Source: Candidatus Electrothrix rattekaaiensis (GTDB lineage: Bacteria > Desulfobacterota > Desulfobulbia > Desulfobulbales > Desulfobulbaceae). Taken from it: a DNA stretch of 64,000 nt. The position numbers and the translations under genes were made by a program. The stretch's first letter is position 1. Each line of letters begins with the position of its first letter. The stretch is taken from positions 1 through 64,000 of the forward strand of contig JAVQMD010000005.1 in assembly GCA_032595675.1 (NCBI GenBank), in the 5' to 3' direction. Shown here one piece after another: positions 1 through 64,000 of the stretch. The notes beneath the pieces are model-generated. The model did not search any database. It was given only the letters and a program-made list of their open reading frames with translations, and was not told where the DNA came from.

Positions 1-1
1 A

Positions 2-1318
2 AGCCTGCCCGCCGGAGCCTTTGATTTCGATCACGACGGAACAGGCAACCGTCTGAGCCGTACTGTGGACAGCAGCGACGTGACCGGTTATAACTACGCC
101 ACCGGAACCAACCGGCTATCCCAAAGCACCGGGTCCGTAGCGGCGTCCTACGGTTATGATGCTTCGGGCAATATCGCCACGGACAGCACGGACACCACGG
201 CCTACAACCTGACCGATGATCAGCGACTGGCCTCGGTGACCAAGGGCGGAGTCACAGCAGGAGCCTACCAATACGACGGCCGGGGCCTGCGCACGGTCAA
301 GATTGTGAACGGGGAAGATACCCTGTTTGTCTCCTGCAAGAGCGGCAAACTCATTGCCGAGTCCGACAGTGACGGCAATATCCTGAAAGAGTACATCTAC
401 CTGGAAGGGGATATCTTCGCCCATTTTCAGTATGAGGTTCCAGCTGTTGCACCGGAGGGGACAGTAGCGGTCAGCGAACTGCCAGCGGAGGAAGCCGCGG
501 AGCCAGTACTTGCAGATAATCCTCCTGTGGTCGTGGAAGCATCAACACCCTCGGATACCGCCTTTCTTCAGCCTATCTTTTTCCTTCTGCTGTTGCAAAA
601 TAAGTCAGCGGAAGGGGCGTATTATTACATCAATGACCACCTCGGTGCCCCGCAGATTATTACCGATGACTCGGGTAGTATTGTTTGGCAGGCCGAATAC
701 CTGCCCTTCGGGAAGGTGAATATTTCTGTTGCGCAGATTGAGAATAACCTCCGTTTTCCGGGGCAGTATTTTGATGCCGAGACCGGGCTGCATTACAACT
801 GGAACCGGTATTATGATCCTGAAACCGGGCGGTATATTGCAGCTGATCCGATTGGACTTGATGGTGGGATGAATCTGTATGCGTATGTGGGAAGTGATCC
901 GGTGAATGGGATTGATCCAGAAGGGTTAATTTGTGGAACTGGTGTTTGTGTTGGTACGAGTATTCTTGTTGTTGGTGCTATTATAGCTTCTCAGGGCGAT
1001 CTTGAAATTCCCTCCAGTTCACCTGCATTGCCTGCTGATCGAATATTACCTGTTGATCGTCCATGGAGAAAAAGATCCCGCTGGCATGTATATGTCAGAT
1101 GTCATGGTGTTAAGTTTGGTGATTGTACTGATTGCCCAAAATTTATTGGTGGACAAGCTTATGGAGGAACCTTTCCTGATGCCTTTGCGAGAGCGCAAAT
1201 GGACGCCAATGGTAATCTGGGATTTCATGGTTTCAGGCAATGTCGTGCAAGGCACTGTCAGCCTGTCGCATGTTTTGAAAACGGTCAACGAAAACCCTGC
1301 CCTAAAAGTGGAAGATAA
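2..1318 (+). CDS. Rhs repeat-associated core protein with variable toxin tip, 5' truncated by window edge
   Basis: The reading frame is open from base 2, so the GTG at 65 is internal and the gene begins upstream of the window. YD-type repeats lead into the conserved Rhs core, with the motifs HLGAPQIITD, RFPGQYFDAETGLHYNWNRY and GRYIAADPIGLDGG. After the conserved DPEGL boundary the sequence changes to an unrelated tip of about 130 residues containing a short hydrophobic stretch and a Cys/His-rich end (VRCH, CTDCPK, RARHC). In Rhs proteins the core forms a cocoon and releases the C-terminal tip as a toxin; the activity of this tip is not recognised. The Sel1-like gene starting 3 bases downstream is the likely immunity partner. 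Confidence 0.9.
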   Translation, partial: SLPAGAFDFDHDGTGNRLSRTVDSSDVTGYNYATGTNRLSQSTGSVAASYGYDASGNIATDSTDTTAYNLTDDQRLASVTKGGVTAGAYQYDGRGLRTVKIVNGEDTLFVSCKSGKLIAESDSDGNILKEYIYLEGDIFAHFQYEVPAVAPEGTVAVSELPAEEAAEPVLADNPPVVVEASTPSDTAFLQPIFFLLLLQNKSAEGAYYYINDHLGAPQIITDDSGSIVWQAEYLPFGKVNISVAQIENNLRFPGQYFDAETGLHYNWNRYYDPETGRYIAADPIGLDGGMNLYAYVGSDPVNGIDPEGLICGTGVCVGTSILVVGAIIASQGDLEIPSSSPALPADRILPVDRPWRKRSRWHVYVRCHGVKFGDCTDCPKFIGGQAYGGTFPDAFARAQMDANGNLGFHGFRQCRARHCQPVACFENGQRKPCPKSGR

Positions 1319-1320
1319 AT

Positions 1321-1788
1321 ATGTTTGACTTAACGGAATTTAATGAAATGGTAAAATTGGCTGAGAAAGGAGACGCTTTTTGTCAAAATATGCTCGGAGC
1401 ACGCCTTGCAACTGGTTATTATTTAGAGAAAGACCAAGCTGGAGCATTTTATTGGTATTGTCAGGCTATTAAACAAGGGTATACACACGCTAAATGGAAT
1501 GGTGGCTCAATGATTTTAGAATGTGAAATTAAGAATATAAGCAGTTTTGTAGGGGTGAGGTTAGTCGAAGAAGCTGCTAGATCTTTCGATAATAGTGCCT
1601 GTTTATTTCTTTCTGACTGTTACCGATATGGTCAATATGGAAAAGAAGTTTCCATTAAACAAGCTGAGGATTGGGAGAAAAAGGCCGAACAGGTTAACAA
1701 GTTAGTGGAGTTCAGTCAGCCTATTGATTTGGTAGCAGAGTATTCAATTATAATTAATAAACCTATGTTGCGCCCTTTGAATCAATAG
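1321..1788 (+). CDS. Sel1-repeat-like protein, probable immunity protein for the Rhs tip
   Basis: This encodes 155 residues with Sel1-type helical repeats: a first unit around FCQNMLGARLATGYYLEK and DQAGAFYWYCQAIKQGY, and a weaker second one around SACLFLSDCYRYGQYG. The ATG lies two bases after the Rhs stop codon, preceded by GGAAG, so it is translationally linked to the toxin gene. Small proteins directly after an Rhs or CDI tip are usually cognate immunity proteins, and Sel1/TPR-like folds are used in that role. The A+T content is higher than in the Rhs core, as is usual for exchanged tip-immunity cassettes. Function is inferred from position only. Confidence 0.7.
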   Translation: MFDLTEFNEMVKLAEKGDAFCQNMLGARLATGYYLEKDQAGAFYWYCQAIKQGYTHAKWNGGSMILECEIKNISSFVGVRLVEEAARSFDNSACLFLSDCYRYGQYGKEVSIKQAEDWEKKAEQVNKLVEFSQPIDLVAEYSIIINKPMLRPLNQ

Positions 1789-1814
1789 GGTCGGACTTGA
1801 CCAAAGCACCAAGA

Positions 1815-2469
1815 CCATGGCCTGCGCACGGTCAAGACCGTGAACGGAGAAGATACCCTATTTGTCTCCTGCAAGAGCGGTAAGCTCATCGCCGAGGCGG
1901 ACAGCGACGGCAATATTCTGAAAGAGTACGTCTATCTGGAAGGGGATATTTTCGCCCATTTTCAGTATGAGGTGCCGGTTGCTCCGCTTGAAGCCACTGT
2001 CGCGGTCAACGAGCCGTCAACGAAGGAAGCCCCGGAGCCGGTGCTTGCGGATAATCCTCCTGTGGTGGCGGCAACATCAACGCCCTCGGATACCGCCTTT
2101 CTTCAGGCTATCTATTTCCTTCTGCTGTTGCAAAACAAGTCAGCGGAAGGAGCGTATTATTATGTGACAGATCACCTCGGTGCCCCGCAGATTATTACCG
2201 ATGATTCGGGCAGCATTGTCTGGCAGGCGGAGTCTCTGGCCTTTGGCAACGTGAATATCTCTGTTGCGGATATTGAAAATAACCTCCGTTTTCCGGGGCA
2301 GTACTACGATGCGGAAACCGGGCTGCATTACAACTGGAATCGGTATTATGATCCTGAAACCGGGCGGTATATTGCCGCTGATCCGATTGGGTTGGGTGGG
2401 GGGATGAATCGGGCGTATCTACGAGTTGGGGGGCTGTCAATTCAGCATCGGAAGAACTTGAGAACTTGA
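1815..2469 (+). pseudogene. Displaced Rhs core fragment, interrupted by an inserted repeat element
   Basis: Homology to the Rhs core of the first gene begins near 1815 without any start region (first in-frame start is GTG at 1840) and continues through HLGAPQIITD and the YNWNRYYDPETG block to DPIGLGGGMN at about 2409. There the frame enters an inserted element and stops at 2469. The same core resumes at 2638 (MNLYAYVGGDPVNG). Between 1840 and 2409 the DNA is closely similar to 4435-4990 and to 315-870, so this is a recent paralogous copy. Such orphan fragments act as reservoirs for recombination onto the 3' end of a complete rhs gene. It is probably not expressed as a functional protein by itself. 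Confidence 0.75.
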
Positions 2470-2636
2470 GTCTCCCGCCCTTGCCACCCACCGTTAAAAC
2501 GGTGGGCTATTATCAATCGCCCCTCCGGGGCGGGGATACTCGGAAAACAGCGTCCCGGAGGGACTGCCGAAAATAGCCCGGTGTTTCAACGCCGGGCACA
2601 GAAAATAGGCTCCCCCCTAACTCGTAGATGCGCCCG
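2410..2636. mobile_element. MITE-like 227-bp element with terminal inverted repeats and 7-bp target duplication
   Basis: The left end (2410-2433) begins CGGGCGTATCTACGAGTT and the right end (about 2612-2636) is its inverted copy with two mismatches. The element is flanked on both sides by GATGAAT (2403-2409 and 2637-2643). Removing it with one duplication rejoins the Rhs reading frame. The interior has no coding capacity but contains nested palindromes: CCCACCGTTAAAACGGTGGG, a CCCCTCCGGGG unit, GTCCCGGAGGGAC and a CCCGGTG..CGCCGGG unit. Related copies lie at 21437-21592 and 26553-26664. Non-autonomous mobility, with a transposase supplied elsewhere, is an inference. Confidence 0.8.
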
Positions 2637-3000
2637 GATGAATCTGTATGCGTATGTGGGTGGTGATCCGGTGAATGGGGTGGATCCAAAGGGATTGCAA
2701 TTTCCTATTCCAATTCCAGTTCCACCACCTCCTATCATTGCCCCGTCCAATTCGCCAATGATGATTGAATTACCGAGTCCAGAAGCACCGTCCCAGCCAA
2801 CGACATTTGATTTGGCTGAGTTAAGTTACCCAAAGCGAAATAGATGTGGATGTACTTGTACCTGTCGTGCGGATTATGATGGAAATATGAAGAATAATCC
2901 AGTTCCTATTAGTGGCGTTCTCAGTGTAACCGAGACTGTTACAGCGAATAATTGTAATCGAGCTAAGAAAATAGCAAAAAAGTTGGCGGCTGAAAATTAG
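2581..3000 (+). pseudogene. Rhs core end with a second, different C-terminal tip (continuation of the split fragment)
   Basis: The open frame begins inside the inserted element, but authentic Rhs sequence starts at 2638 with MNLYAYVGGDPVNGVDPKGL, continuing the fragment that breaks off at 2409. The tip is proline-rich (FPIPIPVPPPPI), followed by a Cys-rich segment (RCGCTCTCRADYDG) and a basic end (NCNRAKKIAKKLAAEN). Cys-rich tips of this general type occur in other Rhs proteins; their activity is unknown to me. With the 227-bp element removed, this and the upstream fragment would form one frame from about 1815 to 3000, still lacking a 5' end. Confidence 0.65.
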
Positions 3001-3117
3001 GCGCAAAACCAAAGCACCAACCATGCCGTTGTACTGATAGAGACGGGACAAAAAGAAAATAATCAAGTTGTCGGACAGACTTGATCGTTGTGATAAAAAC
3101 TTCTCTGGAGAGTGTTC

Positions 3118-3483
3118 GTGAAGCAGATTGCCATAAAAAAAACGCTAACCTATTATTTTACAGACTCCTGTACTACTAACTCTGGTAGTCTTGATGAAAA
3201 GTTCGAAAAGTTAGATGAGGAAATGAGGCTATTGCTTAAAAAGTATGATGTGCATTTGGCTGAATCCTGTATTGGCTACTATGGGTTAAAGAAGTTTTCC
3301 ATATGTAACTGTGAGTCATGCGGAAATGTTATGATCAATAGAGACAGAAATCCAACTGGTTTTGGGGGAGGTGATAGTGCGTGTGATTTTGAATTAGCCG
3401 TGCTTGATGGTGGAGATTATCGAGGACAACAATTATGTGAAGAGTGTTTGCCGAATAGCCACCGCTGGGGGCTGCACCCTTAA
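3118..3483 (+). CDS. Small protein of unknown function between Rhs fragments, probable orphan immunity protein
   Basis: I do not recognise a family. The GTG at 3118 is preferred over the GTG at 3112 because GGAG at 3107-3110 is correctly spaced only for the former. The product is about 121 residues, with two CxxC-like pairs (CNCESC near the middle and CEEC near the end), which suggests a small zinc-binding fold. Its position directly after an Rhs tip fragment suggests an immunity role. The last residues (after CEECLPN) run into DNA that belongs to the next Rhs core fragment, so the 3' end may have been replaced by recombination. Confidence 0.55.
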   Translation: MKQIAIKKTLTYYFTDSCTTNSGSLDEKFEKLDEEMRLLLKKYDVHLAESCIGYYGLKKFSICNCESCGNVMINRDRNPTGFGGGDSACDFELAVLDGGDYRGQQLCEECLPNSHRWGLHP

Positions 3484-3599
3484 ATCTGCCCAACGACCTA
3501 CTGAAAACCAGGGAAGATGCGGATAATATCACCCTGACTTATCAGTACGACGCCCTGAACCGGCTGACGCAGATCAAGCGGAACAACGGCACGACCCTG

Positions 3600-5231
3600 G
3601 TGAGCTACAACTACGATGAAACCGTGGAGGGAACGGAGCAGAAGGGCCGCCTGACCTCCATGACCGACGCCTCGGGCGGGTCAGTGTACCTGTATAATAT
3701 CCACGGCGAGCTGGTCAAAGAAACCCGCACCACTGCCGGGCAGGTCTTTGTCACTGAATACGGTTACACTGGCAACGGGGAAGTCGCGTACATGATTTAT
3801 CCCTCGGGCCGGAAGATCATCTGGAACCGCAACGATTCCGGACAGCTTGATTCAGTCCAGTCCCTGTATCAGGGCAAAACCGGCTTGCTGGCCGAAAACA
3901 TCAGCAGCAAACCCTTCGGTCCGGTCACCGGCCTGAAAATGGGCAACGACCTGACCCTGTCCCGCAGCTTCGACAGCCTGTATCGGCTCTCCGGCATCAC
4001 AGCGGGCGGGTTGTATGAACGAACCTATACCTACTGGTCGGACGGTCTGGTGCAGGATATTGTTGATCCCATCGGAACCGATCATGCCTACAGCTACGAC
4101 GACCTCGGCCAGCTGGATACGGCCAGCCTGCCCGCCGGAGCCTTTGATTTCGATCACGACGGAACGGGCAACCGCCTGAGCCGTACTGTGGACAGCAGCG
4201 ACGTGACCGGCTATTCCTACGTCACTGGCACCAACCGGCTCAATCAAAGCACCGGGGCCGTAGCGGCAGCCTACGGCTACGACGCCTCGGGTAATATCGC
4301 CACGGACAGCACGGAAACCACGGTCTACGACCTGACCGATGATCAGCGACTGGCCTTAGTGACCAAGGGCGGAGTCACTGCGGGGGCCTATCAGTACGAC
4401 GGTCGCGGCCTGCGTACGGTCAAAACCGTGAACGGGGAAGGTACCCTCTTTGTCTCCTGCAAGAGCGGTAAACTCATCGCCGAGGCGGACAGCGACGGCA
4501 ACATCACCAAAGAGTACGTCTATCTGGAAGGGGATATCTTTGCCCATTTTCAGTATGAGGTGCCGGTTGCTCCGCTTGAAGCCACTGTCGCGGTCAGCGA
4601 GCCGTCAACGAAGGAAGCCCCGGAGCCGGTGCTTGCGGATAATCCTCCTGCGGTGGCGGCAACATCAACACCCTCGGATACCGCCTTTCTTCAGCCGATA
4701 TATTTCCTTCTGCTGTTGCAAAACAAGTCAGCCGAGGGGGCGTATTATTATGTGACAGATCATCTCGGTGCGCCGCAGATTATTACCGATGATTCCGGCA
4801 GCGTGGTTTGGGAGGCGGAATACCTGCCCTTCGGGGATGTGAATATCTCCGTCGCGGATATTGAGAACAACCTCCGCTTTCCGGGGCAGTACTACGATGC
4901 TGAAACCGGGTTGCACTACAACTGGAACCGGTATTATGATCCTGAGACCGGGCGGTATATTGCTGCTGATCCGATTGGGTTGGATGGCGGGTTGAATTTG
5001 TACAGCTATGTTGATCAAAACCCAATCAACTTTATTGATCCAAAAGGTCTTTGCTTAGAGGATGCTTGTGTAGGAGAAACGATTTTAGTAACAGGTATTA
5101 TTTATTATGGCGCAAAAGCTGTTAAAGAAACATGGGATGCCCTAAAAGACAGAACCGGGAAATGTGAAGAAGGTCCATGTTCTGGATACCCATCCAGGTC
5201 AGTTGCATTTTCCCAAGCCTCCAATGAATAA
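3600..5231 (+). CDS. Rhs core protein lacking its N-terminus, with a third C-terminal tip
   Basis: Rhs/YD-repeat sequence is open from about 3459, and homology is visible from 3486 (LPNDLLKTREDADN). The first usable start in this frame is the GTG at 3600, inside a YD repeat with no clear ribosome site. The product has several YD repeats, a core copy that parallels base 2 onward of the window (shared SLPAGAFDFDHDGTGNRL block), and DPIGLDGGLNLYSYVDQNP at the tip boundary. The tip is only about 60 residues with one hydrophobic stretch (ETILVTGIIYYGAKAV). The lack of a signal or N-terminal region indicates a displaced cassette, not a complete toxin gene. No immunity gene follows. Confidence 0.7.
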   Translation: MSYNYDETVEGTEQKGRLTSMTDASGGSVYLYNIHGELVKETRTTAGQVFVTEYGYTGNGEVAYMIYPSGRKIIWNRNDSGQLDSVQSLYQGKTGLLAENISSKPFGPVTGLKMGNDLTLSRSFDSLYRLSGITAGGLYERTYTYWSDGLVQDIVDPIGTDHAYSYDDLGQLDTASLPAGAFDFDHDGTGNRLSRTVDSSDVTGYSYVTGTNRLNQSTGAVAAAYGYDASGNIATDSTETTVYDLTDDQRLALVTKGGVTAGAYQYDGRGLRTVKTVNGEGTLFVSCKSGKLIAEADSDGNITKEYVYLEGDIFAHFQYEVPVAPLEATVAVSEPSTKEAPEPVLADNPPAVAATSTPSDTAFLQPIYFLLLLQNKSAEGAYYYVTDHLGAPQIITDDSGSVVWEAEYLPFGDVNISVADIENNLRFPGQYYDAETGLHYNWNRYYDPETGRYIAADPIGLDGGLNLYSYVDQNPINFIDPKGLCLEDACVGETILVTGIIYYGAKAVKETWDALKDRTGKCEEGPCSGYPSRSVAFSQASNE

Positions 5232-5275
5232 TAGGGGACGTACCCTAATTACCCCTGAAGCATTCAACAGCGAAA
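5231..5275. repeat. Short dispersed repeat with GGGGACGTACCC core, copy 1
   Basis: The sequence after the Rhs stop, AGGGGACGTACCCTAATTA then CCCCTGAAGCATTCAACAGC, recurs at 58010-58057 and in a shorter form at 56957-56995; the core alone recurs at 19002-19016. Copies sit at the borders of toxin-antitoxin-type genes. The GGGGACGTACCCC core is a partial palindrome. Palindromic dispersed repeats of this kind are often mobilised by Y1 (RAYT-type) transposases, but none is present in the window. Confidence 0.6.
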
Positions 5276-5290
5276 ATAGGTAGTTACCTA

Positions 5291-5350
5291 AGATGCGTGT
5301 GATCCTCATCACTGCTGATACGGAATAGGAGCCACCGGAAAAATAGCCTT
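5291..5350. repeat. Direct repeat, left copy, flanking the Rpn-like gene
   Basis: The block containing ATCACTGCTGATACGG, then AGGAGCCACCGGAAAAA, is repeated at about 6219-6278 as ATCACTGCTGATACCG, then AGGAGCCATCGGAAAAA. The two copies bracket the gene at 5375-6208 exactly, as expected for a cassette that was inserted or duplicated as a unit. Confidence 0.6.
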
Positions 5351-5374
5351 TCTTCATCCCCATAGACAAACTTC

Positions 5375-6208
5375 ATGGTAGGACAACAAAAAACAGACTG
5401 GCACAGGTTACTGGGCCTGATCTTCACTGATTTTTTCACCGGTTCAGCTTGGAGCGTGGAGCTGGAAAAAGACCTGTCCATGAAAAAGCAGCTGCTGGAC
5501 ATCATCATCCTGCGTCAGGATGGAGGAAACCTCATCAGCCCCCTGCCGGACGGACTGGAAGGAATGAAGAAACACAACCTGTTGACCTTCAAATCTATCA
5601 GAGAACCACTGGACGACTGGACCCTGAAAGAACTGACCGGGCATTATGTCAATTATCGTAAGCAGATCAGCCCTTCCTTCAATGAGCTTTACCCGGAAGA
5701 GCAGTTTCAGCTCTACGGCATCAGCTCACGATACCCGAAAAAGCTCTTTTCGCAACAACTGGAGTTGACAAAGGTTCAGGACGGTGTTTACGATATATGC
5801 AGAGGCAGCGACAATATCCGGTTGATTGTGCTGAACGAAATTCCCCATGCACAACATAACGCTATCTGGCACCTGTTTAGCGGTATCCCCGGAGAAGTTG
5901 AGTTCGCGGCCCGACAGTACAGAGGCAAAACCCAGGAAATCAGCACCGTGCTGAACAGCCTGTTCGATAACTACAATCTGGAGGGATTCCCCGTGTCCTA
6001 CACAATGAAAGATTTTCAAAGAGATTATGTCAAGAATCATTTGGGCTTGCTTTCGCCGGATGATCGCCTCAAAGGGCTTTCACCGGGTGAAGTGCTAAGG
6101 CAATTTTCTTCCGATGAAGTGTTGAAGCAATTCTCACCGGATGATCGTCTCAAGGGGCTTTCGCCGGAAGAAATTGAGTTGTATCTGAAAAAGCTTGGAA
6201 AAAAGTAA
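5375..6208 (+). CDS. Rpn/PD-(D/E)XK-like protein of unknown function with C-terminal short repeats
   Basis: This encodes 277 residues. The N-terminus (DWHRLLGLIFTDFF, then VELEKDLSMKKQLLDIII) resembles Rpn-type recombination-promoting nucleases and related PD-(D/E)XK proteins, with the E and D of these blocks as possible nuclease acidic residues. A conserved middle (LDDWTLKELTGHYVNYRKQ) follows. The C-terminus repeats an LSPDDRLKGLSP-type motif about four times before a short helix (EEIELYLKKLGK), as in other Rpn and DUF4351 proteins. These proteins are usually transposon-related nucleases or their domesticated relatives. The gene is flanked by direct repeats, consistent with mobility. A ribosome site is not obvious before the ATG. 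Confidence 0.65.
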   Translation: MVGQQKTDWHRLLGLIFTDFFTGSAWSVELEKDLSMKKQLLDIIILRQDGGNLISPLPDGLEGMKKHNLLTFKSIREPLDDWTLKELTGHYVNYRKQISPSFNELYPEEQFQLYGISSRYPKKLFSQQLELTKVQDGVYDICRGSDNIRLIVLNEIPHAQHNAIWHLFSGIPGEVEFAARQYRGKTQEISTVLNSLFDNYNLEGFPVSYTMKDFQRDYVKNHLGLLSPDDRLKGLSPGEVLRQFSSDEVLKQFSPDDRLKGLSPEEIELYLKKLGKK

Positions 6209-6218
6209 CCTTTACCCC

Positions 6219-6278
6219 GGATACGAATACCCTCCATCACTGCTGATACCGAGCAGGAGCCATCGGAAAAACAGCCCC
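6219..6278. repeat. Direct repeat, right copy, flanking the Rpn-like gene
   Basis: This is the partner of the copy at 5291-5350, sharing ATCACTGCTGATAC and a GGAGCCAYCGGAAAAA block. It begins about ten bases after the stop codon of the Rpn-like gene. Confidence 0.6.
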
Positions 6279-6298
6279 CCTCTCTCCACTAAAAAAAC

Positions 6299-6336
6299 AA
6301 GGCCCTGAGTCAAGCATGATTCAGGGCCTTTCTTTT
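6299..6336 (+). terminator. Rho-independent terminator
   Basis: GGCCCTGA at 6301-6308 pairs with TCAGGGCC at 6321-6328, with two further A-T pairs, and a T-rich tail (TTTCTTTT) follows. It terminates the Rpn-like transcript. A closely related hairpin lies at 56997-57033, also just upstream of an antitoxin gene, so terminator and antitoxin were duplicated together. Confidence 0.8.
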
Positions 6337-6414
6337 ATCTCCGCCATTCATCTTGCCCGCCTCGTTCGCATCAGGTAACATGATCTTATGGAAAAATAGA
6401 GAAAACGGAGGAAG

Positions 6415-6573
6415 ATGATGAGGTCAGATAAATCGTACAGCATGAAACAGGCGGTTCGACAGCTGCCAAGTATTGTCAGTTTTGTCGAACAGGGGCACTC
6501 TGTCGGACTAACCCGAGATGGAGAAGCGGTTGCGCATCAGTCACAAAAACTTGCAGCAAAGAGGTTGTGTTGA
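6415..6573 (+). CDS. Orphan Phd-like antitoxin, 52 residues
   Basis: The ATG at 6415 follows a strong ribosome site (GGAGGA at 6407-6412). The peptide starts MMRSDKSYSMKQAVRQLPSI and continues with SFVEQGHSVGLTRDG, matching the gene at 57112-57273 through most of its length. That copy is followed by a PIN-domain toxin gene; this one is followed by no toxin. The Phd/YefM-type start (short strand, then a helix, then a GxSVxLTRDG strand) fits a DNA-binding antitoxin. The C-terminus differs (LAAKRLC) and may be degenerate. It may be a relic, or it may act in trans as an anti-addiction antitoxin. Confidence 0.6.
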   Translation: MMRSDKSYSMKQAVRQLPSIVSFVEQGHSVGLTRDGEAVAHQSQKLAAKRLC

Positions 6574-6641
6574 CAGCAAGGTGCTGGTATTGTAGAAACG
6601 GCTTCCCAGTCAAAGAATCCTGCAAGGGGTTCACACGATCA

Positions 6642-6690
6642 GCTCAGGGCGACATCCTGAGCGTAATTCTCTTGTACTCTCTGTACAAGA
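6642..6690. promoter_or_regulatory. Two adjacent palindromes upstream of gatA, possible operator or leader hairpins
   Basis: GCTCAGG (6642-6648) pairs with CCTGAGC (6656-6662), and TCTTGTAC (6670-6677) pairs with GTACAAGA (6683-6690) across a 5-base loop. They lie 40-85 bases before the gatA start. The second one looks like an operator-type dyad. No terminator T-run follows, so an operator or an mRNA leader structure is more likely than a terminator. The assignment is by position only. Confidence 0.4.
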
Positions 6691-6727
6691 AATAATTCGC
6701 AGAGCTTAGAACGATAATAAAGAAAAC

Positions 6728-8185
6728 ATGGATTTATATAACCTTACCCTGCAACAGGCAAAAGATAAGCTGGTTGCGCGTGAAATCACCTCGGTTGCCT
6801 TAACCGAATCCGTATTGCATCGTATTGATCAGGTTGAGGGCAAGGTCAAGGCCTACCTGAGTTTGCATAAGGATCAGGCAATGGCGGCGGCGGAAGAGGC
6901 GGATAAGAAATTGCAGGCAGGACAGGGCGGTATGCTCTGCGGACTGCCGCTTTCGATCAAGGATGTGCTCTGTACCTCGACCATGCCCACCACCTGCGGT
7001 TCTAAGATCCTGGAAGGCTTTGTTCCTCCCTATGATGCCACGGTGATTGAGAAGCTGAAGACCGCTGACTCGGTGCTCTTGGGTAAGGTGAGTATGGATG
7101 AATTCGCTATGGGTTCCACTAATGAGAACTGCGCTTATAGTGTTCCAGGAAATCCCTGGAAGGCCGGGTACGTGGCAGGCGGTTCCAGCGGTGGTTCTGC
7201 GGCCTCGGTAGCTGCTGGGGAATGTCTAGGCTCCTTGGGGTCGGATACCGGCGGTTCCATCCGTCAGCCTGCTTCTCTTTGCGGGGTGGTGGGTATGAAA
7301 CCCACCTATGGTCGAGTTTCCCGCTACGGGCTGATTGCCTTTGCCTCTTCCCTGGATCAGGTCGGACCCTTGACTAAGGATGTGGCGGACTGCGCCCTGA
7401 TGATGAACGCCATTGCTGGCCATGATCCTCGGGATTCCACCTCGATCAGGCAGGAGGTGCCGGATTATATTGCCGCTCTTCAGGACGGTATGCAGGGGGT
7501 TCGGGTGGGTATCCCCCAGGAATACTTCGGTGACGGGTTGGACCCTGAGGTGGAAAAATCAGTCCGTGCCGGTATTGATATGCTTAAAGAGGCCGGTGCC
7601 GAGATCGTGGAGGTTTCCCTGCCCCACACTCAATATTGCGTAGCGGTTTATTATCTGATCGCTCCGGCAGAGGCCAGCTCCAATCTGGCTCGTTTTGACG
7701 GGGTTCGCTACGGCAAGCGGGATCTTGATGCGGACAGCCTGATTGATATGTATAAACAGACTCGCTCCCAAGGCTTTGGAGACGAAGTGAAACGACGTAT
7801 TCTTATCGGAACCTATGCCCTGTCTGCGGGGTATTATGATGCCTATTATAAAAAGGCCTCTCAGGTGCGCACCCTGATCAAGGATGATTTTGCCAAGGCC
7901 TTTAGCCAATGCGACGTGCTGGCCTCACCGGTTACGCCGACACCTTCCTGGAAAATCGGACAAAAGAGCGGGGATCAGCTCTCCTTGTACCTGTCCGACA
8001 TCCTCACCATTTCTGCTAACTTGGCCGGAACACCGGGTCTCTCGGTGCCCTGCGGTTTTTCCGGCGATGGCCTGCCCATTGGGATGCAGTTGCAGGCAAC
8101 CCATTTTCATGAAGAGGCACTTTTGCGGGCTGCCTGGAATGTGGAACAACGGGCCGGGGTAAAAGACCGCCATCCAGCTCTATGA
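6728..8185 (+). CDS. gatA: Asp-tRNA(Asn)/Glu-tRNA(Gln) amidotransferase subunit A
   Basis: This is a 485-residue amidase-signature protein, the usual length for GatA. GatA releases ammonia from glutamine, which GatB uses to convert Glu-tRNA(Gln) or Asp-tRNA(Asn) to the amidated form. The Ser-cisSer-Lys triad is visible: Lys78 in LPLSIKDVL, a Ser at about 153 in AGGSSGGSAA, and the nucleophile Ser177 in SDTGGSIRQP. The start MDLYNLTLQQAKDKL is typical of the family. gatB and gatC are not in the window, as is common when the subunits are scattered. The next gene overlaps by 4 bases (ATGA), so gatA heads a coupled operon. Confidence 0.93.
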   Translation: MDLYNLTLQQAKDKLVAREITSVALTESVLHRIDQVEGKVKAYLSLHKDQAMAAAEEADKKLQAGQGGMLCGLPLSIKDVLCTSTMPTTCGSKILEGFVPPYDATVIEKLKTADSVLLGKVSMDEFAMGSTNENCAYSVPGNPWKAGYVAGGSSGGSAASVAAGECLGSLGSDTGGSIRQPASLCGVVGMKPTYGRVSRYGLIAFASSLDQVGPLTKDVADCALMMNAIAGHDPRDSTSIRQEVPDYIAALQDGMQGVRVGIPQEYFGDGLDPEVEKSVRAGIDMLKEAGAEIVEVSLPHTQYCVAVYYLIAPAEASSNLARFDGVRYGKRDLDADSLIDMYKQTRSQGFGDEVKRRILIGTYALSAGYYDAYYKKASQVRTLIKDDFAKAFSQCDVLASPVTPTPSWKIGQKSGDQLSLYLSDILTISANLAGTPGLSVPCGFSGDGLPIGMQLQATHFHEEALLRAAWNVEQRAGVKDRHPAL

Positions 8186-10317
8186 AGAGAGAATTGCTGA
8201 CCACATGGACCATAGGGCAGGATAACCCGGCAGCAGTCTGTGGATATTTCCGGCAACAGGCTGAGAGCGGGGTGCAGTTTTTCTGCTTTGATTATTTCGA
8301 CACCTTGGTTGTTCGGGAGATTGAACCGGAATACACCAAGCAGCTTGCGGCCAAGCTGCACAGTCAGCTCCTCAATAACCGCATCCCGCCTGAATCACTC
8401 TATGCCCTGCGGCAGGAGTTGGAACGGGAGATCTGCACCCAGAGTCAGGCTGCCGGTGGCGAACTGGAATTCTATCTGCATACCTTTGCCCCCCTGTATC
8501 GCACCCTGTTGCAGCAAACACTGGGCGATATCCCCCAGCTTGAGGATGAAGCGCGTTTTACCCAACAGATTTTGTCCATAGAAACCGTGGTGGAAAGGGC
8601 GGTGCAACAGCCCTGCGAGGAAGCCATCCAGGTGCTTATCTGGTTGAGGGAGCAGGGTATGTCCACGGTGTTGATCTCTGATTTTTATCTGCCCAGCCCT
8701 TGGTTCCACGTTATGCTGGAAAGCATGGGCATTCGCAAGTACTTTGATCATATCTATATCTCGGCAGATCATGGCGTGGCCAAGAGTTCCGGGCGATTAT
8801 ACCATAAGGTCTGCGCAGAATTGGGATGCCCTCCCGAGCAGATGCTGATGATCGGGGATAATCTCACCTCGGATGTGACACGGCCTGATGATTTAGGGAT
8901 GGCATCTTTGTATCTGCTCAACCCACAGCAAAAGACCTTGTACAGCCGCTGGCAACCGGAGATGCTCAGCGAGTCCACGAGGTTGCGACAGCGTTTTATC
9001 GAGGCAGTGTCCACAGAAGGGGTGTTTAAGGAAATCAGCACCACGCTCTGGTATTTTACCCGTAACCTCTTGGAGACCTTGCAGGAACAAAGGATTCAGG
9101 ATGTTGTCTTCTTCTCCAAAGAGGGTGAGTTTCTGAAAAAGCTCTTTGACCGGATGCAGGATGATCTGTTCGGTTGCCGGGTTATCCGCTCCCATTATCT
9201 CCTGGTGTCCCGCAAAGCCACCTTTCTCGCCTCCTTACGTCCTTTGGCTGAGGAGGGTTTCAGCCGCCTTTTTGCCTATTATCGGGATATCTCCCCCCGA
9301 GATTTTTTGCTCAGCCTGAACTTTGAAGACTCCCTGGCCCGGTCGCTCTGTGCAGAGATAGGTCTTGATTATGAGGCACGGGTGCCCAACCTTGCTGAGA
9401 GCACCGAGTTCCGCTCCTTGCTTGCTGCTGATTCCTTTCAGCGGATTTATGAAGAGCGGCGGATGCAGCAGCAGAGCAATTTCCTGACCTATCTTGACTC
9501 GCTGGGGATTGCCTATGCGCAGGATGGGCTGACCGTTGTCGATGTGGGCTGGAAAGGCTCTATTCAGGAGAATGTCTATAATATCCTGGAAGGGCGGGTG
9601 GATATGCAGGGCTTCTATGCCGGTTTTCTGGTAGCTGCAGAATCCTTGGAGAACAACAGGAAGCAGGGCATCCTCTTTGATAATACCCGGCCCCTCCCGC
9701 ATTTTAACGTGTATAATAATAACCGTTCTCTGTTCGAGATGATGCTCGGTGCCTCGCATGGTAGTGCAGACGGCTATTTCACCCCGGAGCAGTTTGCGCA
9801 ATTGCCGGATGATCATCAGCGAGAAATCAGAGAGAGTATCAGGACAAAAAACGGGAGCGAAAACGGGAGCGAAAACGGAGAAGTCCTCGTCACGACCTTG
9901 GATCTTCCTGAAGAACGTCGTCTTTTCGGCGAGAAAATACGCCCGATTCAGGAACAGATTTTTGCAGATGCCTGCCGCTTGAATCAGGCCTTCCTGCGTT
10001 CAGGCTGTACCGTGCCGGAACCGGAATGGTTTGCCCGTCGCCATGCCAGGATGGTCTTCACTCCCACCACCGAAGAAGTGGAATTCTTTGAGCGTCTCTA
10101 TCATCTGGAAAATTTTGGGGTCTTTGAGTATACCGATTTTTGCACTGATGCCGATCTCTCGCTGAAAGAACGTTGGCAAAATTTTGTTACGCTCCGCAAG
10201 GATCCAGCCATTCTGGAAATGGGGACTTGGCCACCGATTATTCTCCGACGTCTTGGTTTGGATTTTTATCGCCATATTAATGGCTACAGGCGTTTGCGGC
10301 GTGAGTTCAAGGGATGA
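8182..10317 (+). CDS. Large HAD-superfamily hydrolase-like protein
   Basis: This 711-residue protein overlaps gatA by ATGA. All four HAD motifs are in its first 230 residues: I in CFDYFDTLVVR (Asp37 and Asp40), II in VLISDFYLP, III around the Lys of AKSSGRLYHK, and IV in MIGDNLTSDV. The remaining 480 residues are a large C-terminal region with a VVDVGWKGSIQENVYNIL motif. Proteins of this layout occur with glycosyltransferases in polysaccharide loci, which fits the glycosyltransferases at 13.6-15.6 kb. A short low-complexity insert (NGSENGSENGE) lies near residue 560. The substrate is unknown; phosphatase activity is inferred from the motifs. Confidence 0.7.
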   Translation: MKRELLTTWTIGQDNPAAVCGYFRQQAESGVQFFCFDYFDTLVVREIEPEYTKQLAAKLHSQLLNNRIPPESLYALRQELEREICTQSQAAGGELEFYLHTFAPLYRTLLQQTLGDIPQLEDEARFTQQILSIETVVERAVQQPCEEAIQVLIWLREQGMSTVLISDFYLPSPWFHVMLESMGIRKYFDHIYISADHGVAKSSGRLYHKVCAELGCPPEQMLMIGDNLTSDVTRPDDLGMASLYLLNPQQKTLYSRWQPEMLSESTRLRQRFIEAVSTEGVFKEISTTLWYFTRNLLETLQEQRIQDVVFFSKEGEFLKKLFDRMQDDLFGCRVIRSHYLLVSRKATFLASLRPLAEEGFSRLFAYYRDISPRDFLLSLNFEDSLARSLCAEIGLDYEARVPNLAESTEFRSLLAADSFQRIYEERRMQQQSNFLTYLDSLGIAYAQDGLTVVDVGWKGSIQENVYNILEGRVDMQGFYAGFLVAAESLENNRKQGILFDNTRPLPHFNVYNNNRSLFEMMLGASHGSADGYFTPEQFAQLPDDHQREIRESIRTKNGSENGSENGEVLVTTLDLPEERRLFGEKIRPIQEQIFADACRLNQAFLRSGCTVPEPEWFARRHARMVFTPTTEEVEFFERLYHLENFGVFEYTDFCTDADLSLKERWQNFVTLRKDPAILEMGTWPPIILRRLGLDFYRHINGYRRLRREFKG

Positions 10318-11408
10318 AGAGCAGAGCGGGGCGGAAAAGCAGAGTTGTTATCTGCATTATCTGCATTATCTGCATTGCCTGCATGGTTGTTGCCTGCCGG
10401 GAAAAAGGGGAGCCGTTGTCGGAAGAAGCATCGGGAAAATTATCAAGAGAATTATCGAAAGAGGTACCTCGGTTAATTCTTGACACAGATCTCTCTTCGG
10501 ATGTTGATGATGTCGGTGCTGTTGCCCTGCTGCACGGTTTGGCGGATCAGGGCAAGGTGGAGATTCTGGCCATGCAGGTTTCCTCAGGCGATCCGTGGAG
10601 TGTTCCCTGTCTGGATGCCCTGAATACTTGGTTCGGTCGCCCTGATATTCCCATCGGGATGGTTAAGGGCAAGGCTGTCCGGCACGAGTCGAAATATACC
10701 CGAATTATAAGCGAAGGATTTCCCCATAACAGCGGGACCAGTGAAGACGCACTGGACGCACCGGATGCGGTGGAGATCTATCGGCGTATTTTGCATGAGC
10801 AGCCGGATCAGACCGTGACCTTGGTGACCATCGGCTATTTGACCAATCTGGCGAACCTCCTGCAATCGGAAGCCGATGAGATATCTCCGCTGAACGGGGT
10901 TGAGCTGGTTCGGCAAAAGGTACAGCGTTTGGTCTGCATGGGCGGAGAATATCCTTCCGGCAGAGAGTGGAATTTTTATCAAGACAGTGCCGCAGCGGCC
11001 TCGGTGGTTGAGCAGTGGCCGACCCCCGTGATTTTCAGCGGTTTTGAGATTGGGAAAGACGTGCTGACCGGGGCTGGATTGCAAGAGGCGGCCCCGCTTA
11101 ATCCGGTGCGCCGTAGCTATGAACTGTATAACGGTCTGACAGATCGTCCCAGTTGGGATCAGGTGGCTGTATACTCTGCTGTTATGACGGCACATGGCCA
11201 GCAAACAAAGCTTTGGTCGAAAAATTCGGGCAGAAATATGGTACGGCCCGACGGCAGCAATTATTGGCTCAATAAGCGGGAGGAGAGTGCAGATCATGCC
11301 TATCTTGTTCAGCGTGCAGATACCGCTGCTCTTGCCACTCTGTTTGAAGAGTTGATGCTGACGCAGCCTACCTCGCTCACATCTCGGCCCATCAGGCCGG
11401 GACAATAA
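10314..11408 (+). CDS. Nucleoside hydrolase family lipoprotein
   Basis: This overlaps the HAD gene by ATGA. A basic start and a hydrophobic signal end in a lipobox (VVAC, Cys28), so the protein is predicted to be a membrane-anchored lipoprotein. The catalytic Ca-binding motif of inosine-uridine-type nucleoside N-ribohydrolases is present as LILDTDLSSDVDD (residues 54-66), followed by the expected VTLVTIGYLTNLANLL and VCMGGEYP blocks. Family members cleave the N-glycosidic bond of ribonucleosides to give base and ribose. Periplasmic attachment suggests salvage of external nucleosides or a modified substrate. A cytosolic role would not fit the lipobox. Confidence 0.8.
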   Translation: MKSRAGRKSRVVICIICIICIACMVVACREKGEPLSEEASGKLSRELSKEVPRLILDTDLSSDVDDVGAVALLHGLADQGKVEILAMQVSSGDPWSVPCLDALNTWFGRPDIPIGMVKGKAVRHESKYTRIISEGFPHNSGTSEDALDAPDAVEIYRRILHEQPDQTVTLVTIGYLTNLANLLQSEADEISPLNGVELVRQKVQRLVCMGGEYPSGREWNFYQDSAAAASVVEQWPTPVIFSGFEIGKDVLTGAGLQEAAPLNPVRRSYELYNGLTDRPSWDQVAVYSAVMTAHGQQTKLWSKNSGRNMVRPDGSNYWLNKREESADHAYLVQRADTAALATLFEELMLTQPTSLTSRPIRPGQ

Positions 11409-11451
11409 ATAATGAAAAGGGCGGGCACCCTGCCGACCATTTTATATAAAC

Positions 11452-13629
11452 GTGTTCCCAGTGTGTAATAAGCTTTTTTTGCAAAACGGTAACTGGTCTT
11501 CCAGGCTATTCCCCCCTTTGCTTTTTCTCTTTTTGTTCGGTTATTTTTTTTACGGTACAGGATGGTATGAGCCCGCCCGCTTGATTATTGAAGGAAAGGC
11601 CCCTGATACGAATGCTGTTGTCAATCTGCAATGGGATTCCGGGAACGGGTATAACACCTATGAACAGGAACGCTTTTCGTTCCTGCCCTTTCGAGGCAGC
11701 CCGGTTAAGCCTTTGGAAATTGTCCTGTCCGGCGGCAGTGAGAAAAATGAGCTGGCAAAGAACAGCCGGGTGGTGCTGACAGAAATCAGGGTTGATGATA
11801 AAGGGCAGCCTATCCCGAAAGAATACTTGCATGAGGTTCGCCATGTCCGGGGAGCCGGGTGGTTTTTCGAATCAGAAGAATCAAGCATAACCTTGGCGGT
11901 ACCGGGAGAAAAGCAGCTTTATTTTTCCCTGAAAACCAATGATCGGTCAGGGATCGTTCGGGTAACCATGAATGGATTTGAGACGGTCCACGATCTCTAT
12001 CGAGGGAACTGGGAAATCCTCCAGGCAAAGCTGAACTACTGGCTCCTGGATGAACAGGGTGCGTTTTCTGTCTGGGCGAAGATGCCGCGATATGCGGTAG
12101 ATTCCTTGCGTCTTTCCTTTCCTTTGGGAACTTCCCTGACCTTGCTTGCTCTGCGTACAAAATCAGGTCGAGTTATTCAGCTGCCTTTGCCGGATGCTCA
12201 GGAAGAGGGGCTGGTGAGGGGGCAGGTGACGGGGGAAGTGAGCATTGCTAACCCGACCCGCCACCTGAAGCGTTATTTCCATAAGGGTTGGATTCTTTAT
12301 CAGATTGTCTTTGCCGCTCTGTTGACTTGGCTTGTCTGTGCCCTGCGCAGCTTTGTCCAGAAGCAGGGAGGGCTGAAAACAGTTTTATTCGGCAGAGCGT
12401 TTCGTCCCTTTTGGGGATTTTTTCTCGGTGCCTGCGCTGTGTACACGGTGTATCTGTTGGCCTTTTGGCCCGGCCTGATGTCGGTTGATTCCTTAAATAT
12501 CTGGCGTGCAGCTTGGTTGCCAGATGTTATGATCAATAATCATCCTGTGCTCAATGTCATTTGGTACACCTTTCTCCTCCACCTCTGGAATCATACAGCT
12601 GTGGTACCTCTTTCCCAGGTTATCCTGCTGTCGCTTTTGATTGCAGCTTTCTTTTCTTTTTGTCATCGACAGGGAGTCAGCCTGCTTCTGCTTTTGCCCT
12701 GCTATGCTCTCCTGCTTTTCTCCATCCCTGTGGGCTGCTATACTATAGCTCTCTGGAAAGATATACCCTTTGCTCTGCTCGTGGTTTTCTGGGGGCTAGT
12801 CCCAGCGTATTTCTTTGTACGGAAAAGGGCGGGGCAGAAACAAGATGGAGTAGAGAGCAAGCGTCCTCTTCATTTGACCCTGTCGTCGGGGCTTACCCTG
12901 CTGCTTCTCTTTCTTGCCCTTCTGCTTTTTCGTCATAATGGAATTATTTACCTCGCCGTCATCCCCCTGCTTTTTATCATAGGAGGCCTTGTTCGGATTC
13001 CTAAGATAGTCACCATCATCTCCTGTTGCGCTGGTATGCTTATCCTCTGGCTGGTGGTCTTTCCCCCGAAAACGATCAGAAGTGCCTCGTATTTTCAGGA
13101 TTTGACCCGGTCCTATCTCCAAGAGCTGAATCAGGAGTCGGTGTTGAGCCGGGTAAAGCAGGGGGTATCCCGTTATCCTCGTCTCTTGGATTTGAAAAAG
13201 AATTGGCAGGAGAGTGATGCCTGGCATTATTTTCTTGGTGATCGCTATGCACATACTTTTCTTCGTCAGACCGGCTGGAATGACTCTCATAAGTATGCTT
13301 CGTCGGAGACTGATTCGCTCTTTCCCTCCTTACGGGCAGCTTTGCTCAGCGTGTACGAAAATTCCTTGGAGTATCCTTGGATCTATTTCTCCTGGAACCC
13401 TTTTTGGTTGTTATATCTCTTTCCCCTGAGTATGCTGTTCTACCGTCAGTTCCCGCTTTCCGCGCTTTTCTCGTCAGTGATTATGGTGCAGATTATTGCC
13501 TTGCTTTTTTTGGTTGGGACAGTGAATTGGCGCTATTATTATTTTGTTCTCTTAGGAGGATATTTTTTGCTTCCGCTTATGCTACTTGATAGCCGTTTTC
13601 TGCTGTTGAAAAAAAGGAACGGTTTTTGA
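11452..13629 (+). CDS. Polytopic membrane protein, GT-C glycosyltransferase-like
   Basis: This 725-residue protein has one N-terminal membrane segment, then an extracytoplasmic beta-rich domain of about 230 residues (to residue 260), then about ten hydrophobic segments. The motif MSVDSLNIWRAAWLPDVMINNHP in the loop after the third membrane segment has the acidic residues and NHP signature seen in GT-C and DUF6020-type putative polyprenyl-phosphate-sugar transferases. A role in cell-surface polysaccharide or protein glycosylation is inferred, supported by the two glycosyltransferase genes directly downstream. The start is uncertain: GTG at 11452 and GTG at 11461 are both possible. Confidence 0.65.
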   Translation: MFPVCNKLFLQNGNWSSRLFPPLLFLFLFGYFFYGTGWYEPARLIIEGKAPDTNAVVNLQWDSGNGYNTYEQERFSFLPFRGSPVKPLEIVLSGGSEKNELAKNSRVVLTEIRVDDKGQPIPKEYLHEVRHVRGAGWFFESEESSITLAVPGEKQLYFSLKTNDRSGIVRVTMNGFETVHDLYRGNWEILQAKLNYWLLDEQGAFSVWAKMPRYAVDSLRLSFPLGTSLTLLALRTKSGRVIQLPLPDAQEEGLVRGQVTGEVSIANPTRHLKRYFHKGWILYQIVFAALLTWLVCALRSFVQKQGGLKTVLFGRAFRPFWGFFLGACAVYTVYLLAFWPGLMSVDSLNIWRAAWLPDVMINNHPVLNVIWYTFLLHLWNHTAVVPLSQVILLSLLIAAFFSFCHRQGVSLLLLLPCYALLLFSIPVGCYTIALWKDIPFALLVVFWGLVPAYFFVRKRAGQKQDGVESKRPLHLTLSSGLTLLLLFLALLLFRHNGIIYLAVIPLLFIIGGLVRIPKIVTIISCCAGMLILWLVVFPPKTIRSASYFQDLTRSYLQELNQESVLSRVKQGVSRYPRLLDLKKNWQESDAWHYFLGDRYAHTFLRQTGWNDSHKYASSETDSLFPSLRAALLSVYENSLEYPWIYFSWNPFWLLYLFPLSMLFYRQFPLSALFSSVIMVQIIALLFLVGTVNWRYYYFVLLGGYFLLPLMLLDSRFLLLKKRNGF

Positions 13630-13635
13630 TATATT

Positions 13636-14442
13636 ATGCGCTTTTCCATTATTACACCGAGCTATAATACTGTTCCTTATCTGGAGCAGACCATCCAGTC
13701 TGTTCTTGCACAACAGGAGGGGCAGGGTGTTTCTCTTGAATATATCGTGGTTGATGGTGGAAGCACGGATGGCTCGCAGGAGATCCTCCAGCACTATGCC
13801 CAGGATATCACCCATACAGTGATAGAGCCTGATACCGGTCCGGCTAATGCCATTAATAAGGGTTTGCGGCTGGCCACCGGTGAGGTCATTGCTTGGCTGA
13901 ATGCCGATGATGTTTATTATCCGAGAACCTTGGAGCGCGTTGGTCAGGCCTTGGCCTGTCGGCCTGATGCGGCCTTCTGTTTCGGTGGCTGTCCGATTAT
14001 TGATGAGCAGGGACAGGAAATTCGTTCCGGGATTACTCGTTTTAAGGAGTCCTTTTATCCCGTTTCCTCCCGCTTCACCTATCAATGCATCAACTATCTT
14101 TCCCAGCCTGCTTTGTTTTTTCGTCGTCAGGCCGTAGAACAGGCAGGTTTGCTGCCGGAAAACATGGTGGCTGCCTGGGATTACCAGTTTATTCTTCGCC
14201 TCTGGCATTGCGGTGATGGGGTTGAGGTAGCTGGTCCGCCGCTTTCCGCCTTTCGTTGGCATGAAGGATCAATTAGCGGGCAGAATTTTCAGGTCCAGTT
14301 TGAGGAAGAGTATCTGGCTGCAAAGGCAGATGCCGGTACCCTGAGCCTCCAGACCCTGCTCCATTTTTGTGTTCGCTGGGGGATTGTTGGGGCCTATTCG
14401 GCAATGGCTGGCTTGCGAAGAAGAACCGGACAGGCAGAGTAA
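13636..14442 (+). CDS. Family 2 glycosyltransferase
   Basis: This 268-residue protein starts 6 bases after the membrane protein. It has the GT-A fold signature: FSIITPSYNTVPYLEQTIQSV, the nucleotide-binding VVDGGSTDGS, and a DXD-equivalent LNADDVYYP. Such enzymes transfer a sugar from a nucleotide donor onto a lipid-linked or saccharide acceptor on the cytoplasmic face. It resembles the WcaA/colanic-acid type of GT2 by layout. Its position between the membrane protein and a GT4 enzyme indicates a small surface-glycan operon. Confidence 0.88.
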   Translation: MRFSIITPSYNTVPYLEQTIQSVLAQQEGQGVSLEYIVVDGGSTDGSQEILQHYAQDITHTVIEPDTGPANAINKGLRLATGEVIAWLNADDVYYPRTLERVGQALACRPDAAFCFGGCPIIDEQGQEIRSGITRFKESFYPVSSRFTYQCINYLSQPALFFRRQAVEQAGLLPENMVAAWDYQFILRLWHCGDGVEVAGPPLSAFRWHEGSISGQNFQVQFEEEYLAAKADAGTLSLQTLLHFCVRWGIVGAYSAMAGLRRRTGQAE

Positions 14443-14447
14443 GAGTA

Positions 14448-15590
14448 GTGCGTATCGGAATCAATACCCTGTTTCTTGTTCCGGGTGACGTGGGCGGGAC
14501 AGAGATCTATCTTCGCCGCAATCTCCTAGCTATGGTGGCCGACAATCCTCATGATGTTTTTGTCCTGTTCACCACCTTGGATAACCAAGGGCTTTTTCGT
14601 GATGAACTGAAGTCCTTTGCCAATGTGGAATATGTTGGTCTGCGGTTTCGTGCAGCGATCAGGCCCTTACGTATTATCTGCGAACAAATTCTTCTGCCTT
14701 GGTATGTCTGGAAGAGTAAGGTGGCTGTGCTCTGGTCTCCGGGCTATACCGCACCGGCCCTGTGCAGCTGTCCGCAGGCAGTGACGGTGCATGATCTTCA
14801 GTATAAGAGTCACCCGGATGATCTGACTTTTTTGGAGCGCATCACCCTTGACGCGCTGGTGCGAACAGCCTGTCACCAATGTGAGGCGGTTATCGCTGTT
14901 TCAGAGTTCTCCAAAAAGGAAATACTGCGCTACGGTTTTGCTGCTGTGCAGAAGGTGCATGCTGTACTTGAGGGCGTTGAGCCTGATTTTGCCCGTCCTG
15001 TCACGGAAGAGGAAACAGTGCAACTGCCGGTTGCAGGCAGGCCCTACATTCTTTGTGTGGCCCATACCTACCCTCATAAACAGGTGCATTTGTTGATAGA
15101 GGCCTTTTCCCGTCTTGCCGAGAAGATCCCCCATCATCTGGTCTTGGTCGGACGTCCGAGGAGAGGGGAAGGACGGGTTGAGGAAAGTCTTGCCGTCTGT
15201 CCCGCAAGAGATCGTATCCACCGTCTTGCCAGCTTGGAGTATACGGAGTTAAGGTCGCTGTATCAGCAGGCAGATGTCTTTGTCCTGCCTTCGGAGTACG
15301 AGGGCTTTGGCCTGCCGGTCCTGGAGGCCCTGCTTGCCGGTGTATTGGTGGTCACCACGAAGAAGGCCTCTTTGCCTGAGGTGGGTGGGGATTGTGCAAG
15401 CTATGTGCGGCAAAGTTCTTCAGAGGATTTTGCCGAAGCAATTGCTGATGTCCTCGGAAAAACTTCCAATGAACGGGCAGAAATGATCGACAGAGGTCGG
15501 GCTTGGGCACAGGAATTTACTTGGAAAAAGTCAGCTGCATGCATCTTGCATATACTTAAAGATATTGCAGGGGGACTTGAACCTTTGTAG
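14448..15590 (+). CDS. Family 4 glycosyltransferase
   Basis: The start is placed at GTG 14448 (VRIGINTLFLVPGDVGGTE), 5 bases after the GT2 stop; the frame is open further upstream but only within the preceding gene. The product is about 380 residues with two Rossmann-like halves. It has an N-terminal GGTEIYLRRNL acceptor-side motif and a C-terminal donor site, PSEYEGFGLPVLEAL, with the EX7E pattern of retaining GT-B enzymes. Likely role: mannosyl- or related transfer in the same surface-glycan pathway as the preceding two genes. Confidence 0.88.
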   Translation: MRIGINTLFLVPGDVGGTEIYLRRNLLAMVADNPHDVFVLFTTLDNQGLFRDELKSFANVEYVGLRFRAAIRPLRIICEQILLPWYVWKSKVAVLWSPGYTAPALCSCPQAVTVHDLQYKSHPDDLTFLERITLDALVRTACHQCEAVIAVSEFSKKEILRYGFAAVQKVHAVLEGVEPDFARPVTEEETVQLPVAGRPYILCVAHTYPHKQVHLLIEAFSRLAEKIPHHLVLVGRPRRGEGRVEESLAVCPARDRIHRLASLEYTELRSLYQQADVFVLPSEYEGFGLPVLEALLAGVLVVTTKKASLPEVGGDCASYVRQSSSEDFAEAIADVLGKTSNERAEMIDRGRAWAQEFTWKKSAACILHILKDIAGGLEPL

Positions 15591-15711
15591 CGTCAAGATA
15601 TTTTTTGTTTGCAAAAACCAACCGGTTATGCCAGTATTTGAAGACGATTTCCTGTCCTGTTCCACTGCGGAGCAGGATATTTTTCTTTCAACCTTAGTAA
15701 AAAAGAGCACC

Positions 15712-16263
15712 ATGAACTGGTTTAAAAAAAAGGAGAAACCCTCTCAGGAGGAGAATGACAAGCAAGATGTCACCCGTGGTCTGCTTATCTTTGCCCATCC
15801 GACAACGGTTATTGATGTTGAACATATTTTGCGGGACGAAGGATATGAAATTCGGGTTGTCAGCCCGCCACCATCTTATCGTACTGGCTGTGACCTCAGT
15901 GTGGAGTTTCCCATGGAGGCAGAAGCCGCTATCACCGAGTTGTTGAATAACGCGAATCTTACGCCTTTGGATGTGGTTCCCATTACCTCTAAGGGGATGG
16001 AGCCACTCCATTTTGTTCGGAAGAAATGGTATGGTAAGTACCTGATGGTCAGAGCGGCGAATATGAAGATAACTGTGGATACCGAGACCAAGATCATCGT
16101 CAATATTTCCGGTGGGGGCTGTCCCGATGTCCCGTATCTGGCAACGGAACTCATCGGTCAGCACATCAACGAGGCTCCTGATCTTACCGAGGTCGGTTTT
16201 TCTCTCTGTGCCTACTCATTGAACACTGCCCGGGAAGAGCTTGTCCGGGAAATAGGAGCGTAA
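15712..16263 (+). CDS. DUF3343-like protein
   Basis: The ATG at 15712 (MNWFKKKEKPSQEENDKQD) is preferred; the frame stays open upstream to 15565 without a good ribosome site. The product has about 183 residues. Residues 22-65 (GLLIFAHPTTVIDVEHIL, then PPPSYRTGCDLSVEF) resemble DUF3343 proteins, which carry a conserved Cys in the position of the C in RTGCD. A second part follows with VNISGGGCPDVPYLA. DUF3343 proteins have been linked to sulfur or selenium handling, which I treat as tentative. It ends 2 bases before the kinase-like gene, so the two are probably functionally paired. Confidence 0.6.
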   Translation: MNWFKKKEKPSQEENDKQDVTRGLLIFAHPTTVIDVEHILRDEGYEIRVVSPPPSYRTGCDLSVEFPMEAEAAITELLNNANLTPLDVVPITSKGMEPLHFVRKKWYGKYLMVRAANMKITVDTETKIIVNISGGGCPDVPYLATELIGQHINEAPDLTEVGFSLCAYSLNTAREELVREIGA

Positions 16264-16265
16264 TT

Positions 16266-17132
16266 ATGTTGTTATTAGCCGGAGCAGTTCCTGTTGAAGA
16301 TCTTCCGTTTCTGGTAGGGCCTGTTACCTATAATGAAAAGGGAATCACCATTGACGGGCACAAGCTTGCCATCAATCGGGGTAATGAAGCCATGATGACC
16401 TCGGCCTGTATCACCTGTCGGGAGTACGGGGTAGATGCACCTCTTGGTTTAGTGGCTGGAGATATTGGTAGACGTAGGGGAAGCGAAGCGATTTATAAGC
16501 ATTTGGCTGAGCATCTCCCGGAAATGGGGGCCAAGGTGCTGACCCTCCACTACGTGATGCCGGATTTGAAGCTGAATAAAAAGATATTGGCCACCATTGA
16601 TACCATGGAGCATAAACCGATGATGATTGCCGATGCAGGCAGCATGTACGTGGCCAAGGCAGGGGGCGATGCCCATTATTACGATGTGTTCACTCCGGAT
16701 TTGGGCGAGGCCGCTTTTCTTGCTGATGATAAGGCCGATCATCCCAGCTTCACCCGAGGCTTTATCTTCAATATGGAAGAGGATGTGCCGGAGTTGATTC
16801 GTCGGGCCTATGCTGGCAATAATGCCACGAAGACGATGTTTGTCAAAGGGGCTATTGATTATATCTGTCAGGACGGTGAGATCGTTGATACCATCAAGGA
16901 ACCGAGCATTGAGACGATGGAGCCCATCGGCGGGACCGGAGATCTCATTACCGGGATGATCAGCGGCTTACTCTATGCAGGAGTTGACCCTTTACAGGCA
17001 TGTCGGATTGCTGGCCGGGCCAATCGTGCTGCTGGCGAGCTTTCTCAGCCGACGCCTGCAACCCAGGTTCAGGAAATCCTGCGTTGTTTACCCAGAGCCT
17101 TGGATAAGGTGCATAAGGATTTGGGGCTGTAG
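16266..17132 (+). CDS. Sugar-kinase-like / NAD(P)H-hydrate dehydratase-like protein
   Basis: This 288-residue protein has a ribokinase-like fold. The C-terminal motif GGTGDLITGMISGLLYAG is the anion-hole/phosphate signature of the YjeF C-terminal (ADP-dependent hydrate dehydratase) and ribokinase families, with the GTGD aspartate as catalytic base. VFTPDLGEAAFLAD matches the usual TPxxxE motif. The N-terminal NnrE epimerase domain of full YjeF is absent. The adjoining DUF3343-like gene suggests a specialised kinase or dehydratase and not general NADHX repair. The substrate is unknown. Confidence 0.65.
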   Translation: MLLLAGAVPVEDLPFLVGPVTYNEKGITIDGHKLAINRGNEAMMTSACITCREYGVDAPLGLVAGDIGRRRGSEAIYKHLAEHLPEMGAKVLTLHYVMPDLKLNKKILATIDTMEHKPMMIADAGSMYVAKAGGDAHYYDVFTPDLGEAAFLADDKADHPSFTRGFIFNMEEDVPELIRRAYAGNNATKTMFVKGAIDYICQDGEIVDTIKEPSIETMEPIGGTGDLITGMISGLLYAGVDPLQACRIAGRANRAAGELSQPTPATQVQEILRCLPRALDKVHKDLGL

Positions 17133-17139
17133 GGCTGTA

Positions 17140-17171
17140 GGGACAGGCCCCCGTGCCTGTCCCCTCTTTCT
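17140..17171 (+). terminator. Hairpin terminator made of a dispersed palindrome
   Basis: GGGACAGGC (17140-17148) pairs with GCCTGTCCC (17155-17163), followed by CTCTTTCT. It lies just after the sugar-kinase-like gene. It belongs to the same TAGGG-type palindrome family as 23778-23799, 41103-41123 and 44234-44255. Confidence 0.65.
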
Positions 17172-17225
17172 CCTGATTCGCTGCAACTCACCGTTCAGCA
17201 CACCGTTCAGCACACAGAATACCCA

Positions 17226-18128
17226 ATGGAAAATTTCATCATCACCATAACCTTCCTGCTCATCGGGATGCTTATCAAACGCCTCCCCAACTTCCCCGAC
17301 GAGACAGGGAACGCCCTGAATCTCTTTGTTATCTATATATCCCTGCCCGCCTTGGTTCTCCTTAAAATCCCGGAGCTGGCTTTTTCCCAGGATCTCCTGA
17401 TTCCTGCGATTATGCCGTGGGGCATGCTCCTGTTCTCCAGTGCTTTGATCCTTATTTTATCCAAGCTCTTTCATTGGGATCGGCCAACAACCGGCTGCCT
17501 CTTACTCATTATTCCCCTAGGTAACACCTCCTTCTTGGGTATCCCTATGGTCAAGGCGTTTTTCGGCGAAGAGGCCATCTCCTATGCTCTGATCTATGAT
17601 CAGTTGGGCTCCTTTCTGGCCTTGGCGACCTACGGCTCTCTTATCCTTGCTGTTTATGGAGCAGGTGAGAACAAACCCAGTATCCGGACTGCGCTTAAAA
17701 AGATTATAACCTTTCCCCCTTTTATCGCTCTGATCCTGGCCTTTGCTTTGAAATCCTTTGCCTATCCTGCTACAGTGACCAACCTGCTCAAAACAATGTC
17801 TGCCACCCTGGTTCCCTTGGTCATGGTGGCAGTGGGTTTTCAACTCACCCTCAAGCTGAATAAACACGTCATGTCTCAGCTGAGTATAGGGCTTGCAATA
17901 AAGTTGATCATCGCGCCCTTAGTAGCCTTGTTGATCTGCAAGATATTCGGCCTGAAAGGCGAGGCTGTGCAGGTATCAATCTTTGAGGCTGGCATGCCGC
18001 CAATGGTCTCGGCAGGGGCCTTGGCCATCCTCGCCAACCTGTCGCCCGCTCTGACTGCTGCTCTGGTCGGCATAGGGATTATTCTCAGCTTTGCGACCCT
18101 GCCGCTGCTTTATCAGCTGATGGTATGA
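17226..18128 (+). CDS. AEC (auxin efflux carrier) family transporter
   Basis: This 300-residue integral membrane protein has about ten hydrophobic segments. The N-terminal IGMLIKRLPNFPDETGNALNLFVIYISLPALVLLKI and the central LIIPLGNTSFLGIPMVKAFFGEEA are diagnostic for the AEC family, as is FEAGMPPMVSAGALA in the C-terminal half. Family members export or exchange small organic acids such as malate or malonate; the substrate here cannot be told. It stands alone, after a terminator hairpin and before a toxin-antitoxin module. Confidence 0.88.
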   Translation: MENFIITITFLLIGMLIKRLPNFPDETGNALNLFVIYISLPALVLLKIPELAFSQDLLIPAIMPWGMLLFSSALILILSKLFHWDRPTTGCLLLIIPLGNTSFLGIPMVKAFFGEEAISYALIYDQLGSFLALATYGSLILAVYGAGENKPSIRTALKKIITFPPFIALILAFALKSFAYPATVTNLLKTMSATLVPLVMVAVGFQLTLKLNKHVMSQLSIGLAIKLIIAPLVALLICKIFGLKGEAVQVSIFEAGMPPMVSAGALAILANLSPALTAALVGIGIILSFATLPLLYQLMV

Positions 18129-18234
18129 AAAATCGTGAATGTTTCCCATCCAACACAAACAAGAGATCTGCTTCCCCCCTGTAACCAGGAAATGCCTGCA
18201 CAAAATGGCAACAACCAATATAGGATAGGATGAA

Positions 18235-18495
18235 ATGCAAACACAACACCAACTCAATATACAATACCCGCAAATTTGGCTTGATGCGCTTCAGGTAACA
18301 CAAGATTCATTTGAAGAAGAAGCCAAAATGGCTATGGCGGTAAAACTTTTTGAGATGAAACGGCTTTCTTCGGGCATGGCAGCAAAGCTTGCCGGAATTC
18401 CGAGAGTTCTCTTTCTGCTGAAGCTCCATCAATACGGTGTACCGATGATGGACCTTGATGAAGAGGAATTTGCAGAGGACATAAAAAATGCCTGA
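18235..18495 (+). CDS. UPF0175-family antitoxin
   Basis: This 86-residue protein has the UPF0175 pattern: a central FEEEAKMAMAVKLFEMKRLS helix, then SSGMAAKLAGIPRVLFLLKL, which forms the helix-turn-helix-like part, and a C-terminal acidic tail (DLDEEEFAEDI). It overlaps the PIN toxin gene by 8 bases and is preceded by AGGATAGG. UPF0175 proteins typically neutralise DUF3368 PIN-type RNases and repress their shared promoter. Confidence 0.85.
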   Translation: MQTQHQLNIQYPQIWLDALQVTQDSFEEEAKMAMAVKLFEMKRLSSGMAAKLAGIPRVLFLLKLHQYGVPMMDLDEEEFAEDIKNA

Positions 18496-18982
18496 CTCCA
18501 GAAAAATCGTCATAAACACCGGCCCTCTCCTTGCTTTGATCGCCGGAATGGGAAATTTAAATATACTGGATTCTCTCTACGAACGGGTTATTGTCCCCTT
18601 TGAAGTCTGTGGAGAAATTTTAAGCGGCGGTTCTGCGAGTTTCGGAATCCAGGAATTCAGTGCTGCGGACTTTTTAACCAAAATCGATCATCCCGCAGAA
18701 ATATATCCGTATCTACAAAATTCTTTGGATTTAGGCGAAAGCTCTGTCATACAGACTGCACTCGACAACACAATACAAACCGTATGCATTGACGAGACTG
18801 TCGGCAGAAGAATTGCCCGTCTGAACGGACTGAAGCTGACTGGTTCACTCGGCATTATGATCCGAGCCAAACGCGAAGGGCATCCGTTCCTGCTGCATGA
18901 TGCAGTGGAGCGAATGCGGGCGCAAGGCATCTGGTTAAGTGACCGACTTGTTTCATTTGCTTTACAGCAAGCCGGTGAATGA
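18488..18982 (+). CDS. DUF3368 PIN-domain toxin
   Basis: This 164-residue protein begins with VINTGPLLALIAGMGNLNIL, the first acidic/TGP motif of DUF3368 PIN domains. The other acidic residues are in LGESSVIQTAL (about residue 78-88) and CIDETVGRRIA. These metal-binding residues make a ribonuclease active site. It is translationally coupled to the UPF0175 antitoxin upstream. The junction sequence GCAGAGGACATAAAAAATGC is nearly repeated at 19916-19935, where a decayed second copy seems to have existed. Confidence 0.85.
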   Translation: MPDSRKIVINTGPLLALIAGMGNLNILDSLYERVIVPFEVCGEILSGGSASFGIQEFSAADFLTKIDHPAEIYPYLQNSLDLGESSVIQTALDNTIQTVCIDETVGRRIARLNGLKLTGSLGIMIRAKREGHPFLLHDAVERMRAQGIWLSDRLVSFALQQAGE

Positions 18983-19001
18983 ATCAATATAGAATGAACA
19001 A

Positions 19002-19016
19002 TAGGGGACGTACCCC
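19002..19016. repeat. Short dispersed repeat with GGGGACGTACCC core, copy 2 (core only)
   Basis: TAGGGGACGTACCCC lies between the PIN toxin and the DUF4160 gene. Only the core matches the longer copies at 5231-5275 and 58010-58057. The copy at 58010 also sits directly before a DUF4160-DUF2442 pair, so the association with that module occurs twice in the window. Confidence 0.55.
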
Positions 19017-19069
19017 GTTAAATTTTATGTATAACGTACTTTAAAATAAAACACTTACAAGGTTTTTTC

Positions 19070-19342
19070 ATGCCTACTATTTCGATGTTTTACGGCATTC
19101 TTATTCGAATGTTTTTCCGCGATATTGAGAAGCATCACACGCCGCATATTCATGCGGAATATCAAGGTGACTTTGCTGTCTATTCCATAGATAACGGCAA
19201 AGTTCTTTCAGGCAGGATACCGCCCAGAAAGCACAAACTTGTAGTAGCATGGATTGAAATTCATCAAGACGATTTATTAGCAGATTGGGAATTAGCAGTA
19301 AATGGTAAGAAGCCCTTTCGCATCCGAGGACTTGATCAATGA
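19070..19342 (+). CDS. DUF4160 protein, module 1
   Basis: This 90-residue protein carries the DUF4160 signature: ISMFYGILIRMFFRDIEKHHTPHIHAEYQ, with conserved His residues, and a C-terminal VVAWIEIHQDDLLADWELAV. It overlaps the DUF2442 gene by ATGA. DUF4160 and DUF2442 genes occur as coupled pairs widely in bacteria and behave like small toxin-antitoxin-type modules, but the activity has not been established to my knowledge. A paralogous pair is at 58151-58673. Confidence 0.85.
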   Translation: MPTISMFYGILIRMFFRDIEKHHTPHIHAEYQGDFAVYSIDNGKVLSGRIPPRKHKLVVAWIEIHQDDLLADWELAVNGKKPFRIRGLDQ

Positions 19343-19599
19343 AAATTGTCAAAATTCAGACCAATCCTGATTATACCTTACAAATAGTTGCTCACGATGG
19401 CAGGGTAGGGATTTTTGATGTTAGGCCGTATTTACAATATGAAGCCTTCAGTGAATTAAAAGATAAAAAACAATTTATGCAAATTTCAAATGGCGGATAT
19501 TTTATAGAATGGGATTGTGGTGCTGACTTGTCAGCAGATACCATTGAAGCATTATGGGAAATAAAGAGCGACAGTGAAGAGGCATATCCGACTCATTGA
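19339..19599 (+). CDS. DUF2442 protein, module 1
   Basis: This 86-residue protein has the DUF2442 pattern: a strand-rich N-terminus (NPDYTLQIVAHDGRVGIFDV), RPYLQYEAFSELKDKKQF, and a C-terminal YFIEWDCGADLSADTIEAL. It overlaps the DUF4160 stop by 4 bases, so the two are co-translated. It is likely the partner of DUF4160 in a regulatory or toxin-antitoxin-like module. Confidence 0.85.
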   Translation: MKIVKIQTNPDYTLQIVAHDGRVGIFDVRPYLQYEAFSELKDKKQFMQISNGGYFIEWDCGADLSADTIEALWEIKSDSEEAYPTH

Positions 19600-19956
19600 T
19601 TTATGCTCAATTGGTTGAGAAGGTCGCATAACGGATCTCATTAAAATAAGAAAAAGGGCCACCAGCTTATGCCAACGGCTTTTTTTTATGACCAATCTAC
19701 CGGGTACGTGTTCAGCGCGTAACCCAGTTTCTTATTTACCCCCCCACCACCGCACACTCTGATTTCAAGAGAGGTGTGCCACCGAAAGAGATAGGTTCTG
19801 CATCATTTCCGCGTAGTATCATGTACACCTTCGGATAGTGCTTCTTATATATTCTCTTGCATTTTCGACTTCATGCGATAGGATGGCATGGAGAAATAAA
19901 AACAGCTGCAGAATATGCAGAGGACATAAGAAATGCCTGAAGCAGACTAACCTCTC
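19600..19956. other. Intergenic stretch with the remnant of a UPF0175-PIN junction
   Basis: No intact gene was found here. The last 45 bases contain AATATGCAGAGGACATAAGA, then AATGCCTGA, which matches the coding junction of the toxin-antitoxin pair at 18472-18500 (AATTTGCAGAGGACATAAAA, then AATGCCTGA) with few changes. The peptide equivalent would be the end of an antitoxin and the first residues of a toxin, after which the sequence diverges. This is best read as a scar of a second such module upstream of putP. A weak T-run (19680-19687) is not preceded by a convincing hairpin. Confidence 0.5.
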
Positions 19957-21456
19957 ATGATACTTACCATCCAATTCGGCCTCTACCTGCTCCTCATGCT
20001 GGGCATCGGCTCTTACGCCATGCGCCGAACCACAAATAATGAGGACTTTCTTATCGGCGGGCGTACCCTGGGGCCGGTAACAACGGCCATCAGTGCCGGG
20101 GCCTCGGACATGAGCAGCTGGCTGCTCCTTGGTCTCCCCGGAGCGGTCTTTGCCTCCGGTCTGGTTGAAGGCGTCTGGATTTCCCTCGGCCTGACCCTCG
20201 GTGCCTACGCCAATTGGCGCATTGTTGCCCCACGACTCAGGGCCTCTAGCGAACAGCTTAATGCCGTCACCCTGCCCACCTATCTGTCCAACCGTTTTGA
20301 CGACAGCACAGGCATCCTCAAGACCGTCTCCACCCTGGTGATCCTGATCTTTTTTACCCTCTATGTTGCATCAGGACTCAAGGGCGGCACTCTGCTCTTT
20401 GCCCACAGCTTCGGGGCCGACGAACAAACAGCCCTGCTCATAACCACCCTGGTGGTTGTCTCTTATACCTTTCTCGGCGGCTATCTGGCTGTCTGCTGGA
20501 CAGACCTGATCCAGGGACTGCTCATGCTTGCGGCCCTAGTTGCCTGCTCTTTGCTGGCCTTTTTTGCTGTTGCCGGTTCAGGCGTGGATATTACCGCAGC
20601 ACGACCGGAAGCCTTTCACATCAAGACCACTTGGCTCACCGGGGCCTCGCTCATGGCCTGGGGCCTGGGCTATTTCGGGCAACCGCATATCCTGGCCCGG
20701 TTTATCGGCATTAAAGGAGTGCGGGATGTCGCCTCTGCCCGCCGGATCGGGATGAGCTGGATGATTGTCTGCCTTGTGCTGGCAATTGAAATCGGCCTGC
20801 TCGGCATCGGGTATCATGCCATTGCCCCGCTGGACGGGATTACCAGTCCGGGCGGCAATAACGAACTTGTTTTTCTCGCCTTGGTCAGTGCCCTGTTTCA
20901 TCCCCTTGTTGCAGGCTTTGTGCTGGCAGCGGTCTTAGCAGCCATTATGTCCACAGCGGATTCCCAGCTTTTAGTCCTCACCTCGGCCCTCACCGAGGAT
21001 CTCCCCGTATTCAAACGTTTCACCGGCAAGCAACGGGCCTGGGTGAGCAGGCTCGGGGTGGTCGGTTTTGCCCTGCTTGCCTACTTTCTTGCCTCGGACA
21101 GCAATGACACCATCCTGATGATGGTCGGCTATGCCTGGGGCGGCTTTGGTGCGACCTTTGGGCCGGTAATGATTCTTTCCTTAGTCTGGCGAAAAACCAC
21201 CAAATACGGTGCGCTTGCCGGGATGCTTGCCGGTGCTGCCACGATCTTTGTCGTGAAAAATTACATCATCCTTGAGGGTGACTATCTTTATGAACTGTTG
21301 CCCGGCTTTATCATCGCCTTTATGACAATTATCTTTGTCAGCGCATTAACAGACATGCCCTCGGAAGAGGCTCTTCGGAAATTTGATGCGGCACAACAGC
21401 AGGTGAAGGAGAACGGGAAGGATTCCGCCCGATCATCTGGCGTATCAACGAGTTAG
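19957..21456 (+). CDS. putP: Sodium/proline symporter (PutP-type, SSS family)
   Basis: This 499-residue protein has 12-13 membrane segments. SSS family features are clear: the N-terminal NEDFLIGGRTLGPVTTAISAGASDMSSWLLLGLPG, with the ion-binding Ser/Asp region; VSYTFLGGYLAVCWTDLIQG; and AAIMSTADSQLL. These match PutP more closely than PanF or other SSS members. It imports proline driven by Na+. The last five residues and the stop codon are contributed by the terminal repeat of a mobile-like element starting at about 21437, so the original C-terminus has been replaced. Confidence 0.88.
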   Translation: MILTIQFGLYLLLMLGIGSYAMRRTTNNEDFLIGGRTLGPVTTAISAGASDMSSWLLLGLPGAVFASGLVEGVWISLGLTLGAYANWRIVAPRLRASSEQLNAVTLPTYLSNRFDDSTGILKTVSTLVILIFFTLYVASGLKGGTLLFAHSFGADEQTALLITTLVVVSYTFLGGYLAVCWTDLIQGLLMLAALVACSLLAFFAVAGSGVDITAARPEAFHIKTTWLTGASLMAWGLGYFGQPHILARFIGIKGVRDVASARRIGMSWMIVCLVLAIEIGLLGIGYHAIAPLDGITSPGGNNELVFLALVSALFHPLVAGFVLAAVLAAIMSTADSQLLVLTSALTEDLPVFKRFTGKQRAWVSRLGVVGFALLAYFLASDSNDTILMMVGYAWGGFGATFGPVMILSLVWRKTTKYGALAGMLAGAATIFVVKNYIILEGDYLYELLPGFIIAFMTIIFVSALTDMPSEEALRKFDAAQQQVKENGKDSARSSGVSTS

Positions 21457-21592
21457 GGGGAGCCAATGTTCTGTGCCCGGTGTTGAAACACCGGGCTATT
21501 TCCGGCAGTCCCTCCGGGACGCTGTTTCCCGGATATCTCCGCCCTGGAGGGGCGATCGATAATAGCCCACCGTTTTAACGGTGGGGTGGCTG
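21437..21592. repeat. Copy 2 of the inverted-repeat element family (one terminal repeat only)
   Basis: In inverse orientation relative to the element at 2410-2636, this copy starts with GGCGTATCAACGAGTTAGGG (terminal repeat) and continues through the CCCGGTGTTGAAACACCGGG palindrome, GTCCCTCCGGGAC, and CCCACCGTTTTAACGGTGGG. Similarity ends there, so the second terminal repeat is missing. It overlaps the putP stop codon. The strong palindromes directly after putP may also act as its transcription terminator. Confidence 0.75.
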
Positions 21593-21773
21593 ACCCTGAT
21601 GGAAATTGTGATCTATGGTTTCACGGATTCAGGAATCAATAAAAGAAGAGGTAGACAGCAGAGGTCTTCTGCGGGTAGACTGTCGCTGTTTCTTGTGGTT
21701 AGAACGGTGATAGGCTGCATAGATTGTCACCCCTCAATATCATCAACTTCTTGCATTCTTTTCAATCAATACC

Positions 21774-23042
21774 ATGCAACTGCTCCGCAAATTCCTCCGT
21801 TTCTTCACCGTCATTCCGCTGGCCGGTTGGCTCTTGGGTGCGCTGGCTGCGGCCTTACTGGAATATTATCTCGGCGACCCGCTCTCCTTCCAGCTCTACC
21901 TGCCCAAGATACCGGTCATGTTCGGCACCCTGATGATGCTGAAGAATCCTGCGCTCATTCCGTCGGTGCTGGCCTATGATCTGCTGATCTATGTCCTCCC
22001 GATCCTCTTAGTCAGTCGCTTATCCGCTGGCTTAACCAACCGACTTGCCGAACGACTTGCCCGCTTACCTGTCTGGGCCGCCACCCTGCTGCATTTGGCC
22101 GCCTTTTACGGGATTCTCCATCTCTGGGCCGGAATGAATGATTACCGGGTTCTGGTGGTCAAGCTCACCATGATCGCCATCATCCTGACTATCAGCCTGA
22201 ATATCATCAACGGTTATCAGGGCGAATTTTCCTGCTCTCATCCAGGCTTCATGGCCCTAGGTGCCTATGCCTCCTCCACCCTGACCCTCTGGCTCTTTGC
22301 CGATGACAAGCTTTTCGGCCCGGCTTTGCTCAATCCCGCCCTCGGGCCTTGGCTCTTTCCCCTGATCCTCATCGCAGGTGGAGCCACGGCGGCCCTGGGT
22401 TCGCTGATTGTCGCCATACCCTCCTTCCGCACCCGTGGTGATTATCTGGCTATCATTTCTTTGGCCTTCATGTTCATCGTCAAAAGTGCGGTGGAAAATC
22501 TGGAAATCATCGGCGGGCCGCGCGGGATGAGCAGCCAGCCTGATTACTCCTCCCTGCCCATGGTCTTTATCTGGACCGTCCTCTGCATCTGGATCATCCA
22601 CAACTTCACCACCTCCATCATGGGTAAGGCCCTTAATGCGGTGCGCGATAACGAGGCGGCTGCCGATTCCATGACCGTCAACACCCGCAAGACCAAGATG
22701 ACCGCCTTCATGTTCGGGGCCTTCTGGGCCGGAGTGGCAGGCGGTCTGTTCGCCCATGTGCTCCGCTACATCAATCCGGGCACCTTTGGCATCCAGAAAC
22801 TGGCTGAGATCCTGGCAATGGTCTACTTTGGCGGACTCAACTCCATTGTCGGTTCCATTGTTGGCGCGGTCAGCATCTCAGTACTCAGCGAGGCCCTGCG
22901 TCCGCTGGAGCTCTTCAAGTGGATCATCATCCCTCTGATCCTGATCCTGATTATGATCTTCCGGCCCCACGGCCTGATTTCTTTTACTGAGCTGAATGTT
23001 CGGAAATTGATGCGGCCAAAGAAGCAGGACCGTTCAATATAA
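21774..23042 (+). CDS. Branched-chain amino acid ABC transporter permease (LivM-like)
   Basis: This 422-residue protein carries an N-terminal extension of about 110 residues with three to four membrane segments, then the LivM core. Core motifs: LTISLNIINGYQGEFSCSHPGFMALGAYAS, TRGDYLAIISLAFMFIVK, GKALNAVRDNEAAADSMTVN (cytoplasmic coupling loop), and a C-terminal MIFRPHGLI. The permease would work with LivH, LivG, LivF and a binding protein, none of which is in the window. Standing alone, it may serve an unlinked transporter or a different substrate. Confidence 0.8.
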   Translation: MQLLRKFLRFFTVIPLAGWLLGALAAALLEYYLGDPLSFQLYLPKIPVMFGTLMMLKNPALIPSVLAYDLLIYVLPILLVSRLSAGLTNRLAERLARLPVWAATLLHLAAFYGILHLWAGMNDYRVLVVKLTMIAIILTISLNIINGYQGEFSCSHPGFMALGAYASSTLTLWLFADDKLFGPALLNPALGPWLFPLILIAGGATAALGSLIVAIPSFRTRGDYLAIISLAFMFIVKSAVENLEIIGGPRGMSSQPDYSSLPMVFIWTVLCIWIIHNFTTSIMGKALNAVRDNEAAADSMTVNTRKTKMTAFMFGAFWAGVAGGLFAHVLRYINPGTFGIQKLAEILAMVYFGGLNSIVGSIVGAVSISVLSEALRPLELFKWIIIPLILILIMIFRPHGLISFTELNVRKLMRPKKQDRSI

Positions 23043-23089
23043 CCCTTATCCTGCCACGCTACTCTTATACGAGATATATTATACGACAT

Positions 23090-23776
23090 ATGATAAAGAA
23101 ATCATCCGTTTGTATAGCGAGTATTCTTGTCCTTATCAGTCTGTTGACGGAAACGGCCTATCGGTTTCTGAGCCTGAAGACGACCGAGACAACTGAGACG
23201 ACGACCGAGGCAGCAGTTGGCAAAAACTGCGTCGTGCTGGTGTTTGGTCGACCGACTCAAGAGGACGGAACCTTGCATCCAATGCAGCGGTTTCGGGTGG
23301 AGGCCGGGATTGCAGTCTATCAGCAGCAACAATGCCGTCAGATCATTTTTTCCGGCGGCGCAGCTCGGAACAGATATGTTGAGGGGCAGACGATGGCGGC
23401 GTATGCACGTACCCTTGGTGTGCCGGAGAGTGCTATTGCGGTGGAGCCGGACTCGCGCACAACCTGGGAAAACCTCGGCTGTTCAGCAGCCTATCTGGAA
23501 ACAGCAGAGCGCGTCTTCCTTGTGTCCGACAGTCTTCATGCCCACCGGGCAAAGCGCTATGCCTGCCGCCAGAGTCCAAGTCTTTGCGCAAAAAGCAGAG
23601 CTGCCGGAGCAAATCCTCCAGCCGCGCTCTTAGGGTGGAAGGTGCTCAGTGCTGCGCATGAACTGATTGATTGGGTGCGGGATGCGCTTTTCTACAGACA
23701 GTCAGGAGACAATGCTCCGCTCTGCAAGGCAGCAGCATCTCATCCTGATCATGTTCTTCCTCCATCTGGAAAATAA
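23090..23776 (+). CDS. DUF218 / YdcF-SanA family protein
   Basis: This 228-residue protein has an N-terminal membrane anchor (residues 4-22). The DUF218 domain has the usual blocks: VVLVFGRPTQEDGTLHPMQ, IIFSGGAA, a Thr-Glu-rich GQTMAAYARTLGVPESAI, EPDSRTTWENL, and VFLVSDSLHAHRAKRYA. DUF218 proteins such as SanA and ElyC act at the inner membrane in envelope integrity and peptidoglycan or lipid-carrier steps. The first acidic residue of the usual AxxxGGG start is altered here. The gene ends next to a dispersed palindrome. Confidence 0.78.
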   Translation: MIKKSSVCIASILVLISLLTETAYRFLSLKTTETTETTTEAAVGKNCVVLVFGRPTQEDGTLHPMQRFRVEAGIAVYQQQQCRQIIFSGGAARNRYVEGQTMAAYARTLGVPESAIAVEPDSRTTWENLGCSAAYLETAERVFLVSDSLHAHRAKRYACRQSPSLCAKSRAAGANPPAALLGWKVLSAAHELIDWVRDALFYRQSGDNAPLCKAAASHPDHVLPPSGK

Positions 23777-23777
23777 A

Positions 23778-23799
23778 GGGCAGTCATAGAGGTCTGCCC
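23778..23799. repeat. Dispersed palindrome of the TAGGGGC..GCCC family
   Basis: GGGCAG (23778-23783) pairs with CTGCCC (23794-23799), followed by CTACG. Together with 17140-17163, 41103-41123 and 44234-44255 it forms a family of short hairpins ending in CCCTA on one strand, found between genes only. Confidence 0.55.
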
Positions 23800-23832
23800 C
23801 TACGATCCTGCACCTCAAAAGGAAAACCAACT

Positions 23833-25302
23833 GTGTTTGAACAGACCTTTAAAAATATCGACGATGTACTCTGGAAAGAGAGCGGTTGCTCCTCAGAGCT
23901 GGATTATACCGAGCAGACTTCCTGGCTCCTCTTTCTTAAATACCTGGATGATCTGGAGCAGGAACGGGCCTTGGCAAGCGAGCTGCAAGGTCGGGAATAC
24001 AGCTTTATCCTGGCAGAAGAGTACCGCTGGTCCTCTTGGGCTGCCCCGAAAAAGGCTGACAAGACAGCTGATCCGGATGCGGCCCTGACCGGGGATGACC
24101 TGATCGACTTTGTCAACAACAAGCTCTTTCCCTATCTCCGGGGCTTCCGACAGCGTGCTGCTTCGCCGGACACCATTGAGTACAAGATCGGGGAGATCTT
24201 TTCCGAGATCCGCAATAAATTCCAGTCTGGCTATTCCCTGCGCGATGCCCTGGATCTGGTGGATCAGCTCCGCTTCCGTTCCCAGCAGGAAAAGCACGAG
24301 CTGTCTCATCTCTATGAAAGCAAGATCAAGAACATGGGCAATGCCGGGCGCAACGGGGGCGAGTACTACACGCCCCGGCCCCTGATTCGAGCCATGATCC
24401 GGGTCATCCGCCCGCGCATCGGGGAAACCGTGTATGACGGGGCCTGCGGCTCTGCGGGCTTCCTCTGCGAAACCCATGATTATCTGCGCTATACCAGGGA
24501 CGGCAAACCAGCCAAATTGAGCACAGCCCAGCTGGCTGCCCTGAAGACCCGTACCTTTTTCGGCAAGGAAAAGAAGAGTCTGGCCTATGTGATCGCCATC
24601 ATGAATCTGATCCTGCACGGGATTGATGCGCCCAATATCCTCCATACCAACACCTTGGCCGACAATCTCTCCCATGTGCAGGAGAAGGACCGTTACGATA
24701 TCATCTTGGCTAATCCGCCCTTTGGCGGCAAGGAGCGCAAGGAGATTCAGCAGAATTTCACCATCAAGACCGGCGAAACCGCCTTTCTCTTTCTTCAGCA
24801 TTTCATCAAGTTCCTCAAGGCCGGGGGACGGGCCGCAGTGGTGATCAAGAATACCTTTCTCTCCAATTCCGATAATGCGGCCAAGGCCCTGCGCCGGGAT
24901 CTGCTGGAATCCTGCAATCTCCATACCGTGCTGGACTGCCCCGGCGGCACCTTTCTTGGGGCTGGGGTCAAGACTGTGGTGCTCTTTTTTGAAAAAGGGG
25001 CACCTACGCAAAAGATCTGGTATTATCAGCTTGATCCGGGGCGGAATATGGGCAAGACCAATCCGCTCAATGATGAGGATTTGGAGGAGTTTGTTGAGCT
25101 GCAAGCCGGGTTTGCGGACAGCGAGAAATCCTGGTCGGTCCGGGTGGCTGATCTTGATCAGGAGGGGCTTGACCTGTCGGTGCGGAATCCTCATGCGGAG
25201 GAGGAAGTGCCCTTGCGGGAGCCGGTTGATATTTTGGCGGAGATTGCGGGGTTGGATCGGGAGAGTGCTGAGGTTTTGGAGCGGATTGGGGGGTTGGTGT
25301 GA
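23833..25302 (+). CDS. hsdM: Type I restriction-modification system methyltransferase subunit
   Basis: This 489-residue protein starts at a GTG (MFEQTFKNIDDVLW). The N-terminal helical HsdM domain (to about residue 150) leads to the N6-adenine methyltransferase domain: GNAGRNGGEYYTPRPLI, the AdoMet motif I YDGACGSAGFL, and the catalytic motif IV ILANPPFGG. In the HsdM2S complex it methylates adenine in the target that HsdS specifies. It overlaps hsdS by 4 bases (GTGA) and is the first gene of a complete hsdM-hsdS-hsdR operon. Confidence 0.95.
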   Translation: MFEQTFKNIDDVLWKESGCSSELDYTEQTSWLLFLKYLDDLEQERALASELQGREYSFILAEEYRWSSWAAPKKADKTADPDAALTGDDLIDFVNNKLFPYLRGFRQRAASPDTIEYKIGEIFSEIRNKFQSGYSLRDALDLVDQLRFRSQQEKHELSHLYESKIKNMGNAGRNGGEYYTPRPLIRAMIRVIRPRIGETVYDGACGSAGFLCETHDYLRYTRDGKPAKLSTAQLAALKTRTFFGKEKKSLAYVIAIMNLILHGIDAPNILHTNTLADNLSHVQEKDRYDIILANPPFGGKERKEIQQNFTIKTGETAFLFLQHFIKFLKAGGRAAVVIKNTFLSNSDNAAKALRRDLLESCNLHTVLDCPGGTFLGAGVKTVVLFFEKGAPTQKIWYYQLDPGRNMGKTNPLNDEDLEEFVELQAGFADSEKSWSVRVADLDQEGLDLSVRNPHAEEEVPLREPVDILAEIAGLDRESAEVLERIGGLV

Positions 25303-26552
25303 GTACAGGATGGAAAACAGTAACGTTGGCTGATGTATGTTCATTTGAAAATGGAGATAGAGGAAAGAACTATCCTGGCCGCAAGGCATTCGTGAAGACT
25401 GGAGTTCCTTTTATAAATAGCGGACACCTAAAAGGTGGTACTATTAATACTGATAAAATGAACTTCATAGAAAGAGAAAGGTTCAATCTGGTAAGCAGAG
25501 GTAAAATCATAAAAGGAGACCTGCTGTTTTGCCTCCGTGGTTCTTTAGGGAAATTCGCTATAGTGGATGATATAAGTGAAGGTGCTATTGCATCTTCCCT
25601 TATTATTGTTCGTCCAGGAGAGCAATTAAACAACAGATATCTGGCTGCTTATTTTTCAAGCCAGCTTTGCCTAGCACAGATTAATAAATTTAGAAATGGG
25701 GCTGCACAACCAAACCTTTCAGGAAAAAACCTTGGGCTCTTCAAGATACCTCTTCCTCTTCTTCCAGAACAAAAACGCATTGTCGCCATCCTGGATGAAA
25801 CCTTTGCAGGCATCGACCAAGCCATTGCCAATACCAAGAAAAACCTTACCAATGCTCGTGAGGTGTTTGAGAGTTATCTTAATGGAGTGTTTATCCAAAA
25901 GGATGAGGGCTGGACTGAAACTTCATTGGTGAATGAAATAGAGTTACTGACGGGATTTGCTTTCAAGAGCAAAGGTTACTCCGAAGAGCCAAACAGTATC
26001 AAGCTGTTACGAGGTGACAACATTATTCAAGGTGCTTTCCGATGGGAAAGTGCAAAAAAATGGTCAGCTAGTGACGTGGACTCTTACTCGAAATATTATC
26101 TCCGAGCAGGAGACGTTGTTCTTGCTATGGATAGAACTTGGGTCAAGGCCGGTCTAAAATATGCTCAAATTGAAGAAAAAGACTTACCCTGCCTATTAGT
26201 CCAACGAGTTGCTCGCCTTCGACCGAAGAGTAATTTAGACAGCAATTTTCTGAAATATTTGATCAGTAGCAACGAATTCACCAAGTATGTTCTTTCTATT
26301 CAAACCGGAAGCGGTGTCCCTCATATTAGCGGGGCGCAGATTAAAGCATTCCAATTTGGCAAACCAACCACCGCGATACAAAAAAAGACTTCAGCTGAAT
26401 TAGACAAGCTACACCTTGAAATCCAGCACCTCGAATCCATCTACCAGAAAAAACTCACCGCCCTGGCAGAACTCAAACAATCCATCCTGCACAAGGCCTT
26501 CACCGGTGAACTCACCCAAACCCCGGAACAGGAACTTGCTGAGGCTTGTTGA
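25299..26552 (+). CDS. hsdS: Type I restriction-modification system specificity subunit
   Basis: This 417-residue protein starts at the GTG at 25299, overlapping hsdM. Two target-recognition domains (about residues 1-150 and 205-345) alternate with two conserved helical spacers: LPEQKRIVAILDETFAGIDQ in the middle and a C-terminal helix ending AELKQSILHKAFTGEL. The TRDs are noticeably more A+T-rich than hsdM and hsdR, typical of recombined specificity domains. Each half recognises one side of a bipartite site. A dispersed repeat begins directly at the stop codon. Confidence 0.93.
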   Translation: MSTGWKTVTLADVCSFENGDRGKNYPGRKAFVKTGVPFINSGHLKGGTINTDKMNFIERERFNLVSRGKIIKGDLLFCLRGSLGKFAIVDDISEGAIASSLIIVRPGEQLNNRYLAAYFSSQLCLAQINKFRNGAAQPNLSGKNLGLFKIPLPLLPEQKRIVAILDETFAGIDQAIANTKKNLTNAREVFESYLNGVFIQKDEGWTETSLVNEIELLTGFAFKSKGYSEEPNSIKLLRGDNIIQGAFRWESAKKWSASDVDSYSKYYLRAGDVVLAMDRTWVKAGLKYAQIEEKDLPCLLVQRVARLRPKSNLDSNFLKYLISSNEFTKYVLSIQTGSGVPHISGAQIKAFQFGKPTTAIQKKTSAELDKLHLEIQHLESIYQKKLTALAELKQSILHKAFTGELTQTPEQELAEAC

Positions 26553-26664
26553 CCAACCCCGGCCTTAAAAGACCGGGCTATTTTCGGCAGTCCCTCCGGG
26601 ACGCTGTTACCCTGCCGCCCCGGAGGGGCCGAGCGATAATAACCCACTGTTTTAACGGTGGGCC
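26553..26664. repeat. Copy 3 of the inverted-repeat element family, core only, between hsdS and hsdR
   Basis: The same palindromic core as at 21470-21592: CCCGGCCTTAAAAGACCGGG, then GGCAGTCCCTCCGGGACGCT, a GCCGCCCCGGAGGGGC unit, and CCCACTGTTTTAACGGTGGG. No terminal repeats are present. It occupies nearly the whole hsdS-hsdR gap. The hsdR frame is open through the repeat, so a start upstream of 26681 would add repeat-encoded residues. Its hairpins could reduce hsdR transcription relative to hsdM and hsdS. Confidence 0.75.
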
Positions 26665-26680
26665 TAACAACGACGATGCC

Positions 26681-29053
26681 ATGAACGAAGCAGAAACCAG
26701 AGCAGAACTGATCGACCCAGCCCTAGCCCAAGCCGGGTGGGGCAGAGTCGAAGCCAGCCGGGTCCGGCGGGAGGTCATTGCTCCGGGCCGTCTCATCGGC
26801 AGCAACAAGCGCGGCAAGGCTGAGATTGCCGATTACGTGCTCATCTACAAAGGCCATAAACTGGCCGTGATTGAGGCCAAGCGGCGCAGCCTCCCAGATA
26901 CCGAGGGCGTGGCTCAGGCCAAGAGCTATGCCACCCGCCTCCAAACCCGGTTTGCCTTTTCCACCAACGGCCTGGGTATCTACCAAATCAACATGGAGAC
27001 CGGCCAGGAGGAGCATGTTGCCGCTTTTCCAAGCCCGGAACAACTCTGGGATGCCACCTTTAAAGAGGCCGACAGCTGGCGAGACCGCTTTGCCGCAATC
27101 CCCTTTGAAGACCGAGGCGGTGGTTGGCAGGCCCGCTATTACCAGCATAACGCCATCAACCGGGTGCTGGAGGCCATCGCCGCAGGCCAAGACCGCATCC
27201 TCCTGACCTTGGCCACGGGCACCGGCAAAACCTGCATCGCCTTTCAACTGGCCTGGAAGCTCTTCCACAGCCGCTGGAACCTCCGGGATCGCAAGACAAC
27301 CAACCAGCCCACTCGCCGCCCCCGCATTCTCTTTCTTGCTGATCGTAATATCCTGGCAAATCAGGCCTTCAACGCTTTTTCCGCCTTTGCCGAGGACGCC
27401 CTGGTTCGCATTGACCCGGCCAGCATCCGCAAAAAAGGAACCGTGCCCAGGAACGGCAGCATCTTCTTTACCATCTTCCAGACCTTTATGAGCGGCAGGG
27501 ACCAAGAAGGTAATCCCCTGCCCAGTTTTGGCGAATACCCGCCGGATTTCTTTGATTGCATCGTTATTGATGAGTGCCACCGGGGCGGAGCCAATGACGA
27601 AAGCAGCTGGCGGGAGATCCTGGAGTACTTTGCTCCGGCAGTGCAGCTGGGCCTGACCGCCACGCCCAAGCGAGCAAAGAACCGGGATACCTATGCCTAT
27701 TTCGGCGAGCCAGTGTATACCTACTCGCTCCGGGAGGGCATCAACGACGGCTTTCTCACCCCGTTTCGGGTCCGCCAGATCGCTACCACCCTGGACGACT
27801 ATGTCTATACCCCTGATGATGAGGTGCTGACAGGCGAGATCGAGCAAGGACGACGCTACACAGAAGCGAACTTCAACCGAAGTATCGAGATCGGGGTGCG
27901 GGAAAAATACCGGGTGGGCCTGTTCATGAAGATGATTGGTGCGCAGGAAAAGACCCTGGTCTTCTGCGCCACCCAAGAGCATGCTCTTGTCGTGCGAGAT
28001 CTGATCAATCAACAGAGCAGCAGTCCCAACCCCAACTACTGCGTCCGGGTCACTGCTGATGACGGAGCCAGAGGGGAAGGCCTGCTCCGAACCTTTCAGG
28101 ATAATGAGAAAACCATCCCCACCATTCTGACCACCTCGCAAAAGCTCTCCACCGGAGTGGATGCCTCCAATATCCGCAATATCGTGCTGATGCGTCCGGT
28201 CAACTCCATGATTGAGTTCAAGCAGATCATTGGCCGGGGCACCCGCCTCTTTGAGGGCAAGGAGTACTTTACCATCTATGATTTTGTCCGGGCCTATCAT
28301 CATTTCAGCGACCCGGAATGGGACGGCGAGCCCGAGGCGGTCCTGATTGAGCAGCCTGATACATCCCCGGAATCTGGCCCTGATTCCGGTCCTGATCTCG
28401 GTTCTGATTCTGGTTCTGGTATAGCAGAACCGAGCCCGGAGTATGACCCATCTGACAGCACCGATAAACCTAAAATACTCCGCCTCAAACTGGCTGACGG
28501 CAAGGAACGTCTCTTGCAGAGTATGTCCGCCACCACCTTCTGGAGTCCCGGCGGCACCCCCATTTCAGCAGCCCAGTTTATTGAGGAACTCTATGGTGAA
28601 CTGCCTGCCCTGTTCCGGGATGAGGATGAGTTGCGCCGCCTGTGGAGCAAACCAGAAACCCGCAAAAAACTTCTGACCGGGCTGGAGGAAAAGGGTTTTG
28701 GCACTGACCAGCTCAACCAGATCAAACAACATATCCAGGCCGAAAACAGCGACCTCTTTGACGTGCTGGCCTATATCGCCTTTGCCCTGCCGGTCATCAG
28801 CCGCAAAGAACGGGCGGAGAACAGCGGCCCGGCCATCTTCCGCTCCTGTTCAGAGCAGGAAAACGATTTTCTTCGCTTTATCCTGGATCATTATATCGCC
28901 CAAGGGGTCAGTGAACTGGATCAGGAAAAGCTGCCCGGCCTGTTAGAACTGAAATACCATTCCCTGGGCGATGCTGTGGATACCTTGGGGAGTATTGCTG
29001 AAATCCGGCAGCTCTTTGTTGGTTTTCAGGGGTCTTTGTATACGAATTTATGA
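26681..29053 (+). CDS. hsdR: Type I restriction-modification system endonuclease/translocase subunit
   Basis: The start is set at ATG 26681 (MNEAETRAELIDPALAQAGW); the frame continues upstream only through the dispersed repeat. The product is about 790 residues. The N-terminal PD-(D/E)XK nuclease has IADYVLIYKGHKLAVIEAKR (Asp, then Glu-x-Lys). The SF2 motor has LATGTGKTCIAF (Walker A), VIDECHRGG (DECH box), GLTATPKR, and QIIGRGTRLFEGKEY (motif VI). A Pro/Ser/Asp-rich linker (about residues 565-590) precedes the C-terminal helical HsdR domain that docks on HsdM. It translocates DNA and cuts unmethylated sites. It is compact compared with EcoR124-type HsdR. Confidence 0.93.
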   Translation: MNEAETRAELIDPALAQAGWGRVEASRVRREVIAPGRLIGSNKRGKAEIADYVLIYKGHKLAVIEAKRRSLPDTEGVAQAKSYATRLQTRFAFSTNGLGIYQINMETGQEEHVAAFPSPEQLWDATFKEADSWRDRFAAIPFEDRGGGWQARYYQHNAINRVLEAIAAGQDRILLTLATGTGKTCIAFQLAWKLFHSRWNLRDRKTTNQPTRRPRILFLADRNILANQAFNAFSAFAEDALVRIDPASIRKKGTVPRNGSIFFTIFQTFMSGRDQEGNPLPSFGEYPPDFFDCIVIDECHRGGANDESSWREILEYFAPAVQLGLTATPKRAKNRDTYAYFGEPVYTYSLREGINDGFLTPFRVRQIATTLDDYVYTPDDEVLTGEIEQGRRYTEANFNRSIEIGVREKYRVGLFMKMIGAQEKTLVFCATQEHALVVRDLINQQSSSPNPNYCVRVTADDGARGEGLLRTFQDNEKTIPTILTTSQKLSTGVDASNIRNIVLMRPVNSMIEFKQIIGRGTRLFEGKEYFTIYDFVRAYHHFSDPEWDGEPEAVLIEQPDTSPESGPDSGPDLGSDSGSGIAEPSPEYDPSDSTDKPKILRLKLADGKERLLQSMSATTFWSPGGTPISAAQFIEELYGELPALFRDEDELRRLWSKPETRKKLLTGLEEKGFGTDQLNQIKQHIQAENSDLFDVLAYIAFALPVISRKERAENSGPAIFRSCSEQENDFLRFILDHYIAQGVSELDQEKLPGLLELKYHSLGDAVDTLGSIAEIRQLFVGFQGSLYTNL

Positions 29054-29092
29054 CCGAAGTAAGACGTTTGGAAGGTTCAACAAAGTTTTCTG

Positions 29093-29205
29093 GTTCCCAA
29101 GCTCCAGCTTGGGAATCCTTATTGCTGAAGCTCTGCTTCTTGTATGAAGCGGAGCTTCACGATGTCTGTACCCAAGCAGAGTTTGGGCACCAGCCTAAAA
29201 CACAC
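29093..29205. repeat. Cluster of AAGCT-containing palindromes between hsdR and the CHAT gene
   Basis: It contains TTCCCAAGCTCCAGCTTGGG, then GAAGCTCTGCTTC and GAAGCGGAGCTTC, then CCCAAGCAGAGTTTGGG. These are inverted repeats related to each other in sequence. Very similar AAGCTGGAGCTTGGG palindromes are widespread dispersed repeats in many bacteria. Located between convergent genes, they may also serve as a bidirectional terminator. Confidence 0.65.
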
Positions 29206-29232
29206 TTTCATGTATCCGCCGTAACGGCTCTT

Positions 29233-30039
29233 TCATAACAACACAGGCAGCTCATCTCCCCCGTCACCCTGCATCAGAATTGCAGTTTTGCCCAGCTCAA
29301 AGGCAAAGGGGATATCACGGCCCGCACCGATGGCCTTATAAAATCCTGTGGCAAAGGAAATCGCGGTGGTATCCGGGATGGAAGAAGACATACCGATGAC
29401 ATGCGGGATATGCTCTTTTATCGCCTCTGCCTGCACTGCTGAGTAACAGGCATTGAGCAGCACGCATTGGACGCTGTCTTTGAACAGGCGAAACAGGTTT
29501 GCCAGGGCTGCTGCGCTGACAAGTTTTTCCTTGCCCTGTCCGTCCTCAAAGCATATGCCTTCTGTTGCACCGTGGCCGGAGAAATGAACAAGCTGCGGAG
29601 ACTCGTCCAGAATGGCCTGCATCAGGGAGTCCGGGGTAACGGCCCATTCCTGAGTGAGGATCAGGTTGTCGCGTTCTTTGGCACGCTTCAGGTCGGTGGA
29701 TATATTTTTAACTTCCTCATCCAGGCGGAGCCGGGCGGTGTTGACCGGGTTTGCGGCAAGGAAGAGGATCTTTGTTTTTCCGGTGGCGGAAGGGTTGGTT
29801 TTCTTTTCCGGGTTGTCGCTGTCCGCCGTGGTGTTTCCTGGCTGAAGCTCCGCCAGCTCCTGTTCTACCTGCTGTTGCTCCTGCTTCATCCGGTTAATCT
29901 CACTTTCTATGCGAAAGCGTTCTTCGGCGCGGGTTTCATTGGTGTGCTGTTCCTCCATGAGAGCCAGCCTCTTGCTGATCTGTTCCCATTTTTTCTCTGC
30001 TTCTTTGATTTTGGCGGCGGTAATAAAATCAGGGGGCAT
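29233..30039 (-). CDS. CHAT-domain caspase-like protease with N-terminal coiled coil
   Basis: This 268-residue protein has a coiled coil in residues 8-66 containing ETRAEERFRIESEI and a glutamine/glutamate-rich heptad. After a polar linker comes the CHAT protease domain: ILFLAANPVNTARLRLDEEV, the His box LVHFSGHGATEG (His156) and the Cys box CVLLNACYSA (Cys198). CHAT proteases are effectors in prokaryotic conflict systems, activated by NTPase or receptor partners. The coiled coil has the same ETRxEE core as the AAA protein at 35768-37144. An IS5-like element ends 9 bases upstream of the start codon, cutting the gene off from its original operon. Confidence 0.85.
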   Translation of the reverse strand: MPPDFITAAKIKEAEKKWEQISKRLALMEEQHTNETRAEERFRIESEINRMKQEQQQVEQELAELQPGNTTADSDNPEKKTNPSATGKTKILFLAANPVNTARLRLDEEVKNISTDLKRAKERDNLILTQEWAVTPDSLMQAILDESPQLVHFSGHGATEGICFEDGQGKEKLVSAAALANLFRLFKDSVQCVLLNACYSAVQAEAIKEHIPHVIGMSSSIPDTTAISFATGFYKAIGAGRDIPFAFELGKTAILMQGDGGDELPVLL

Positions 30040-30048
30040 TTTCTATTC

Positions 30049-31000
30049 GAACTGATTTAAACTTTTCTTCCGATTAGACTTCGAAGGTTAATCATCGAAA
30101 AGGCAATACAGTGAAGCCCGAAAAAATATGTGTCATTCCGTTCAAAACGTATGAGCAGGCGTTTAAATTTATCAACCCATGCCCATGTTCGTTCGGTACC
30201 AAACCGGTTTTTATATATTTTTTCGTCAAAAAGCCTTTTGCGCCCTCTTTTCGGTTTTTTACGCCCACGTTTATTTTCGGCTATATTCGGTATGACACCG
30301 TTATTGAAACAGACTTTCCGGGCTCCTTTGGTGTCAAATGCTGAATCTGCATTAAAATAAGAACTGGAGATCGGCAGTTTTCTGTGCTTCATCTCTTTGA
30401 AAAGATAACGTATATTATTTTCAAGCTCGAATGCATCATTATGATTGCCCGCAATGATTTCCGTCGAAGCAATCGGATAGCCGTTTTTATCCAAAAGGGG
30501 CAGGATATTTGTTGTTTTAGCCTTTTTCCGCCCTTGATATTTAGCTGATTTACCTCCTTTTTTGGCTATAGTATGGGTTCCGTCCAAGTTCAGCTCTGAC
30601 AGATTAAGAAGTGACCTGATGCTCTCGACACTCTCATTCCATAATTTTTTCAAACTGCCGTCATTAGACCATTTTCGAAAATGGTGGTAAATAGCCTGCC
30701 AGCTGATCTCCAGTTTATCGGGATCATTTGGATCTTTATCAATGGGAATCATTTCCCATTGACAACCGGTGTGCAGAAAGTAAAGTATATAGTTGAAAAC
30801 TTTATACAAAGGGATAGAGCATGTATATCCTCGTTTCGCCTTACTTAGATAAGGGGCAACGTATTCTTCAAACGCTGCCGGTGTCAGATTTGTCGGTATT
30901 TTGCTCATAGTTATCCTCCATGAAGTATTTGCTTTTTTGGATAACTATAACATATAATATCAAGCAATTAAATCTTCGTGCAAAAAGTTTAAATCAGTTC
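30049..31000 (-). mobile_element. IS5-family-like insertion sequence, 952 bp
   Basis: The terminal inverted repeats GAACTGATTTAAACTTTT (left, 30049-30066) and its inverse (right, 30983-31000) bound a single transposase gene. Direct duplications of TTC flank it (30046-30048 and 31001-31003). It inserted within the last codon/stop region of a repeat-protein gene and directly before the CHAT gene. Excision in silico restores a GAA-TAG ending for the former and a GAGGAA ribosome site for the latter. Confidence 0.88.
30057..30908 (-). CDS. IS5-like family transposase
   Basis: This 283-residue DDE transposase has an N-terminal helical DUF4096-type domain (YVAPYLSKAKRG through GCQWEMIP). Catalytic acidic residues are in ELNLDGTHTIAKKGG (first Asp), SYFNADSAFDTKGA (second Asp), and RFGTERTWAWVDKFKRL (Glu). 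A basic GRKKPKRGRKRLF segment precedes the Glu. The frame is intact, so the element may be active. Its stop codon lies within the terminal repeat. Confidence 0.92.
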   Translation of the reverse strand: MSKIPTNLTPAAFEEYVAPYLSKAKRGYTCSIPLYKVFNYILYFLHTGCQWEMIPIDKDPNDPDKLEISWQAIYHHFRKWSNDGSLKKLWNESVESIRSLLNLSELNLDGTHTIAKKGGKSAKYQGRKKAKTTNILPLLDKNGYPIASTEIIAGNHNDAFELENNIRYLFKEMKHRKLPISSSYFNADSAFDTKGARKVCFNNGVIPNIAENKRGRKKPKRGRKRLFDEKIYKNRFGTERTWAWVDKFKRLLIRFERNDTYFFGLHCIAFSMINLRSLIGRKV

Positions 31001-31206
31001 TTCCTCTTCTTCTGTTTCTTTGGGCGGCTGGAAATCCGGCATAGGTTGGCCCTTTGCATCGTAGTAGACTTTGTTGATCTGGTTGCCTTGGGCATCGTAT
31101 TGGCAGGTCATTTTGTGGTAACCATCTTTGTAGATGGTTGGCTTTCTCTCTTCATCAAAAAAACTTTGTTCAATTAGCTTACCATGTTTATTGTGCTTAA
31201 ATGTAA
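31001..31206 (-). pseudogene. C-terminal remnant of the 32-residue-repeat AAA protein, cut off between two insertion sequences
   Basis: On the minus strand this reads FKHNKHGKLIEQSFFDEE, then RKPTIYKDGYHKMTCQYDAQ, GNQINKVYYDAKGQPMPD and an acidic end (PPKETEEEEE). It is the last one and a half copies of the 32-residue repeat of the gene at 32473-35715. Joining position 31203 to 32529 across the ISAzo13-like element, with one target duplication kept, gives GVHKVTFKHNKHGK in frame, which is the normal repeat pattern. It is no longer linked to a start codon, and its stop now comes from the IS5-like terminal repeat. Confidence 0.85.
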
Positions 31207-31233
31207 GGAACGAGAATTAAATAACTACGGAAT

Positions 31234-31812
31234 TTAAAGCCGCCCTGATGGAACAGCGACATAATTCCATTTCGGCAGAAACTCGTCGAATTTAATTTTC
31301 ATATTTTCTTTAAAATCATCAGCCGTTTTTCGACCTGTCTCAAAGACTTTATCAAGAACGGATGTGAAAACTTTCAGTCCTGCGGATGTCTTCGCTTTGC
31401 TCATCACTTCGTTCACAATCTCGATACTTTTAAATATAACGCCTTCGCAGGCTCTCGTTATATGAGGAAAAAGTCGATGCTCAATCGGATTGTACTTTGA
31501 CGTGTACGGCGGATAATGCGCGATACGAATTTCAATATTCAGTTCGTCCGCCAGCTTCTGTAAATCTTCCTTGAAAATATAGTAACGCGCATTATTACTT
31601 CCTCCGCAGTCGCTGAGCAGCAATATGCCCGTCGCGTTCGGAAAATCGAATTTTCCATGCTCCATCCACCAATTTCGAATACAGGTACACCCGAACTCGG
31701 AGGTGTCATGACTTGTTCCTAATGTGATATAACCGATATTGCGGTATATATCATACAGCCCGTGAGGTACGGCTTTTCTGGTCCCAAGCGACGGAAAATC
31801 ATGATCATTCAC
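31234..31812 (-). CDS. ISAzo13-like transposase, C-terminal catalytic part (second frame)
   Basis: This 192-residue ORF has the DDE domain of ISAzo13-type transposases: GILLLSDCGGSNNARYY with the second catalytic Asp, and AHYPPYTSKYNPIEHRLFPH with the catalytic Glu. Upstream of the formal start, the frame continues back through VTEPVTVNDHDF and ELIGNFYRPGK to the A9 run at 31870-31878, where it meets the first ORF. It is made as a fusion only if ribosomes shift by -1 at the A run; otherwise it is inactive. Confidence 0.85.
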   Translation of the reverse strand: MNDHDFPSLGTRKAVPHGLYDIYRNIGYITLGTSHDTSEFGCTCIRNWWMEHGKFDFPNATGILLLSDCGGSNNARYYIFKEDLQKLADELNIEIRIAHYPPYTSKYNPIEHRLFPHITRACEGVIFKSIEIVNEVMSKAKTSAGLKVFTSVLDKVFETGRKTADDFKENMKIKFDEFLPKWNYVAVPSGRL

Positions 31813-31862
31813 GGTGACAGGCTCTGTAACGAGCAGTTTTCCGGGACGATAAAAATTACCGA

Positions 31863-32450
31863 TCAGCTCTTTTTTTTTACATCCATGCTCATTACAGGAT
31901 TACCCTGCGCACGGTATTCTTCTTTGAGACGCTCTATATTTTTAAACTGCTCATCTCTGTTCGGAATATTTTTCTTTCCCGCCTCGACCTTGAACGCCTT
32001 ACGGGAACGAAAATTATGCTTTTTCAATAATTGATCAACCACAGTGACGCTCACGGAAAACCCATGTTCTTTTAATTTTTCGGAAATTTCTCCGCGTTTC
32101 AGGTTTGTCCATTTAATTGCCTCGTCCACAGGCGAACCCGCCGTGTGATTTTTCAGCACCGCGAAAAATGCGTCATCAAGATCGACGGCGGTCGAGAGGA
32201 CAGATTTACGTCCCCCGCCCGGTTTGCGGATTTGTTCCTTTTTTCCAGAAAGAGGCTGTTTCAGCTCCCTGATTCCACGAGAAATTCTGTCGGCATCGCA
32301 CCGCAGCACACAACATATATAAGTTATGCCGCCGTGCCCTAATTTTGCTGCTTCAACCGCAGCGTATCGACGCTGATCTTTCTCGGACAGGCTGCTGTAA
32401 AAATTGCGCATCTGCGATTCTATTTCGGAAGGATATGATTTTATTTTCAT
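31863..32450 (-). CDS. ISAzo13-like transposase, N-terminal part (first frame)
   Basis: This 195-residue ORF has the helix-turn-helix and first catalytic segments: YAAVEAAKLGHGGITYI, RISRGIRELKQ, GRKSVLSTAVDLDDAF, and NFRSRKAFKVEAGKKN. It ends MSMDVKKKS at an A9 run (31870-31878). The unshifted frame stops two codons later, while a -1 shift gives MDVKKKELIGNF, which is the expected family continuation. Either programmed frameshifting or a one-base deletion explains this. Confidence 0.88.
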   Translation of the reverse strand: MKIKSYPSEIESQMRNFYSSLSEKDQRRYAAVEAAKLGHGGITYICCVLRCDADRISRGIRELKQPLSGKKEQIRKPGGGRKSVLSTAVDLDDAFFAVLKNHTAGSPVDEAIKWTNLKRGEISEKLKEHGFSVSVTVVDQLLKKHNFRSRKAFKVEAGKKNIPNRDEQFKNIERLKEEYRAQGNPVMSMDVKKKS

Positions 32451-32472
32451 AACCGGATAAGAATAAACTCAA

Positions 32473-35400
32473 CTATGGATTTGTCAATGGCCTATCACCA
32501 AATTCCGCAGTTATTAAATTCTCATTCCTAACTTTGTGAACTCCATTCCTATCCTGAACTGCTTCTCCCTGTTTACCAAAACATTCCCACTCAATCTTAT
32601 TACCTCGTTCATCATATTTCGCCGTTGAGTTATGATAGCCATTATTATGGAGAGTCGGTTTCCCCTGTTCGTCGAAATACGCCCATTCAACCTGATTGCC
32701 GCGCTCATCATATTTGCTTATTAGCTTATGATAGCCGTCTTTGTGGAGAGTCGGTTTCCCCTGCTCGTCAAAACAAGCCCATTCTATCTGGTTACCACGA
32801 TCATCATATCTTTTGGTCGATTTATGATAACCATCTTTAGAAAGCGTCGGATTACCTACCCCATCAAAACACGCCCATTCGATCTGGTTACCACGATCAT
32901 CATATCTTTTGGTCCATTTATGGTAACCATTTTTAGAAAGCGTCGGATTACCTGCCTTATCAAAGTATGCCCATTCGATCTGGTTACCACGATCATCATA
33001 TCTTTTGGTCGATTTATGATAACCATCTTTAGAAAGCGTCGGATTACCTACCCCATCAAAACACGCCCATTCGATCTCATTACCACGATCATCATATCTT
33101 TTGGTCCATTTATGGTAACCATTTTTATGAAGAGTCGGTTTGCCATCCTCGTCAAAATACGCCCATTCTATCTGGTTGCCGCGTTCATCATATCGTTTTA
33201 TTAATTTATGATACCCGTCTTTGTAGAGAGTTGGTTTGCCCTCTTCGTCAAAATACTTCCATTCTATTCGGTTGCCACGATCATCGTACTTGCTCGTTCC
33301 CTTATGATAACCGCCTTTTTTCAAGGTTGGTTTCCCCTCTTCATCAAAATACGTCCACTCAATCTCGTTGCCACGATCATCGTATTTGCTTTTTATCTTA
33401 TGATATCCGTCCTTATGGAGAGTCGGTCTCCCCCCTTCATCAAAACACGCCCATTCGATCTCATTACCACGATCATCATATCTTTTGGTCGATTTATGGT
33501 AACCATTTTTATGAAGAGTCGGTTTGCCATCCTCGTCAAAATACGCCCATTCAACCTGATTGCCGCGCTCATCATATTTGCTTATTAGCTTATGATAGCC
33601 GTCTTTGTGCAGAGCCGGTTCGCCCTGTTCATCAAAACAAGCCCATTCAACTTGATTCCCATGACTATCATATTTTTTCTTTATTTTATGGTATCCATTT
33701 TTGAGCAATACCGGATTCTCTTTATTATAGTACAAGACCTCGATCTCATGTCCCAGATTATCATATACCATGACTGCCTGCTGTGCCCCAATACTATGAA
33801 GCATTGGGGCACCTTGCTCATCAAATAAACTCGTCTTTATTAAATTTCCCTGATCATCATATGTCATTATGTTTTTGTGAAAACCATTCTTATTGAGAAA
33901 CGGTTCACCTTTTTGGTCAAAAAAGGACCATTCAGTTCTCATTCCCCATTCATTAAAAACGCTAACAGATTTATGGTATCCACTGGGCCCTATCTGCGGA
34001 TTATGCCTTCGATCAAAGTACCGTGTTACTCTTTCACCGCCTTGAACGGAATACTCAAACTCAACAAATTCTGCTGCGTTTTTAAAACGAGCACTGGGGA
34101 AACCTAACGGCCCAACATAATGGGCAGCGCGCATCAGCTTTCCTTGCACATTGGGCGAATACACCAACCCCCAGACAAGCTGCTTTTCTTTGTTATATGC
34201 CTGTTCATAAACGAGCCTGCCCTGCTCATCACGGACATATTCCCAACGGCATTCCCGTTCAACATCTTTATCCTTTGAGACATCAGGGAGGTAGGTTCCA
34301 ACTCCGTGCTCGGTTGTCAACTCCTTGGAGCTGTTAATTGCTTCCACCTTATAGACTGATTCAACCGGATCAGTCCATCGTCCTTTCTGATAAAAACGAT
34401 AGGAAATTTGGCGGTGCCGCACCTGCTCCTCAGTCAGCTCCCCAACCCCCACCATAACCCCGAAGCGTTTAGCATAGGTGTTGTAGTAACTTTCATGATC
34501 CCAGACATAGCCATCCATATACCAATACCATCCCCCGAAGAGCGACAGAATAATCACCCCGGCAATAACCCCGGCCCGTAATGCACCACGGCGAAACGCG
34601 GCTTTCTGCCGCCGCTTCTCCGCATCCGGCATATTGGCGATAATCCACTCCCGGTCAAACACCTGCGCATAGATCCGATTGCGCACCTGCAACGAATTAT
34701 CAACCACCCGCACCAACCCGGAAAGGCGCAGGACATTCACTAAAGGATTGGTATCATCATCCGCGACCTTGCCGCGCTTCCGCACCTGTTGATAAAGATC
34801 CAGCAAGGCGGCCCGGTCCTCCTTGCTGCCCAGGATGCGATCACGGACAAAGATGAGGTTATTATCCTGCTCACGGGCGCGGCTGGAAAAAAACAGGTCC
34901 GTGCAGAGGCGATCCACACCAGCGGCTTTGCTCAAAGATGTATCCTGAGCAATTGCCTGACAGAGCAACTGGCTCAGATAAGGATGACCGCCTGTCCAGT
35001 ACAGAACCCGGCGAAGCAGAGTTGCGGCGATATCCGGCGAACGGGATTCCCCTTGCAGTCCTTGGGCCAGCGGAGCCGCTTCTTGCTCGCTAAAATCATC
35101 CAATTCGATGCGACGACCGATATTGAAAGGCGTCATGCGGACATCCTGAATCAGATCCGAGGGGGATGCCACGCCGAGCAGGCAGAACGTCAGGCGCTGG
35201 AGGGCAGGCTGTTCACTGCGTCGGTTATAGCATTCCCGGATCGCGGCAAAGAACTCATCCGTGGAAAAGGGCAGACTGCCAACCAAGTCGATCTCGTCAA
35301 TAAACAGGATAATCGGTTGCTCCGATTCCGCCGGAAGCACGGTCTCCACGGCCCGCAGCCAGCGTTGCAAAGGACTCAGCTGCGGATGCGCCTCCCATAC

Positions 35401-35715
35401 CTTGTCCAGCTCGTCTTCCAGGTCCAATTGCTCGCCCAGTTTCATCAGCAGGCCGTCGTACCATTGCTCCACGCTCAGATTGACGCCCAGAGAGGTCAGG
35501 TCAAGCACGGCCACGGATAACCCTTCCTGCCGCAGGCGGATTGCCGACCGCACCATGAGCGAGCTTTTCCCCATCTGACGACTGGTGAGCACGTAGCAGA
35601 ATTCCGAGCGATGCAGGGCCTGATACAGCTCTTCATCCGCCTGTCGCCGAACATAGCTCGGCGCATCCTGGGCCAGGGTGCCGCCGGTGACATAAAACGT
35701 TGCCGGATTGTTCAT
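32473..35715 (-). CDS. AAA-like ATPase with membrane segment and tandem 32-residue repeats (3' end lost to an insertion sequence)
   Basis: The start is set at ATG 35715 (MNNPATFYVTGGTLAQDAPS) after a GGAG site; the frame continues upstream inside the preceding gene. Residues 1-365 form an AAA_35-type ATPase: YVRRQADEELYQAL, Walker A TSRQMGKSSLM (residues 45-54) and Walker B IILFIDEIDLV (135-145). A membrane segment lies at about 379-400. After a spacer domain, about 15 repeats follow, of the form DGYHKxxKRYDDRGNxIEW then FDExGxPTLHK. The final 17 or so residues (RNENLITAEFGDRPLTNP) come from the insertion sequence; two more repeats survive at 31001-31206. It was probably a membrane-anchored sensor NTPase acting with the flanking AAA and CHAT proteins. 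Confidence 0.82.
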   Translation of the reverse strand: MNNPATFYVTGGTLAQDAPSYVRRQADEELYQALHRSEFCYVLTSRQMGKSSLMVRSAIRLRQEGLSVAVLDLTSLGVNLSVEQWYDGLLMKLGEQLDLEDELDKVWEAHPQLSPLQRWLRAVETVLPAESEQPIILFIDEIDLVGSLPFSTDEFFAAIRECYNRRSEQPALQRLTFCLLGVASPSDLIQDVRMTPFNIGRRIELDDFSEQEAAPLAQGLQGESRSPDIAATLLRRVLYWTGGHPYLSQLLCQAIAQDTSLSKAAGVDRLCTDLFFSSRAREQDNNLIFVRDRILGSKEDRAALLDLYQQVRKRGKVADDDTNPLVNVLRLSGLVRVVDNSLQVRNRIYAQVFDREWIIANMPDAEKRRQKAAFRRGALRAGVIAGVIILSLFGGWYWYMDGYVWDHESYYNTYAKRFGVMVGVGELTEEQVRHRQISYRFYQKGRWTDPVESVYKVEAINSSKELTTEHGVGTYLPDVSKDKDVERECRWEYVRDEQGRLVYEQAYNKEKQLVWGLVYSPNVQGKLMRAAHYVGPLGFPSARFKNAAEFVEFEYSVQGGERVTRYFDRRHNPQIGPSGYHKSVSVFNEWGMRTEWSFFDQKGEPFLNKNGFHKNIMTYDDQGNLIKTSLFDEQGAPMLHSIGAQQAVMVYDNLGHEIEVLYYNKENPVLLKNGYHKIKKKYDSHGNQVEWACFDEQGEPALHKDGYHKLISKYDERGNQVEWAYFDEDGKPTLHKNGYHKSTKRYDDRGNEIEWACFDEGGRPTLHKDGYHKIKSKYDDRGNEIEWTYFDEEGKPTLKKGGYHKGTSKYDDRGNRIEWKYFDEEGKPTLYKDGYHKLIKRYDERGNQIEWAYFDEDGKPTLHKNGYHKWTKRYDDRGNEIEWACFDGVGNPTLSKDGYHKSTKRYDDRGNQIEWAYFDKAGNPTLSKNGYHKWTKRYDDRGNQIEWACFDGVGNPTLSKDGYHKSTKRYDDRGNQIEWACFDEQGKPTLHKDGYHKLISKYDERGNQVEWAYFDEQGKPTLHNNGYHNSTAKYDERGNKIEWECFGKQGEAVQDRNGVHKVRNENLITAEFGDRPLTNP

Positions 35716-35767
35716 CTCAGGTCTCCATAAGCACAGGTGGGTCGCAGCCGGGATGAGAAAACAGTGT

Positions 35768-37144
35768 TCATAAAAGATGCCTCTTGAGATAGGTTGTATA
35801 GATCTCACAACGCAACTCAGCCTCTTTCCCGGATTCTCCCCGCAAAATTCCGGCGGAACGCAGGCGGTAGAAGATCTCGAAGTCCGGGCTGTCCTTGCCG
35901 AGCAATAAGGCGCGAACTGCGGCGCAGAGTTCCTGGTCCTGGCCCAGCATCACCAGAATGCGGCGGAGATGATCGCCGAATATGCCCTCATTCCCGGCAG
36001 CCTCGGCGGCAAGTTGATTGACATCAAGTCTGCGACTGACCAGCTCATCAAAACCGCGCCTGATAAGATAGGGTTGGCCGCCCAGGAGCTGATAAAAACG
36101 ATGCAGCTCCTCTTGTTCCCGGACAGGGGAGCCGTAGCGGCGGTTCAGATCAGCCACCTGCTCCGAAGTGAAATCGGCAAGAAAAAGGCGGGTGCCCACA
36201 TTAAAGGGTGATTGGTTGAGATCGCGGATAAAAAGGTGGGCCTCAGTAGCATAGGCAATGGCAAGGGTGAGACGTGAAAAAGGAGTGGCCGGATTCAAGG
36301 CCCGTTCGTTATGCCAGGATCGGAACAGGGCAAAGACCTCGCTGCCGAACGGGCAGGAAAAGAGGCGGTCCACCTCATCCATAGCCCAGATCAGGGGCGT
36401 TTCCGCAGCAAGGACTTCTCGTTTGAGATAGCGTTCAAAATTGGCATTGGGACTGCGTCGGTCTTTCCATACATCTTCAGGAGAGACCTCCAGATCAAGC
36501 GCATCAGCCAAGATCTCCCCGAGAGCGAGGTAAAAGCTCTTCAGATCCTTCAGCTCCGCTGTAGCAAGCTTCTGGAAATCCGTCAAGGCGACCTGAATAC
36601 TGTTTTTTCTGGCCTGATCCAGCCCGCGAGCAAGGAGAGAGGTCTTGCCGACCTGCCGGGCACCTTTGATCAGAACTATGGAGTCTTTGCGGGATATAGC
36701 GTCGTCAAAGAGTGTATCTGCGGATCGAACAATATAATATTGCGAATCAAGAGGAACGGCTCCTCCTACCATCTCCAGGCAGCACGCCTCCAGTGTTCCG
36801 GCGGAACCTGACAGAATCCTTTCCCGGTTATTGGATACCGCACTCATCGGAGAAGCGATGCCCGTTTGAGGATTCGTTGCACAAGTTGCACAACCTGCTG
36901 CCAGTAGCTGTTGTTCCACATCTTCCAGCTCCTCCTCAACAACCTGCTGTCGCTCTTTCAACTTGCTGATGGTTTCGCCCAGGCGAAGCCCTTCTTCGGA
37001 ACGGGTCTCCAAAATCCTGTCCCGTTCAAGTCCGCCCAGCTTGTTACGCAGTAACTCCCAGTGTTCCTGGAGATCATCCCTTTTGGATTGCAGACGTTCT
37101 CTGATTCCCATAACTACCTGCCTCTGTTCTTCGGTTATTCCCAC
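35768..37144 (-). CDS. AAA-like ATPase with N-terminal coiled coil (first gene of the AAA-CHAT system)
   Basis: This 458-residue protein has a coiled coil in residues 5-82, with [18 protein letters not shown] matching the CHAT protein's N-terminus. The AAA_35-like NTPase follows: [15 protein letters not shown], Walker [14 protein letters not shown] (residues 159-171) and Walker [14 protein letters not shown] (251-263), then the [19 protein letters not shown] and [12 protein letters not shown] blocks typical of these ATPases. A winged-helix-like C-terminus follows. The next gene starts 52 bases downstream on the same strand. The shared coiled coil suggests it pairs with or activates the CHAT protease. 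Confidence 0.82.
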
Positions 37145-37532
37145 GCAATCTTATTTCTTTACCATAACAGGACAGAGAGTTTGTAACTGCCCATGCCGGA
37201 ACGCTGTAACAACAGCAGGCTGCTCAATACCCGGCGCATCAACCCTTTATCTAATCGTTCACCCCGCCCCTGTCAAAATAATTTCTCCCTTTCCCCTTGG
37301 TTACCCTGATTTCCCGACCTCTCCTGCCATCATGCCCCCCTGCATCGAGTTTTCAACGTGCAAAAACAGAAAATCTATGTTTGATTGAGAGAGTTACCGT
37401 TCCGGCCCCGCCTTTCGCCACCCGGAAGAGCAGGTCGGAACAGGAAAGGGAAACCGGCCGCTGTTCTGTGAGTCCGGCTTGCAGGACAATGACCGTTCAT
37501 CAGCAGCTGAACCTCTACTCAAGGAGAGCACA
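37145..37532. other. Divergent intergenic region, no gene recognised
   Basis: This separates the minus-strand AAA system from the plus-strand small helical gene, so both promoters must lie here. I see no convincing -35/-10 pair, no repeat shared with other regions and no conserved reading frame. Only the ribosome site AAGGAG, 7 bases before the ATG at 37533, stands out. Confidence 0.4.
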
Positions 37533-37844
37533 ATGAACGATCCAAAGAAGCGAGACTTTGTTACCCAGATGATTTCTCTGATGGAATCAGAAAAAGATGC
37601 CCTGACGGACAAGGGCTTTAACCCCACTGACCGGCTTGCTGGCCTCACAGACAAGAAACAGGCTGCCGACAGCGCGGAAACGGCCCAGCAGGAAGCAGCT
37701 GCCAAGGCTCAGGAGGCCACGGCACAGGCCAATCAGACCCTGGCAGATGCCTACAAGGATGCTTCCGACTGTGCCGACCTGATTTCCGGCTTGCTCGGCA
37801 AGGATAACGAGCTGGTCAGGAAGATGCGCAAGTTTCGCAAGTAG
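37533..37844 (+). CDS. Small helical protein of unknown function
   Basis: The ATG at 37533 follows AAGGAGAGCACA, a strong ribosome site, so it is preferred over the upstream in-frame start. The product has 103 residues: MNDPKKRDFVTQMISLMESE, an Ala/Gln-rich helix (AAAKAQEATAQANQTLADAY), then a conserved-looking end ISGLLGKDNELVRKMRKFRK. The whole is predicted as helices, probably a helical bundle or coiled coil, with no signal peptide. I do not recognise the family. A 21-bp repeat array follows 80 bases downstream. Confidence 0.65.
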   Translation: MNDPKKRDFVTQMISLMESEKDALTDKGFNPTDRLAGLTDKKQAADSAETAQQEAAAKAQEATAQANQTLADAYKDASDCADLISGLLGKDNELVRKMRKFRK

Positions 37845-37925
37845 TTTTTCCGTCTCCGCCCCTTTCTCCTCCTTTTCTCCGTCCTTCGCTTCCTGGAGAT
37901 GGTCTTTCGTCACAAGGGGCGCATG

Positions 37926-38345
37926 ATTATTCACCCGTGCAGAACGGCTCTGCAATGCCGAAGAATGATACTACGATAGGTTAGAGTGGTTCAGCATCGT
38001 CGATGAACCATCCTGCGACTGGTACGGATCGTTCTGCACAAGGTGAGAAAGGTTCTGCGACATCGCTGGGTGATACTGGGACAGGTCAGGATGATCCTGC
38101 AACGGTGTCGAATGACTCTGCGGCAATGCGGAAGCATTTTGCACAAGGTCAGGGCGGCTCTGCACCATCGATGCATCGTTCTGTGATAGCTACGGATCAT
38201 TCAGCACAAGATGAGGAAGGTTCTACGGCACCGCAGGGTGATGCGGCGACAGGTAAGAACGGCTCTGCACTACCGAAGAATCGTTCAGCGATAGCTATGG
38301 ATCATTCTGTACAAAGTAAGGAAGATTCTGCGGCACCGCAGGATG
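37926..38345. repeat. Array 1 of degenerate 21-bp tandem repeats (about 20 units)
   Basis: Units such as GTTCTGCGACATCGCTGGG+TG (38052), ATACTGGGACAGGTCAGGA+TG (38073) and ATTCTGCGGCACCGCAGGA+TG (38325) repeat every 21 bases without indels for about 420 bp. Each unit starts A/G-T-T/C-C-T-G. Because 21 is a multiple of three, every frame gives a heptapeptide repeat. The divergence between units is high, but the phase is strictly kept, as expected for selection on a repeated peptide or for a slowly decaying satellite. A second array with the same period but another consensus is at 48505-48861. Confidence 0.8.
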
Positions 38346-38377
38346 ATGCCGTCGAAAACGCAGGAAGAGTAAGGTGA
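38003..38377 (+). CDS. Possible heptapeptide-repeat protein encoded by array 1
   Basis: This 124-residue frame translates most of the 21-bp array as heptads rich in Ser, Ala, Asp and Gln (for example RSAIAMD, HSVQSKE, DSAAPQD). Its stop codon is 2 bases before a good terminator hairpin, in favour of transcription on this strand. Against it: no clear ribosome site at the ATG, and repeat units exist upstream of the start. A shorter heptad frame is also open on the other strand. Coding status is uncertain. Confidence 0.3.
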   Translation: MNHPATGTDRSAQGEKGSATSLGDTGTGQDDPATVSNDSAAMRKHFAQGQGGSAPSMHRSVIATDHSAQDEEGSTAPQGDAATGKNGSALPKNRSAIAMDHSVQSKEDSAAPQDDAVENAGRVR

Positions 38378-38379
38378 AG

Positions 38380-38408
38380 AGGCGGCTTGCGAACCGCCTT
38401 TTATTTTC
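38380..38408 (+). terminator. Rho-independent terminator after the 21-bp array
   Basis: AGGCGG (38380-38385) pairs with CCGCCT (38394-38399) across CTTGCGAA, followed by TTTATTTT. It directly follows the stop codon of the heptad frame and precedes the AAA/nuclease gene by 30 bases. Confidence 0.7.
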
Positions 38409-38437
38409 AACAGGATGTTGAGCCGGATCAGGACATA

Positions 38438-39988
38438 ATGACTAAAAAATTCAACACCACCGGCCCCTGTCTTCAGGAACGGCATTACATGCTCCCGCCG
38501 GAGCAGCGACTTTCCCAAGTCCGGGATCTGATCGACGATCAGGCTTTTTTTGTGATCCACGCCCCCCGGCAAACCGGTAAAACCACCTTGCTCCGTAACC
38601 TTTCCAGGAAGTTGATCCAAGAAGGTCGTCATGCCGCCCTGACCCTTTCGCTGGAGAGTTTTACTCAGCCGGATGTTGACCGAATGTTGCCTCAGATTTT
38701 GGCTAAGCTGGAGTATGATGCGCAACACCAGCTACCTGATGAACTCAGGCCCCCAGATCGGGAAGCCTATACAGCGACCCCTGATGTGGCCCTGCAACAT
38801 TATCTTTCCGATTGGGCCGACCAGATTTCTCGTCCCCTTATCATCTTTTTTGACGAGATTGACTCCCTGCCCGGTGCAGTCCTGCTTTCTCTTCTCCGCC
38901 AGTTGCGCAATGGGTACTCCTCCCGCCCGGCCCCCTTCCCCCAAAGCATCGCCCTAGTCGGGCTCAAGGATATACGTGATTACAAAATCAGCATCCGCCA
39001 AGATGCGGAGAGCCTGGGCACGGCCAGCCCCTTTAATATCAAGGCCCGTTCCCTGCTCATGCGCAACTTCAGCAAAGACGAGGTGCATGCCCTGCTTGAC
39101 CAGCATACCCAGGAGACAGGGCAGCCCTTTACAGCAGAAGCCGCAGCGGAAATATTCCGCCTGACCCAAGGCCAGCCGTGGCTGACCAATGCCTTGGCAG
39201 CCCAGCTGGTGACGGATTACGATGCCCTGGTCAAAGACCGCTCCTGTCCTGTCACCAAGGAGATTGTCAGCAAAGCGCGAGAAATCCTCATTGAACGACG
39301 GGACACCCATCTGGACAGCCTGACCGATAAACTGCGGGAAAAACGGGTGCGGGCAGTTATTGAACCGATCATGGTGGGTAAGGGGGATTTTGATCAGGCC
39401 TTTAACGACGATTTCCTCTATGCCAAGAACCTCGGTCTGGTCACGGATGTGCGGGGCAGGATCGAGATCGCCAATCCCATCTATCAGGAGATTATTCCGA
39501 GAATCTTATCCTACCCGATCCAGATGGCGATTCCTGATGAACCGGCCTGGTTTGTGGCTGAGGATGGCACCTTAGACATAATGCAACTGATTGACGGTTT
39601 TATCCGTTTCTGGCGACGGAACGGTGAAGTCCTGCTGCGCGGCATACCCTATCATGAAGCGGCACCCCATCTTGTCTTTATGGCCTATCTGCAACGGATC
39701 ATCAACTCGGGCGGCTCTATTGAGCGGGAATTCGCCATCGGCACAGGCTGAGCTGATCTGGTGATTGATTTCAAGGGCAGACAGGATGTTATCGAGCTGA
39801 AACTGCTGCGCGGTTCCTACACCCGCCCGGAAGGGGTGGAGCAGGTGGCCCGCTATGCCACCCGGCTTTGTCGGGATTGCGGCTATCTGATCATCTTTGA
39901 TCCCGCCGATGACCGGCCCTGGGAGGAACGTGGGCAGCTAAAAACAGAGATCTGTGAGGGTATTGAGGTGATTGTGCTGGAGGCGTGA
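38438..39988 (+). pseudogene. AAA ATPase with C-terminal PD-(D/E)XK nuclease, interrupted by an in-frame TGA
   Basis: ATG 38438 follows AGGA. Walker A is HAPRQTGKTTLL (residues 41-52) and Walker B LIIFFDEIDSLPG (134-146); then come NFSKDEVHALLDQHT and LTQGQPWLTNALA, typical of AAA_14/AAA_35 proteins. A TGA at 39749-39751 falls after REFAIGTG; the same frame continues ADLVIDFKGRQDVIELKLLR to the stop at 39988. Homologous nucleases have GRADLVI here, so the TGA most simply replaces a CGA (Arg). The stop removes the nuclease Asp and Glu-x-Lys, so the product is an ATPase without its nuclease unless the stop is read through. The full length would be 516 residues. Confidence 0.8.
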
Positions 39989-40065
39989 TATTTCCCTCCC
40001 CCCATCCCGGCCCAACAGGACAGGACAACAGGACGGGACAACAACAAATAAAAAGAGGAGATCCT

Positions 40066-41082
40066 ATGAACCCTGAGCTACTCCCAGACTTTTCCCTTCC
40101 AGGAGAAGATAAAATTTTCAAGGAAATGATCCAACTGACTATCGACATGATGGAGGAATCGGAGAATGGCTGCCCGCTGCGGGTCCAGCATGCCAAGTCC
40201 AATGCCTGCGTTACCGCGACCTTTGAGATTGCCGCCGATATTCCGGATGATCTTCAGCATGGGGTTTTCAGCCAACCTGGCAAGATCTTTGAGGCCGTTG
40301 TCCGCTTTTCCACAGCCCAGGGCACGATTGAGCCTGACACTGATCCCACAGCACGGGGGCTGGCTATCAAGCTGCTTGATGTTGACGGACCTCGGGCAAT
40401 GGACGGCGATGCGGATCAAAGCCAGGACTTCCTGTTTGTGGATCATCCGGTCTTTCCTTTTCCGAATGCGAAAGAATACCTGGATGTTATCAACCATAAG
40501 AGCGTTCCGCTGATCGGGGATCTTCTGGCCCTGGGCCATCTCCTGCTCTTTGATCATGACCAGCTGGAAATCGTTAATGAGATCAGAAAAAAAACTGTGG
40601 CTAGCCCGCTCAGTATTATCTACTGGAGCGGTGCGCCGTACTGGCTCGGTGATGCGGCCGGAACAACAGGTCAGGCTGTGAAGTATTCGGCTGTACCGTC
40701 CACGGTTGCGCCTGGGCCTGCTGATCTGGATGAACTGCCTGACAACTATCTGCGCGATGCGGTTACCAAACAGCTGTTTGTCGGTGAAGCGGTGTTTGAC
40801 TTCATGGTGCAGCGGCAGGGTGATCCGGCAAAGATGCCGATCGAAAATGCGTCTGTATACTGGGACGAAAAGGTGTCTGTACCGGTCAAGGCAGCCACTT
40901 TGCGGATCAGCAAGCAGGTGGTCAGCAGCGACAGTAAGCTGGAAAAACGCTGCGAAGACATGTCCTTTAATCCCTGGCATGCGCTCAACGAACATCGTCC
41001 GCTGGGCGGAATCAACCGACTGCGCAAGGCCGTCTATGAGGCCAGCTTCAGCGAACGAGAACGACGGAAGAAAACAGCGTAA
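40066..41082 (+). CDS. Catalase-family haem protein (y4iL-like)
   Basis: ATG 40066 follows GAGGAG. The product has 338 residues, shorter than classical catalases (about 480 or more), as in the small catalase-related group. Recognisable blocks are GCPLRVQHAKSNACVTATFE, VRFSTAQGTIEPDTDPTARGLAIKLLDVDG, QDFLFVDHPVFPFPNAKEYL, and a C-terminal CEDMSFNPWHALNEHRPLGGINRLRK. The distal His and the RFST/RGLAIK haem-contact region are present. Members are catalase-like peroxidases or of unknown activity. In an anaerobe it would serve oxygen or peroxide defence. Confidence 0.82.
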   Translation: MNPELLPDFSLPGEDKIFKEMIQLTIDMMEESENGCPLRVQHAKSNACVTATFEIAADIPDDLQHGVFSQPGKIFEAVVRFSTAQGTIEPDTDPTARGLAIKLLDVDGPRAMDGDADQSQDFLFVDHPVFPFPNAKEYLDVINHKSVPLIGDLLALGHLLLFDHDQLEIVNEIRKKTVASPLSIIYWSGAPYWLGDAAGTTGQAVKYSAVPSTVAPGPADLDELPDNYLRDAVTKQLFVGEAVFDFMVQRQGDPAKMPIENASVYWDEKVSVPVKAATLRISKQVVSSDSKLEKRCEDMSFNPWHALNEHRPLGGINRLRKAVYEASFSERERRKKTA

Positions 41083-41102
41083 GAGATTACATGGTGACGT
41101 AG

Positions 41103-41123
41103 GGGCGATCCTTGTGATCGCCC
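41103..41123. repeat. Dispersed palindrome of the TAGGGGC..GCCC family
   Basis: GGGCGATC (41103-41110) pairs with GATCGCCC (41116-41123), preceded by GTAG. It lies between the convergent catalase-like and copper ATPase genes, where it could contribute to termination, although no T-run follows. Confidence 0.6.
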
Positions 41124-41139
41124 GTGTTGCCCCGCCCCG

Positions 41140-43605
41140 TTACTCCGGCTTAAAAAAGCGGAGCCGATTGGCATTGGAAACTACGGTGACCGAAGACAGG
41201 GCCATAGCTGCCGAGGCAAACATGGGCGGGAGCAGCCAACCGGTAAAGGGAAAGAACAAGCCAGCAGCCAGCGGGATGCCTAGGACATTATAGATAAAGG
41301 CCCCAAACAGGTTCTGTTTGATATTAGCGAGAGTGGCCCTGGAAATTCCGATTGCCACGGACACCAAGGCCAGCGAATCACCGGCCAAGGTGATATCCCC
41401 GTTGTCAATAGCCACATCGGTGCCCGAGCCAATGGCAAAACCGGTATCTGCTTGGGCAAGGGCGGGGGCATCATTGACCCCGTCACCGGCCATGCCGACC
41501 TTATAGCCCTTTGCCTGGAGATCCTGCACAACCTGAAGTTTTTCCTGGGGCAGCATCTCGGCGTGAATTTCTTTAATCCCCATCTCAGCAGCCACAGCTT
41601 CGGCAGCGGCCCGACTGTCTCCGGTACACATGACTACGGTAATCCCCTGGGCCTGCAATTGTTTTACTGCGGCAGCAGAATCAGCACGGACGGGATCCCG
41701 CAGGATCAGCAAGCCCTGTACCTTCTGGGCATCAGCCAGCCAAATCGGGGTCGCGCCCTGAGCCGCCTGCTCATCAGCGATTACCACCAGATTCTTTGGC
41801 AAGGCCTGCCCCTTATCTTTTCTCTTTTCTTCCATAAAACGCCGAGTACCGAGCAACCAGGTCTGCTGCTCAATCCGCGCCTGCACTCCCTTGCCCGGAA
41901 CAGAGGAAAATTCCTCAACAGGAAAAAGCGAGATCTTCTTTTCTTCCGCACTCCTGACCACTGCTTCAGCCAAAGGATGTTCCGAGCCTGCTTCAAGGCT
42001 GGCAGCTATCTGGAGAAGCTCGGTCTCATCCTCTCCTGTTGCCGGATAGATCTCCGTCACGGTCGGGCGACCTTGGGTCAGAGTCCCGGTTTTATCCACC
42101 ACCAGATGGGTTGTGGCTGCTGCGGATTGAAGACCGTCCGGGTTGCGGACCAGGATATTCAACTCAGCGGCCCGGCTGGTGCCGACCATAATCGCTATGG
42201 GTGCGGCAAGCCCCAGAGCGCAGGGACAGGCAATAACCAAGACCGCAATAGCAGCGGTCAGGGCATAGGGCAGGGGAGGGCTGGGACCGACCCCAAGCCA
42301 GATCCCAAAAACAATGAAAGAAAGCAGAATAACCGTGGGAACGAAAATCCCAGCAACTCGGTCCGCCAACCTGCCGATGGGCGGTTTGCCCAATTGGGCC
42401 TGCCTGACCATACGAATGATATGGGCCAAGGTGGTGTCCTCACCTGTGCCGGTCACGCTGAAAAGGAATGAACCAGTGGTGTTGACCGTACCGCCGGTCA
42501 CCTGATCACCCGGTACTTTCTTCACAGGCAGGGGCTCACCGGTGAGCATGGCTTCGTCCACAGCCGTGGAGCCTTCCGCAATTCTGCCGTCAAGAGGGAT
42601 CTTTTCACCGGGCCGCACCCGGACGACATCACCACGGCGGACAAGGGAAACCGGGATTTCCACCTCACCTGTCAGCTCATCAGCCACCTCGTTGTCCTTC
42701 CGTACAATCCGGGCAGATTTTGCCCGCAGGCCGACAAGAGAGCTGATCGCCTCACGAGTAGTCTGTTTGGCACGAACCTCCAAGGCATGGCCGAATTGGA
42801 GAAAAGCCAGGATCATCACCGAGGCATCAAGGTACAGACGTGCTTCCCGGCCCGGTATGAAATCAGGCCAGAGTATAAGGAGGAGGGAGGCCAGCCAGGC
42901 AGCGGAGGTGCTGAGCGCGACCAGGGTATCCATAGTAGCTGTTCCGTGCCGAGCATGTTTCCAGGCTGTAATATAATACATCCCGCCGCTGAAAGACATG
43001 ACAGCAAGGCAGAGCAAGGCGAGGAGAAACCAGAAAAAACGCGCCTCGCTCAGCGCAGGAAAAAGGCCAGACATTTCCCCGGCCATAATCCCAAAGCCGG
43101 TGCAAGCCGCGACAGCTGCTTTTTGCCAGGAACGACGTATTTCCTTCCGGGTTTCCTCGGCCTCCTGCTGATAGGGGTCGGCATACTGCTCTTCAATCTG
43201 AACAGCTATCTCCGCCTCCTTTAACAGGAGAAGGACATCAGCCGGGTGCAGAACCGTTGATACTTTCAGGCGACCGTCCTGCTCTGATAATTCTATCCCC
43301 AGATCAGGCCCGGTGAGCACCTGGAGGATCTTTTCTCTTGCCGGGGTACCATCGGGAAAAGATAAGAAAAAATCAGTCCCCTCTTCCCCTGCAAGCAGGG
43401 ATGCCTTATAACCACGGGTACTGATTGCCTCAAGTACCTGCTGCGGATCTCCGCCGACAACCTCAGCCTTTTTCTCAATTAGATTAACAGACCCGCTCTC
43501 AACTCCGTCCACCGCCATGATAGCCTGCTCAACCCTGCGTACACAGGCTGCGCAGGTCATATCATTGACTTGGAGAGTATAGGGCACACTGTTTTTTTTA
43601 GGCAT
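41140..43605 (-). CDS. copA: Copper-translocating P-type ATPase
   Basis: The start is placed at ATG 43605 ([20 protein letters not shown]); the frame extends to 43674 but with poor ribosome-site spacing. The product has about 821 residues. An N-terminal heavy-metal domain with the MTCAACV metal site is followed by a second degenerate domain, then the P1B core: TGEPLP actuator loop, the [10 protein letters not shown] membrane metal site, DKTGTLTQG phosphorylation loop, SEHPLAEAV (HP motif), and [19 protein letters not shown] with these C-terminal membrane residues indicates Cu+ export. A copper chaperone or regulator gene is not adjacent. Confidence 0.92.
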
Positions 43606-43718
43606 ATGCTTCTGTTGTTGAGGTGATAGGGGAGAGGGGGGATAAACAACCACACAGCCAGCATGGTTGTTCATCCTCCGGGGAGGGACGTTCTTCTTTT
43701 GCCTGTCAGCAAAGGTTG

Positions 43719-44207
43719 TTAGATGATATCCAGCTGTTTTGTCGCCAGAGGAATTTCTACATCAGGTTCACCACTCACCTGACACGTCAGTTGGGTGCTG
43801 CCGACAGCAAGAGCCAGTCCTTCCAGACTCAGCACATCGCTGTCCCCGATACCTAGGGTGCCAGCCCGTTCAATAGTCACGGGGCCACCGCCGCGAATAG
43901 TGGCACGAGGATAGAGGGTCATCTCGTCAACCTCTGCATTCGGTGCCAACTCGATCAAGTCGCCTGAAGCAGGGTCCACGCCTTTATAACCGGTCCCGTC
44001 CTTGTCAGGATTTGTCTCTGGAACCAGCAGCTTTGCCTTTGTCGGATCTTCCACTTTAACATGATAGCGAACATTTTCCAGATGAACAGCATCCGGCTCG
44101 GATGAATTCGTTGTTGTCATGCTGAAGGAAAACTTCTTTGCCGGACGAATTTTCCTGCTCCCTATAAGGTCAAATAACGAATGAATTGTTACACTAATAT
44201 CAGCCAT
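43719..44207 (-). CDS. Conserved-looking protein of unknown function, beta-rich
   Basis: This 162-residue protein starts at ATG 44207 after AAGGAGAAAATT, a strong ribosome site. The N-terminus ([20 protein letters not shown]) is followed by alternating strands, an acidic central loop with [14 protein letters not shown], and a C-terminal strand-rich half ([20 protein letters not shown]). There is no signal peptide. It looks like a small beta-sandwich. I do not recognise the family. It is separated from copA by 110 bases on the same strand and may or may not be co-transcribed. Confidence 0.6.
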
Positions 44208-44379
44208 AATTTTCTCCTTGGTTTTTTAAAAAAGGGCAAATACACAAGTTTGCCCCTACGGCACCCGAAATAGCGGGTAGAATATTCTTGTTGAATCCCT
44301 TATTCATATCATCCTGCGGAGCCATAAACCGCCACATCAGGATGAAGCGGCCGCGACACCGGTCCAAGCAGCATTCCAT
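44200..44379 (-). CDS. Possible small protein (59 residues) upstream of the unknown beta-rich gene
   Basis: ATG 44379 lies 7 bases after GGAGGA, the best-spaced ribosome site in this gap. The frame starts MECCLDRCRGRFILMWRF and ends inside the start region of the next gene, overlapping it by 8 bases (TGA within ATGGCTGA), an arrangement typical of translational coupling. Against it, the frame runs through the dispersed palindrome at 44234-44255, and other short frames are open here, including one reading MLLGPVSRPLHPDVAVYGSA. It may instead be a leader region. Confidence 0.3.
   Translation of the reverse strand: MECCLDRCRGRFILMWRFMAPQDDMNKGFNKNILPAISGAVGANLCICPFLKNQGENYG
44234..44255. repeat. 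Dispersed palindrome of the TAGGGGC..GCCC family
   Basis: GGGCAAA (44234-44240) pairs with TTTGCCC (44249-44255), followed by CCTACG. On the minus strand it reads as a hairpin followed by six T residues, so it could terminate or attenuate transcription entering the gene at 43719-44207. From 44380 to 44513 I see no other feature. Confidence 0.6.
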
Positions 44380-44648
44380 TGTTCACTCCTCCTTTTTTGA
44401 ATGAACTTGAATCAGCTGTTAACAAGCTGCTTATACAAACAGTTGCACAGACACTTCAATAACTCAAGGAACAGTCTTGTAAACAGAAAGATATAAAGAA
44501 ACTTTATGCGACATTGTGGTGTGTTGTCAAGACAGAACGAAGAAAAGAAAAAGGGGGACAACCCTGTCGGTTTATGGGTATGATGCATAAGGTATTCATA
44601 CTTCAACGCCTTCTATTAAACTCAGGAGCAAAAACTGGAGAGCCGGTT

Positions 44649-46379
44649 ATGAAAAAACGGGTATTATACAGCGAAGCGAACTATGCGGCAATCGTGCGCA
44701 AGAACGGCTACTTTGTCGATAAAACTGAATATCTGGAAAAACTGGAAACCGTTACCAATCCTGTTTTCCTGCGCCCGAGGCGTTTCGGCAAATCTCTGCT
44801 CTGCTCTATCCTGCGTTCCTATTACGACCTCAATCATGCTGATGACTTTGAAGAGCTTTTCGGGCATACCTGGATAGGACGGCATCCCACGGCGGATCGG
44901 AATCAGTTCGTCATTCTTTCGCTGAACTTTTCCGTGATATCCATCGGAACTGATATTCAACAGATAGAAAGCAGTTTCAGAAATCACTGCAATACGGCCC
45001 TGTGTTCCTTACGGGATATCTATGCGCCGCTGTTTGCTGATATGCCTGACCTTTCATTGGATGCTCCGGTTGCCGACAATCTGACCCAGCTGCTCCAGTA
45101 TATTCAGGCGAGGCGGCTCCCCTCAATTTATCTGATTATTGATGAATACGACAATTTCGCCAACCAGCTGGTCATCACCAACAGAGATCGACTGTATCAA
45201 GAACTTACTGCGGACGATGGCTTTTTCAAGACCTTTTTCAAAACCCTGAAGCAGGGCCGTGAAACAGGCGCGATCCACAACGTGTTCATCACCGGGGTGC
45301 TGCCCATTGCCATTGACGACATGGCATCAGGTTTCAATGTGGCCAAGTTCATCTCCCTAGACCCGAAATTTGAACATATGCTCGGCTTTACCCAGAAAGA
45401 AGCAGATCAGCTCCTTGATGCGGTGTACCGAGATTACGACATTGATCCCGCCACCCGGCAGGATGTGGGCGCAGTGATGAAAAATCAGTATAACGGATAT
45501 CATCTGGTCAGGGCACAGGGCGAAACCCTGTATAATTCCACCCTGGTCATGTATTTCCTGGACTGGCTTCAGGAATATAAAACCATCCCGGAACGCCTGA
45601 CCGATTTGAATTTGAAAACCGACCTGCACTGGGTTAAACGCCTGACCGCCTCCAATCCGCAGCTCACAGAAGAATTCATCGACCGCCTGACCATTCACAG
45701 CACCATCCCTTACGATAAGGTCATGCTGGAAGAAAAATTCAACATGCATCAGTTCTTTGACAAGGGATTCTTTCCGATCTCTTTTTTTTACCTCGGCATG
45801 TTGACGCTGAAGGACTCTTATTATTTGCAGCTGCCCAACCTGAATATGCGGAGGATCTTTACCCAGTATTTCAACGAAATTCACCGAATCGACGTGTCCA
45901 CCCGCCATACCGAGTATATGCAGGCGTTTTCCGACAAGCCCGAGCTGGAACCCCTGTTTGCGGGCTACTGGCGGGAGTATGTGTCTCAGCTACCTGAAGC
46001 GATTTTTCAGCAGGTCAACGAGAACTTCTACCGCACCACCTTTTACGAACTGTGCAGCCGCTATCTCTCCCGCTGGTTCACCTGGCATGTGGAACGCTCC
46101 TACCCCCAGGGCCGCAGTGATCTGGAATTCGTGGGTAAATACAATGAAATCTACGCCGGTCTGCGCTGGGTGATCGAATTCAAGTATTTTTCCAATACCG
46201 AATTCAGAAAATTCAAAACAGGGATCAAGGATTTTCAGCTGCAAGAGGAAGATACAGAGCAGATCAGGGGCTATGCCGAGGGAGTACGACAGGAATACCC
46301 GGAGGCGCGGGTCTCCTTATTTGTGATCTACTGTATCGGTAATCAGGGGTTTCGGGTGTTTAGTGTGGAAAATGGATAA
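44649..46379 (+). CDS. AAA-ATPase-like / PD-(D/E)XK nuclease protein (DUF1703-type)
   Basis: ATG 44649 follows GGAGAGCCGGTT; an upstream in-frame GTG lacks support. The product has 576 residues. The N-terminal AAA-ATPase_like domain has NGYFVDKTEYLEKL, the unusual P-loop RPRRFGKSLLCS, and LIIDEYDNFANQL (Walker B). The C-terminal PDDEXK_9 nuclease has PQGRSDLEFVGKY and LRWVIEFKYFSN (Asp, Glu-x-Lys). This family is abundant in anaerobes and is suspected to act in nucleic-acid conflict or recombination; the role is not established. A relative on the other strand faces it at 46437-47981. Confidence 0.88.
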   Translation: MKKRVLYSEANYAAIVRKNGYFVDKTEYLEKLETVTNPVFLRPRRFGKSLLCSILRSYYDLNHADDFEELFGHTWIGRHPTADRNQFVILSLNFSVISIGTDIQQIESSFRNHCNTALCSLRDIYAPLFADMPDLSLDAPVADNLTQLLQYIQARRLPSIYLIIDEYDNFANQLVITNRDRLYQELTADDGFFKTFFKTLKQGRETGAIHNVFITGVLPIAIDDMASGFNVAKFISLDPKFEHMLGFTQKEADQLLDAVYRDYDIDPATRQDVGAVMKNQYNGYHLVRAQGETLYNSTLVMYFLDWLQEYKTIPERLTDLNLKTDLHWVKRLTASNPQLTEEFIDRLTIHSTIPYDKVMLEEKFNMHQFFDKGFFPISFFYLGMLTLKDSYYLQLPNLNMRRIFTQYFNEIHRIDVSTRHTEYMQAFSDKPELEPLFAGYWREYVSQLPEAIFQQVNENFYRTTFYELCSRYLSRWFTWHVERSYPQGRSDLEFVGKYNEIYAGLRWVIEFKYFSNTEFRKFKTGIKDFQLQEEDTEQIRGYAEGVRQEYPEARVSLFVIYCIGNQGFRVFSVENG

Positions 46380-46436
46380 CAAACACAGTATACGGTGGCA
46401 CCAAAGTGTGGGAAACAGAATGAGGAGGGAGAATGG

Positions 46437-47981
46437 TCATGGGCCAAGACTTTCTTCTACCCACGCGCCTATATTGCGCTCTTGCCGATCAAACGCCACA
46501 CCCAACAAAATAACTTCCTTTCCGCACCCTTGGTACTTTTGTGCATATTGTTTATCCTTGATTTGCTGCAAGGCTTCATCTTGAGTCCCTTGTAATTTGA
46601 ACTCCAACACATAAATAAGCGTTTCAGTTTGCACAACACAATCAATGCGGCCCTTGTTCGTCCTGACTTCTGCTTCTATCAAAAATCCCAGTAATTTGAA
46701 GATCGCGAAAAAAATTGATTGGTAATACTTCTCAAGATCTATGGTGATTTCATAGGGAATATTGGCAAAAAATAATTTCAGGGTTGCAAAAACATGCTCA
46801 ATATTTTTATCTTTAAACCCCTTGACCAGTTGTTCAATATAGATTGGGCCGATACCCTTTTCGACATACGCATAGTGCTCGACAATGGACTTGTAAAAAG
46901 AATCACGCACTTCTCTGTTGGGAAAATCAAGTTGATACAAGGTTCCTGTCCAGGATGTAATGGTCAGGTAGCCTGTTTGGACAAATAGAGATTGTATGCT
47001 GGTATTCTCTGGCTCGCTGGCGTTCAGTCCTTCTGGAGAAAGATATACGTTCTCCAAGTCTGAGAGCAGATACTGTTTGGCCTTGAGTCTCTCGATTAAA
47101 AATGTCGGGGTGGCACTTTGAAACCAGAAATTATCAAATTCCTGATTTTTACATAAGGAAAGGATGGAGTGGGGGTTATACACCGTAGTCCCGCTTCGGT
47201 GGAAGCGATAACCGTTATACCATTGCTTCACTTCAGCTTTCACCGTCTCCAGATCTTTCTTCTCAGTTGCTGCTAACGAGGTCAGTGCCTGCTCAAAATA
47301 ATTTTCCAATTCCTGTTGCGTGTACCCGCATAATGCACAGTAGTCTTTCCTCATGCTGATGTCATCAAGGTTGTTCATCCCTGAGAAAACGCTCACTTTG
47401 GAAAATTTGGAGACACCGGTTATAAATATAAAACGCAGATGTTCATCCAAGGCTTTCACGACCCCATAAAAGGCATTCATGGAAGTTTTCACATCGGCAA
47501 GTTGATCGGTTTCCAGGGTATTCAACAGCGGTTTATCATATTCATCGACTAACAGGACGACTTTTTGACCTGTTAGCCCATGAAGTCCGGTGACCAGCTG
47601 GTCGAATTGTCGCTCAAAGTGCTCACTGGTGAGTGGAATTTGGTGCTGAGCTGCTAGGGTCGTGACCTGCTCTGAGATAAAGGCTTCAAAACTGGTTGCG
47701 TTGAGAATTTTGGCTTTGGTGAATTCCAGTTTGATCACTGGGTGTTGAGCAAAGGGATAGTCTGTTGTCCTGATTAGTAAGTTTTCAAAAAGATTTTTCT
47801 CGCCACGAAACAAGGCGGCCAAGGTTGACACTAAGACCGATTTGCCAAACCGTCTGGGACGAGACAAGAAGTACCACTTCCCCTGGGTAATCAACTGGTG
47901 GATCAGTGCGGTTTTATCGACATACACATAGTCCTGTTCAATGATCTCAGAGAAAGTCTGTATACCTATTGGGTATTTCAT
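46437..47981 (-). CDS. AAA-ATPase-like / PD-(D/E)XK nuclease protein
   Basis: This 514-residue protein belongs to the same family as 44649-46379 but is only distantly similar. It starts MKYPIGIQTFSEIIEQDYVY, then VDKTALIHQLI, the P-loop SRPRRFGKSVLVST, VLLVDEYDKPLLNT (Walker B), FITGVSKFSKVSVFSGMNNL, and a C-terminal nuclease with KGRIDCVVQTE and IYVLEFKLQG. It converges with the preceding gene across 57 bases. No partner gene is adjacent. Confidence 0.9.
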   Translation of the reverse strand: MKYPIGIQTFSEIIEQDYVYVDKTALIHQLITQGKWYFLSRPRRFGKSVLVSTLAALFRGEKNLFENLLIRTTDYPFAQHPVIKLEFTKAKILNATSFEAFISEQVTTLAAQHQIPLTSEHFERQFDQLVTGLHGLTGQKVVLLVDEYDKPLLNTLETDQLADVKTSMNAFYGVVKALDEHLRFIFITGVSKFSKVSVFSGMNNLDDISMRKDYCALCGYTQQELENYFEQALTSLAATEKKDLETVKAEVKQWYNGYRFHRSGTTVYNPHSILSLCKNQEFDNFWFQSATPTFLIERLKAKQYLLSDLENVYLSPEGLNASEPENTSIQSLFVQTGYLTITSWTGTLYQLDFPNREVRDSFYKSIVEHYAYVEKGIGPIYIEQLVKGFKDKNIEHVFATLKLFFANIPYEITIDLEKYYQSIFFAIFKLLGFLIEAEVRTNKGRIDCVVQTETLIYVLEFKLQGTQDEALQQIKDKQYAQKYQGCGKEVILLGVAFDRQERNIGAWVEESLGP

Positions 47982-48134
47982 AATCTGTTATGCCCCCGTA
48001 TTCCGGTGTTGCTGTGCAAGAGTATAAAGGTTATACCAAATTTGCCGGAAAGCTCAAGCGTTGCGATTGGCCAACAGCTCAGTACGCTGGGGAAGATGGC
48101 TTGCAACATGAATAAACAACAAGGGAAAGAAACA

Positions 48135-48485
48135 ATGAAAGGTCTTGTCTTACTCATGGCAATCATGCTCACAGGAACGGCCCAGGCCGATGTGTCGCCG
48201 GAACAACAGCCGGAAGTGGCGCATTTGCTCAGCTTTGTTCGGTCCTCGCCCTGCACGATCAACCGAAACGGGGCAACCCATCAGGGCGAAGAAGCGGCTG
48301 CCCATATTCGAAAAAAATACGATTACTACAGGAACAAGATCAAGACAACAGAACAGTTTATCGAATACTCGGCAAGTAAGAGCACGATGAGCGGAAAATA
48401 CTATACTGTCCACTGTGATGGGCAGGAGCCGATACGGACACGGGACTGGTTGCTTCGGGAATTGGAAGAATATAGGGAAAAGTAG
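48135..48485 (+). CDS. DUF5329 periplasmic protein
   Basis: ATG 48135 is preferred: it follows AAGGGAAAGAAACA and starts a clear signal peptide (MKGLVLLMAIMLTGTAQA, cleavage before DVSP). The mature part has about 98 residues with the DUF5329 pattern: VAHLLSFVRSSPCTINRNG, AAAHIRKKYDYYRNKI, and SGKYYTVHCDGQEPI then WLLRELEEY. Two Cys residues probably form a disulfide. The function is unknown. The 21-bp repeat array starts 20 bases after its stop. Confidence 0.8.
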   Translation: MKGLVLLMAIMLTGTAQADVSPEQQPEVAHLLSFVRSSPCTINRNGATHQGEEAAAHIRKKYDYYRNKIKTTEQFIEYSASKSTMSGKYYTVHCDGQEPIRTRDWLLRELEEYREK

Positions 48486-48504
48486 GGAAAAGGGGATGTT
48501 TCAA

Positions 48505-48861
48505 TGGGTTAATTGCCACTAACAAAAGGTTCTCGGTTATCAAGAGAAGGTTATTTGCTCTTAACAAAAGGTTGTTGATAGCTGACAAAAGGTTCTCGGT
48601 TATCAACAGAAGGTTGTTTGCTCTTAACGAAAGGTTGTTGAGAGCTGGCAAAAGGTTCTCGGTTATCAACAGAAGGTTGTTTGCTCTTAACGAAAGGTTG
48701 TTGGTAGCTAACAAAAGGTTCTCGGTTATCAAGAGAAGGTTGTTTGCTCTGAACAAAAGGTTATTGGTAGCTAACAAAAGGTTCTCGGTTACCAAGAGAA
48801 GGTTGTTTGCTCTTAACGAAAGGTTGTTGGTAGCTGGTAAAAGGTTCTCAGCTATCAAGAG
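48505..48861. repeat. Array 2 of 21-bp tandem repeats with a 63-bp higher-order period (17 units)
   Basis: Three 21-bp unit types alternate in fixed order: AAGGTTCTCGGTTATCAA+CAG, AAGGTTGTTTGCTCTTAA+CGA, AAGGTTGTTGGTAGCTAA+CAA. The triplet recurs about five times. Plus-strand frames read as heptads (KRFSVIN, RRLFALN, ERLLVAN); the minus strand is also open over 174 codons as heptads (TENLLLA, TNNLSLR, ANNLLLI). Neither frame has a convincing start with a ribosome site. The 63-bp copies are far more alike than the 21-bp units, so the array has expanded recently by triplets. Confidence 0.85.
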
Positions 48862-49064
48862 GAACGTTTTGATAAAGAGCAAGGATGTGTCTCCGAGTGA
48901 AAATCCTTTGTCGCAGAAGGAAAAACCTGTATATCTTCCCTTTTTTTCTCGATAAGCATGTTCTTTATTCCTTGACAGGCATCAGGAAACGATTTAAACA
49001 GATTAATTGGTCCCTACAACTGCCTTTTCTCTCAGGCAAAATCCTTCATCAAGGAGGACATCTC

Positions 49065-49302
49065 ATGGCCTACAAACGCAAATCATCTCAAGTCGTCGCG
49101 GATGCCTAAGAACGGTTCGGTGATCTGCGGGCAATGACTTTAAGGCGGCGGAAAGGATCTTCGTGATTTGTCTTCGCAGATGCTTTCCGGGGTAAAAGTG
49201 AAGTACGGGAGGGACAGCAATGAGTATGAAATGGCGGGTGGAACTCGGTTGAGTGATAGACATCGGAAATCGCATGGTGGGGGGAAGAAGCCGGGGGAAT
49301 AG
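49065..49302 (+). pseudogene. Remnant of a small conserved gene, broken by a stop codon and a frameshift
   Basis: A good ribosome site (AAGGAGGACATCTC) precedes ATG 49065, which reads MAYKRKSSQVVADA and then TAA at 49107-49109. After the stop, the same frame gives ERFGDLRAM. A +1-shifted frame then reads GGKDLRDLSSQMLSGVKVKY, then GRDSNEYEMAGGTRLSDRHR and KSHGGGKKPGE, with a stop at 49300-49302. Small proteins with this start and this EYEMAGGTR end are familiar from other bacteria as hypothetical proteins. The remnant is shorter than I would expect, so an internal deletion is likely too. Confidence 0.6.
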
Positions 49303-49404
49303 TTCGGGCAACTCAGTAAGGCTTTTTTTTGCCAGACGAGATTATCCTAACCTTAAAAACAACGCATTTATAATTTGTAAGTGCCATTGGCATACACTAG
49401 AGAG

Positions 49405-49881
49405 ATGGAGCCAACCGAAAAAGAGAATTGGAAATGCAATAAGTATTACATAATAGCTCTTTTTTTATCGATTTTACTTTTATTGGTTTCACCTCCTTAT
49501 TGCGAGGTTATCTATAAGAAATATATAGACATTAGAGATGCTGCTAACGGTGACCCCAATGTGCAATTTTTGTCTTCTGTTTTTACTTTATTTGGTTTTT
49601 CTATAATTTATGTACTCGGGACACTTCTTAGAACACTTCGGAATAATTATATTAAAACAGAGGAGGAGTTCAAAGAACAGATACACGTAATGTCGGAGGA
49701 AAGAAAATATTTTTCTCAAGAGAAAGATTTGATTAATGAGCTAAGAGAAAAGGAGAAAGAGCTTGCGGGAAATAAATATGAAGGAAAAAAAATAGATAAC
49801 CTGCTTGACAGGATTAAAGATATCAAAAAGCAAATTAAAGACGTTCAAGACAAATTAAGCGTTTTAAATAGATCAATATGA
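49405..49881 (+). CDS. Membrane protein with cytoplasmic coiled coil, first gene of a three-gene NTPase island
   Basis: The start is taken as ATG 49405 (MEPTEKENWKCNKYYI); a GTG at 49381 is possible. The product has 158 residues. Two membrane segments (about residues 14-31 and 54-74) are followed by a long charged coiled coil (FKEQIHVMSEERKYF, then LINELREKEKELAG and IKDIKKQIKDVQDKL). It overlaps the next gene by ATGA. The base composition is much more A+T-rich than in the flanking genes. It is probably the membrane anchor or effector of the system formed with the two downstream NTPases. No known family was recognised. Confidence 0.65.
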   Translation: MEPTEKENWKCNKYYIIALFLSILLLLVSPPYCEVIYKKYIDIRDAANGDPNVQFLSSVFTLFGFSIIYVLGTLLRTLRNNYIKTEEEFKEQIHVMSEERKYFSQEKDLINELREKEKELAGNKYEGKKIDNLLDRIKDIKKQIKDVQDKLSVLNRSI

Positions 49882-51257
49882 ATAAGATTGCAAATCGCAA
49901 AAAAGAGCTTAACCTCTTAGAGAAGAGCATAGATAAAAAACACATAGATACATATGGGAATCTCGGTATAGGCAAGACAGCATTTCTTCATTCTTTATGC
50001 GGGAAAATATCGTGCGGAAAATATCTTCCTATTCATGTCCAATTAATAAAGGTTAGTAAATTAATAGCTTTTTTAGATTTGATTGCTAAGGAATTTGACG
50101 AATTCTTTCAGCAAGAGAACTACTTCTTTACTTTCAGGAAATATATTTACAGTGATGGAGATTATGATATTGATAAGGCGAATGTTTTGTTTGGAGCCGC
50201 CCTTAATGCCGCCACGGAATCTATAAGTATAGCATTATGTTTTGATGGCACAGAAAAAGTGCCTTGTTCTATATGGGAAGATTTTGAAGAAAACATATTG
50301 AGATTTCATATAGAAATCGGTGAGGAAACAGACTCAAGGTTACGCATTATCACTGCTGGCCAAAAGCGAAGGAAGTGGACTTTCTTCCGAATGAAGAAGC
50401 AAGTAGAGGCATGTTGCTTAGATTCACTTGACAGAGAAAGCACCAAGGAAATGGTGCAACTGCTTGCGAGACAAGAAGAAATAGATTTTGACATAGAAAA
50501 TAGCAAGACTATCATAGACGATATTTATTCATTAACTCTAGGGCATCCCAAAAGCATTAAGCTTATAATTCAATATTGGAAAGAGCTGCAAGTTGATAAC
50601 AAGAAATACCAAGAAGGTATTGCAGCACTGCTCATCGAAAAATACATTCAGCCAGAGTTTATTGATCAAGCTAAGGGACTGATAGAGGATGAGCATTATC
50701 CTTCCTCTGCATCTTTACTTTCTCTCTTACAACATCTCGCTCCGTTACGTTTCATCTCAACCAAGCTTCTCCGAGAGGCTCTATCTCACTTATCTTCCTT
50801 TTCTTCTTTCTACAGTAAGAAACGGTCATTTTTTTTCAGCAAGCTCCTTCGTGCGTTACAAGGTGAACATCTTCTTGACTGGAACGAGGATAGGGAACGA
50901 TATGAATTTCCGGCTATTGTCCGGCATATCTTGTTAGAGGACTTGAAACAGAACAAAACGGAAAACTTGATTAAACTTCATCAGGAAATAGAAAGGGTAT
51001 ATCAAAAACTGACCTTTGAGAGCGTTGTTGATCGGCATGCTGATTTTATAGCACAGCTATATCATACTATTTCGTGGCAGGAAATTGATAACGCCAAAAG
51101 AAAGGAAGGCCATGATCTTGAAGAAACTCTGTGGAATGAAATCGATAAATACCTTAAAAAATACGGAGAGGATGCAATATCTCTCAGAAGCTTGTTAGAA
51201 GCAGATGATTATTTCAATAAGATGATGAATTGGGAAATTTTTTTTAGATCATTATAA
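49878..51257 (+). CDS. STAND-like P-loop NTPase, second gene of the island
   Basis: This 459-residue protein overlaps the membrane protein gene by 4 bases. It begins NRKKELNLLEKSIDKKHIDT, with the P-loop YGNLGIGKTAFLHSL (residues 26-40), a probable Walker B around SISIALCFDGTEKV, and LRIITAGQKRRKW as a sensor-like strand. LTLGHPKSIKLIIQYW corresponds to the GxP motif of STAND-type ATPases. A helical winged-helix-like region (SLLQHLAPLRFISTKLL) follows. The short C-terminus carries no obvious repeat or effector. A+T-rich, like its neighbours. Confidence 0.68.
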   Translation: MNKIANRKKELNLLEKSIDKKHIDTYGNLGIGKTAFLHSLCGKISCGKYLPIHVQLIKVSKLIAFLDLIAKEFDEFFQQENYFFTFRKYIYSDGDYDIDKANVLFGAALNAATESISIALCFDGTEKVPCSIWEDFEENILRFHIEIGEETDSRLRIITAGQKRRKWTFFRMKKQVEACCLDSLDRESTKEMVQLLARQEEIDFDIENSKTIIDDIYSLTLGHPKSIKLIIQYWKELQVDNKKYQEGIAALLIEKYIQPEFIDQAKGLIEDEHYPSSASLLSLLQHLAPLRFISTKLLREALSHLSSFSSFYSKKRSFFFSKLLRALQGEHLLDWNEDRERYEFPAIVRHILLEDLKQNKTENLIKLHQEIERVYQKLTFESVVDRHADFIAQLYHTISWQEIDNAKRKEGHDLEETLWNEIDKYLKKYGEDAISLRSLLEADDYFNKMMNWEIFFRSL

Positions 51258-51281
51258 AAAATAAATTAATAGTGAAGTACC

Positions 51282-54200
51282 ATGTCTGAATATGTAAGGT
51301 CTGATATATTTGTCGGTCGTACTGAAGAACAGGATGCTGTTCATAGTTTTATCCAGTCGGATAATAATTCTCGACTGCTGTGTATTTATAGCTCTGGTGA
51401 GGGCGGTTTTGGAAAAACACAGCTTCTTTTACAGGTTCGTGCCGCCTACCGGCAAGAAGAGGAAAATATAGTTGTCGGGCATCAGCTGATTGACTTTTAC
51501 CACCTTGATATGCAGAGAAAAATTGGGGTCATTGAAGCTCTTGCCAGGCAACTTGATCTCACCGAATCATTGCATCTTATAGCTGAATATCGTCAGAAAA
51601 GTATTTCCTTGGAAGACGATGAATACATCGAACAGCTCTTTAAAAAATTTTCAGCAGAATATCAAGAGTATGTTTCCAGGAATAAAGAAAGAACTTTTGT
51701 CTTTCTTTTTGACAGTTATGAACATATTCAACGCATCACTGACAAAGATGCGCATTCGACAGATCATTCCCATTGGATTGAAACCAAACTTATTCCTCTC
51801 TTAGTAAATGAACTCAATGTCCGAATCATCCTTGCCGGACGTCATCTGCCTACTGAGCTTGTTTCCGAGAAACCAATAGAACTCAAGCCGTTTTCTCCAG
51901 CTACCTCTGAAAACTTTTTAAAAGAGGTCTTACGAGAAGAGGGAGGTATTGCTCTCAAAGAAATGCAGGAACTGTACCGACTCACAGATGGGCATCCTAT
52001 CCGTTTGGCTCTTGCAGCTGATTGGCTCAGGCATTCCTATGACCCTGTGAACAAGTTACTTGACGGAATAGAGCCGGGAAAAGCATTTGAAGGCAGACTC
52101 ATCAAATATATTCGACAACAGCTTGAAGAAAACGAGAGTTTTTTTATTTCAAGCTATATCGCCATTGCCTATCAGCGGTTAAACGCTGATATCCTGCACC
52201 ATCTCACAGGAGAAAAAAAAGAGAATTGCGAAAAATATATAAAACAGATGCGGACGTGGTCGTTTATTAAACCCAAGGGCGAGGACTCTGTCATCCTGCA
52301 TGATGTTATGCATTCGCTCTTTGATAAATACATCAAAAGTGAAGATCCCGGGTTTTATCGTCAAAACTTGGAGCTTCTTATAGGGTATTACAAAAAAGTA
52401 ATCTTCGCGGAAAAGCAGACCTTATCTGAGACAGAACAAGAGAAATACATCCTTGAGATGGTGGACTATGGTTTTCAACTCGATTTTGACCAAGGCGTTG
52501 AGCGATTCTGCACCATCTTTGATCAGGTTATGGAGGATGGTCAGTATCATTTTGCATCGAATTTCTTACTGAAGGCTGCCGAAGATCTTCAGTTCCGCTA
52601 TAAAGGGCAATCGAACACGCTTAATTTCCTCAAAATCGATGCTAGAAAGATAGAGTATGACATTGAGACGGCTGAAGCTCCGGCAAAGGGCTTGGCTCGT
52701 GCTAATAGAATTATTGATCAGTATAAAGATAATGAACGGTGGAAGGAGTCAGACATTGAAGGGCTGATCCTGCTGAAAAAAGGCACGGCCTTATTCTACT
52801 TAAGCCGGTTTCGGGAAGCTATCAAAATCTTTCAGCAGGCGAGGTATATTCTCCTATGCAGCGATGATGGGTTAAATGCCCATTGGGCAACCAGCTGGAC
52901 AGGCTATACCTATTATCAGTTAGGTGATTTCCAACATGCGGAAGAGGAACTCAAGAAGAGCCGAGAGCTCTTTTATGAGAAAGCAGAGTCGGTAGTTCTG
53001 GAGGTTCAAGTATGGGATGAAGATAGAAAGAATGAATACCGCCGGATCTTACAGGGATACCAGATCAGTCTGGTTAATCTGGTACTTGTTTACTTTTCTA
53101 CAGGACGCTTATACGAAGCAACACGTCATGCTCGTATTTTTCTTCATATTAATGAAAATTTACAACGTAACGACAGGGAAATCGCCCGTGCGAAGGCAAC
53201 GCTGTCCCTAACAAGTTGGGTCATGGGGTATCGACTAGAAGCAAAGCAAGATCTTGATGATGCCTTGAAACTTGCTGGAGACGATCCCGTACTTGCAGGC
53301 CGTATAAAGATAGAGCAATTACGGCAGCATTTTCATGAATCAGGCTTTTTGTATTCTCATTTTCTTGAATATTATCGAGCTGATGATTTCAGAGAGGAGC
53401 TGGGGAAGATTCAAGACAGGCATCAGGAAAAATGCTTATCCATAGTATCTGACAACGAACAAATCCAAGATGTTGTCCAGGGGATTGAAGAGCTGATCGT
53501 TAAAAAGGATCTGGGAATCACCAAAGAGTTGCTTGCAGCCTATCTGGTGCAGGCGGATTTATTGCTTTTGAGAGTGCCACAAGTTTCTTGGAGTACCATA
53601 GAAAAAGTTTTGAGAAAAGGGCTTCAGAAGAATATTAGAAATAAAGATCTTCAGCTCTACGAGAAAATTCAATCACTTGGAAACCTTGTCAGGCTGTGCT
53701 ATTTTGCGAAAGCTTGGAATACATCAGATGCTCAAGAGGTATCTGATAAGTTAGATGAGTATAAAAAGAAGTTTTTAGAAGCGTTTGAGCGAATGAGCCA
53801 TATAAAAACAAAAAAAGATGAATCGTTATATCCAGAGTTGCTGGCTCGATATAATCTTCTCTATGGAAATATACTTTTTGATGATGCAATAAAAAATACT
53901 GATTTAGAGCAGCTCCAGGAAGCAATAAATTACTATTTGAATGCAGCTGACCTCTTAAAAGATTTTGTTTTGTTAAAGGATAATCCTTTTTATATCATTC
54001 GGCATCGCCTAATTACGTTTATTGAGAGCATTGAAGGGGATAAGCAAGATAGGATAGACAAAAATAAGTATTTGAAAATTAGAGGAGGCTATAGCTGTTC
54101 ACCAGATACTATGAATTTATTTGAAGTTATGTTTGACTCCACTCTATTATGCCTTCCTTCGACGAAGGTAGAAGATATAGAAGCAGATGCAAAGAAGCTA

Positions 54201-55445
54201 CATGATGAGGAGCAACACGTTAAATTTTTAGAAAAATTTATTTGGGCAGAGTCGCTGACAGATGCGCTGAAAAATGGTATTGAGCGAAAAGAGGTCAAAC
54301 CAAAGCAACGAATACGCCTGCAGCTCTTGCTGGCTATGTGGCTTATGAGGAAATCTCGAATTTATAGAGGGATGAGGACTGGAAATATTGATTTTGCTTT
54401 GAAGTCCTATAAGGAAGCAGAGCAAGCTATCGAAGTGTTAACAAGAGAACTTGGTGAAGACGCAATTGAAATTCTATCTCTGAAGGGGCGTCTATATGCT
54501 GGGATAGGTACAGTGCTTTATCGGCAGGGATCTTATGAGGAATTTCTGGAGTTTTACCAGAAGGATGAGCTGGAACTAACGGCTACCTTATTTAAAAGAG
54601 ATTACAAAGAACATACTGATCGCGCACGGGATTTTTTGTTTACAGGGAGAAATTTACTAAAACAGGCGCATGAAAAAATAAAAAAAGGGAATGCAGAACT
54701 TCGGATTGAGAAATTACCTTACCTGAATGCACGGTGGTTAGGGGAAATTAATTTTAGAATTGGTGAATTTCGGTGGGTAAATAGAGAATTTGAAAAGTCT
54801 AAAAAAGATTTCATAGAAGCTGTTGACCAATACAAAAAAGGAAAGGATGCTCCTATTGATCGAAGGCTTGATGCTATGGAGAGCTATATAACAGCTGTGT
54901 ATTTTTCTAAAGAAAATAAGCTGAAACTTTCAAAAGTTGATGAGCAATGCACATCATTTATTCGAGAAATAGAAAAGAACGAACAAGAATGTCCAACTAT
55001 CCTTGCTAAGCTGCGACTCACACAAGGTGATGATATTTTTAATATCCTTTTTAGTCTTGACGAAAAACAAATTAAAGATCAAAGATTCTACCAAGATATT
55101 AAGTATTCTTTACGAGGGGAATATCGTAACGATATCCATGCAGGCAGGTTGCATAAAGAGGTTCAAAAATCACTACGCAGGATGGTGATTTGTTATGTGC
55201 AAGCGTGTAGCCTTATGAAACAAGCTCAGAGTGAACGTAATTTTGCAGTCTCTGTTAGAGTCATAATCAGGAGGATCAGAATGCTTTCTGATGACCTTGT
55301 GATAGAAAAAATACATTCTGTTCTTGGTGAAATGTGGCGAGAATATGAAGGGTTGCATGATTCCAAGGTGGTGCTGAAAACAGTGTTAGAGTTTGCTCGT
55401 GTGCTGGAGGGCCTTACAAAGAAACCTTCTAATAACCCTTCATAA
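51282..55445 (+). CDS. Large STAND-type NTPase with helical (TPR-like) repeats, third gene of the island
   Basis: This 1387-residue protein starts 24 bases after the previous gene. The N-terminal NTPase has FVGRTEEQDAVHSFI, the P-loop YSSGEGGFGKTQLLLQV (about 36-52), FVFLFDSYEHIQR (Walker B, Asp144), VRIILAGRHLP and LTDGHPIRLALAADWL (GxP motif). From about residue 450 the protein is helical with TPR-like pairs (AIKIFQQARYILL, then HWATSWTGYTYYQLGDFQHA). Such receptors sense a ligand through the repeats and oligomerise on ATP binding. No nuclease, TIR or protease effector is fused, so the output is likely one of the two partner proteins. Confidence 0.75.
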   Translation: MSEYVRSDIFVGRTEEQDAVHSFIQSDNNSRLLCIYSSGEGGFGKTQLLLQVRAAYRQEEENIVVGHQLIDFYHLDMQRKIGVIEALARQLDLTESLHLIAEYRQKSISLEDDEYIEQLFKKFSAEYQEYVSRNKERTFVFLFDSYEHIQRITDKDAHSTDHSHWIETKLIPLLVNELNVRIILAGRHLPTELVSEKPIELKPFSPATSENFLKEVLREEGGIALKEMQELYRLTDGHPIRLALAADWLRHSYDPVNKLLDGIEPGKAFEGRLIKYIRQQLEENESFFISSYIAIAYQRLNADILHHLTGEKKENCEKYIKQMRTWSFIKPKGEDSVILHDVMHSLFDKYIKSEDPGFYRQNLELLIGYYKKVIFAEKQTLSETEQEKYILEMVDYGFQLDFDQGVERFCTIFDQVMEDGQYHFASNFLLKAAEDLQFRYKGQSNTLNFLKIDARKIEYDIETAEAPAKGLARANRIIDQYKDNERWKESDIEGLILLKKGTALFYLSRFREAIKIFQQARYILLCSDDGLNAHWATSWTGYTYYQLGDFQHAEEELKKSRELFYEKAESVVLEVQVWDEDRKNEYRRILQGYQISLVNLVLVYFSTGRLYEATRHARIFLHINENLQRNDREIARAKATLSLTSWVMGYRLEAKQDLDDALKLAGDDPVLAGRIKIEQLRQHFHESGFLYSHFLEYYRADDFREELGKIQDRHQEKCLSIVSDNEQIQDVVQGIEELIVKKDLGITKELLAAYLVQADLLLLRVPQVSWSTIEKVLRKGLQKNIRNKDLQLYEKIQSLGNLVRLCYFAKAWNTSDAQEVSDKLDEYKKKFLEAFERMSHIKTKKDESLYPELLARYNLLYGNILFDDAIKNTDLEQLQEAINYYLNAADLLKDFVLLKDNPFYIIRHRLITFIESIEGDKQDRIDKNKYLKIRGGYSCSPDTMNLFEVMFDSTLLCLPSTKVEDIEADAKKLHDEEQHVKFLEKFIWAESLTDALKNGIERKEVKPKQRIRLQLLLAMWLMRKSRIYRGMRTGNIDFALKSYKEAEQAIEVLTRELGEDAIEILSLKGRLYAGIGTVLYRQGSYEEFLEFYQKDELELTATLFKRDYKEHTDRARDFLFTGRNLLKQAHEKIKKGNAELRIEKLPYLNARWLGEINFRIGEFRWVNREFEKSKKDFIEAVDQYKKGKDAPIDRRLDAMESYITAVYFSKENKLKLSKVDEQCTSFIREIEKNEQECPTILAKLRLTQGDDIFNILFSLDEKQIKDQRFYQDIKYSLRGEYRNDIHAGRLHKEVQKSLRRMVICYVQACSLMKQAQSERNFAVSVRVIIRRIRMLSDDLVIEKIHSVLGEMWREYEGLHDSKVVLKTVLEFARVLEGLTKKPSNNPS

Positions 55446-55478
55446 TAAAGCAATACACTGATACTCTCTCTTCTTCTC

Positions 55479-55508
55479 TTGCCGTAAAGCTCTCTTTTAA
55501 GCTATACT
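55479..55508 (+). promoter_or_regulatory. Candidate sigma-70 promoter for the peptide/radical SAM pair
   Basis: TTGCCG (55479-55484), an 18-base spacer and TATACT (55503-55508) lie about 36 bases before the ATG of the small peptide gene. The start site would be near 55515, leaving a short leader with no strong ribosome site. The assignment is by consensus only. Confidence 0.45.
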
Positions 55509-55543
55509 GGTAAGAGAAGATAAATCCTTTACCATAACTCATT

Positions 55544-55711
55544 ATGTCTACATCTGAAAAGTATCTGGCAACGCTCTACCCATCCATACCTCCCCAGCTC
55601 AATATTAAAATCTCCATGAGCCATAGCAGTAAAACTCAAAAAAGTCACGGAGGACAAAGCAAGGAATTCTCAGAGCTTGCCAAAAAGACTTCAATACTCA
55701 GAAGTCACTGA
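55544..55711 (+). CDS. Candidate RiPP precursor peptide, 55 residues
   Basis: ATG 55544 opens a frame whose TGA (55709-55711) overlaps the ATG of the radical SAM gene by one base, so the two are translationally coupled. The peptide starts MSTSEKYLATLYPSIPPQLN (possible leader), continues IKISMSHSSKTQKSHGG, and ends with a polar basic segment (SKEFSELAKKTSILRSH). A Gly-Gly pair lies near residue 37. There are no Cys residues, so thioether rings are unlikely; Ser, Thr, Lys, His or aliphatic positions would be the targets. It is unlike any precursor I recognise. The status rests on position and coupling. Confidence 0.5.
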   Translation: MSTSEKYLATLYPSIPPQLNIKISMSHSSKTQKSHGGQSKEFSELAKKTSILRSH

Positions 55712-56928
55712 TGTTTTCCCCGTCCGCCCCTATTTCCTTCTCTGTCGAGCTAACAAACGCCTGTCCGAACAGTTGCCAAGGATGCGCTAACTCTTGGAAT
55801 AAAAAGCACCAGGAATCCCTCAAAGATTGGAAGACAGTCCTCGACAGGATAGCCCCTCCTGAACATCGTCAGAAATACGCGGAACTCATTCGCCTGACCG
55901 GCGGAGAACCCACCCTGCATAAAGATTTCCCGGCCATCATAGAGTATATCGACAGCTTTGATATCGACTATGCTGTCTTCACCTCCGGGCGTTGGCAGAA
56001 TGACTTATTGCCCCTTTTTATATCCTGCAACAATCTCACAGGACTGCTCATCAGCCTGCATGGCAAAGATGCTCCAACACATGATGCCTTTGTTCAGTCA
56101 GCAAATGCCTTTGAAGAAACCTGCATAACGATTCAGCGTGCAACAGAGGCAGGTATTGAGGTATTTACCAACTCGGTACTCACTCAGGATGTCTGCGAGC
56201 AGCTTGATGATATCATTGCTCTCTCTCAAAAACTCGGGGCGAACTATGCTGTTTTTAATCGCTACTTGGGGCCTCCGCACCGACAGGAACCTGCTGATTC
56301 AACCCTGCGCGACACTATAGCCGCCATTGAAAAATACCAGGGTCAAGGAATCCAATGTCGTATGGGCAACAGCGTTCCTCCTTGCTTTATCGAGACTACA
56401 TCAGAGGGAGCAAACAGCGGCATAGAGCATTGTGTCATCTCGCCGCAGGGATGGGTCAGGCCGGACAGCACCATGCCCTATGTCTTCGGTAACCTCTTTG
56501 AGGACTCCATAGAAACGATCTGGAAGTCGAAAGAAGCTGAATCGTATAGAAACGCTTTGCCGGACACCTGTTTACAATGCGTTGCCCTGCCGCAATGCCG
56601 AGGCGGCTACCGCCTGCCGACAGAAAAAGAGCAGGCCTTTCAACCTGACCGGCTCATGCGGGAGCCATTGACGCAAGTCCCCGTCCATCAAGTTGATCTT
56701 AATCTGCAATGGAAACCAATCCCGCTCTTTAAAAATATTCGCAAAGAAGGATTCGGTTATCTCATAACTCGCTATAATTACTCCATCCCCGCGAGTGAGC
56801 ATGCGTATCCCCTTTTAACAAAAATAGACGGGACAATGACCTTGGCTCAATTAGAAGATCAATTCGGCACAGACTGTTTAGATTTTATCGGCTATCTCTA
56901 TCAGAATCGATTTGTTCACTTTCAGTAG
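55711..56928 (+). CDS. Radical SAM/SPASM-type maturase with C-terminal PqqD-like domain
   Basis: This 405-residue protein has the radical SAM cluster motif ELTNACPNSCQGCANSW (Cys18, Cys22, Cys25) and LIRLTGGEPTLHKDF. The SPASM-like region around residues 230-300 has EHCVISPQGWVRPDS, FGNLFEDSIETIWKS, and CLQCVALPQCRGGYR, supplying Cys ligands for an auxiliary Fe-S cluster. Residues 350-405 (YNYSIPASEHAYPLLTKIDG then MTLAQLEDQFG) resemble a PqqD winged-helix RiPP recognition element. It probably modifies the peptide encoded just upstream. A protease or exporter gene is not adjacent. Confidence 0.82.
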   Translation: MFSPSAPISFSVELTNACPNSCQGCANSWNKKHQESLKDWKTVLDRIAPPEHRQKYAELIRLTGGEPTLHKDFPAIIEYIDSFDIDYAVFTSGRWQNDLLPLFISCNNLTGLLISLHGKDAPTHDAFVQSANAFEETCITIQRATEAGIEVFTNSVLTQDVCEQLDDIIALSQKLGANYAVFNRYLGPPHRQEPADSTLRDTIAAIEKYQGQGIQCRMGNSVPPCFIETTSEGANSGIEHCVISPQGWVRPDSTMPYVFGNLFEDSIETIWKSKEAESYRNALPDTCLQCVALPQCRGGYRLPTEKEQAFQPDRLMREPLTQVPVHQVDLNLQWKPIPLFKNIRKEGFGYLITRYNYSIPASEHAYPLLTKIDGTMTLAQLEDQFGTDCLDFIGYLYQNRFVHFQ

Positions 56929-56956
56929 AGAAGACCCGGCTCATCCTTCGATAAAT

Positions 56957-56995
56957 ACGGGACGCCAATTAACCCTGAAACACTCACCGGCAAAC
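56957..56995. repeat. Short dispersed repeat with GGGACG core, copy 3
   Basis: ACGGGACGCCAATTAACCCT, then GAAACACTCACCGGCAAA, matches the copies at 5231-5275 and 58010-58057, lacking the TACC of the core. It is followed directly by the terminator-like hairpin and the antitoxin gene. Confidence 0.55.
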
Positions 56996-56996
56996 A

Positions 56997-57033
56997 AGCC
57001 CCTGAGTCGAGCATGATACAGGGCCTTGTTTGT
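56997..57033 (+). terminator. Terminator-like hairpin downstream of the radical SAM gene
   Basis: AAGCCCCTG and CAGGGCCTT pair with one mismatch across a GAGTCGAGCATGATA loop, then TGTTTGTCTC. It is a diverged copy of the terminator at 6299-6336 (shared loop AGTCrAGCATGAT) and precedes the paralogous antitoxin gene, as that one does. Confidence 0.6.
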
Positions 57034-57111
57034 CTCTCCATCATTCATCTTGCCCTCCTCGCTCACATAATGTAACATTCTTTTGTGGAAAAAGAGATAA
57101 AACGGAGAAAG

Positions 57112-57273
57112 ATGATTTCGGATAAATCGTACAGCATGAAACAGGCGGCGCGGCAGTTGCAGAATATTGTCAATTTTGTCGAACAGGGACAATCTGTCGG
57201 ACTGGCTCGCGATGAAGAACCGGTTGTATACTGGTCTCAACAGGAAACGAAACGATATTTACGCAAAAACTAA
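57112..57273 (+). CDS. Phd-like antitoxin of a PIN toxin module
   Basis: The start at ATG 57112 (MISDKSYSMKQAARQLQNIV) follows GGAG and agrees with the paralogue at 6415; an upstream GTG frame is not supported. The product has 53 residues, including NFVEQGQSVGLARDEEPVVYW. The short Phd/YefM-like N-terminal DNA-binding fold is visible, with a short toxin-binding C-terminus. The PIN toxin gene starts 24 bases downstream. It likely represses this operon together with the toxin. Confidence 0.7.
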   Translation: MISDKSYSMKQAARQLQNIVNFVEQGQSVGLARDEEPVVYWSQQETKRYLRKN

Positions 57274-57297
57274 AGCAGCATCAGAGAAGCAAAAGAC

Positions 57298-57768
57298 ATG
57301 AATGTCTATGTCGAAACATCAATAATAAGTTATCTTACTGCACGTCCAACCAATGATATTCGGGCCGCAGCACATCAAAATGCCACTCTGGAGTGGTGGT
57401 CATCAAGAAGAAGCGAGTTTACGCTGTATATCTCGGAATTCGTGACCGCCGAAGCTGCGGAAGGAAATGCCGAGGCAGCTAACCGAAGACTTACAGCAAT
57501 TGCAGATTTGCAGCTGCTTCAGGCTACGCCGGAAGTGATGTCCCTTGCTGAGAAGCTGTTACATGCAGGTGCGTTGCCCCGAAAAGCCTATGGTGATGCG
57601 TTTCATATCGCTATTTCTGCGGTTCACGGTATGGATTATTTGCTGACCTGGAATTGTAAACACATAGCCAATGCCGTAATGAGGCCGAAAATCGAAGCTG
57701 TTTGCATGATTGAAGATTATGCCCCTCCGATCATCTGCACACCGGAAGAACTTATGAGTGAGGAGTGA
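57298..57768 (+). CDS. PIN-domain toxin
   Basis: This 156-residue protein begins MNVYVETSIISYLTARPTND, the VYVETSIISYL variant of the PIN start, where Glu6 replaces the usual first Asp. Other acidic residues are in EFVTAEAAEGNAEAA and AYGDAFHIAISAVHGMDYLLTWN. They form a metal-dependent ribonuclease site. It is followed within 3 bases by a small gene that usually accompanies this PIN subgroup. Confidence 0.85.
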   Translation: MNVYVETSIISYLTARPTNDIRAAAHQNATLEWWSSRRSEFTLYISEFVTAEAAEGNAEAANRRLTAIADLQLLQATPEVMSLAEKLLHAGALPRKAYGDAFHIAISAVHGMDYLLTWNCKHIANAVMRPKIEAVCMIEDYAPPIICTPEELMSEE

Positions 57769-57771
57769 GCA

Positions 57772-57954
57772 ATGCGGGAGTGGGAAGATCCTATTGTTAA
57801 AGAAACGAGAGAATTACGTGATAATTATACTTCCCGGTTCAAGGGAGATATGAAAGCAATGTATCAGGATATCCTGCGTCGACAGCAGGCGCATAAGGAG
57901 AGGCTTACAACGCTTCCGTCACGCAAGCCGAAACATCGTAACTCTTCGACATAG
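57772..57954 (+). CDS. Small partner protein of the PIN toxin, probable antitoxin
   Basis: This 60-residue protein starts MREWEDPIVKETRELRDNYT and continues SRFKGDMKAMYQDILRRQQ. Short proteins with a DPIVxExRxxR start occur directly after PIN proteins of this subgroup and are thought to be their antitoxins. With the Phd-like gene upstream, the locus has two candidate antitoxins around one toxin. The gene starts 3 bases after the toxin stop. Confidence 0.75.
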   Translation: MREWEDPIVKETRELRDNYTSRFKGDMKAMYQDILRRQQAHKERLTTLPSRKPKHRNSST

Positions 57955-58009
57955 CACGACTAGGGAAAGAGATATGATTGTGTCGTTTTGTATGAAATCA
58001 AATAAGGGA

Positions 58010-58057
58010 CGTTAAATAAGGGACGTACCCCAATTAGCCCTGAAACACTCACCAGCA
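58010..58057. repeat. Short dispersed repeat with GGGGACGTACCC core, copy 4
   Basis: AATAAGGGACGT appears twice in tandem (58010 and 58026 region) and leads into ACCCCAATTAGCCCTGAAAC, then ACTCACCAGCAAAA. It matches the copies at 5231-5275 and 56957-56995. It precedes the second DUF4160-DUF2442 module. Confidence 0.6.
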
Positions 58058-58150
58058 AAAACGACCTGCCCCGCAGTTCCTTTGAGATCAACATCCCGGA
58101 TGTTTTTTACGCAACCGCAACAATATTTCATATAAAAAGACGAGAAGAAA

Positions 58151-58411
58151 ATGCCTGAAGTGTCAAGATTCTTTGGAATCATAATCAGGATGTACTATGA
58201 TGAACACAACCCTCCTCATTTCCATGCTGAGTATCAGGGGAATAAAGCAGTGTTTGATCTTAACGGCAATATGACAAAAGGGGATTTGCAATCCAAAACA
58301 GCAAGAAAACTCGTGCGAGAATGGGTTGATTTGCACAACGAAGAGATTTCCCGAAATTGGGATTTGGCAATGAACGACCGGCAACTCAATAAGATTGCTC
58401 CTCTTGATTGA
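58151..58411 (+). CDS. DUF4160 protein, module 2
   Basis: This 86-residue protein has [34 protein letters not shown], and [20 protein letters not shown]. It is a clear paralogue of the protein at 19070-19342, with the conserved PHFHAEY. A GAGAAG site precedes the ATG. The DUF2442 partner follows after 13 bases. As in module 1, a GGGACGTACCC repeat lies upstream. Confidence 0.86.
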
Positions 58412-58424
58412 GCAGGAGATTTCT

Positions 58425-58673
58425 ATGTGGAATATGAATGATGTTAAAAAGATAGCATATCAGAATGATTATATCTACTATGTTGAGTTCGATGACGGGA
58501 CAAACGGAAAAATTGATTTCTCACCGTATTTAAGCCGGGGGACGGTTTTTAAACCGCTTTCCGATCTTAATTTCTTTAAGCAGGCCACAGTTGAAGGGGG
58601 AACAATCACCTGGCCTAATGGTCTGGATATCGCCCCGGAAACCCTGTATAAAAAATGTGAACAAATTAACTGA
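58425..58673 (+). CDS. DUF2442 protein, module 2
   Basis: The start is placed at ATG 58425 ([20 protein letters not shown]) after AGGAGATTTCT. The product has 82 residues with [40 protein letters not shown] and APETLYKKC, the DUF2442 pattern. It is probably the functional partner of the DUF4160 protein. The module is separate from the PIN locus upstream but forms one defence-like cluster with it. Confidence 0.86.
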
Positions 58674-58687
58674 CCGAACACTTGACG

Positions 58688-58804
58688 GTGCCGATTACAT
58701 TTTACGTTTCTTTCTTTGCGATATTTCATAAAACGATAGCTGATTTGACAGGATTGTCGATGGAGGCAGTTGAAAAGATCGCAGATAAAACTTGCAATGA
58801 GTAA
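58688..58804 (+). pseudogene. Possible C-terminal remnant of an Rpn-like gene
   Basis: A short frame reads IADLTGLSMEAVEKIADKTC before its stop. The LTGLSxExVEKI ending is common at the C-terminus of Rpn/PD-(D/E)XK transposase-like proteins. Nothing upstream belongs to it. The evidence is a short motif only. Confidence 0.25.
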
Positions 58805-58840
58805 TGAATAGTTATTATCTGCGATACGAACCAGTTCGAT

Positions 58841-60499
58841 TCACCAAGCCCGCCCCCGATACTCCCCAAACACCCCTCGCAGCACACCACAAATCTCACT
58901 CAGTGAGCAGTAACAACGCACTGCATCCAGCACTGGTTCCATCAGATTAGCCCCGTCTGACTGGGCAGCGGTCTCCAAGGCAGCAAGGCATCGCCGGACC
59001 TCTTCCTGATCACGTTCAGCCTTGACCCGCGCCAGTGCTTGCACCTGCTGATCCTCCACTGCCGGATCAACCCGCAGCAAGGGCACAGTGGTTTCTTCTT
59101 CGGTCTGAAAGGCATTGACCCCGACAATAAGCCGTTCCTTGGATTCCACCTCCTGCTGATATTGATAGGCCGCATCCTCAATCTGACCGGCGATAAAACC
59201 GTTTTCAATACAGGCCACTACCCCGCCGAATTCATCCACCCGATTGATCAAATCCAACGCCTCTTGCTCAACAGCATCAGTGAGCTGTTCCACATACCAG
59301 GAACCAGCCAAGGGATCAACCGTGTCTGCCACCCCGGATTCATGGGCGATAACCTGCTGGGTGCGCAGGGCTGTCCGTACAGATTCCTCGGTGGGCAGGG
59401 ACAGGGCCTCGTCTCGGGAGTTGGTGTGCAGGGATTGGGTGCCACCGAGCACTGCGGCCAAGGCCTGCAAGGTTACCCGCACGATATTATTATCCACTTG
59501 CTGGGCCGTCAAACTGCTGCCTGCGGTCTGGGTATGAAAACGGAGCATCATGGTGGAAGGCTTTTTCGCCTGAAAACGCTCCTTCATGAGCGTGGCCCAC
59601 AGCCTGCGGGCGGCCCGGAACTTGGCAACCTCTTCCAGCAGATTGGAGGAGGCATTAAAAAAGAAAGCCAAACGAGGAGCAAAGTCATCCAGGGCAAGAC
59701 CGGCATCCAGGGCGGTCTGTACATAGGTCAAGCCGTTGGCAAGGGTAAAGGCCACTTCCTGGGCTGCTGTGGAACCGGCTTCACGGATATGATAGCCGGA
59801 AATGGAGATGGTGTTGAACTTGGGCGCATTGGCAGAACACCATTGGAAGATATTGGTAATCAGGCGTAGGGAGGGCCGAGGCGGAAAGATATAGGTGCCA
59901 CGGGCCACGTATTCCTTGAGGATGTCATTCTGGATCGTACCCATAATCTGCTCAGCTTTGACGTCCTGTTTCTCCGCAACCACAATATACATGGCCAACA
60001 GGACCATGGCCGGAGAATTGATGGTCATGGAGGTGGATATTTTATCCAGCGGAATCTGATCAAAAAGGACTTCCATGTCCGCCAAGGTGTCAATGGCAAC
60101 CCCGACCTTACCGACCTCGCCCAAGGACATGGAGGCATCGGAGTCGTAGCCGATCTGGGTGGGCAGATCAAAGGCCACGGACAGGCCGGTTTGCCCCTGT
60201 TCTAACAGATAACGATAGCGTTCATTGGAGGCCGCAGCAGAGGAAAAGCCCGCATATTGGCGCATAGTCCAGAGACGGCCCCGGTACATGGTGGGCTGCA
60301 CCCCGCGCGTGTAAGGATAACACCCCGGAAAACCGATTTTGTCCTGATACTCCTGATCCGCATCCTCGGGCAGGGCAAGCCGCTCCACCGTTCGACCGCC
60401 GTGGCAGGTGAATTCGTCCTTCCGTTCCGGGAAACGGGCCAGGGATTTTGCTAATTCATTGTTTTGCCAATCCAGCAAGGCGGAATTTTCTTTTTTCAT
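58841..60499 (-). CDS. Methylmalonyl-CoA mutase, catalytic (large) subunit
   Basis: The start is set at ATG 60499 ([20 protein letters not shown]); a GTG 15 bases upstream is also possible. The product is about 552 residues, the size of a catalytic subunit without the cobalamin domain. Diagnostic blocks are [68 protein letters not shown], and [20 protein letters not shown]. It converts methylmalonyl-CoA to succinyl-CoA (or the reverse) with the B12 subunit at 61831-62247. MeaB lies between them. The operon indicates propionate production or oxidation. Confidence 0.93.
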
Positions 60500-60576
60500 A
60501 TGATCAGCTACCACATTTTTAATTTTTTTTAATTCTGAGTTTTCTTTGATGGGGATAGTAGTATAAGAGGAGAGGA

Positions 60577-60771
60577 TTACATTACATTTCCCAACTCTTT
60601 TACCTTGCCAGCCAGTTCAATTGGTGGGCGTCTTTTTCTTGTTTTTCTCTTATGTTCCGCCTCTTCCAAGGCAATCACCAAAATCTCAATTCTTCTGTTA
60701 ACCATTGAATCCGGCAAATCAATTTGGATTTTAGAGGTACTCGCTTTTGTTATGAATCTTCTGGTTTCCAT
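60577..60771 (-). CDS. Small antitoxin-like protein inside the methylmalonyl-CoA mutase operon
   Basis: ATG 60771 ([20 protein letters not shown]) follows GGAG with normal spacing; the longer frame to 60816 lacks one. The product has 64 residues and ends [13 protein letters not shown]. The strand-like start, a helix ([20 protein letters not shown]) and the LAGKVKEL tail resemble small antitoxins of the VapB or DUF2281 type, but I cannot assign a family. No toxin gene follows before mcm. It sits between meaB and the large subunit, probably a later insertion. Confidence 0.5.
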
Positions 60772-60883
60772 GATAATACTCCATGTTGAAAACATTATTA
60801 ATTGTATCCACAACAAATGTCTTTTTTTTTGAGATTCGGCAAGTAAAACGCTTAAAAATAATGCAACAGCCGGTATACCGGTT

Positions 60884-61834
60884 TCATTTTTCTGGAGGCA
60901 TTAAAATCTGCTCAACCAGCTGTTCCGCCGCCGCTCTGGGGTCTCCATCAGGACAATTCTGTTCATGCACCAGTCGGGTTAACCGCCCTCTCAGCAACTC
61001 CAGACTCCAGTCCAACGTTTCTTGTTTCAGAGACCGCTGACGGCGTTGGGTAAACTCATCGCCCGCACGAAACGCAGTTTCCAAGGCCAGAATGCGATCA
61101 AGCAAATTTTCTATGCCCTGGTTTTCAGCAGCCACGGTTTCCAGAACGCGGTCAGACTCTGCCGCCTCTCTGCCCAAATCAAACCGTAATTTGCTCGCAC
61201 CGGGCATATCCGCCTTATTGATAACCAGCAGATCAACTACCTCCAGAATTCCGGCCTTCATGGCCTGGATTTCATCACCAAAACCGGGAGCCAAGACCAA
61301 GACCGTGATATCAGCCAGAGAGGCGATATCCATCTCAGATTGCCCGATCCCTACGGTCTCAACTAGAACAACCCGGCAGCCTGAAGCAGCCATGATGCGC
61401 ATTGTTGCCCCGGCAGCGGCACAAAGCCCGCCGAGCCTGCCTCGGGTCGCCATAGAACGCACCACCACATCTCGATCCAAGGTATGATCCATCATGCGAA
61501 TACGATCACCCAATAAAGCCCCGTGGGTGAGCGGAGAAGAGGGGTCAACAGCAATGACACCGACCCGAGTTCCTCGTTGCCGCACCTGCCGGACCAGGGA
61601 AGAGGTCAGGGTGGATTTTCCGGCACCGGGCGGACCAGTGATTCCTACGGTGAGAACCCTGTCCAGGCGTTGCTGATCCAACCCCTGCATAATGTCCTGG
61701 CCGATCTCCGTCTGATCCTCTAGCAAGGAAATGGCACGAGCCACAGAGCGGGGATCGCCGAGGTGGAGTTGTTCAAGGAGCTGAGCAGACTGCACTGATT
61801 GCACTCTTGATGCCACTCTTGATTGCACGCTCAA
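60884..61834 (-). CDS. meaB: Methylmalonyl-CoA mutase-associated GTPase MeaB
   Basis: This 316-residue G3E-type GTPase has the P-loop [18 protein letters not shown] (about 63-80), [41 protein letters not shown] (switch and G3 region), and [12 protein letters not shown] (NKAD, base specificity). MeaB gates cofactor loading and protects methylmalonyl-CoA mutase from inactivation. It overlaps the cobalamin-subunit gene by ATGA and is transcribed in the same direction as both mutase subunits. Confidence 0.93.
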
Positions 61835-62247
61835 TTGCGGGTCTGATGTTGCTTCTGACAGGCCGCTGTAAAAGCCTCAATAATGGCGGCAATGGGCGTG
61901 CCCGGAGTGAACACAGAGGCAATCCCGTTTCCTTGCAGGAGCGAAATATCCTCGGCAGGAATAACGCCGCCGCCGAGCACCGGAATATCCTCGGCCCCGG
62001 CCTTGCGCAAGGCCTCAAGCACTGCCGGAAAAAGCCGCACATGGGCACCGGACATGGAAGAAAGCCCCACAGCGGCCACGTCCTCTTGGACAGCAGCGGC
62101 GGCAATTTCCTCCGGAGTTCGCCGAATGCCGGTATAAATGACTTCAAAGCCTGCATCCCGTAAGGCACGGGCAATAACCTTGGCTCCCCGGTCATGGCCG
62201 TCCAAGCCGGGTTTGGCAATAAGTACCCGATACGCTTTCATATTCAT
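61831..62247 (-). CDS. Methylmalonyl-CoA mutase, cobalamin-binding (small) subunit
   Basis: This 138-residue protein is a stand-alone B12-binding domain: [20 protein letters not shown] with the DxHxxG cobalamin-ligand motif (His in DGHDRG), [28 protein letters not shown], and [12 protein letters not shown]. It associates with the catalytic subunit encoded at 58841-60499. Separate small subunits of this kind occur in archaea and many sulfate reducers. It is the first gene of the operon. Confidence 0.93.
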
Positions 62248-62291
62248 AACCTCATCTTCGCATTCTTAACAATGGAGAACCTTAGAGAATC

Positions 62292-62843
62292 TTAGCGATT
62301 CAGGACTATTTTTCCTGCCACCTGATAAGGAAAAACTTCTTTACCCTCCTGACCAAGGTTGAGTTGTCCGGCCAGCTCGTAATTCAGCGGTTCTTCCGGC
62401 TTGCCGCCGTACTGCTGCACATCTTTTTGCAGGAGTTCAATAACAGATCCGACAATGGCAAACCGGGAAGTATATACCACCACTGGGACCGAAACCGTGC
62501 CAAAGGGCGGAATTCCTTGGCGTTCATCGCTGATACCTGAGGCAAAAGGCTCGCCGTTGATTTTTAAGTCGCATTTTATACTGCGGATCTCCCTTGCCGT
62601 ATCATTGGGATTGACAACACGTAGTTTCAGGAGAAAAATTGTTTCCAGTGCTTTGATTTCCTGAAGCTCAATATCGGAAAGTGCTATTTGCAGATCCTCC
62701 TTGGTCTCCCAAGGCAGGGATTGTAGCGTTGCCGGGCAGCCGGTAAGGAGCAGGGGCAGACAACAGAAAAGAAGAATGGTCAGACCGGAGCAATATCTTG
62801 ATCTGGCGAAAAAAACAGCGATAGGAAGCAGAGACCGTTTCAT
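62292..62843 (-). CDS. LEA type 2 family lipoprotein
   Basis: This 183-residue protein has a long signal peptide ending in the lipobox LLTGC (Cys36). The mature part carries a LEA_2 (late-embryogenesis-abundant-14-like) beta-sandwich: KEDLQIALSDIELQEIKALE, FLLKLRVVNPNDTAREI, and CDLKINGEPFASGISDE. Such lipoproteins sit in the envelope, with no established activity. It is separated by 44 bases from the mutase operon and could be its distant upstream neighbour on the same strand. Confidence 0.82.
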   Translation of the reverse strand: MKRSLLPIAVFFARSRYCSGLTILLFCCLPLLLTGCPATLQSLPWETKEDLQIALSDIELQEIKALETIFLLKLRVVNPNDTAREIRSIKCDLKINGEPFASGISDERQGIPPFGTVSVPVVVYTSRFAIVGSVIELLQKDVQQYGGKPEEPLNYELAGQLNLGQEGKEVFPYQVAGKIVLNR

Positions 62844-63067
62844 AAAAAAATGATAGCAGAGAGGAAAAGATTATACGGAGCGAATTCTCCCGCAAAAAGA
62901 GACATCCCCAGCCCCCTCAAACGGGCAGCTCTGTTCATAAGGTAGGGATCAGTCTCACAAGAAAAAACTGAGTAAAAGTACAGTAAAATTATTTTAAAAA
63001 ATTGTCAATCCCCTGTTCCTTCTCTTTTCCTGTCCGCTGTTGCACCATATTGCACCAGAAGGAACAA

Positions 63068-64000
63068 TCACATCACAAGCCAAAAATACAGGAGAGTAAC
63101 AAGAATTATAGAAAAAGCTCGGAAACTCTGATTGAACACAATGAGTTGCATGGCTAGGCGAGGCTTGAAAATACCAGCATAATAGGGGAACTGATGTCGG
63201 ACAGCCCGAATCGGTGAAGAAAGAACATTACCGATCAGCAGCGTGAAAACGATCTCCTTATATGTCATGGTTCCGTCCTGGAGCAGGGCACCGGCAGCAA
63301 CCAGACCTGCACTGAATTCAGCCGCTACCTGAAGGGCAATAATGGACATCGCCTTGGGTGAAAGCCACGACAAAAAAGAAAGATGATCGGCCATGACCTC
63401 TTCCAGGAGCTGAAACATACCTTCCTCGGAAAGCCAAAAAAATACAATGTAAATGGGGAACGTCAAGCGGATAATCTTGCGAATGCGCTTTTTAAAACGA
63501 GCAAGAGTCCGCTTTCTGGCCTGGCGGAAGCTCACGCTCTCTGTTTTCTTCTGCCCATGCGTTCCTGTCAGATTTTTCGGGCCAAGAAGAAAATGGCTCA
63601 ACACCGCAATCCCCAAGGTGCGGAGTAATGCCGCCCCCAGCGTCAGGCCGATATAAATAAACGCTGCCCCTTTTATCAAAGAAAGGGTCAGGAAAAAGGT
63701 GGTGGGCAGATGGAGAAAATAAGCAGGCAGGCTGTTAAACATATTCGCCAGCAGCAACTCTTTTTTACTGAGCTTTCCCTGGTCATAAGCCTCTGACAGC
63801 ATGGTATTGGCTGTAACCCCGGAGAAAAAAGCCATAGAAAAAGCAGCACCGGTCAGATCGGAAAGATGACCGAAACGAATCATCGGCGCGGTAACCACGG
63901 ACATCTTTTTTGTCCAGTTCATGGCTTCTATGAAACCGGCAACAATCAATCCGATCGAGATGAAAATGAGCAACCGAACCAGAGGGTGGCCCAACTCCCG
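63068..64000 (-). CDS. Nucleoside-recognition (Gate) domain membrane protein, 5' end outside the window
   Basis: The frame is open to the right edge (reading RELGHPLVRLL), and the first in-frame start is only a TTG at 63994, so the gene starts beyond the window. About 310 residues are visible with about eight membrane segments. Typical Gate features are LTGAAFSMAFFSGVTANTML, LANMFNSLPAYFLHLPTTFF and VLSSPIRAVRHQFPYYAGIF. A basic cytoplasmic loop (RKRTLARFKKRIRKI) lies mid-protein. Proteins of this type resemble spore-maturation SpmA/SpmB and nucleoside transporters; the substrate is unknown. Confidence 0.75.
   Translation of the reverse strand, partial: RELGHPLVRLLIFISIGLIVAGFIEAMNWTKKMSVVTAPMIRFGHLSDLTGAAFSMAFFSGVTANTMLSEAYDQGKLSKKELLLANMFNSLPAYFLHLPTTFFLTLSLIKGAAFIYIGLTLGAALLRTLGIAVLSHFLLGPKNLTGTHGQKKTESVSFRQARKRTLARFKKRIRKIIRLTFPIYIVFFWLSEEGMFQLLEEVMADHLSFLSWLSPKAMSIIALQVAAEFSAGLVAAGALLQDGTMTYKEIVFTLLIGNVLSSPIRAVRHQFPYYAGIFKPRLAMQLIVFNQSFRAFSIILVTLLYFWLVM

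Follow-up and report, generated by a model that had tools for sequence, protein, structure and literature searches.

Among the systems described so far, the FxSxx-COOH systems come closest to the locus reported here. As set out by Kaur et al. (2020, PMC7159879), they combine a small precursor peptide with a conserved Ser-containing C-terminus, a radical SAM enzyme of the SPASM type and, coupled to these, a STAND (AP-ATPase)/TPR protein, sometimes together with TIR, and the processed peptide has been proposed to be a toxin or a signal that amplifies a STAND-containing conflict system. According to the same paper, such conflict systems predominate in multicellular prokaryotes, and the FxSxx type has been described mainly from actinobacteria. 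Other known systems share single traits with the locus. The enzymes PqqE, mycofactocin MftC and SkfB likewise join a radical SAM core to a SPASM domain and act on peptide substrates, the bacterial STAND or NLR-like conflict systems offer the P-loop, the TPR superstructure, the placement on mobile islands and the turnover of receptors, and the prokaryotic viperins (pVip) are radical SAM enzymes found in a defence-like context.

The window analysed here, by which we mean the whole stretch of 64,000 nucleotides from Candidatus Electrothrix rattekaaiensis (contig JAVQMD010000005.1, positions 1 to 64,000), contains an operon on the forward strand in which a variable first gene, a small ATPase gene, a gene for an NTPase with TPRs, a short peptide ORF and a radical SAM/SPASM enzyme gene follow each other. 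The first-pass annotation had seen the layout of a radical SAM RiPP in the last two genes, and this has been borne out in so far as a peptide family, the SPASM enzyme and the fused RRE-like domain recur in relatives; it had missed the operon, however, in whose light the pair is less likely to yield a free-standing RiPP than to be part of a conflict or signalling system. We regard it as probable that the pair serves for peptide maturation within a STAND-like (NLR-like) conflict cassette, which Ca. Electrothrix carries on a mobile island.

The small precursor with its conserved Ser-containing C-terminus, the SPASM enzyme and the coupled NTPase-TPR protein are shared with the FxSxx systems as presented in the paper cited above. 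Unlike there, the precursor ends in L-x-S-[HN] instead of F-x-S-x-x, the RRE-like domain is fused to the enzyme, an extra ATPase is present, and neither a zincin-like metallopeptidase nor vWA/MoxR is found, an absence that covers the five cassette genes of the window, the flanks of the other loci being partly annotated. Since the terminal motif and the metallopeptidase are missing and the cut-off of the TPR family is not reached, we treat the cassette as a variant and not as a member of the FxSxx type. No description of it has been found among the literature matches listed on cable bacteria, RiPP, STAND and FxSxx; searches on cable bacteria and radical SAM returned no literature, and those on cable bacteria together with RiPP, biosynthetic cluster or defense held nothing on Electrothrix among the matches listed. 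A paper retrieved for STAND NTPases and radical SAM (PMC10853773) has been set aside as unrelated.

The precursor peptide and its family

The peptide ORF of 55 residues (55544-55711, + strand, with the TGA stop at 55709-55711) is free of Cys and overlaps by one base with the enzyme gene, whose ATG starts at 55711, exactly as the first-pass annotation had placed it. The promoter proposed along with it has not stood up: the hexamers TTGCCG-18-TATACT are present at 55479-55508 (+), but the scanned 8.3 kb contain 14 sites of this type where shuffles lead one to expect 18.5, and because they do not exceed this expectation the site is no evidence for a promoter.

The enzyme family has strong members at eleven loci, eight of them Electrothrix genes and three outside the genus, and a family peptide stands next to or near the enzyme at eight of the eleven, so that the upstream frame, on whose conservation the initial reading had been made to depend, does recur. 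In Ca. Electrothrix, five enzymes of about 50% identity are preceded by one or two ORFs of 51-59 residues, which have been sorted into A-type peptides (L027, L028, L029 and L030) and B-type peptides (the same four loci and L032). The dN/dS values of 0.15-0.33 in all six A-peptide pairs and of 0.14-0.39 in all ten B-peptide pairs indicate that these nine peptides are under purifying selection. Conserved across the family are the elements YL..YY and I-K-V-x-L and a C-terminal L-x-S-[HN], with no conserved Cys, and the peptide sequences differ strongly from locus to locus.

Outside the genus, an HMM made from the nine peptides recovers a peptide of UASB270 at E 1e-9 (L034, 18332-18508, ending KKNIFMLESHG), which overlaps the end of a receptor remnant. 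In a sulfur-cave MAG (L037), a 53-residue ORF that ends in QCHALESS lies 12 nt before the enzyme match; it is absent from the results of the same HMM within E 50 and has been assigned to the family because of its position before the enzyme and its HALESS end. No peptide has been recognised at L031 or L039 despite an enzyme-family gene, the L039 enzyme ending before the RRE. At L026 the peptide is missing and so is the CxxxCxxC of the enzyme, which looks like the result of one deletion that removed them together. The relatives establish the peptide family as real.

The window peptide is, as far as its sequence and setting tell, a divergent member. Its leader block 1 reads KYLATLY (55559-55579, +; YL..YY in the family) and its leader block 2 IKISM (55604-55618, +; I-K-V-x-L in the family), the latter being a plausible strand for docking to the RRE-like domain. 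The C-terminal block ILRSH (55694-55708, +), the probable core, retains Leu at position -4 and Ser at position -2, and compares as I-L-R-S-H with the endings L-G-S-[HN], L-E-S-S or L-E-S-H-G of the relatives. The nine-peptide HMM gives the window peptide 6.2 bits (E 1.5 among 1,947 ORFs), the best value of 685 window ORFs, the ten-peptide HMM gives it 5.3 bits (E 3) and places a further window ORF just above it, and with the eleven-peptide HMM its score is reached by 30 of 4,995 shuffles. These HMM values are weak and, taken by themselves, not significant. A three-block score, built from YL..YY, I-K-V-x-L and the C-terminal nine residues in this order and trained without the window peptide, ranks it first of the 427 window ORFs of 35-100 residues (18.4 vs 4.6 for the next) and is equalled by 1 of 20,000 shuffles, figures which are optimistic because the blocks had been picked after an alignment that included the window peptide. 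A profile match at 4.7e-15 has been discarded as evidence, since the underlying alignment (A2) includes the window peptide and the match is circular. It is the position and the operon context that decide in favour of membership.

At position -6 the window peptide carries Ser, whereas each of the 11 other peptides has an aromatic residue (F or Y) or H there, the UASB270 peptide being taken without its extra final Gly. The modified site may thus not be the aromatic residue, or the window copy may be drifting; a cyclophane reading based on an aromatic residue at -6 has been dropped, as the window peptide has Ser there. The core initially suggested within an SHGG-containing segment finds no conservation (two of the four A-type peptides also have HGG), and of the Ser-His pairs suggested as its marks only the C-terminal L-x-S-H is conserved, the internal pairs are not.

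The radical SAM/SPASM enzyme and its C-terminal domain

In Pfam, the enzyme of 405 residues (55711-56928, +) scores above the cut-off both with Radical_SAM (47.9 bits) and with SPASM (29.8 bits), and it bears the CxxxCxxC cluster motif CPNSCQGC at 55762-55785 (+), in agreement with its first annotation. In the SPASM region (56425-56598, +) CX2CX5C is present, and the fourth Cys of CX2CX5CX3C is replaced by Tyr, a position at which the relatives have Asp, Ala or Cys. The best matches of a PDB profile search have been PqqE (3.4e-20) and SkfB (1.5e-16), both of which modify peptides. Among the best 25 of 52 NCBIfam rows no equivalog is over its cut-off: AhbD of heme synthesis leads with 78.6 bits against a cut-off of 500 and with its best stretch (12-182) in the core, while MftC (63/265 bits) and PqqE (56.9/381 bits) span both core and SPASM; FxsB is not among these 25, which is no verdict against it. 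From PqqE, MftC and SkfB the cassette differs by this large distance to the equivalog cut-offs, by its precursor, by the linked STAND-like protein and by an RRE-like domain that forms the C-terminal end of the enzyme. On the second point raised initially, whether the enzyme groups with others that act on proteins or small molecules, the two rankings point in different directions, the PDB profiles to PqqE and SkfB and NCBIfam to AhbD.

That C-terminal domain (56671-56925, +) had been annotated as PqqD-like. It has no match in Pfam even at E 10, and a search of PDB sequences with it returned nothing credible, whereas its predicted fold does align with RREs. The AlphaFold model of the domain (pLDDT 90, EEEE-HHH-E) matches the PbtF RRE with Z 8.5, ThcOx with 8.1, TigE and PqqD with 7.7 each and lasso B1 with 7.5, but proteins not labelled as RREs tie with these (2xdv Z 8.5, NovN 8.1, GdmN 7.9). 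Foldseek matches are weak, with GdmN as the best (E 0.049) and the PbtF RRE at E 0.06 and a probability of 0.99. Among the matches of the sequence searches, those to capsid proteins (best E 0.0016) have been set aside as chance. From the model we predict an RRE-like fold for the domain.

The model of the whole enzyme is poor (mean pLDDT 66, with 113 residues below 50, the cluster region among them). SkfB is its top structural match (Z 17.2), and the values fall from Z 17 to 11 over 50 rows without setting the maturases strongly apart. Viperin structures align with it at Z up to 14.7, and PADLOC pVip models, for which no cut-off is stated, match the enzyme core with 37.4 bits. Taken with AhbD as the top NCBIfam match and the defence-like look of the cassette, this might suggest that the enzyme makes a small antiviral molecule in the manner of viperins, or another metabolite, and that the ORF before it is incidental or has a regulatory role. 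We hold this to be improbable. Viperin ranks no higher than SkfB, SuiB and PqqE, conserved peptides under purifying selection adjoin the enzyme, and the enzyme bears SPASM and RRE-like domains, neither of which is known from viperins; a pVip match of just 37 bits adds to the difference.

A further alternative accepts the ORF as translated and takes the peptide as unmodified. The small peptide would then inhibit the receptor or effector or serve as an antitoxin to one of them, and the substrate of the enzyme would be the large receptor protein. The strong variation of the peptides between loci would suit such a role, as would L034, where the enzyme is separated from the receptor and from the peptide, the latter by 7 kb. 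Given that the fused RRE-like domain suggests peptide recognition, that peptide and enzyme are spaced by one or three bases in the window, L027, L030 and L032, and that both were apparently lost jointly in L026, we consider this explanation very unlikely.

In 257 genomes of the class, matches to the enzyme of at least 360 bits occur in Electrothrix only (8 genes in 7 of the 8 genus genomes), and the strong members outside the genus belong to UASB270, to the sulfur-cave MAG, which is labelled Dichelobacter nodosus, and to MAG Bin_11_3. Searches at E 1e-50 found the family in one of 395 genomes of the phylum, the own one, in one of 42 genomes in the order of the cave MAG and in one of four in the phylum of UASB270, in both cases the named genome itself. 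Matches of at most 111 bits in nine further genomes of the class (G005 among them) have been discarded as generic radical SAM. The loci L040-L043 (29-31% identity) are excluded from the count of eleven; L040-L042 have no CxxxCxxC in the frames read, and L043 begins inside the gene. Viral contigs and plasmids contained no relative of the enzyme, and a single-query scan of genome contigs gave 27 pattern matches and no relative.

The receptor operon

The first gene of the operon (49381-49881, +), whose ORF overlaps the start of the ATPase gene, encodes 166 residues in which two hydrophobic stretches and a coiled coil can be discerned by eye. It has no Pfam match over cut-off, resembles the first gene of L026 weakly (26%, E 6.5e-4) and may be an effector or a membrane partner. 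Two TIR genes stand upstream of the ATPase in L034, and the first gene of L028 has only a weak likeness to trypsin (Trypsin_2 15 bits, below cut-off). The following small P-loop ATPase (459 residues, 49878-51257, +; Walker A GNLGIGKT) has homologues in the same position in L026, L030, L032 and L037 and is also present in L034; the L032 homologue shows no Walker A by pattern, and L028 has no separate ATPase ORF, its TPR protein bearing two Walker A motifs.

The third protein, with 1387 residues (51282-55445, +) and the Walker A motif GEGGFGKT, reaches the Pfam cut-off for TPR_12 (36 bits), and its AAA_16 match (30.1 bits) stays below the cut-off of 32.6. We are less sure in calling it STAND-like, a reading that combines this sub-threshold AAA_16 match with the TPRs. 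NB-ARC passes its cut-off only in L028 (34.2 bits), in the fused extra ATPase half, and in L037 NACHT, nSTAND6 and NPHP3_N are all sub-threshold. Of the NCBIfam families used for comparison with the FxSxx type (NF040586 FxSxx_TPR and NF041717 HaaT), FxSxx_TPR gives no match to the window protein at E 1; in three relatives it reaches 54.6/300 bits (L028, in the NB-ARC half), 28.1/300 bits (L032) and no match at E 0.01 (L037). The own genome holds 24 FxSxx_TPR-like stretches at about 14 places, none of them on the window contig.

The link between this receptor and the enzyme is best seen in the conserved C-terminal domain of the TPR protein (54843-55442, +; alignment A5). A search of eight genus genomes at E 0.001 found it in seven genes, all seven within 3.5 kb of the enzyme family, and five further weak matches fall inside the same receptor genes; G006 gave no match. 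As STAND/TPR-like genes are common in the genus, this pairing is informative. The domain aligns at 10 of the 11 enzyme loci, and the linkage of receptor and enzyme extends to distant genomes. A receptor homologue on the same strand lies directly upstream of the peptide or enzyme in the window, L026, L029, L030, L032, L037 and L039, with L029 and L039 being truncated at contig ends. Small genes intervene between receptor and peptide in L027 (also at a contig end; receptor 3.4 kb from the enzyme) and L028 (1.5 kb), related but rearranged AAA and TPR genes precede the enzyme in L031, and in L034 the receptor is broken and located downstream of the enzyme.

These observations also bear on the possibility that the product is an exported RiPP, a bacteriocin or pheromone, and the receptor operon a mere neighbour in a defence island. 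A small precursor next to a maturase is a usual RiPP layout, and STAND/TPR-like genes are abundant in the genus. From the first gene to the enzyme, however, the window has no transporter, peptidase or immunity gene, and the receptor family lies close to the enzyme in all seven cases in the genus and is linked to it in distant genomes, so that we rate an exported product as unlikely.

Possible mode of action

The peptide gene and its probable maturase lie on a mobile island behind a large protein that resembles the receptors by which bacteria sense attack, and this arrangement is found again in distant bacteria. It is thus more probable that the modified peptide works in defence or signalling than that it is an ordinary antibiotic. 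In a conflict cassette of the kind that we favour, the RRE-like domain would capture the peptide through its I-K-V-x-L strand, and the enzyme would modify side chains or the backbone near the peptide C-terminus. The finished peptide could then be a signal, a ligand or a guarded self-molecule of the TPR receptor, a contact to which the linkage of the genes points, and activation of the receptor would fire the product of the first gene, which may be a membrane protein here and a TIR protein or possibly a protease in relatives. A more specific version, which we put forward tentatively and with considerable doubt, makes the modified peptide the built-in ligand of an NLR-like receptor, whose C-terminal domain would read L-x-S-[HN] as a token for an intact self or for alarm and thereby trigger the effector. 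Such a trigger might be a disturbance of translation, of SAM or of iron-sulfur chemistry or, alternatively, a peptide that arrives from a neighbouring cell in the filament.

The cassette would connect NLR-like proteins with RiPP chemistry beyond the FxSxx setting published so far, which is mainly actinobacterial, and it would do so in the filamentous cable bacteria. It further provides a compact system in which the action of the enzyme on a Cys-free peptide ending in L-x-S-H, and the response of the receptor, can be tested. If true, a peptide that is read by a bacterial immune receptor would be a new way of sensing.

Mobile island and receptor turnover

The cassette sits in a 10.4-kb interval (48464-58840, no strand assigned) that is missing from two relatives, in which the same flanks are separated by about 280 bp (G006) and about 200 bp (G002). 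With empty sites in two congeners, the cassette and its neighbouring toxin-antitoxin-like genes represent an insertion, or have been lost twice. In the comparison of six congeners, G007 and G004 match these flanks as well but carry other material in between, and the contigs of G003 and G001 matched the right flank only.

The loci L028 and L032, which represent one locus in G004 and G007, have flanks that are 97.7% identical over 12.4 kb upstream and 92.6% over 7.2 kb downstream. Between these, peptide B and the enzyme share 90.5% DNA identity vs 42-44% protein identity for the receptors, no similarity has been detected between the first genes, and the similarity breaks about 15 nt before the start of peptide B. 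By this comparison, the receptor half has been replaced and peptide and enzyme have been retained. In all 28 pairs compared, the enzymes are more alike than the receptors, two of which are contig-cut pieces. The variable first gene (TIR, possibly trypsin-like or membrane) and the low-GC receptor half of the Electrothrix cassettes are further likenesses to STAND systems, from which the cassette differs by its peptide and maturase module, the better conserved part. In the window, the GC content is 32-40% across the receptor half and steps up to 49% in the enzyme; a similar step occurs in L028, L030, L032 and L026, and it is not clear in L037 (51% and 56.5%). The receptor swapped at one locus over a constant peptide-enzyme module suggests which part of the cassette faces diversifying pressure.

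Variation of the Enzyme

The SPASM region of the window enzyme (56425-56598) has been found to depart from the CX2CX5CX3C motif at the fourth cysteine, which is replaced by tyrosine here and in the enzyme of L026, a cassette locus of genome G007. The same position is occupied by aspartate in five other Electrothrix enzymes and by alanine in the sulfur-cave MAG locus (L037), and the cysteine is retained in L031 (genome G006) and in the UASB270 locus (L034). It is possible that an auxiliary cluster is unusually ligated or left with an open site. Weaker relatives of the enzyme at 29-31% identity (L040, L041, L042 and L043) have kept the SPASM and RRE-like parts; the radical SAM cluster motif CxxxCxxC was not found in the frames read for L040-L042, and the L043 sequence begins within the enzyme gene. 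An ORF with H-[TSQ]-N repeats lies upstream of the enzyme relative in L040 and L042.

Rearrangement of the Cassette

L028 and L032, together with L077 and L078, represent one chromosomal site common to two genomes (G004 and G007), at which, by sequence comparison, the receptor half of the cassette is replaced and the half with peptide B and the enzyme is kept. The enzyme 3' end (~100-120 nt) has been detected by sequence comparison as a second copy downstream of the cassette in L028 (11831-11955) and in L031 (10572-10671, reverse complement). This duplicated end flanks two inserted small genes in L028, a remnant of it adjoins a different cassette in G006, and it is a possible recombination or insertion site.

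L026 is the second cassette copy of G007 (G007:C1, about 1.4945-1.4957 Mb). An apparent single deletion has removed its peptide together with the first enzyme codons including CxxxCxxC, and the remaining enzyme frame is still open, with 80% identity. Enzyme, two TIR genes, ATPase, a broken receptor and peptide are scattered across 8.5 kb in L034 (10001-18508), a cassette that is apparently decaying or rearranged.

Genomic Surroundings

Stretches resembling FxSxx_TPR, the NCBIfam TPR family of FxSxx systems, are abundant in the cable-bacteria genomes G000-G007, with 24 in the window's own genome and 27 in G004, counted as stretches, several of which one gene may hold. Toxin-antitoxin-like genes adjoin the window cassette (57085-58673), comprising a PIN-like protein (57298-57768; 23.5 bits, just below the cut-off) paired with a small ORF, and a toxin-antitoxin-like DUF4160/DUF2442 pair (58151-58673). 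Beyond the window end, ~14 kb downstream of the cassette, a 1470-aa protein (L033 6491-10903, contig C5 about 70491-74903) has, as judged by eye, a TIR-like start, a P-loop and repeats.
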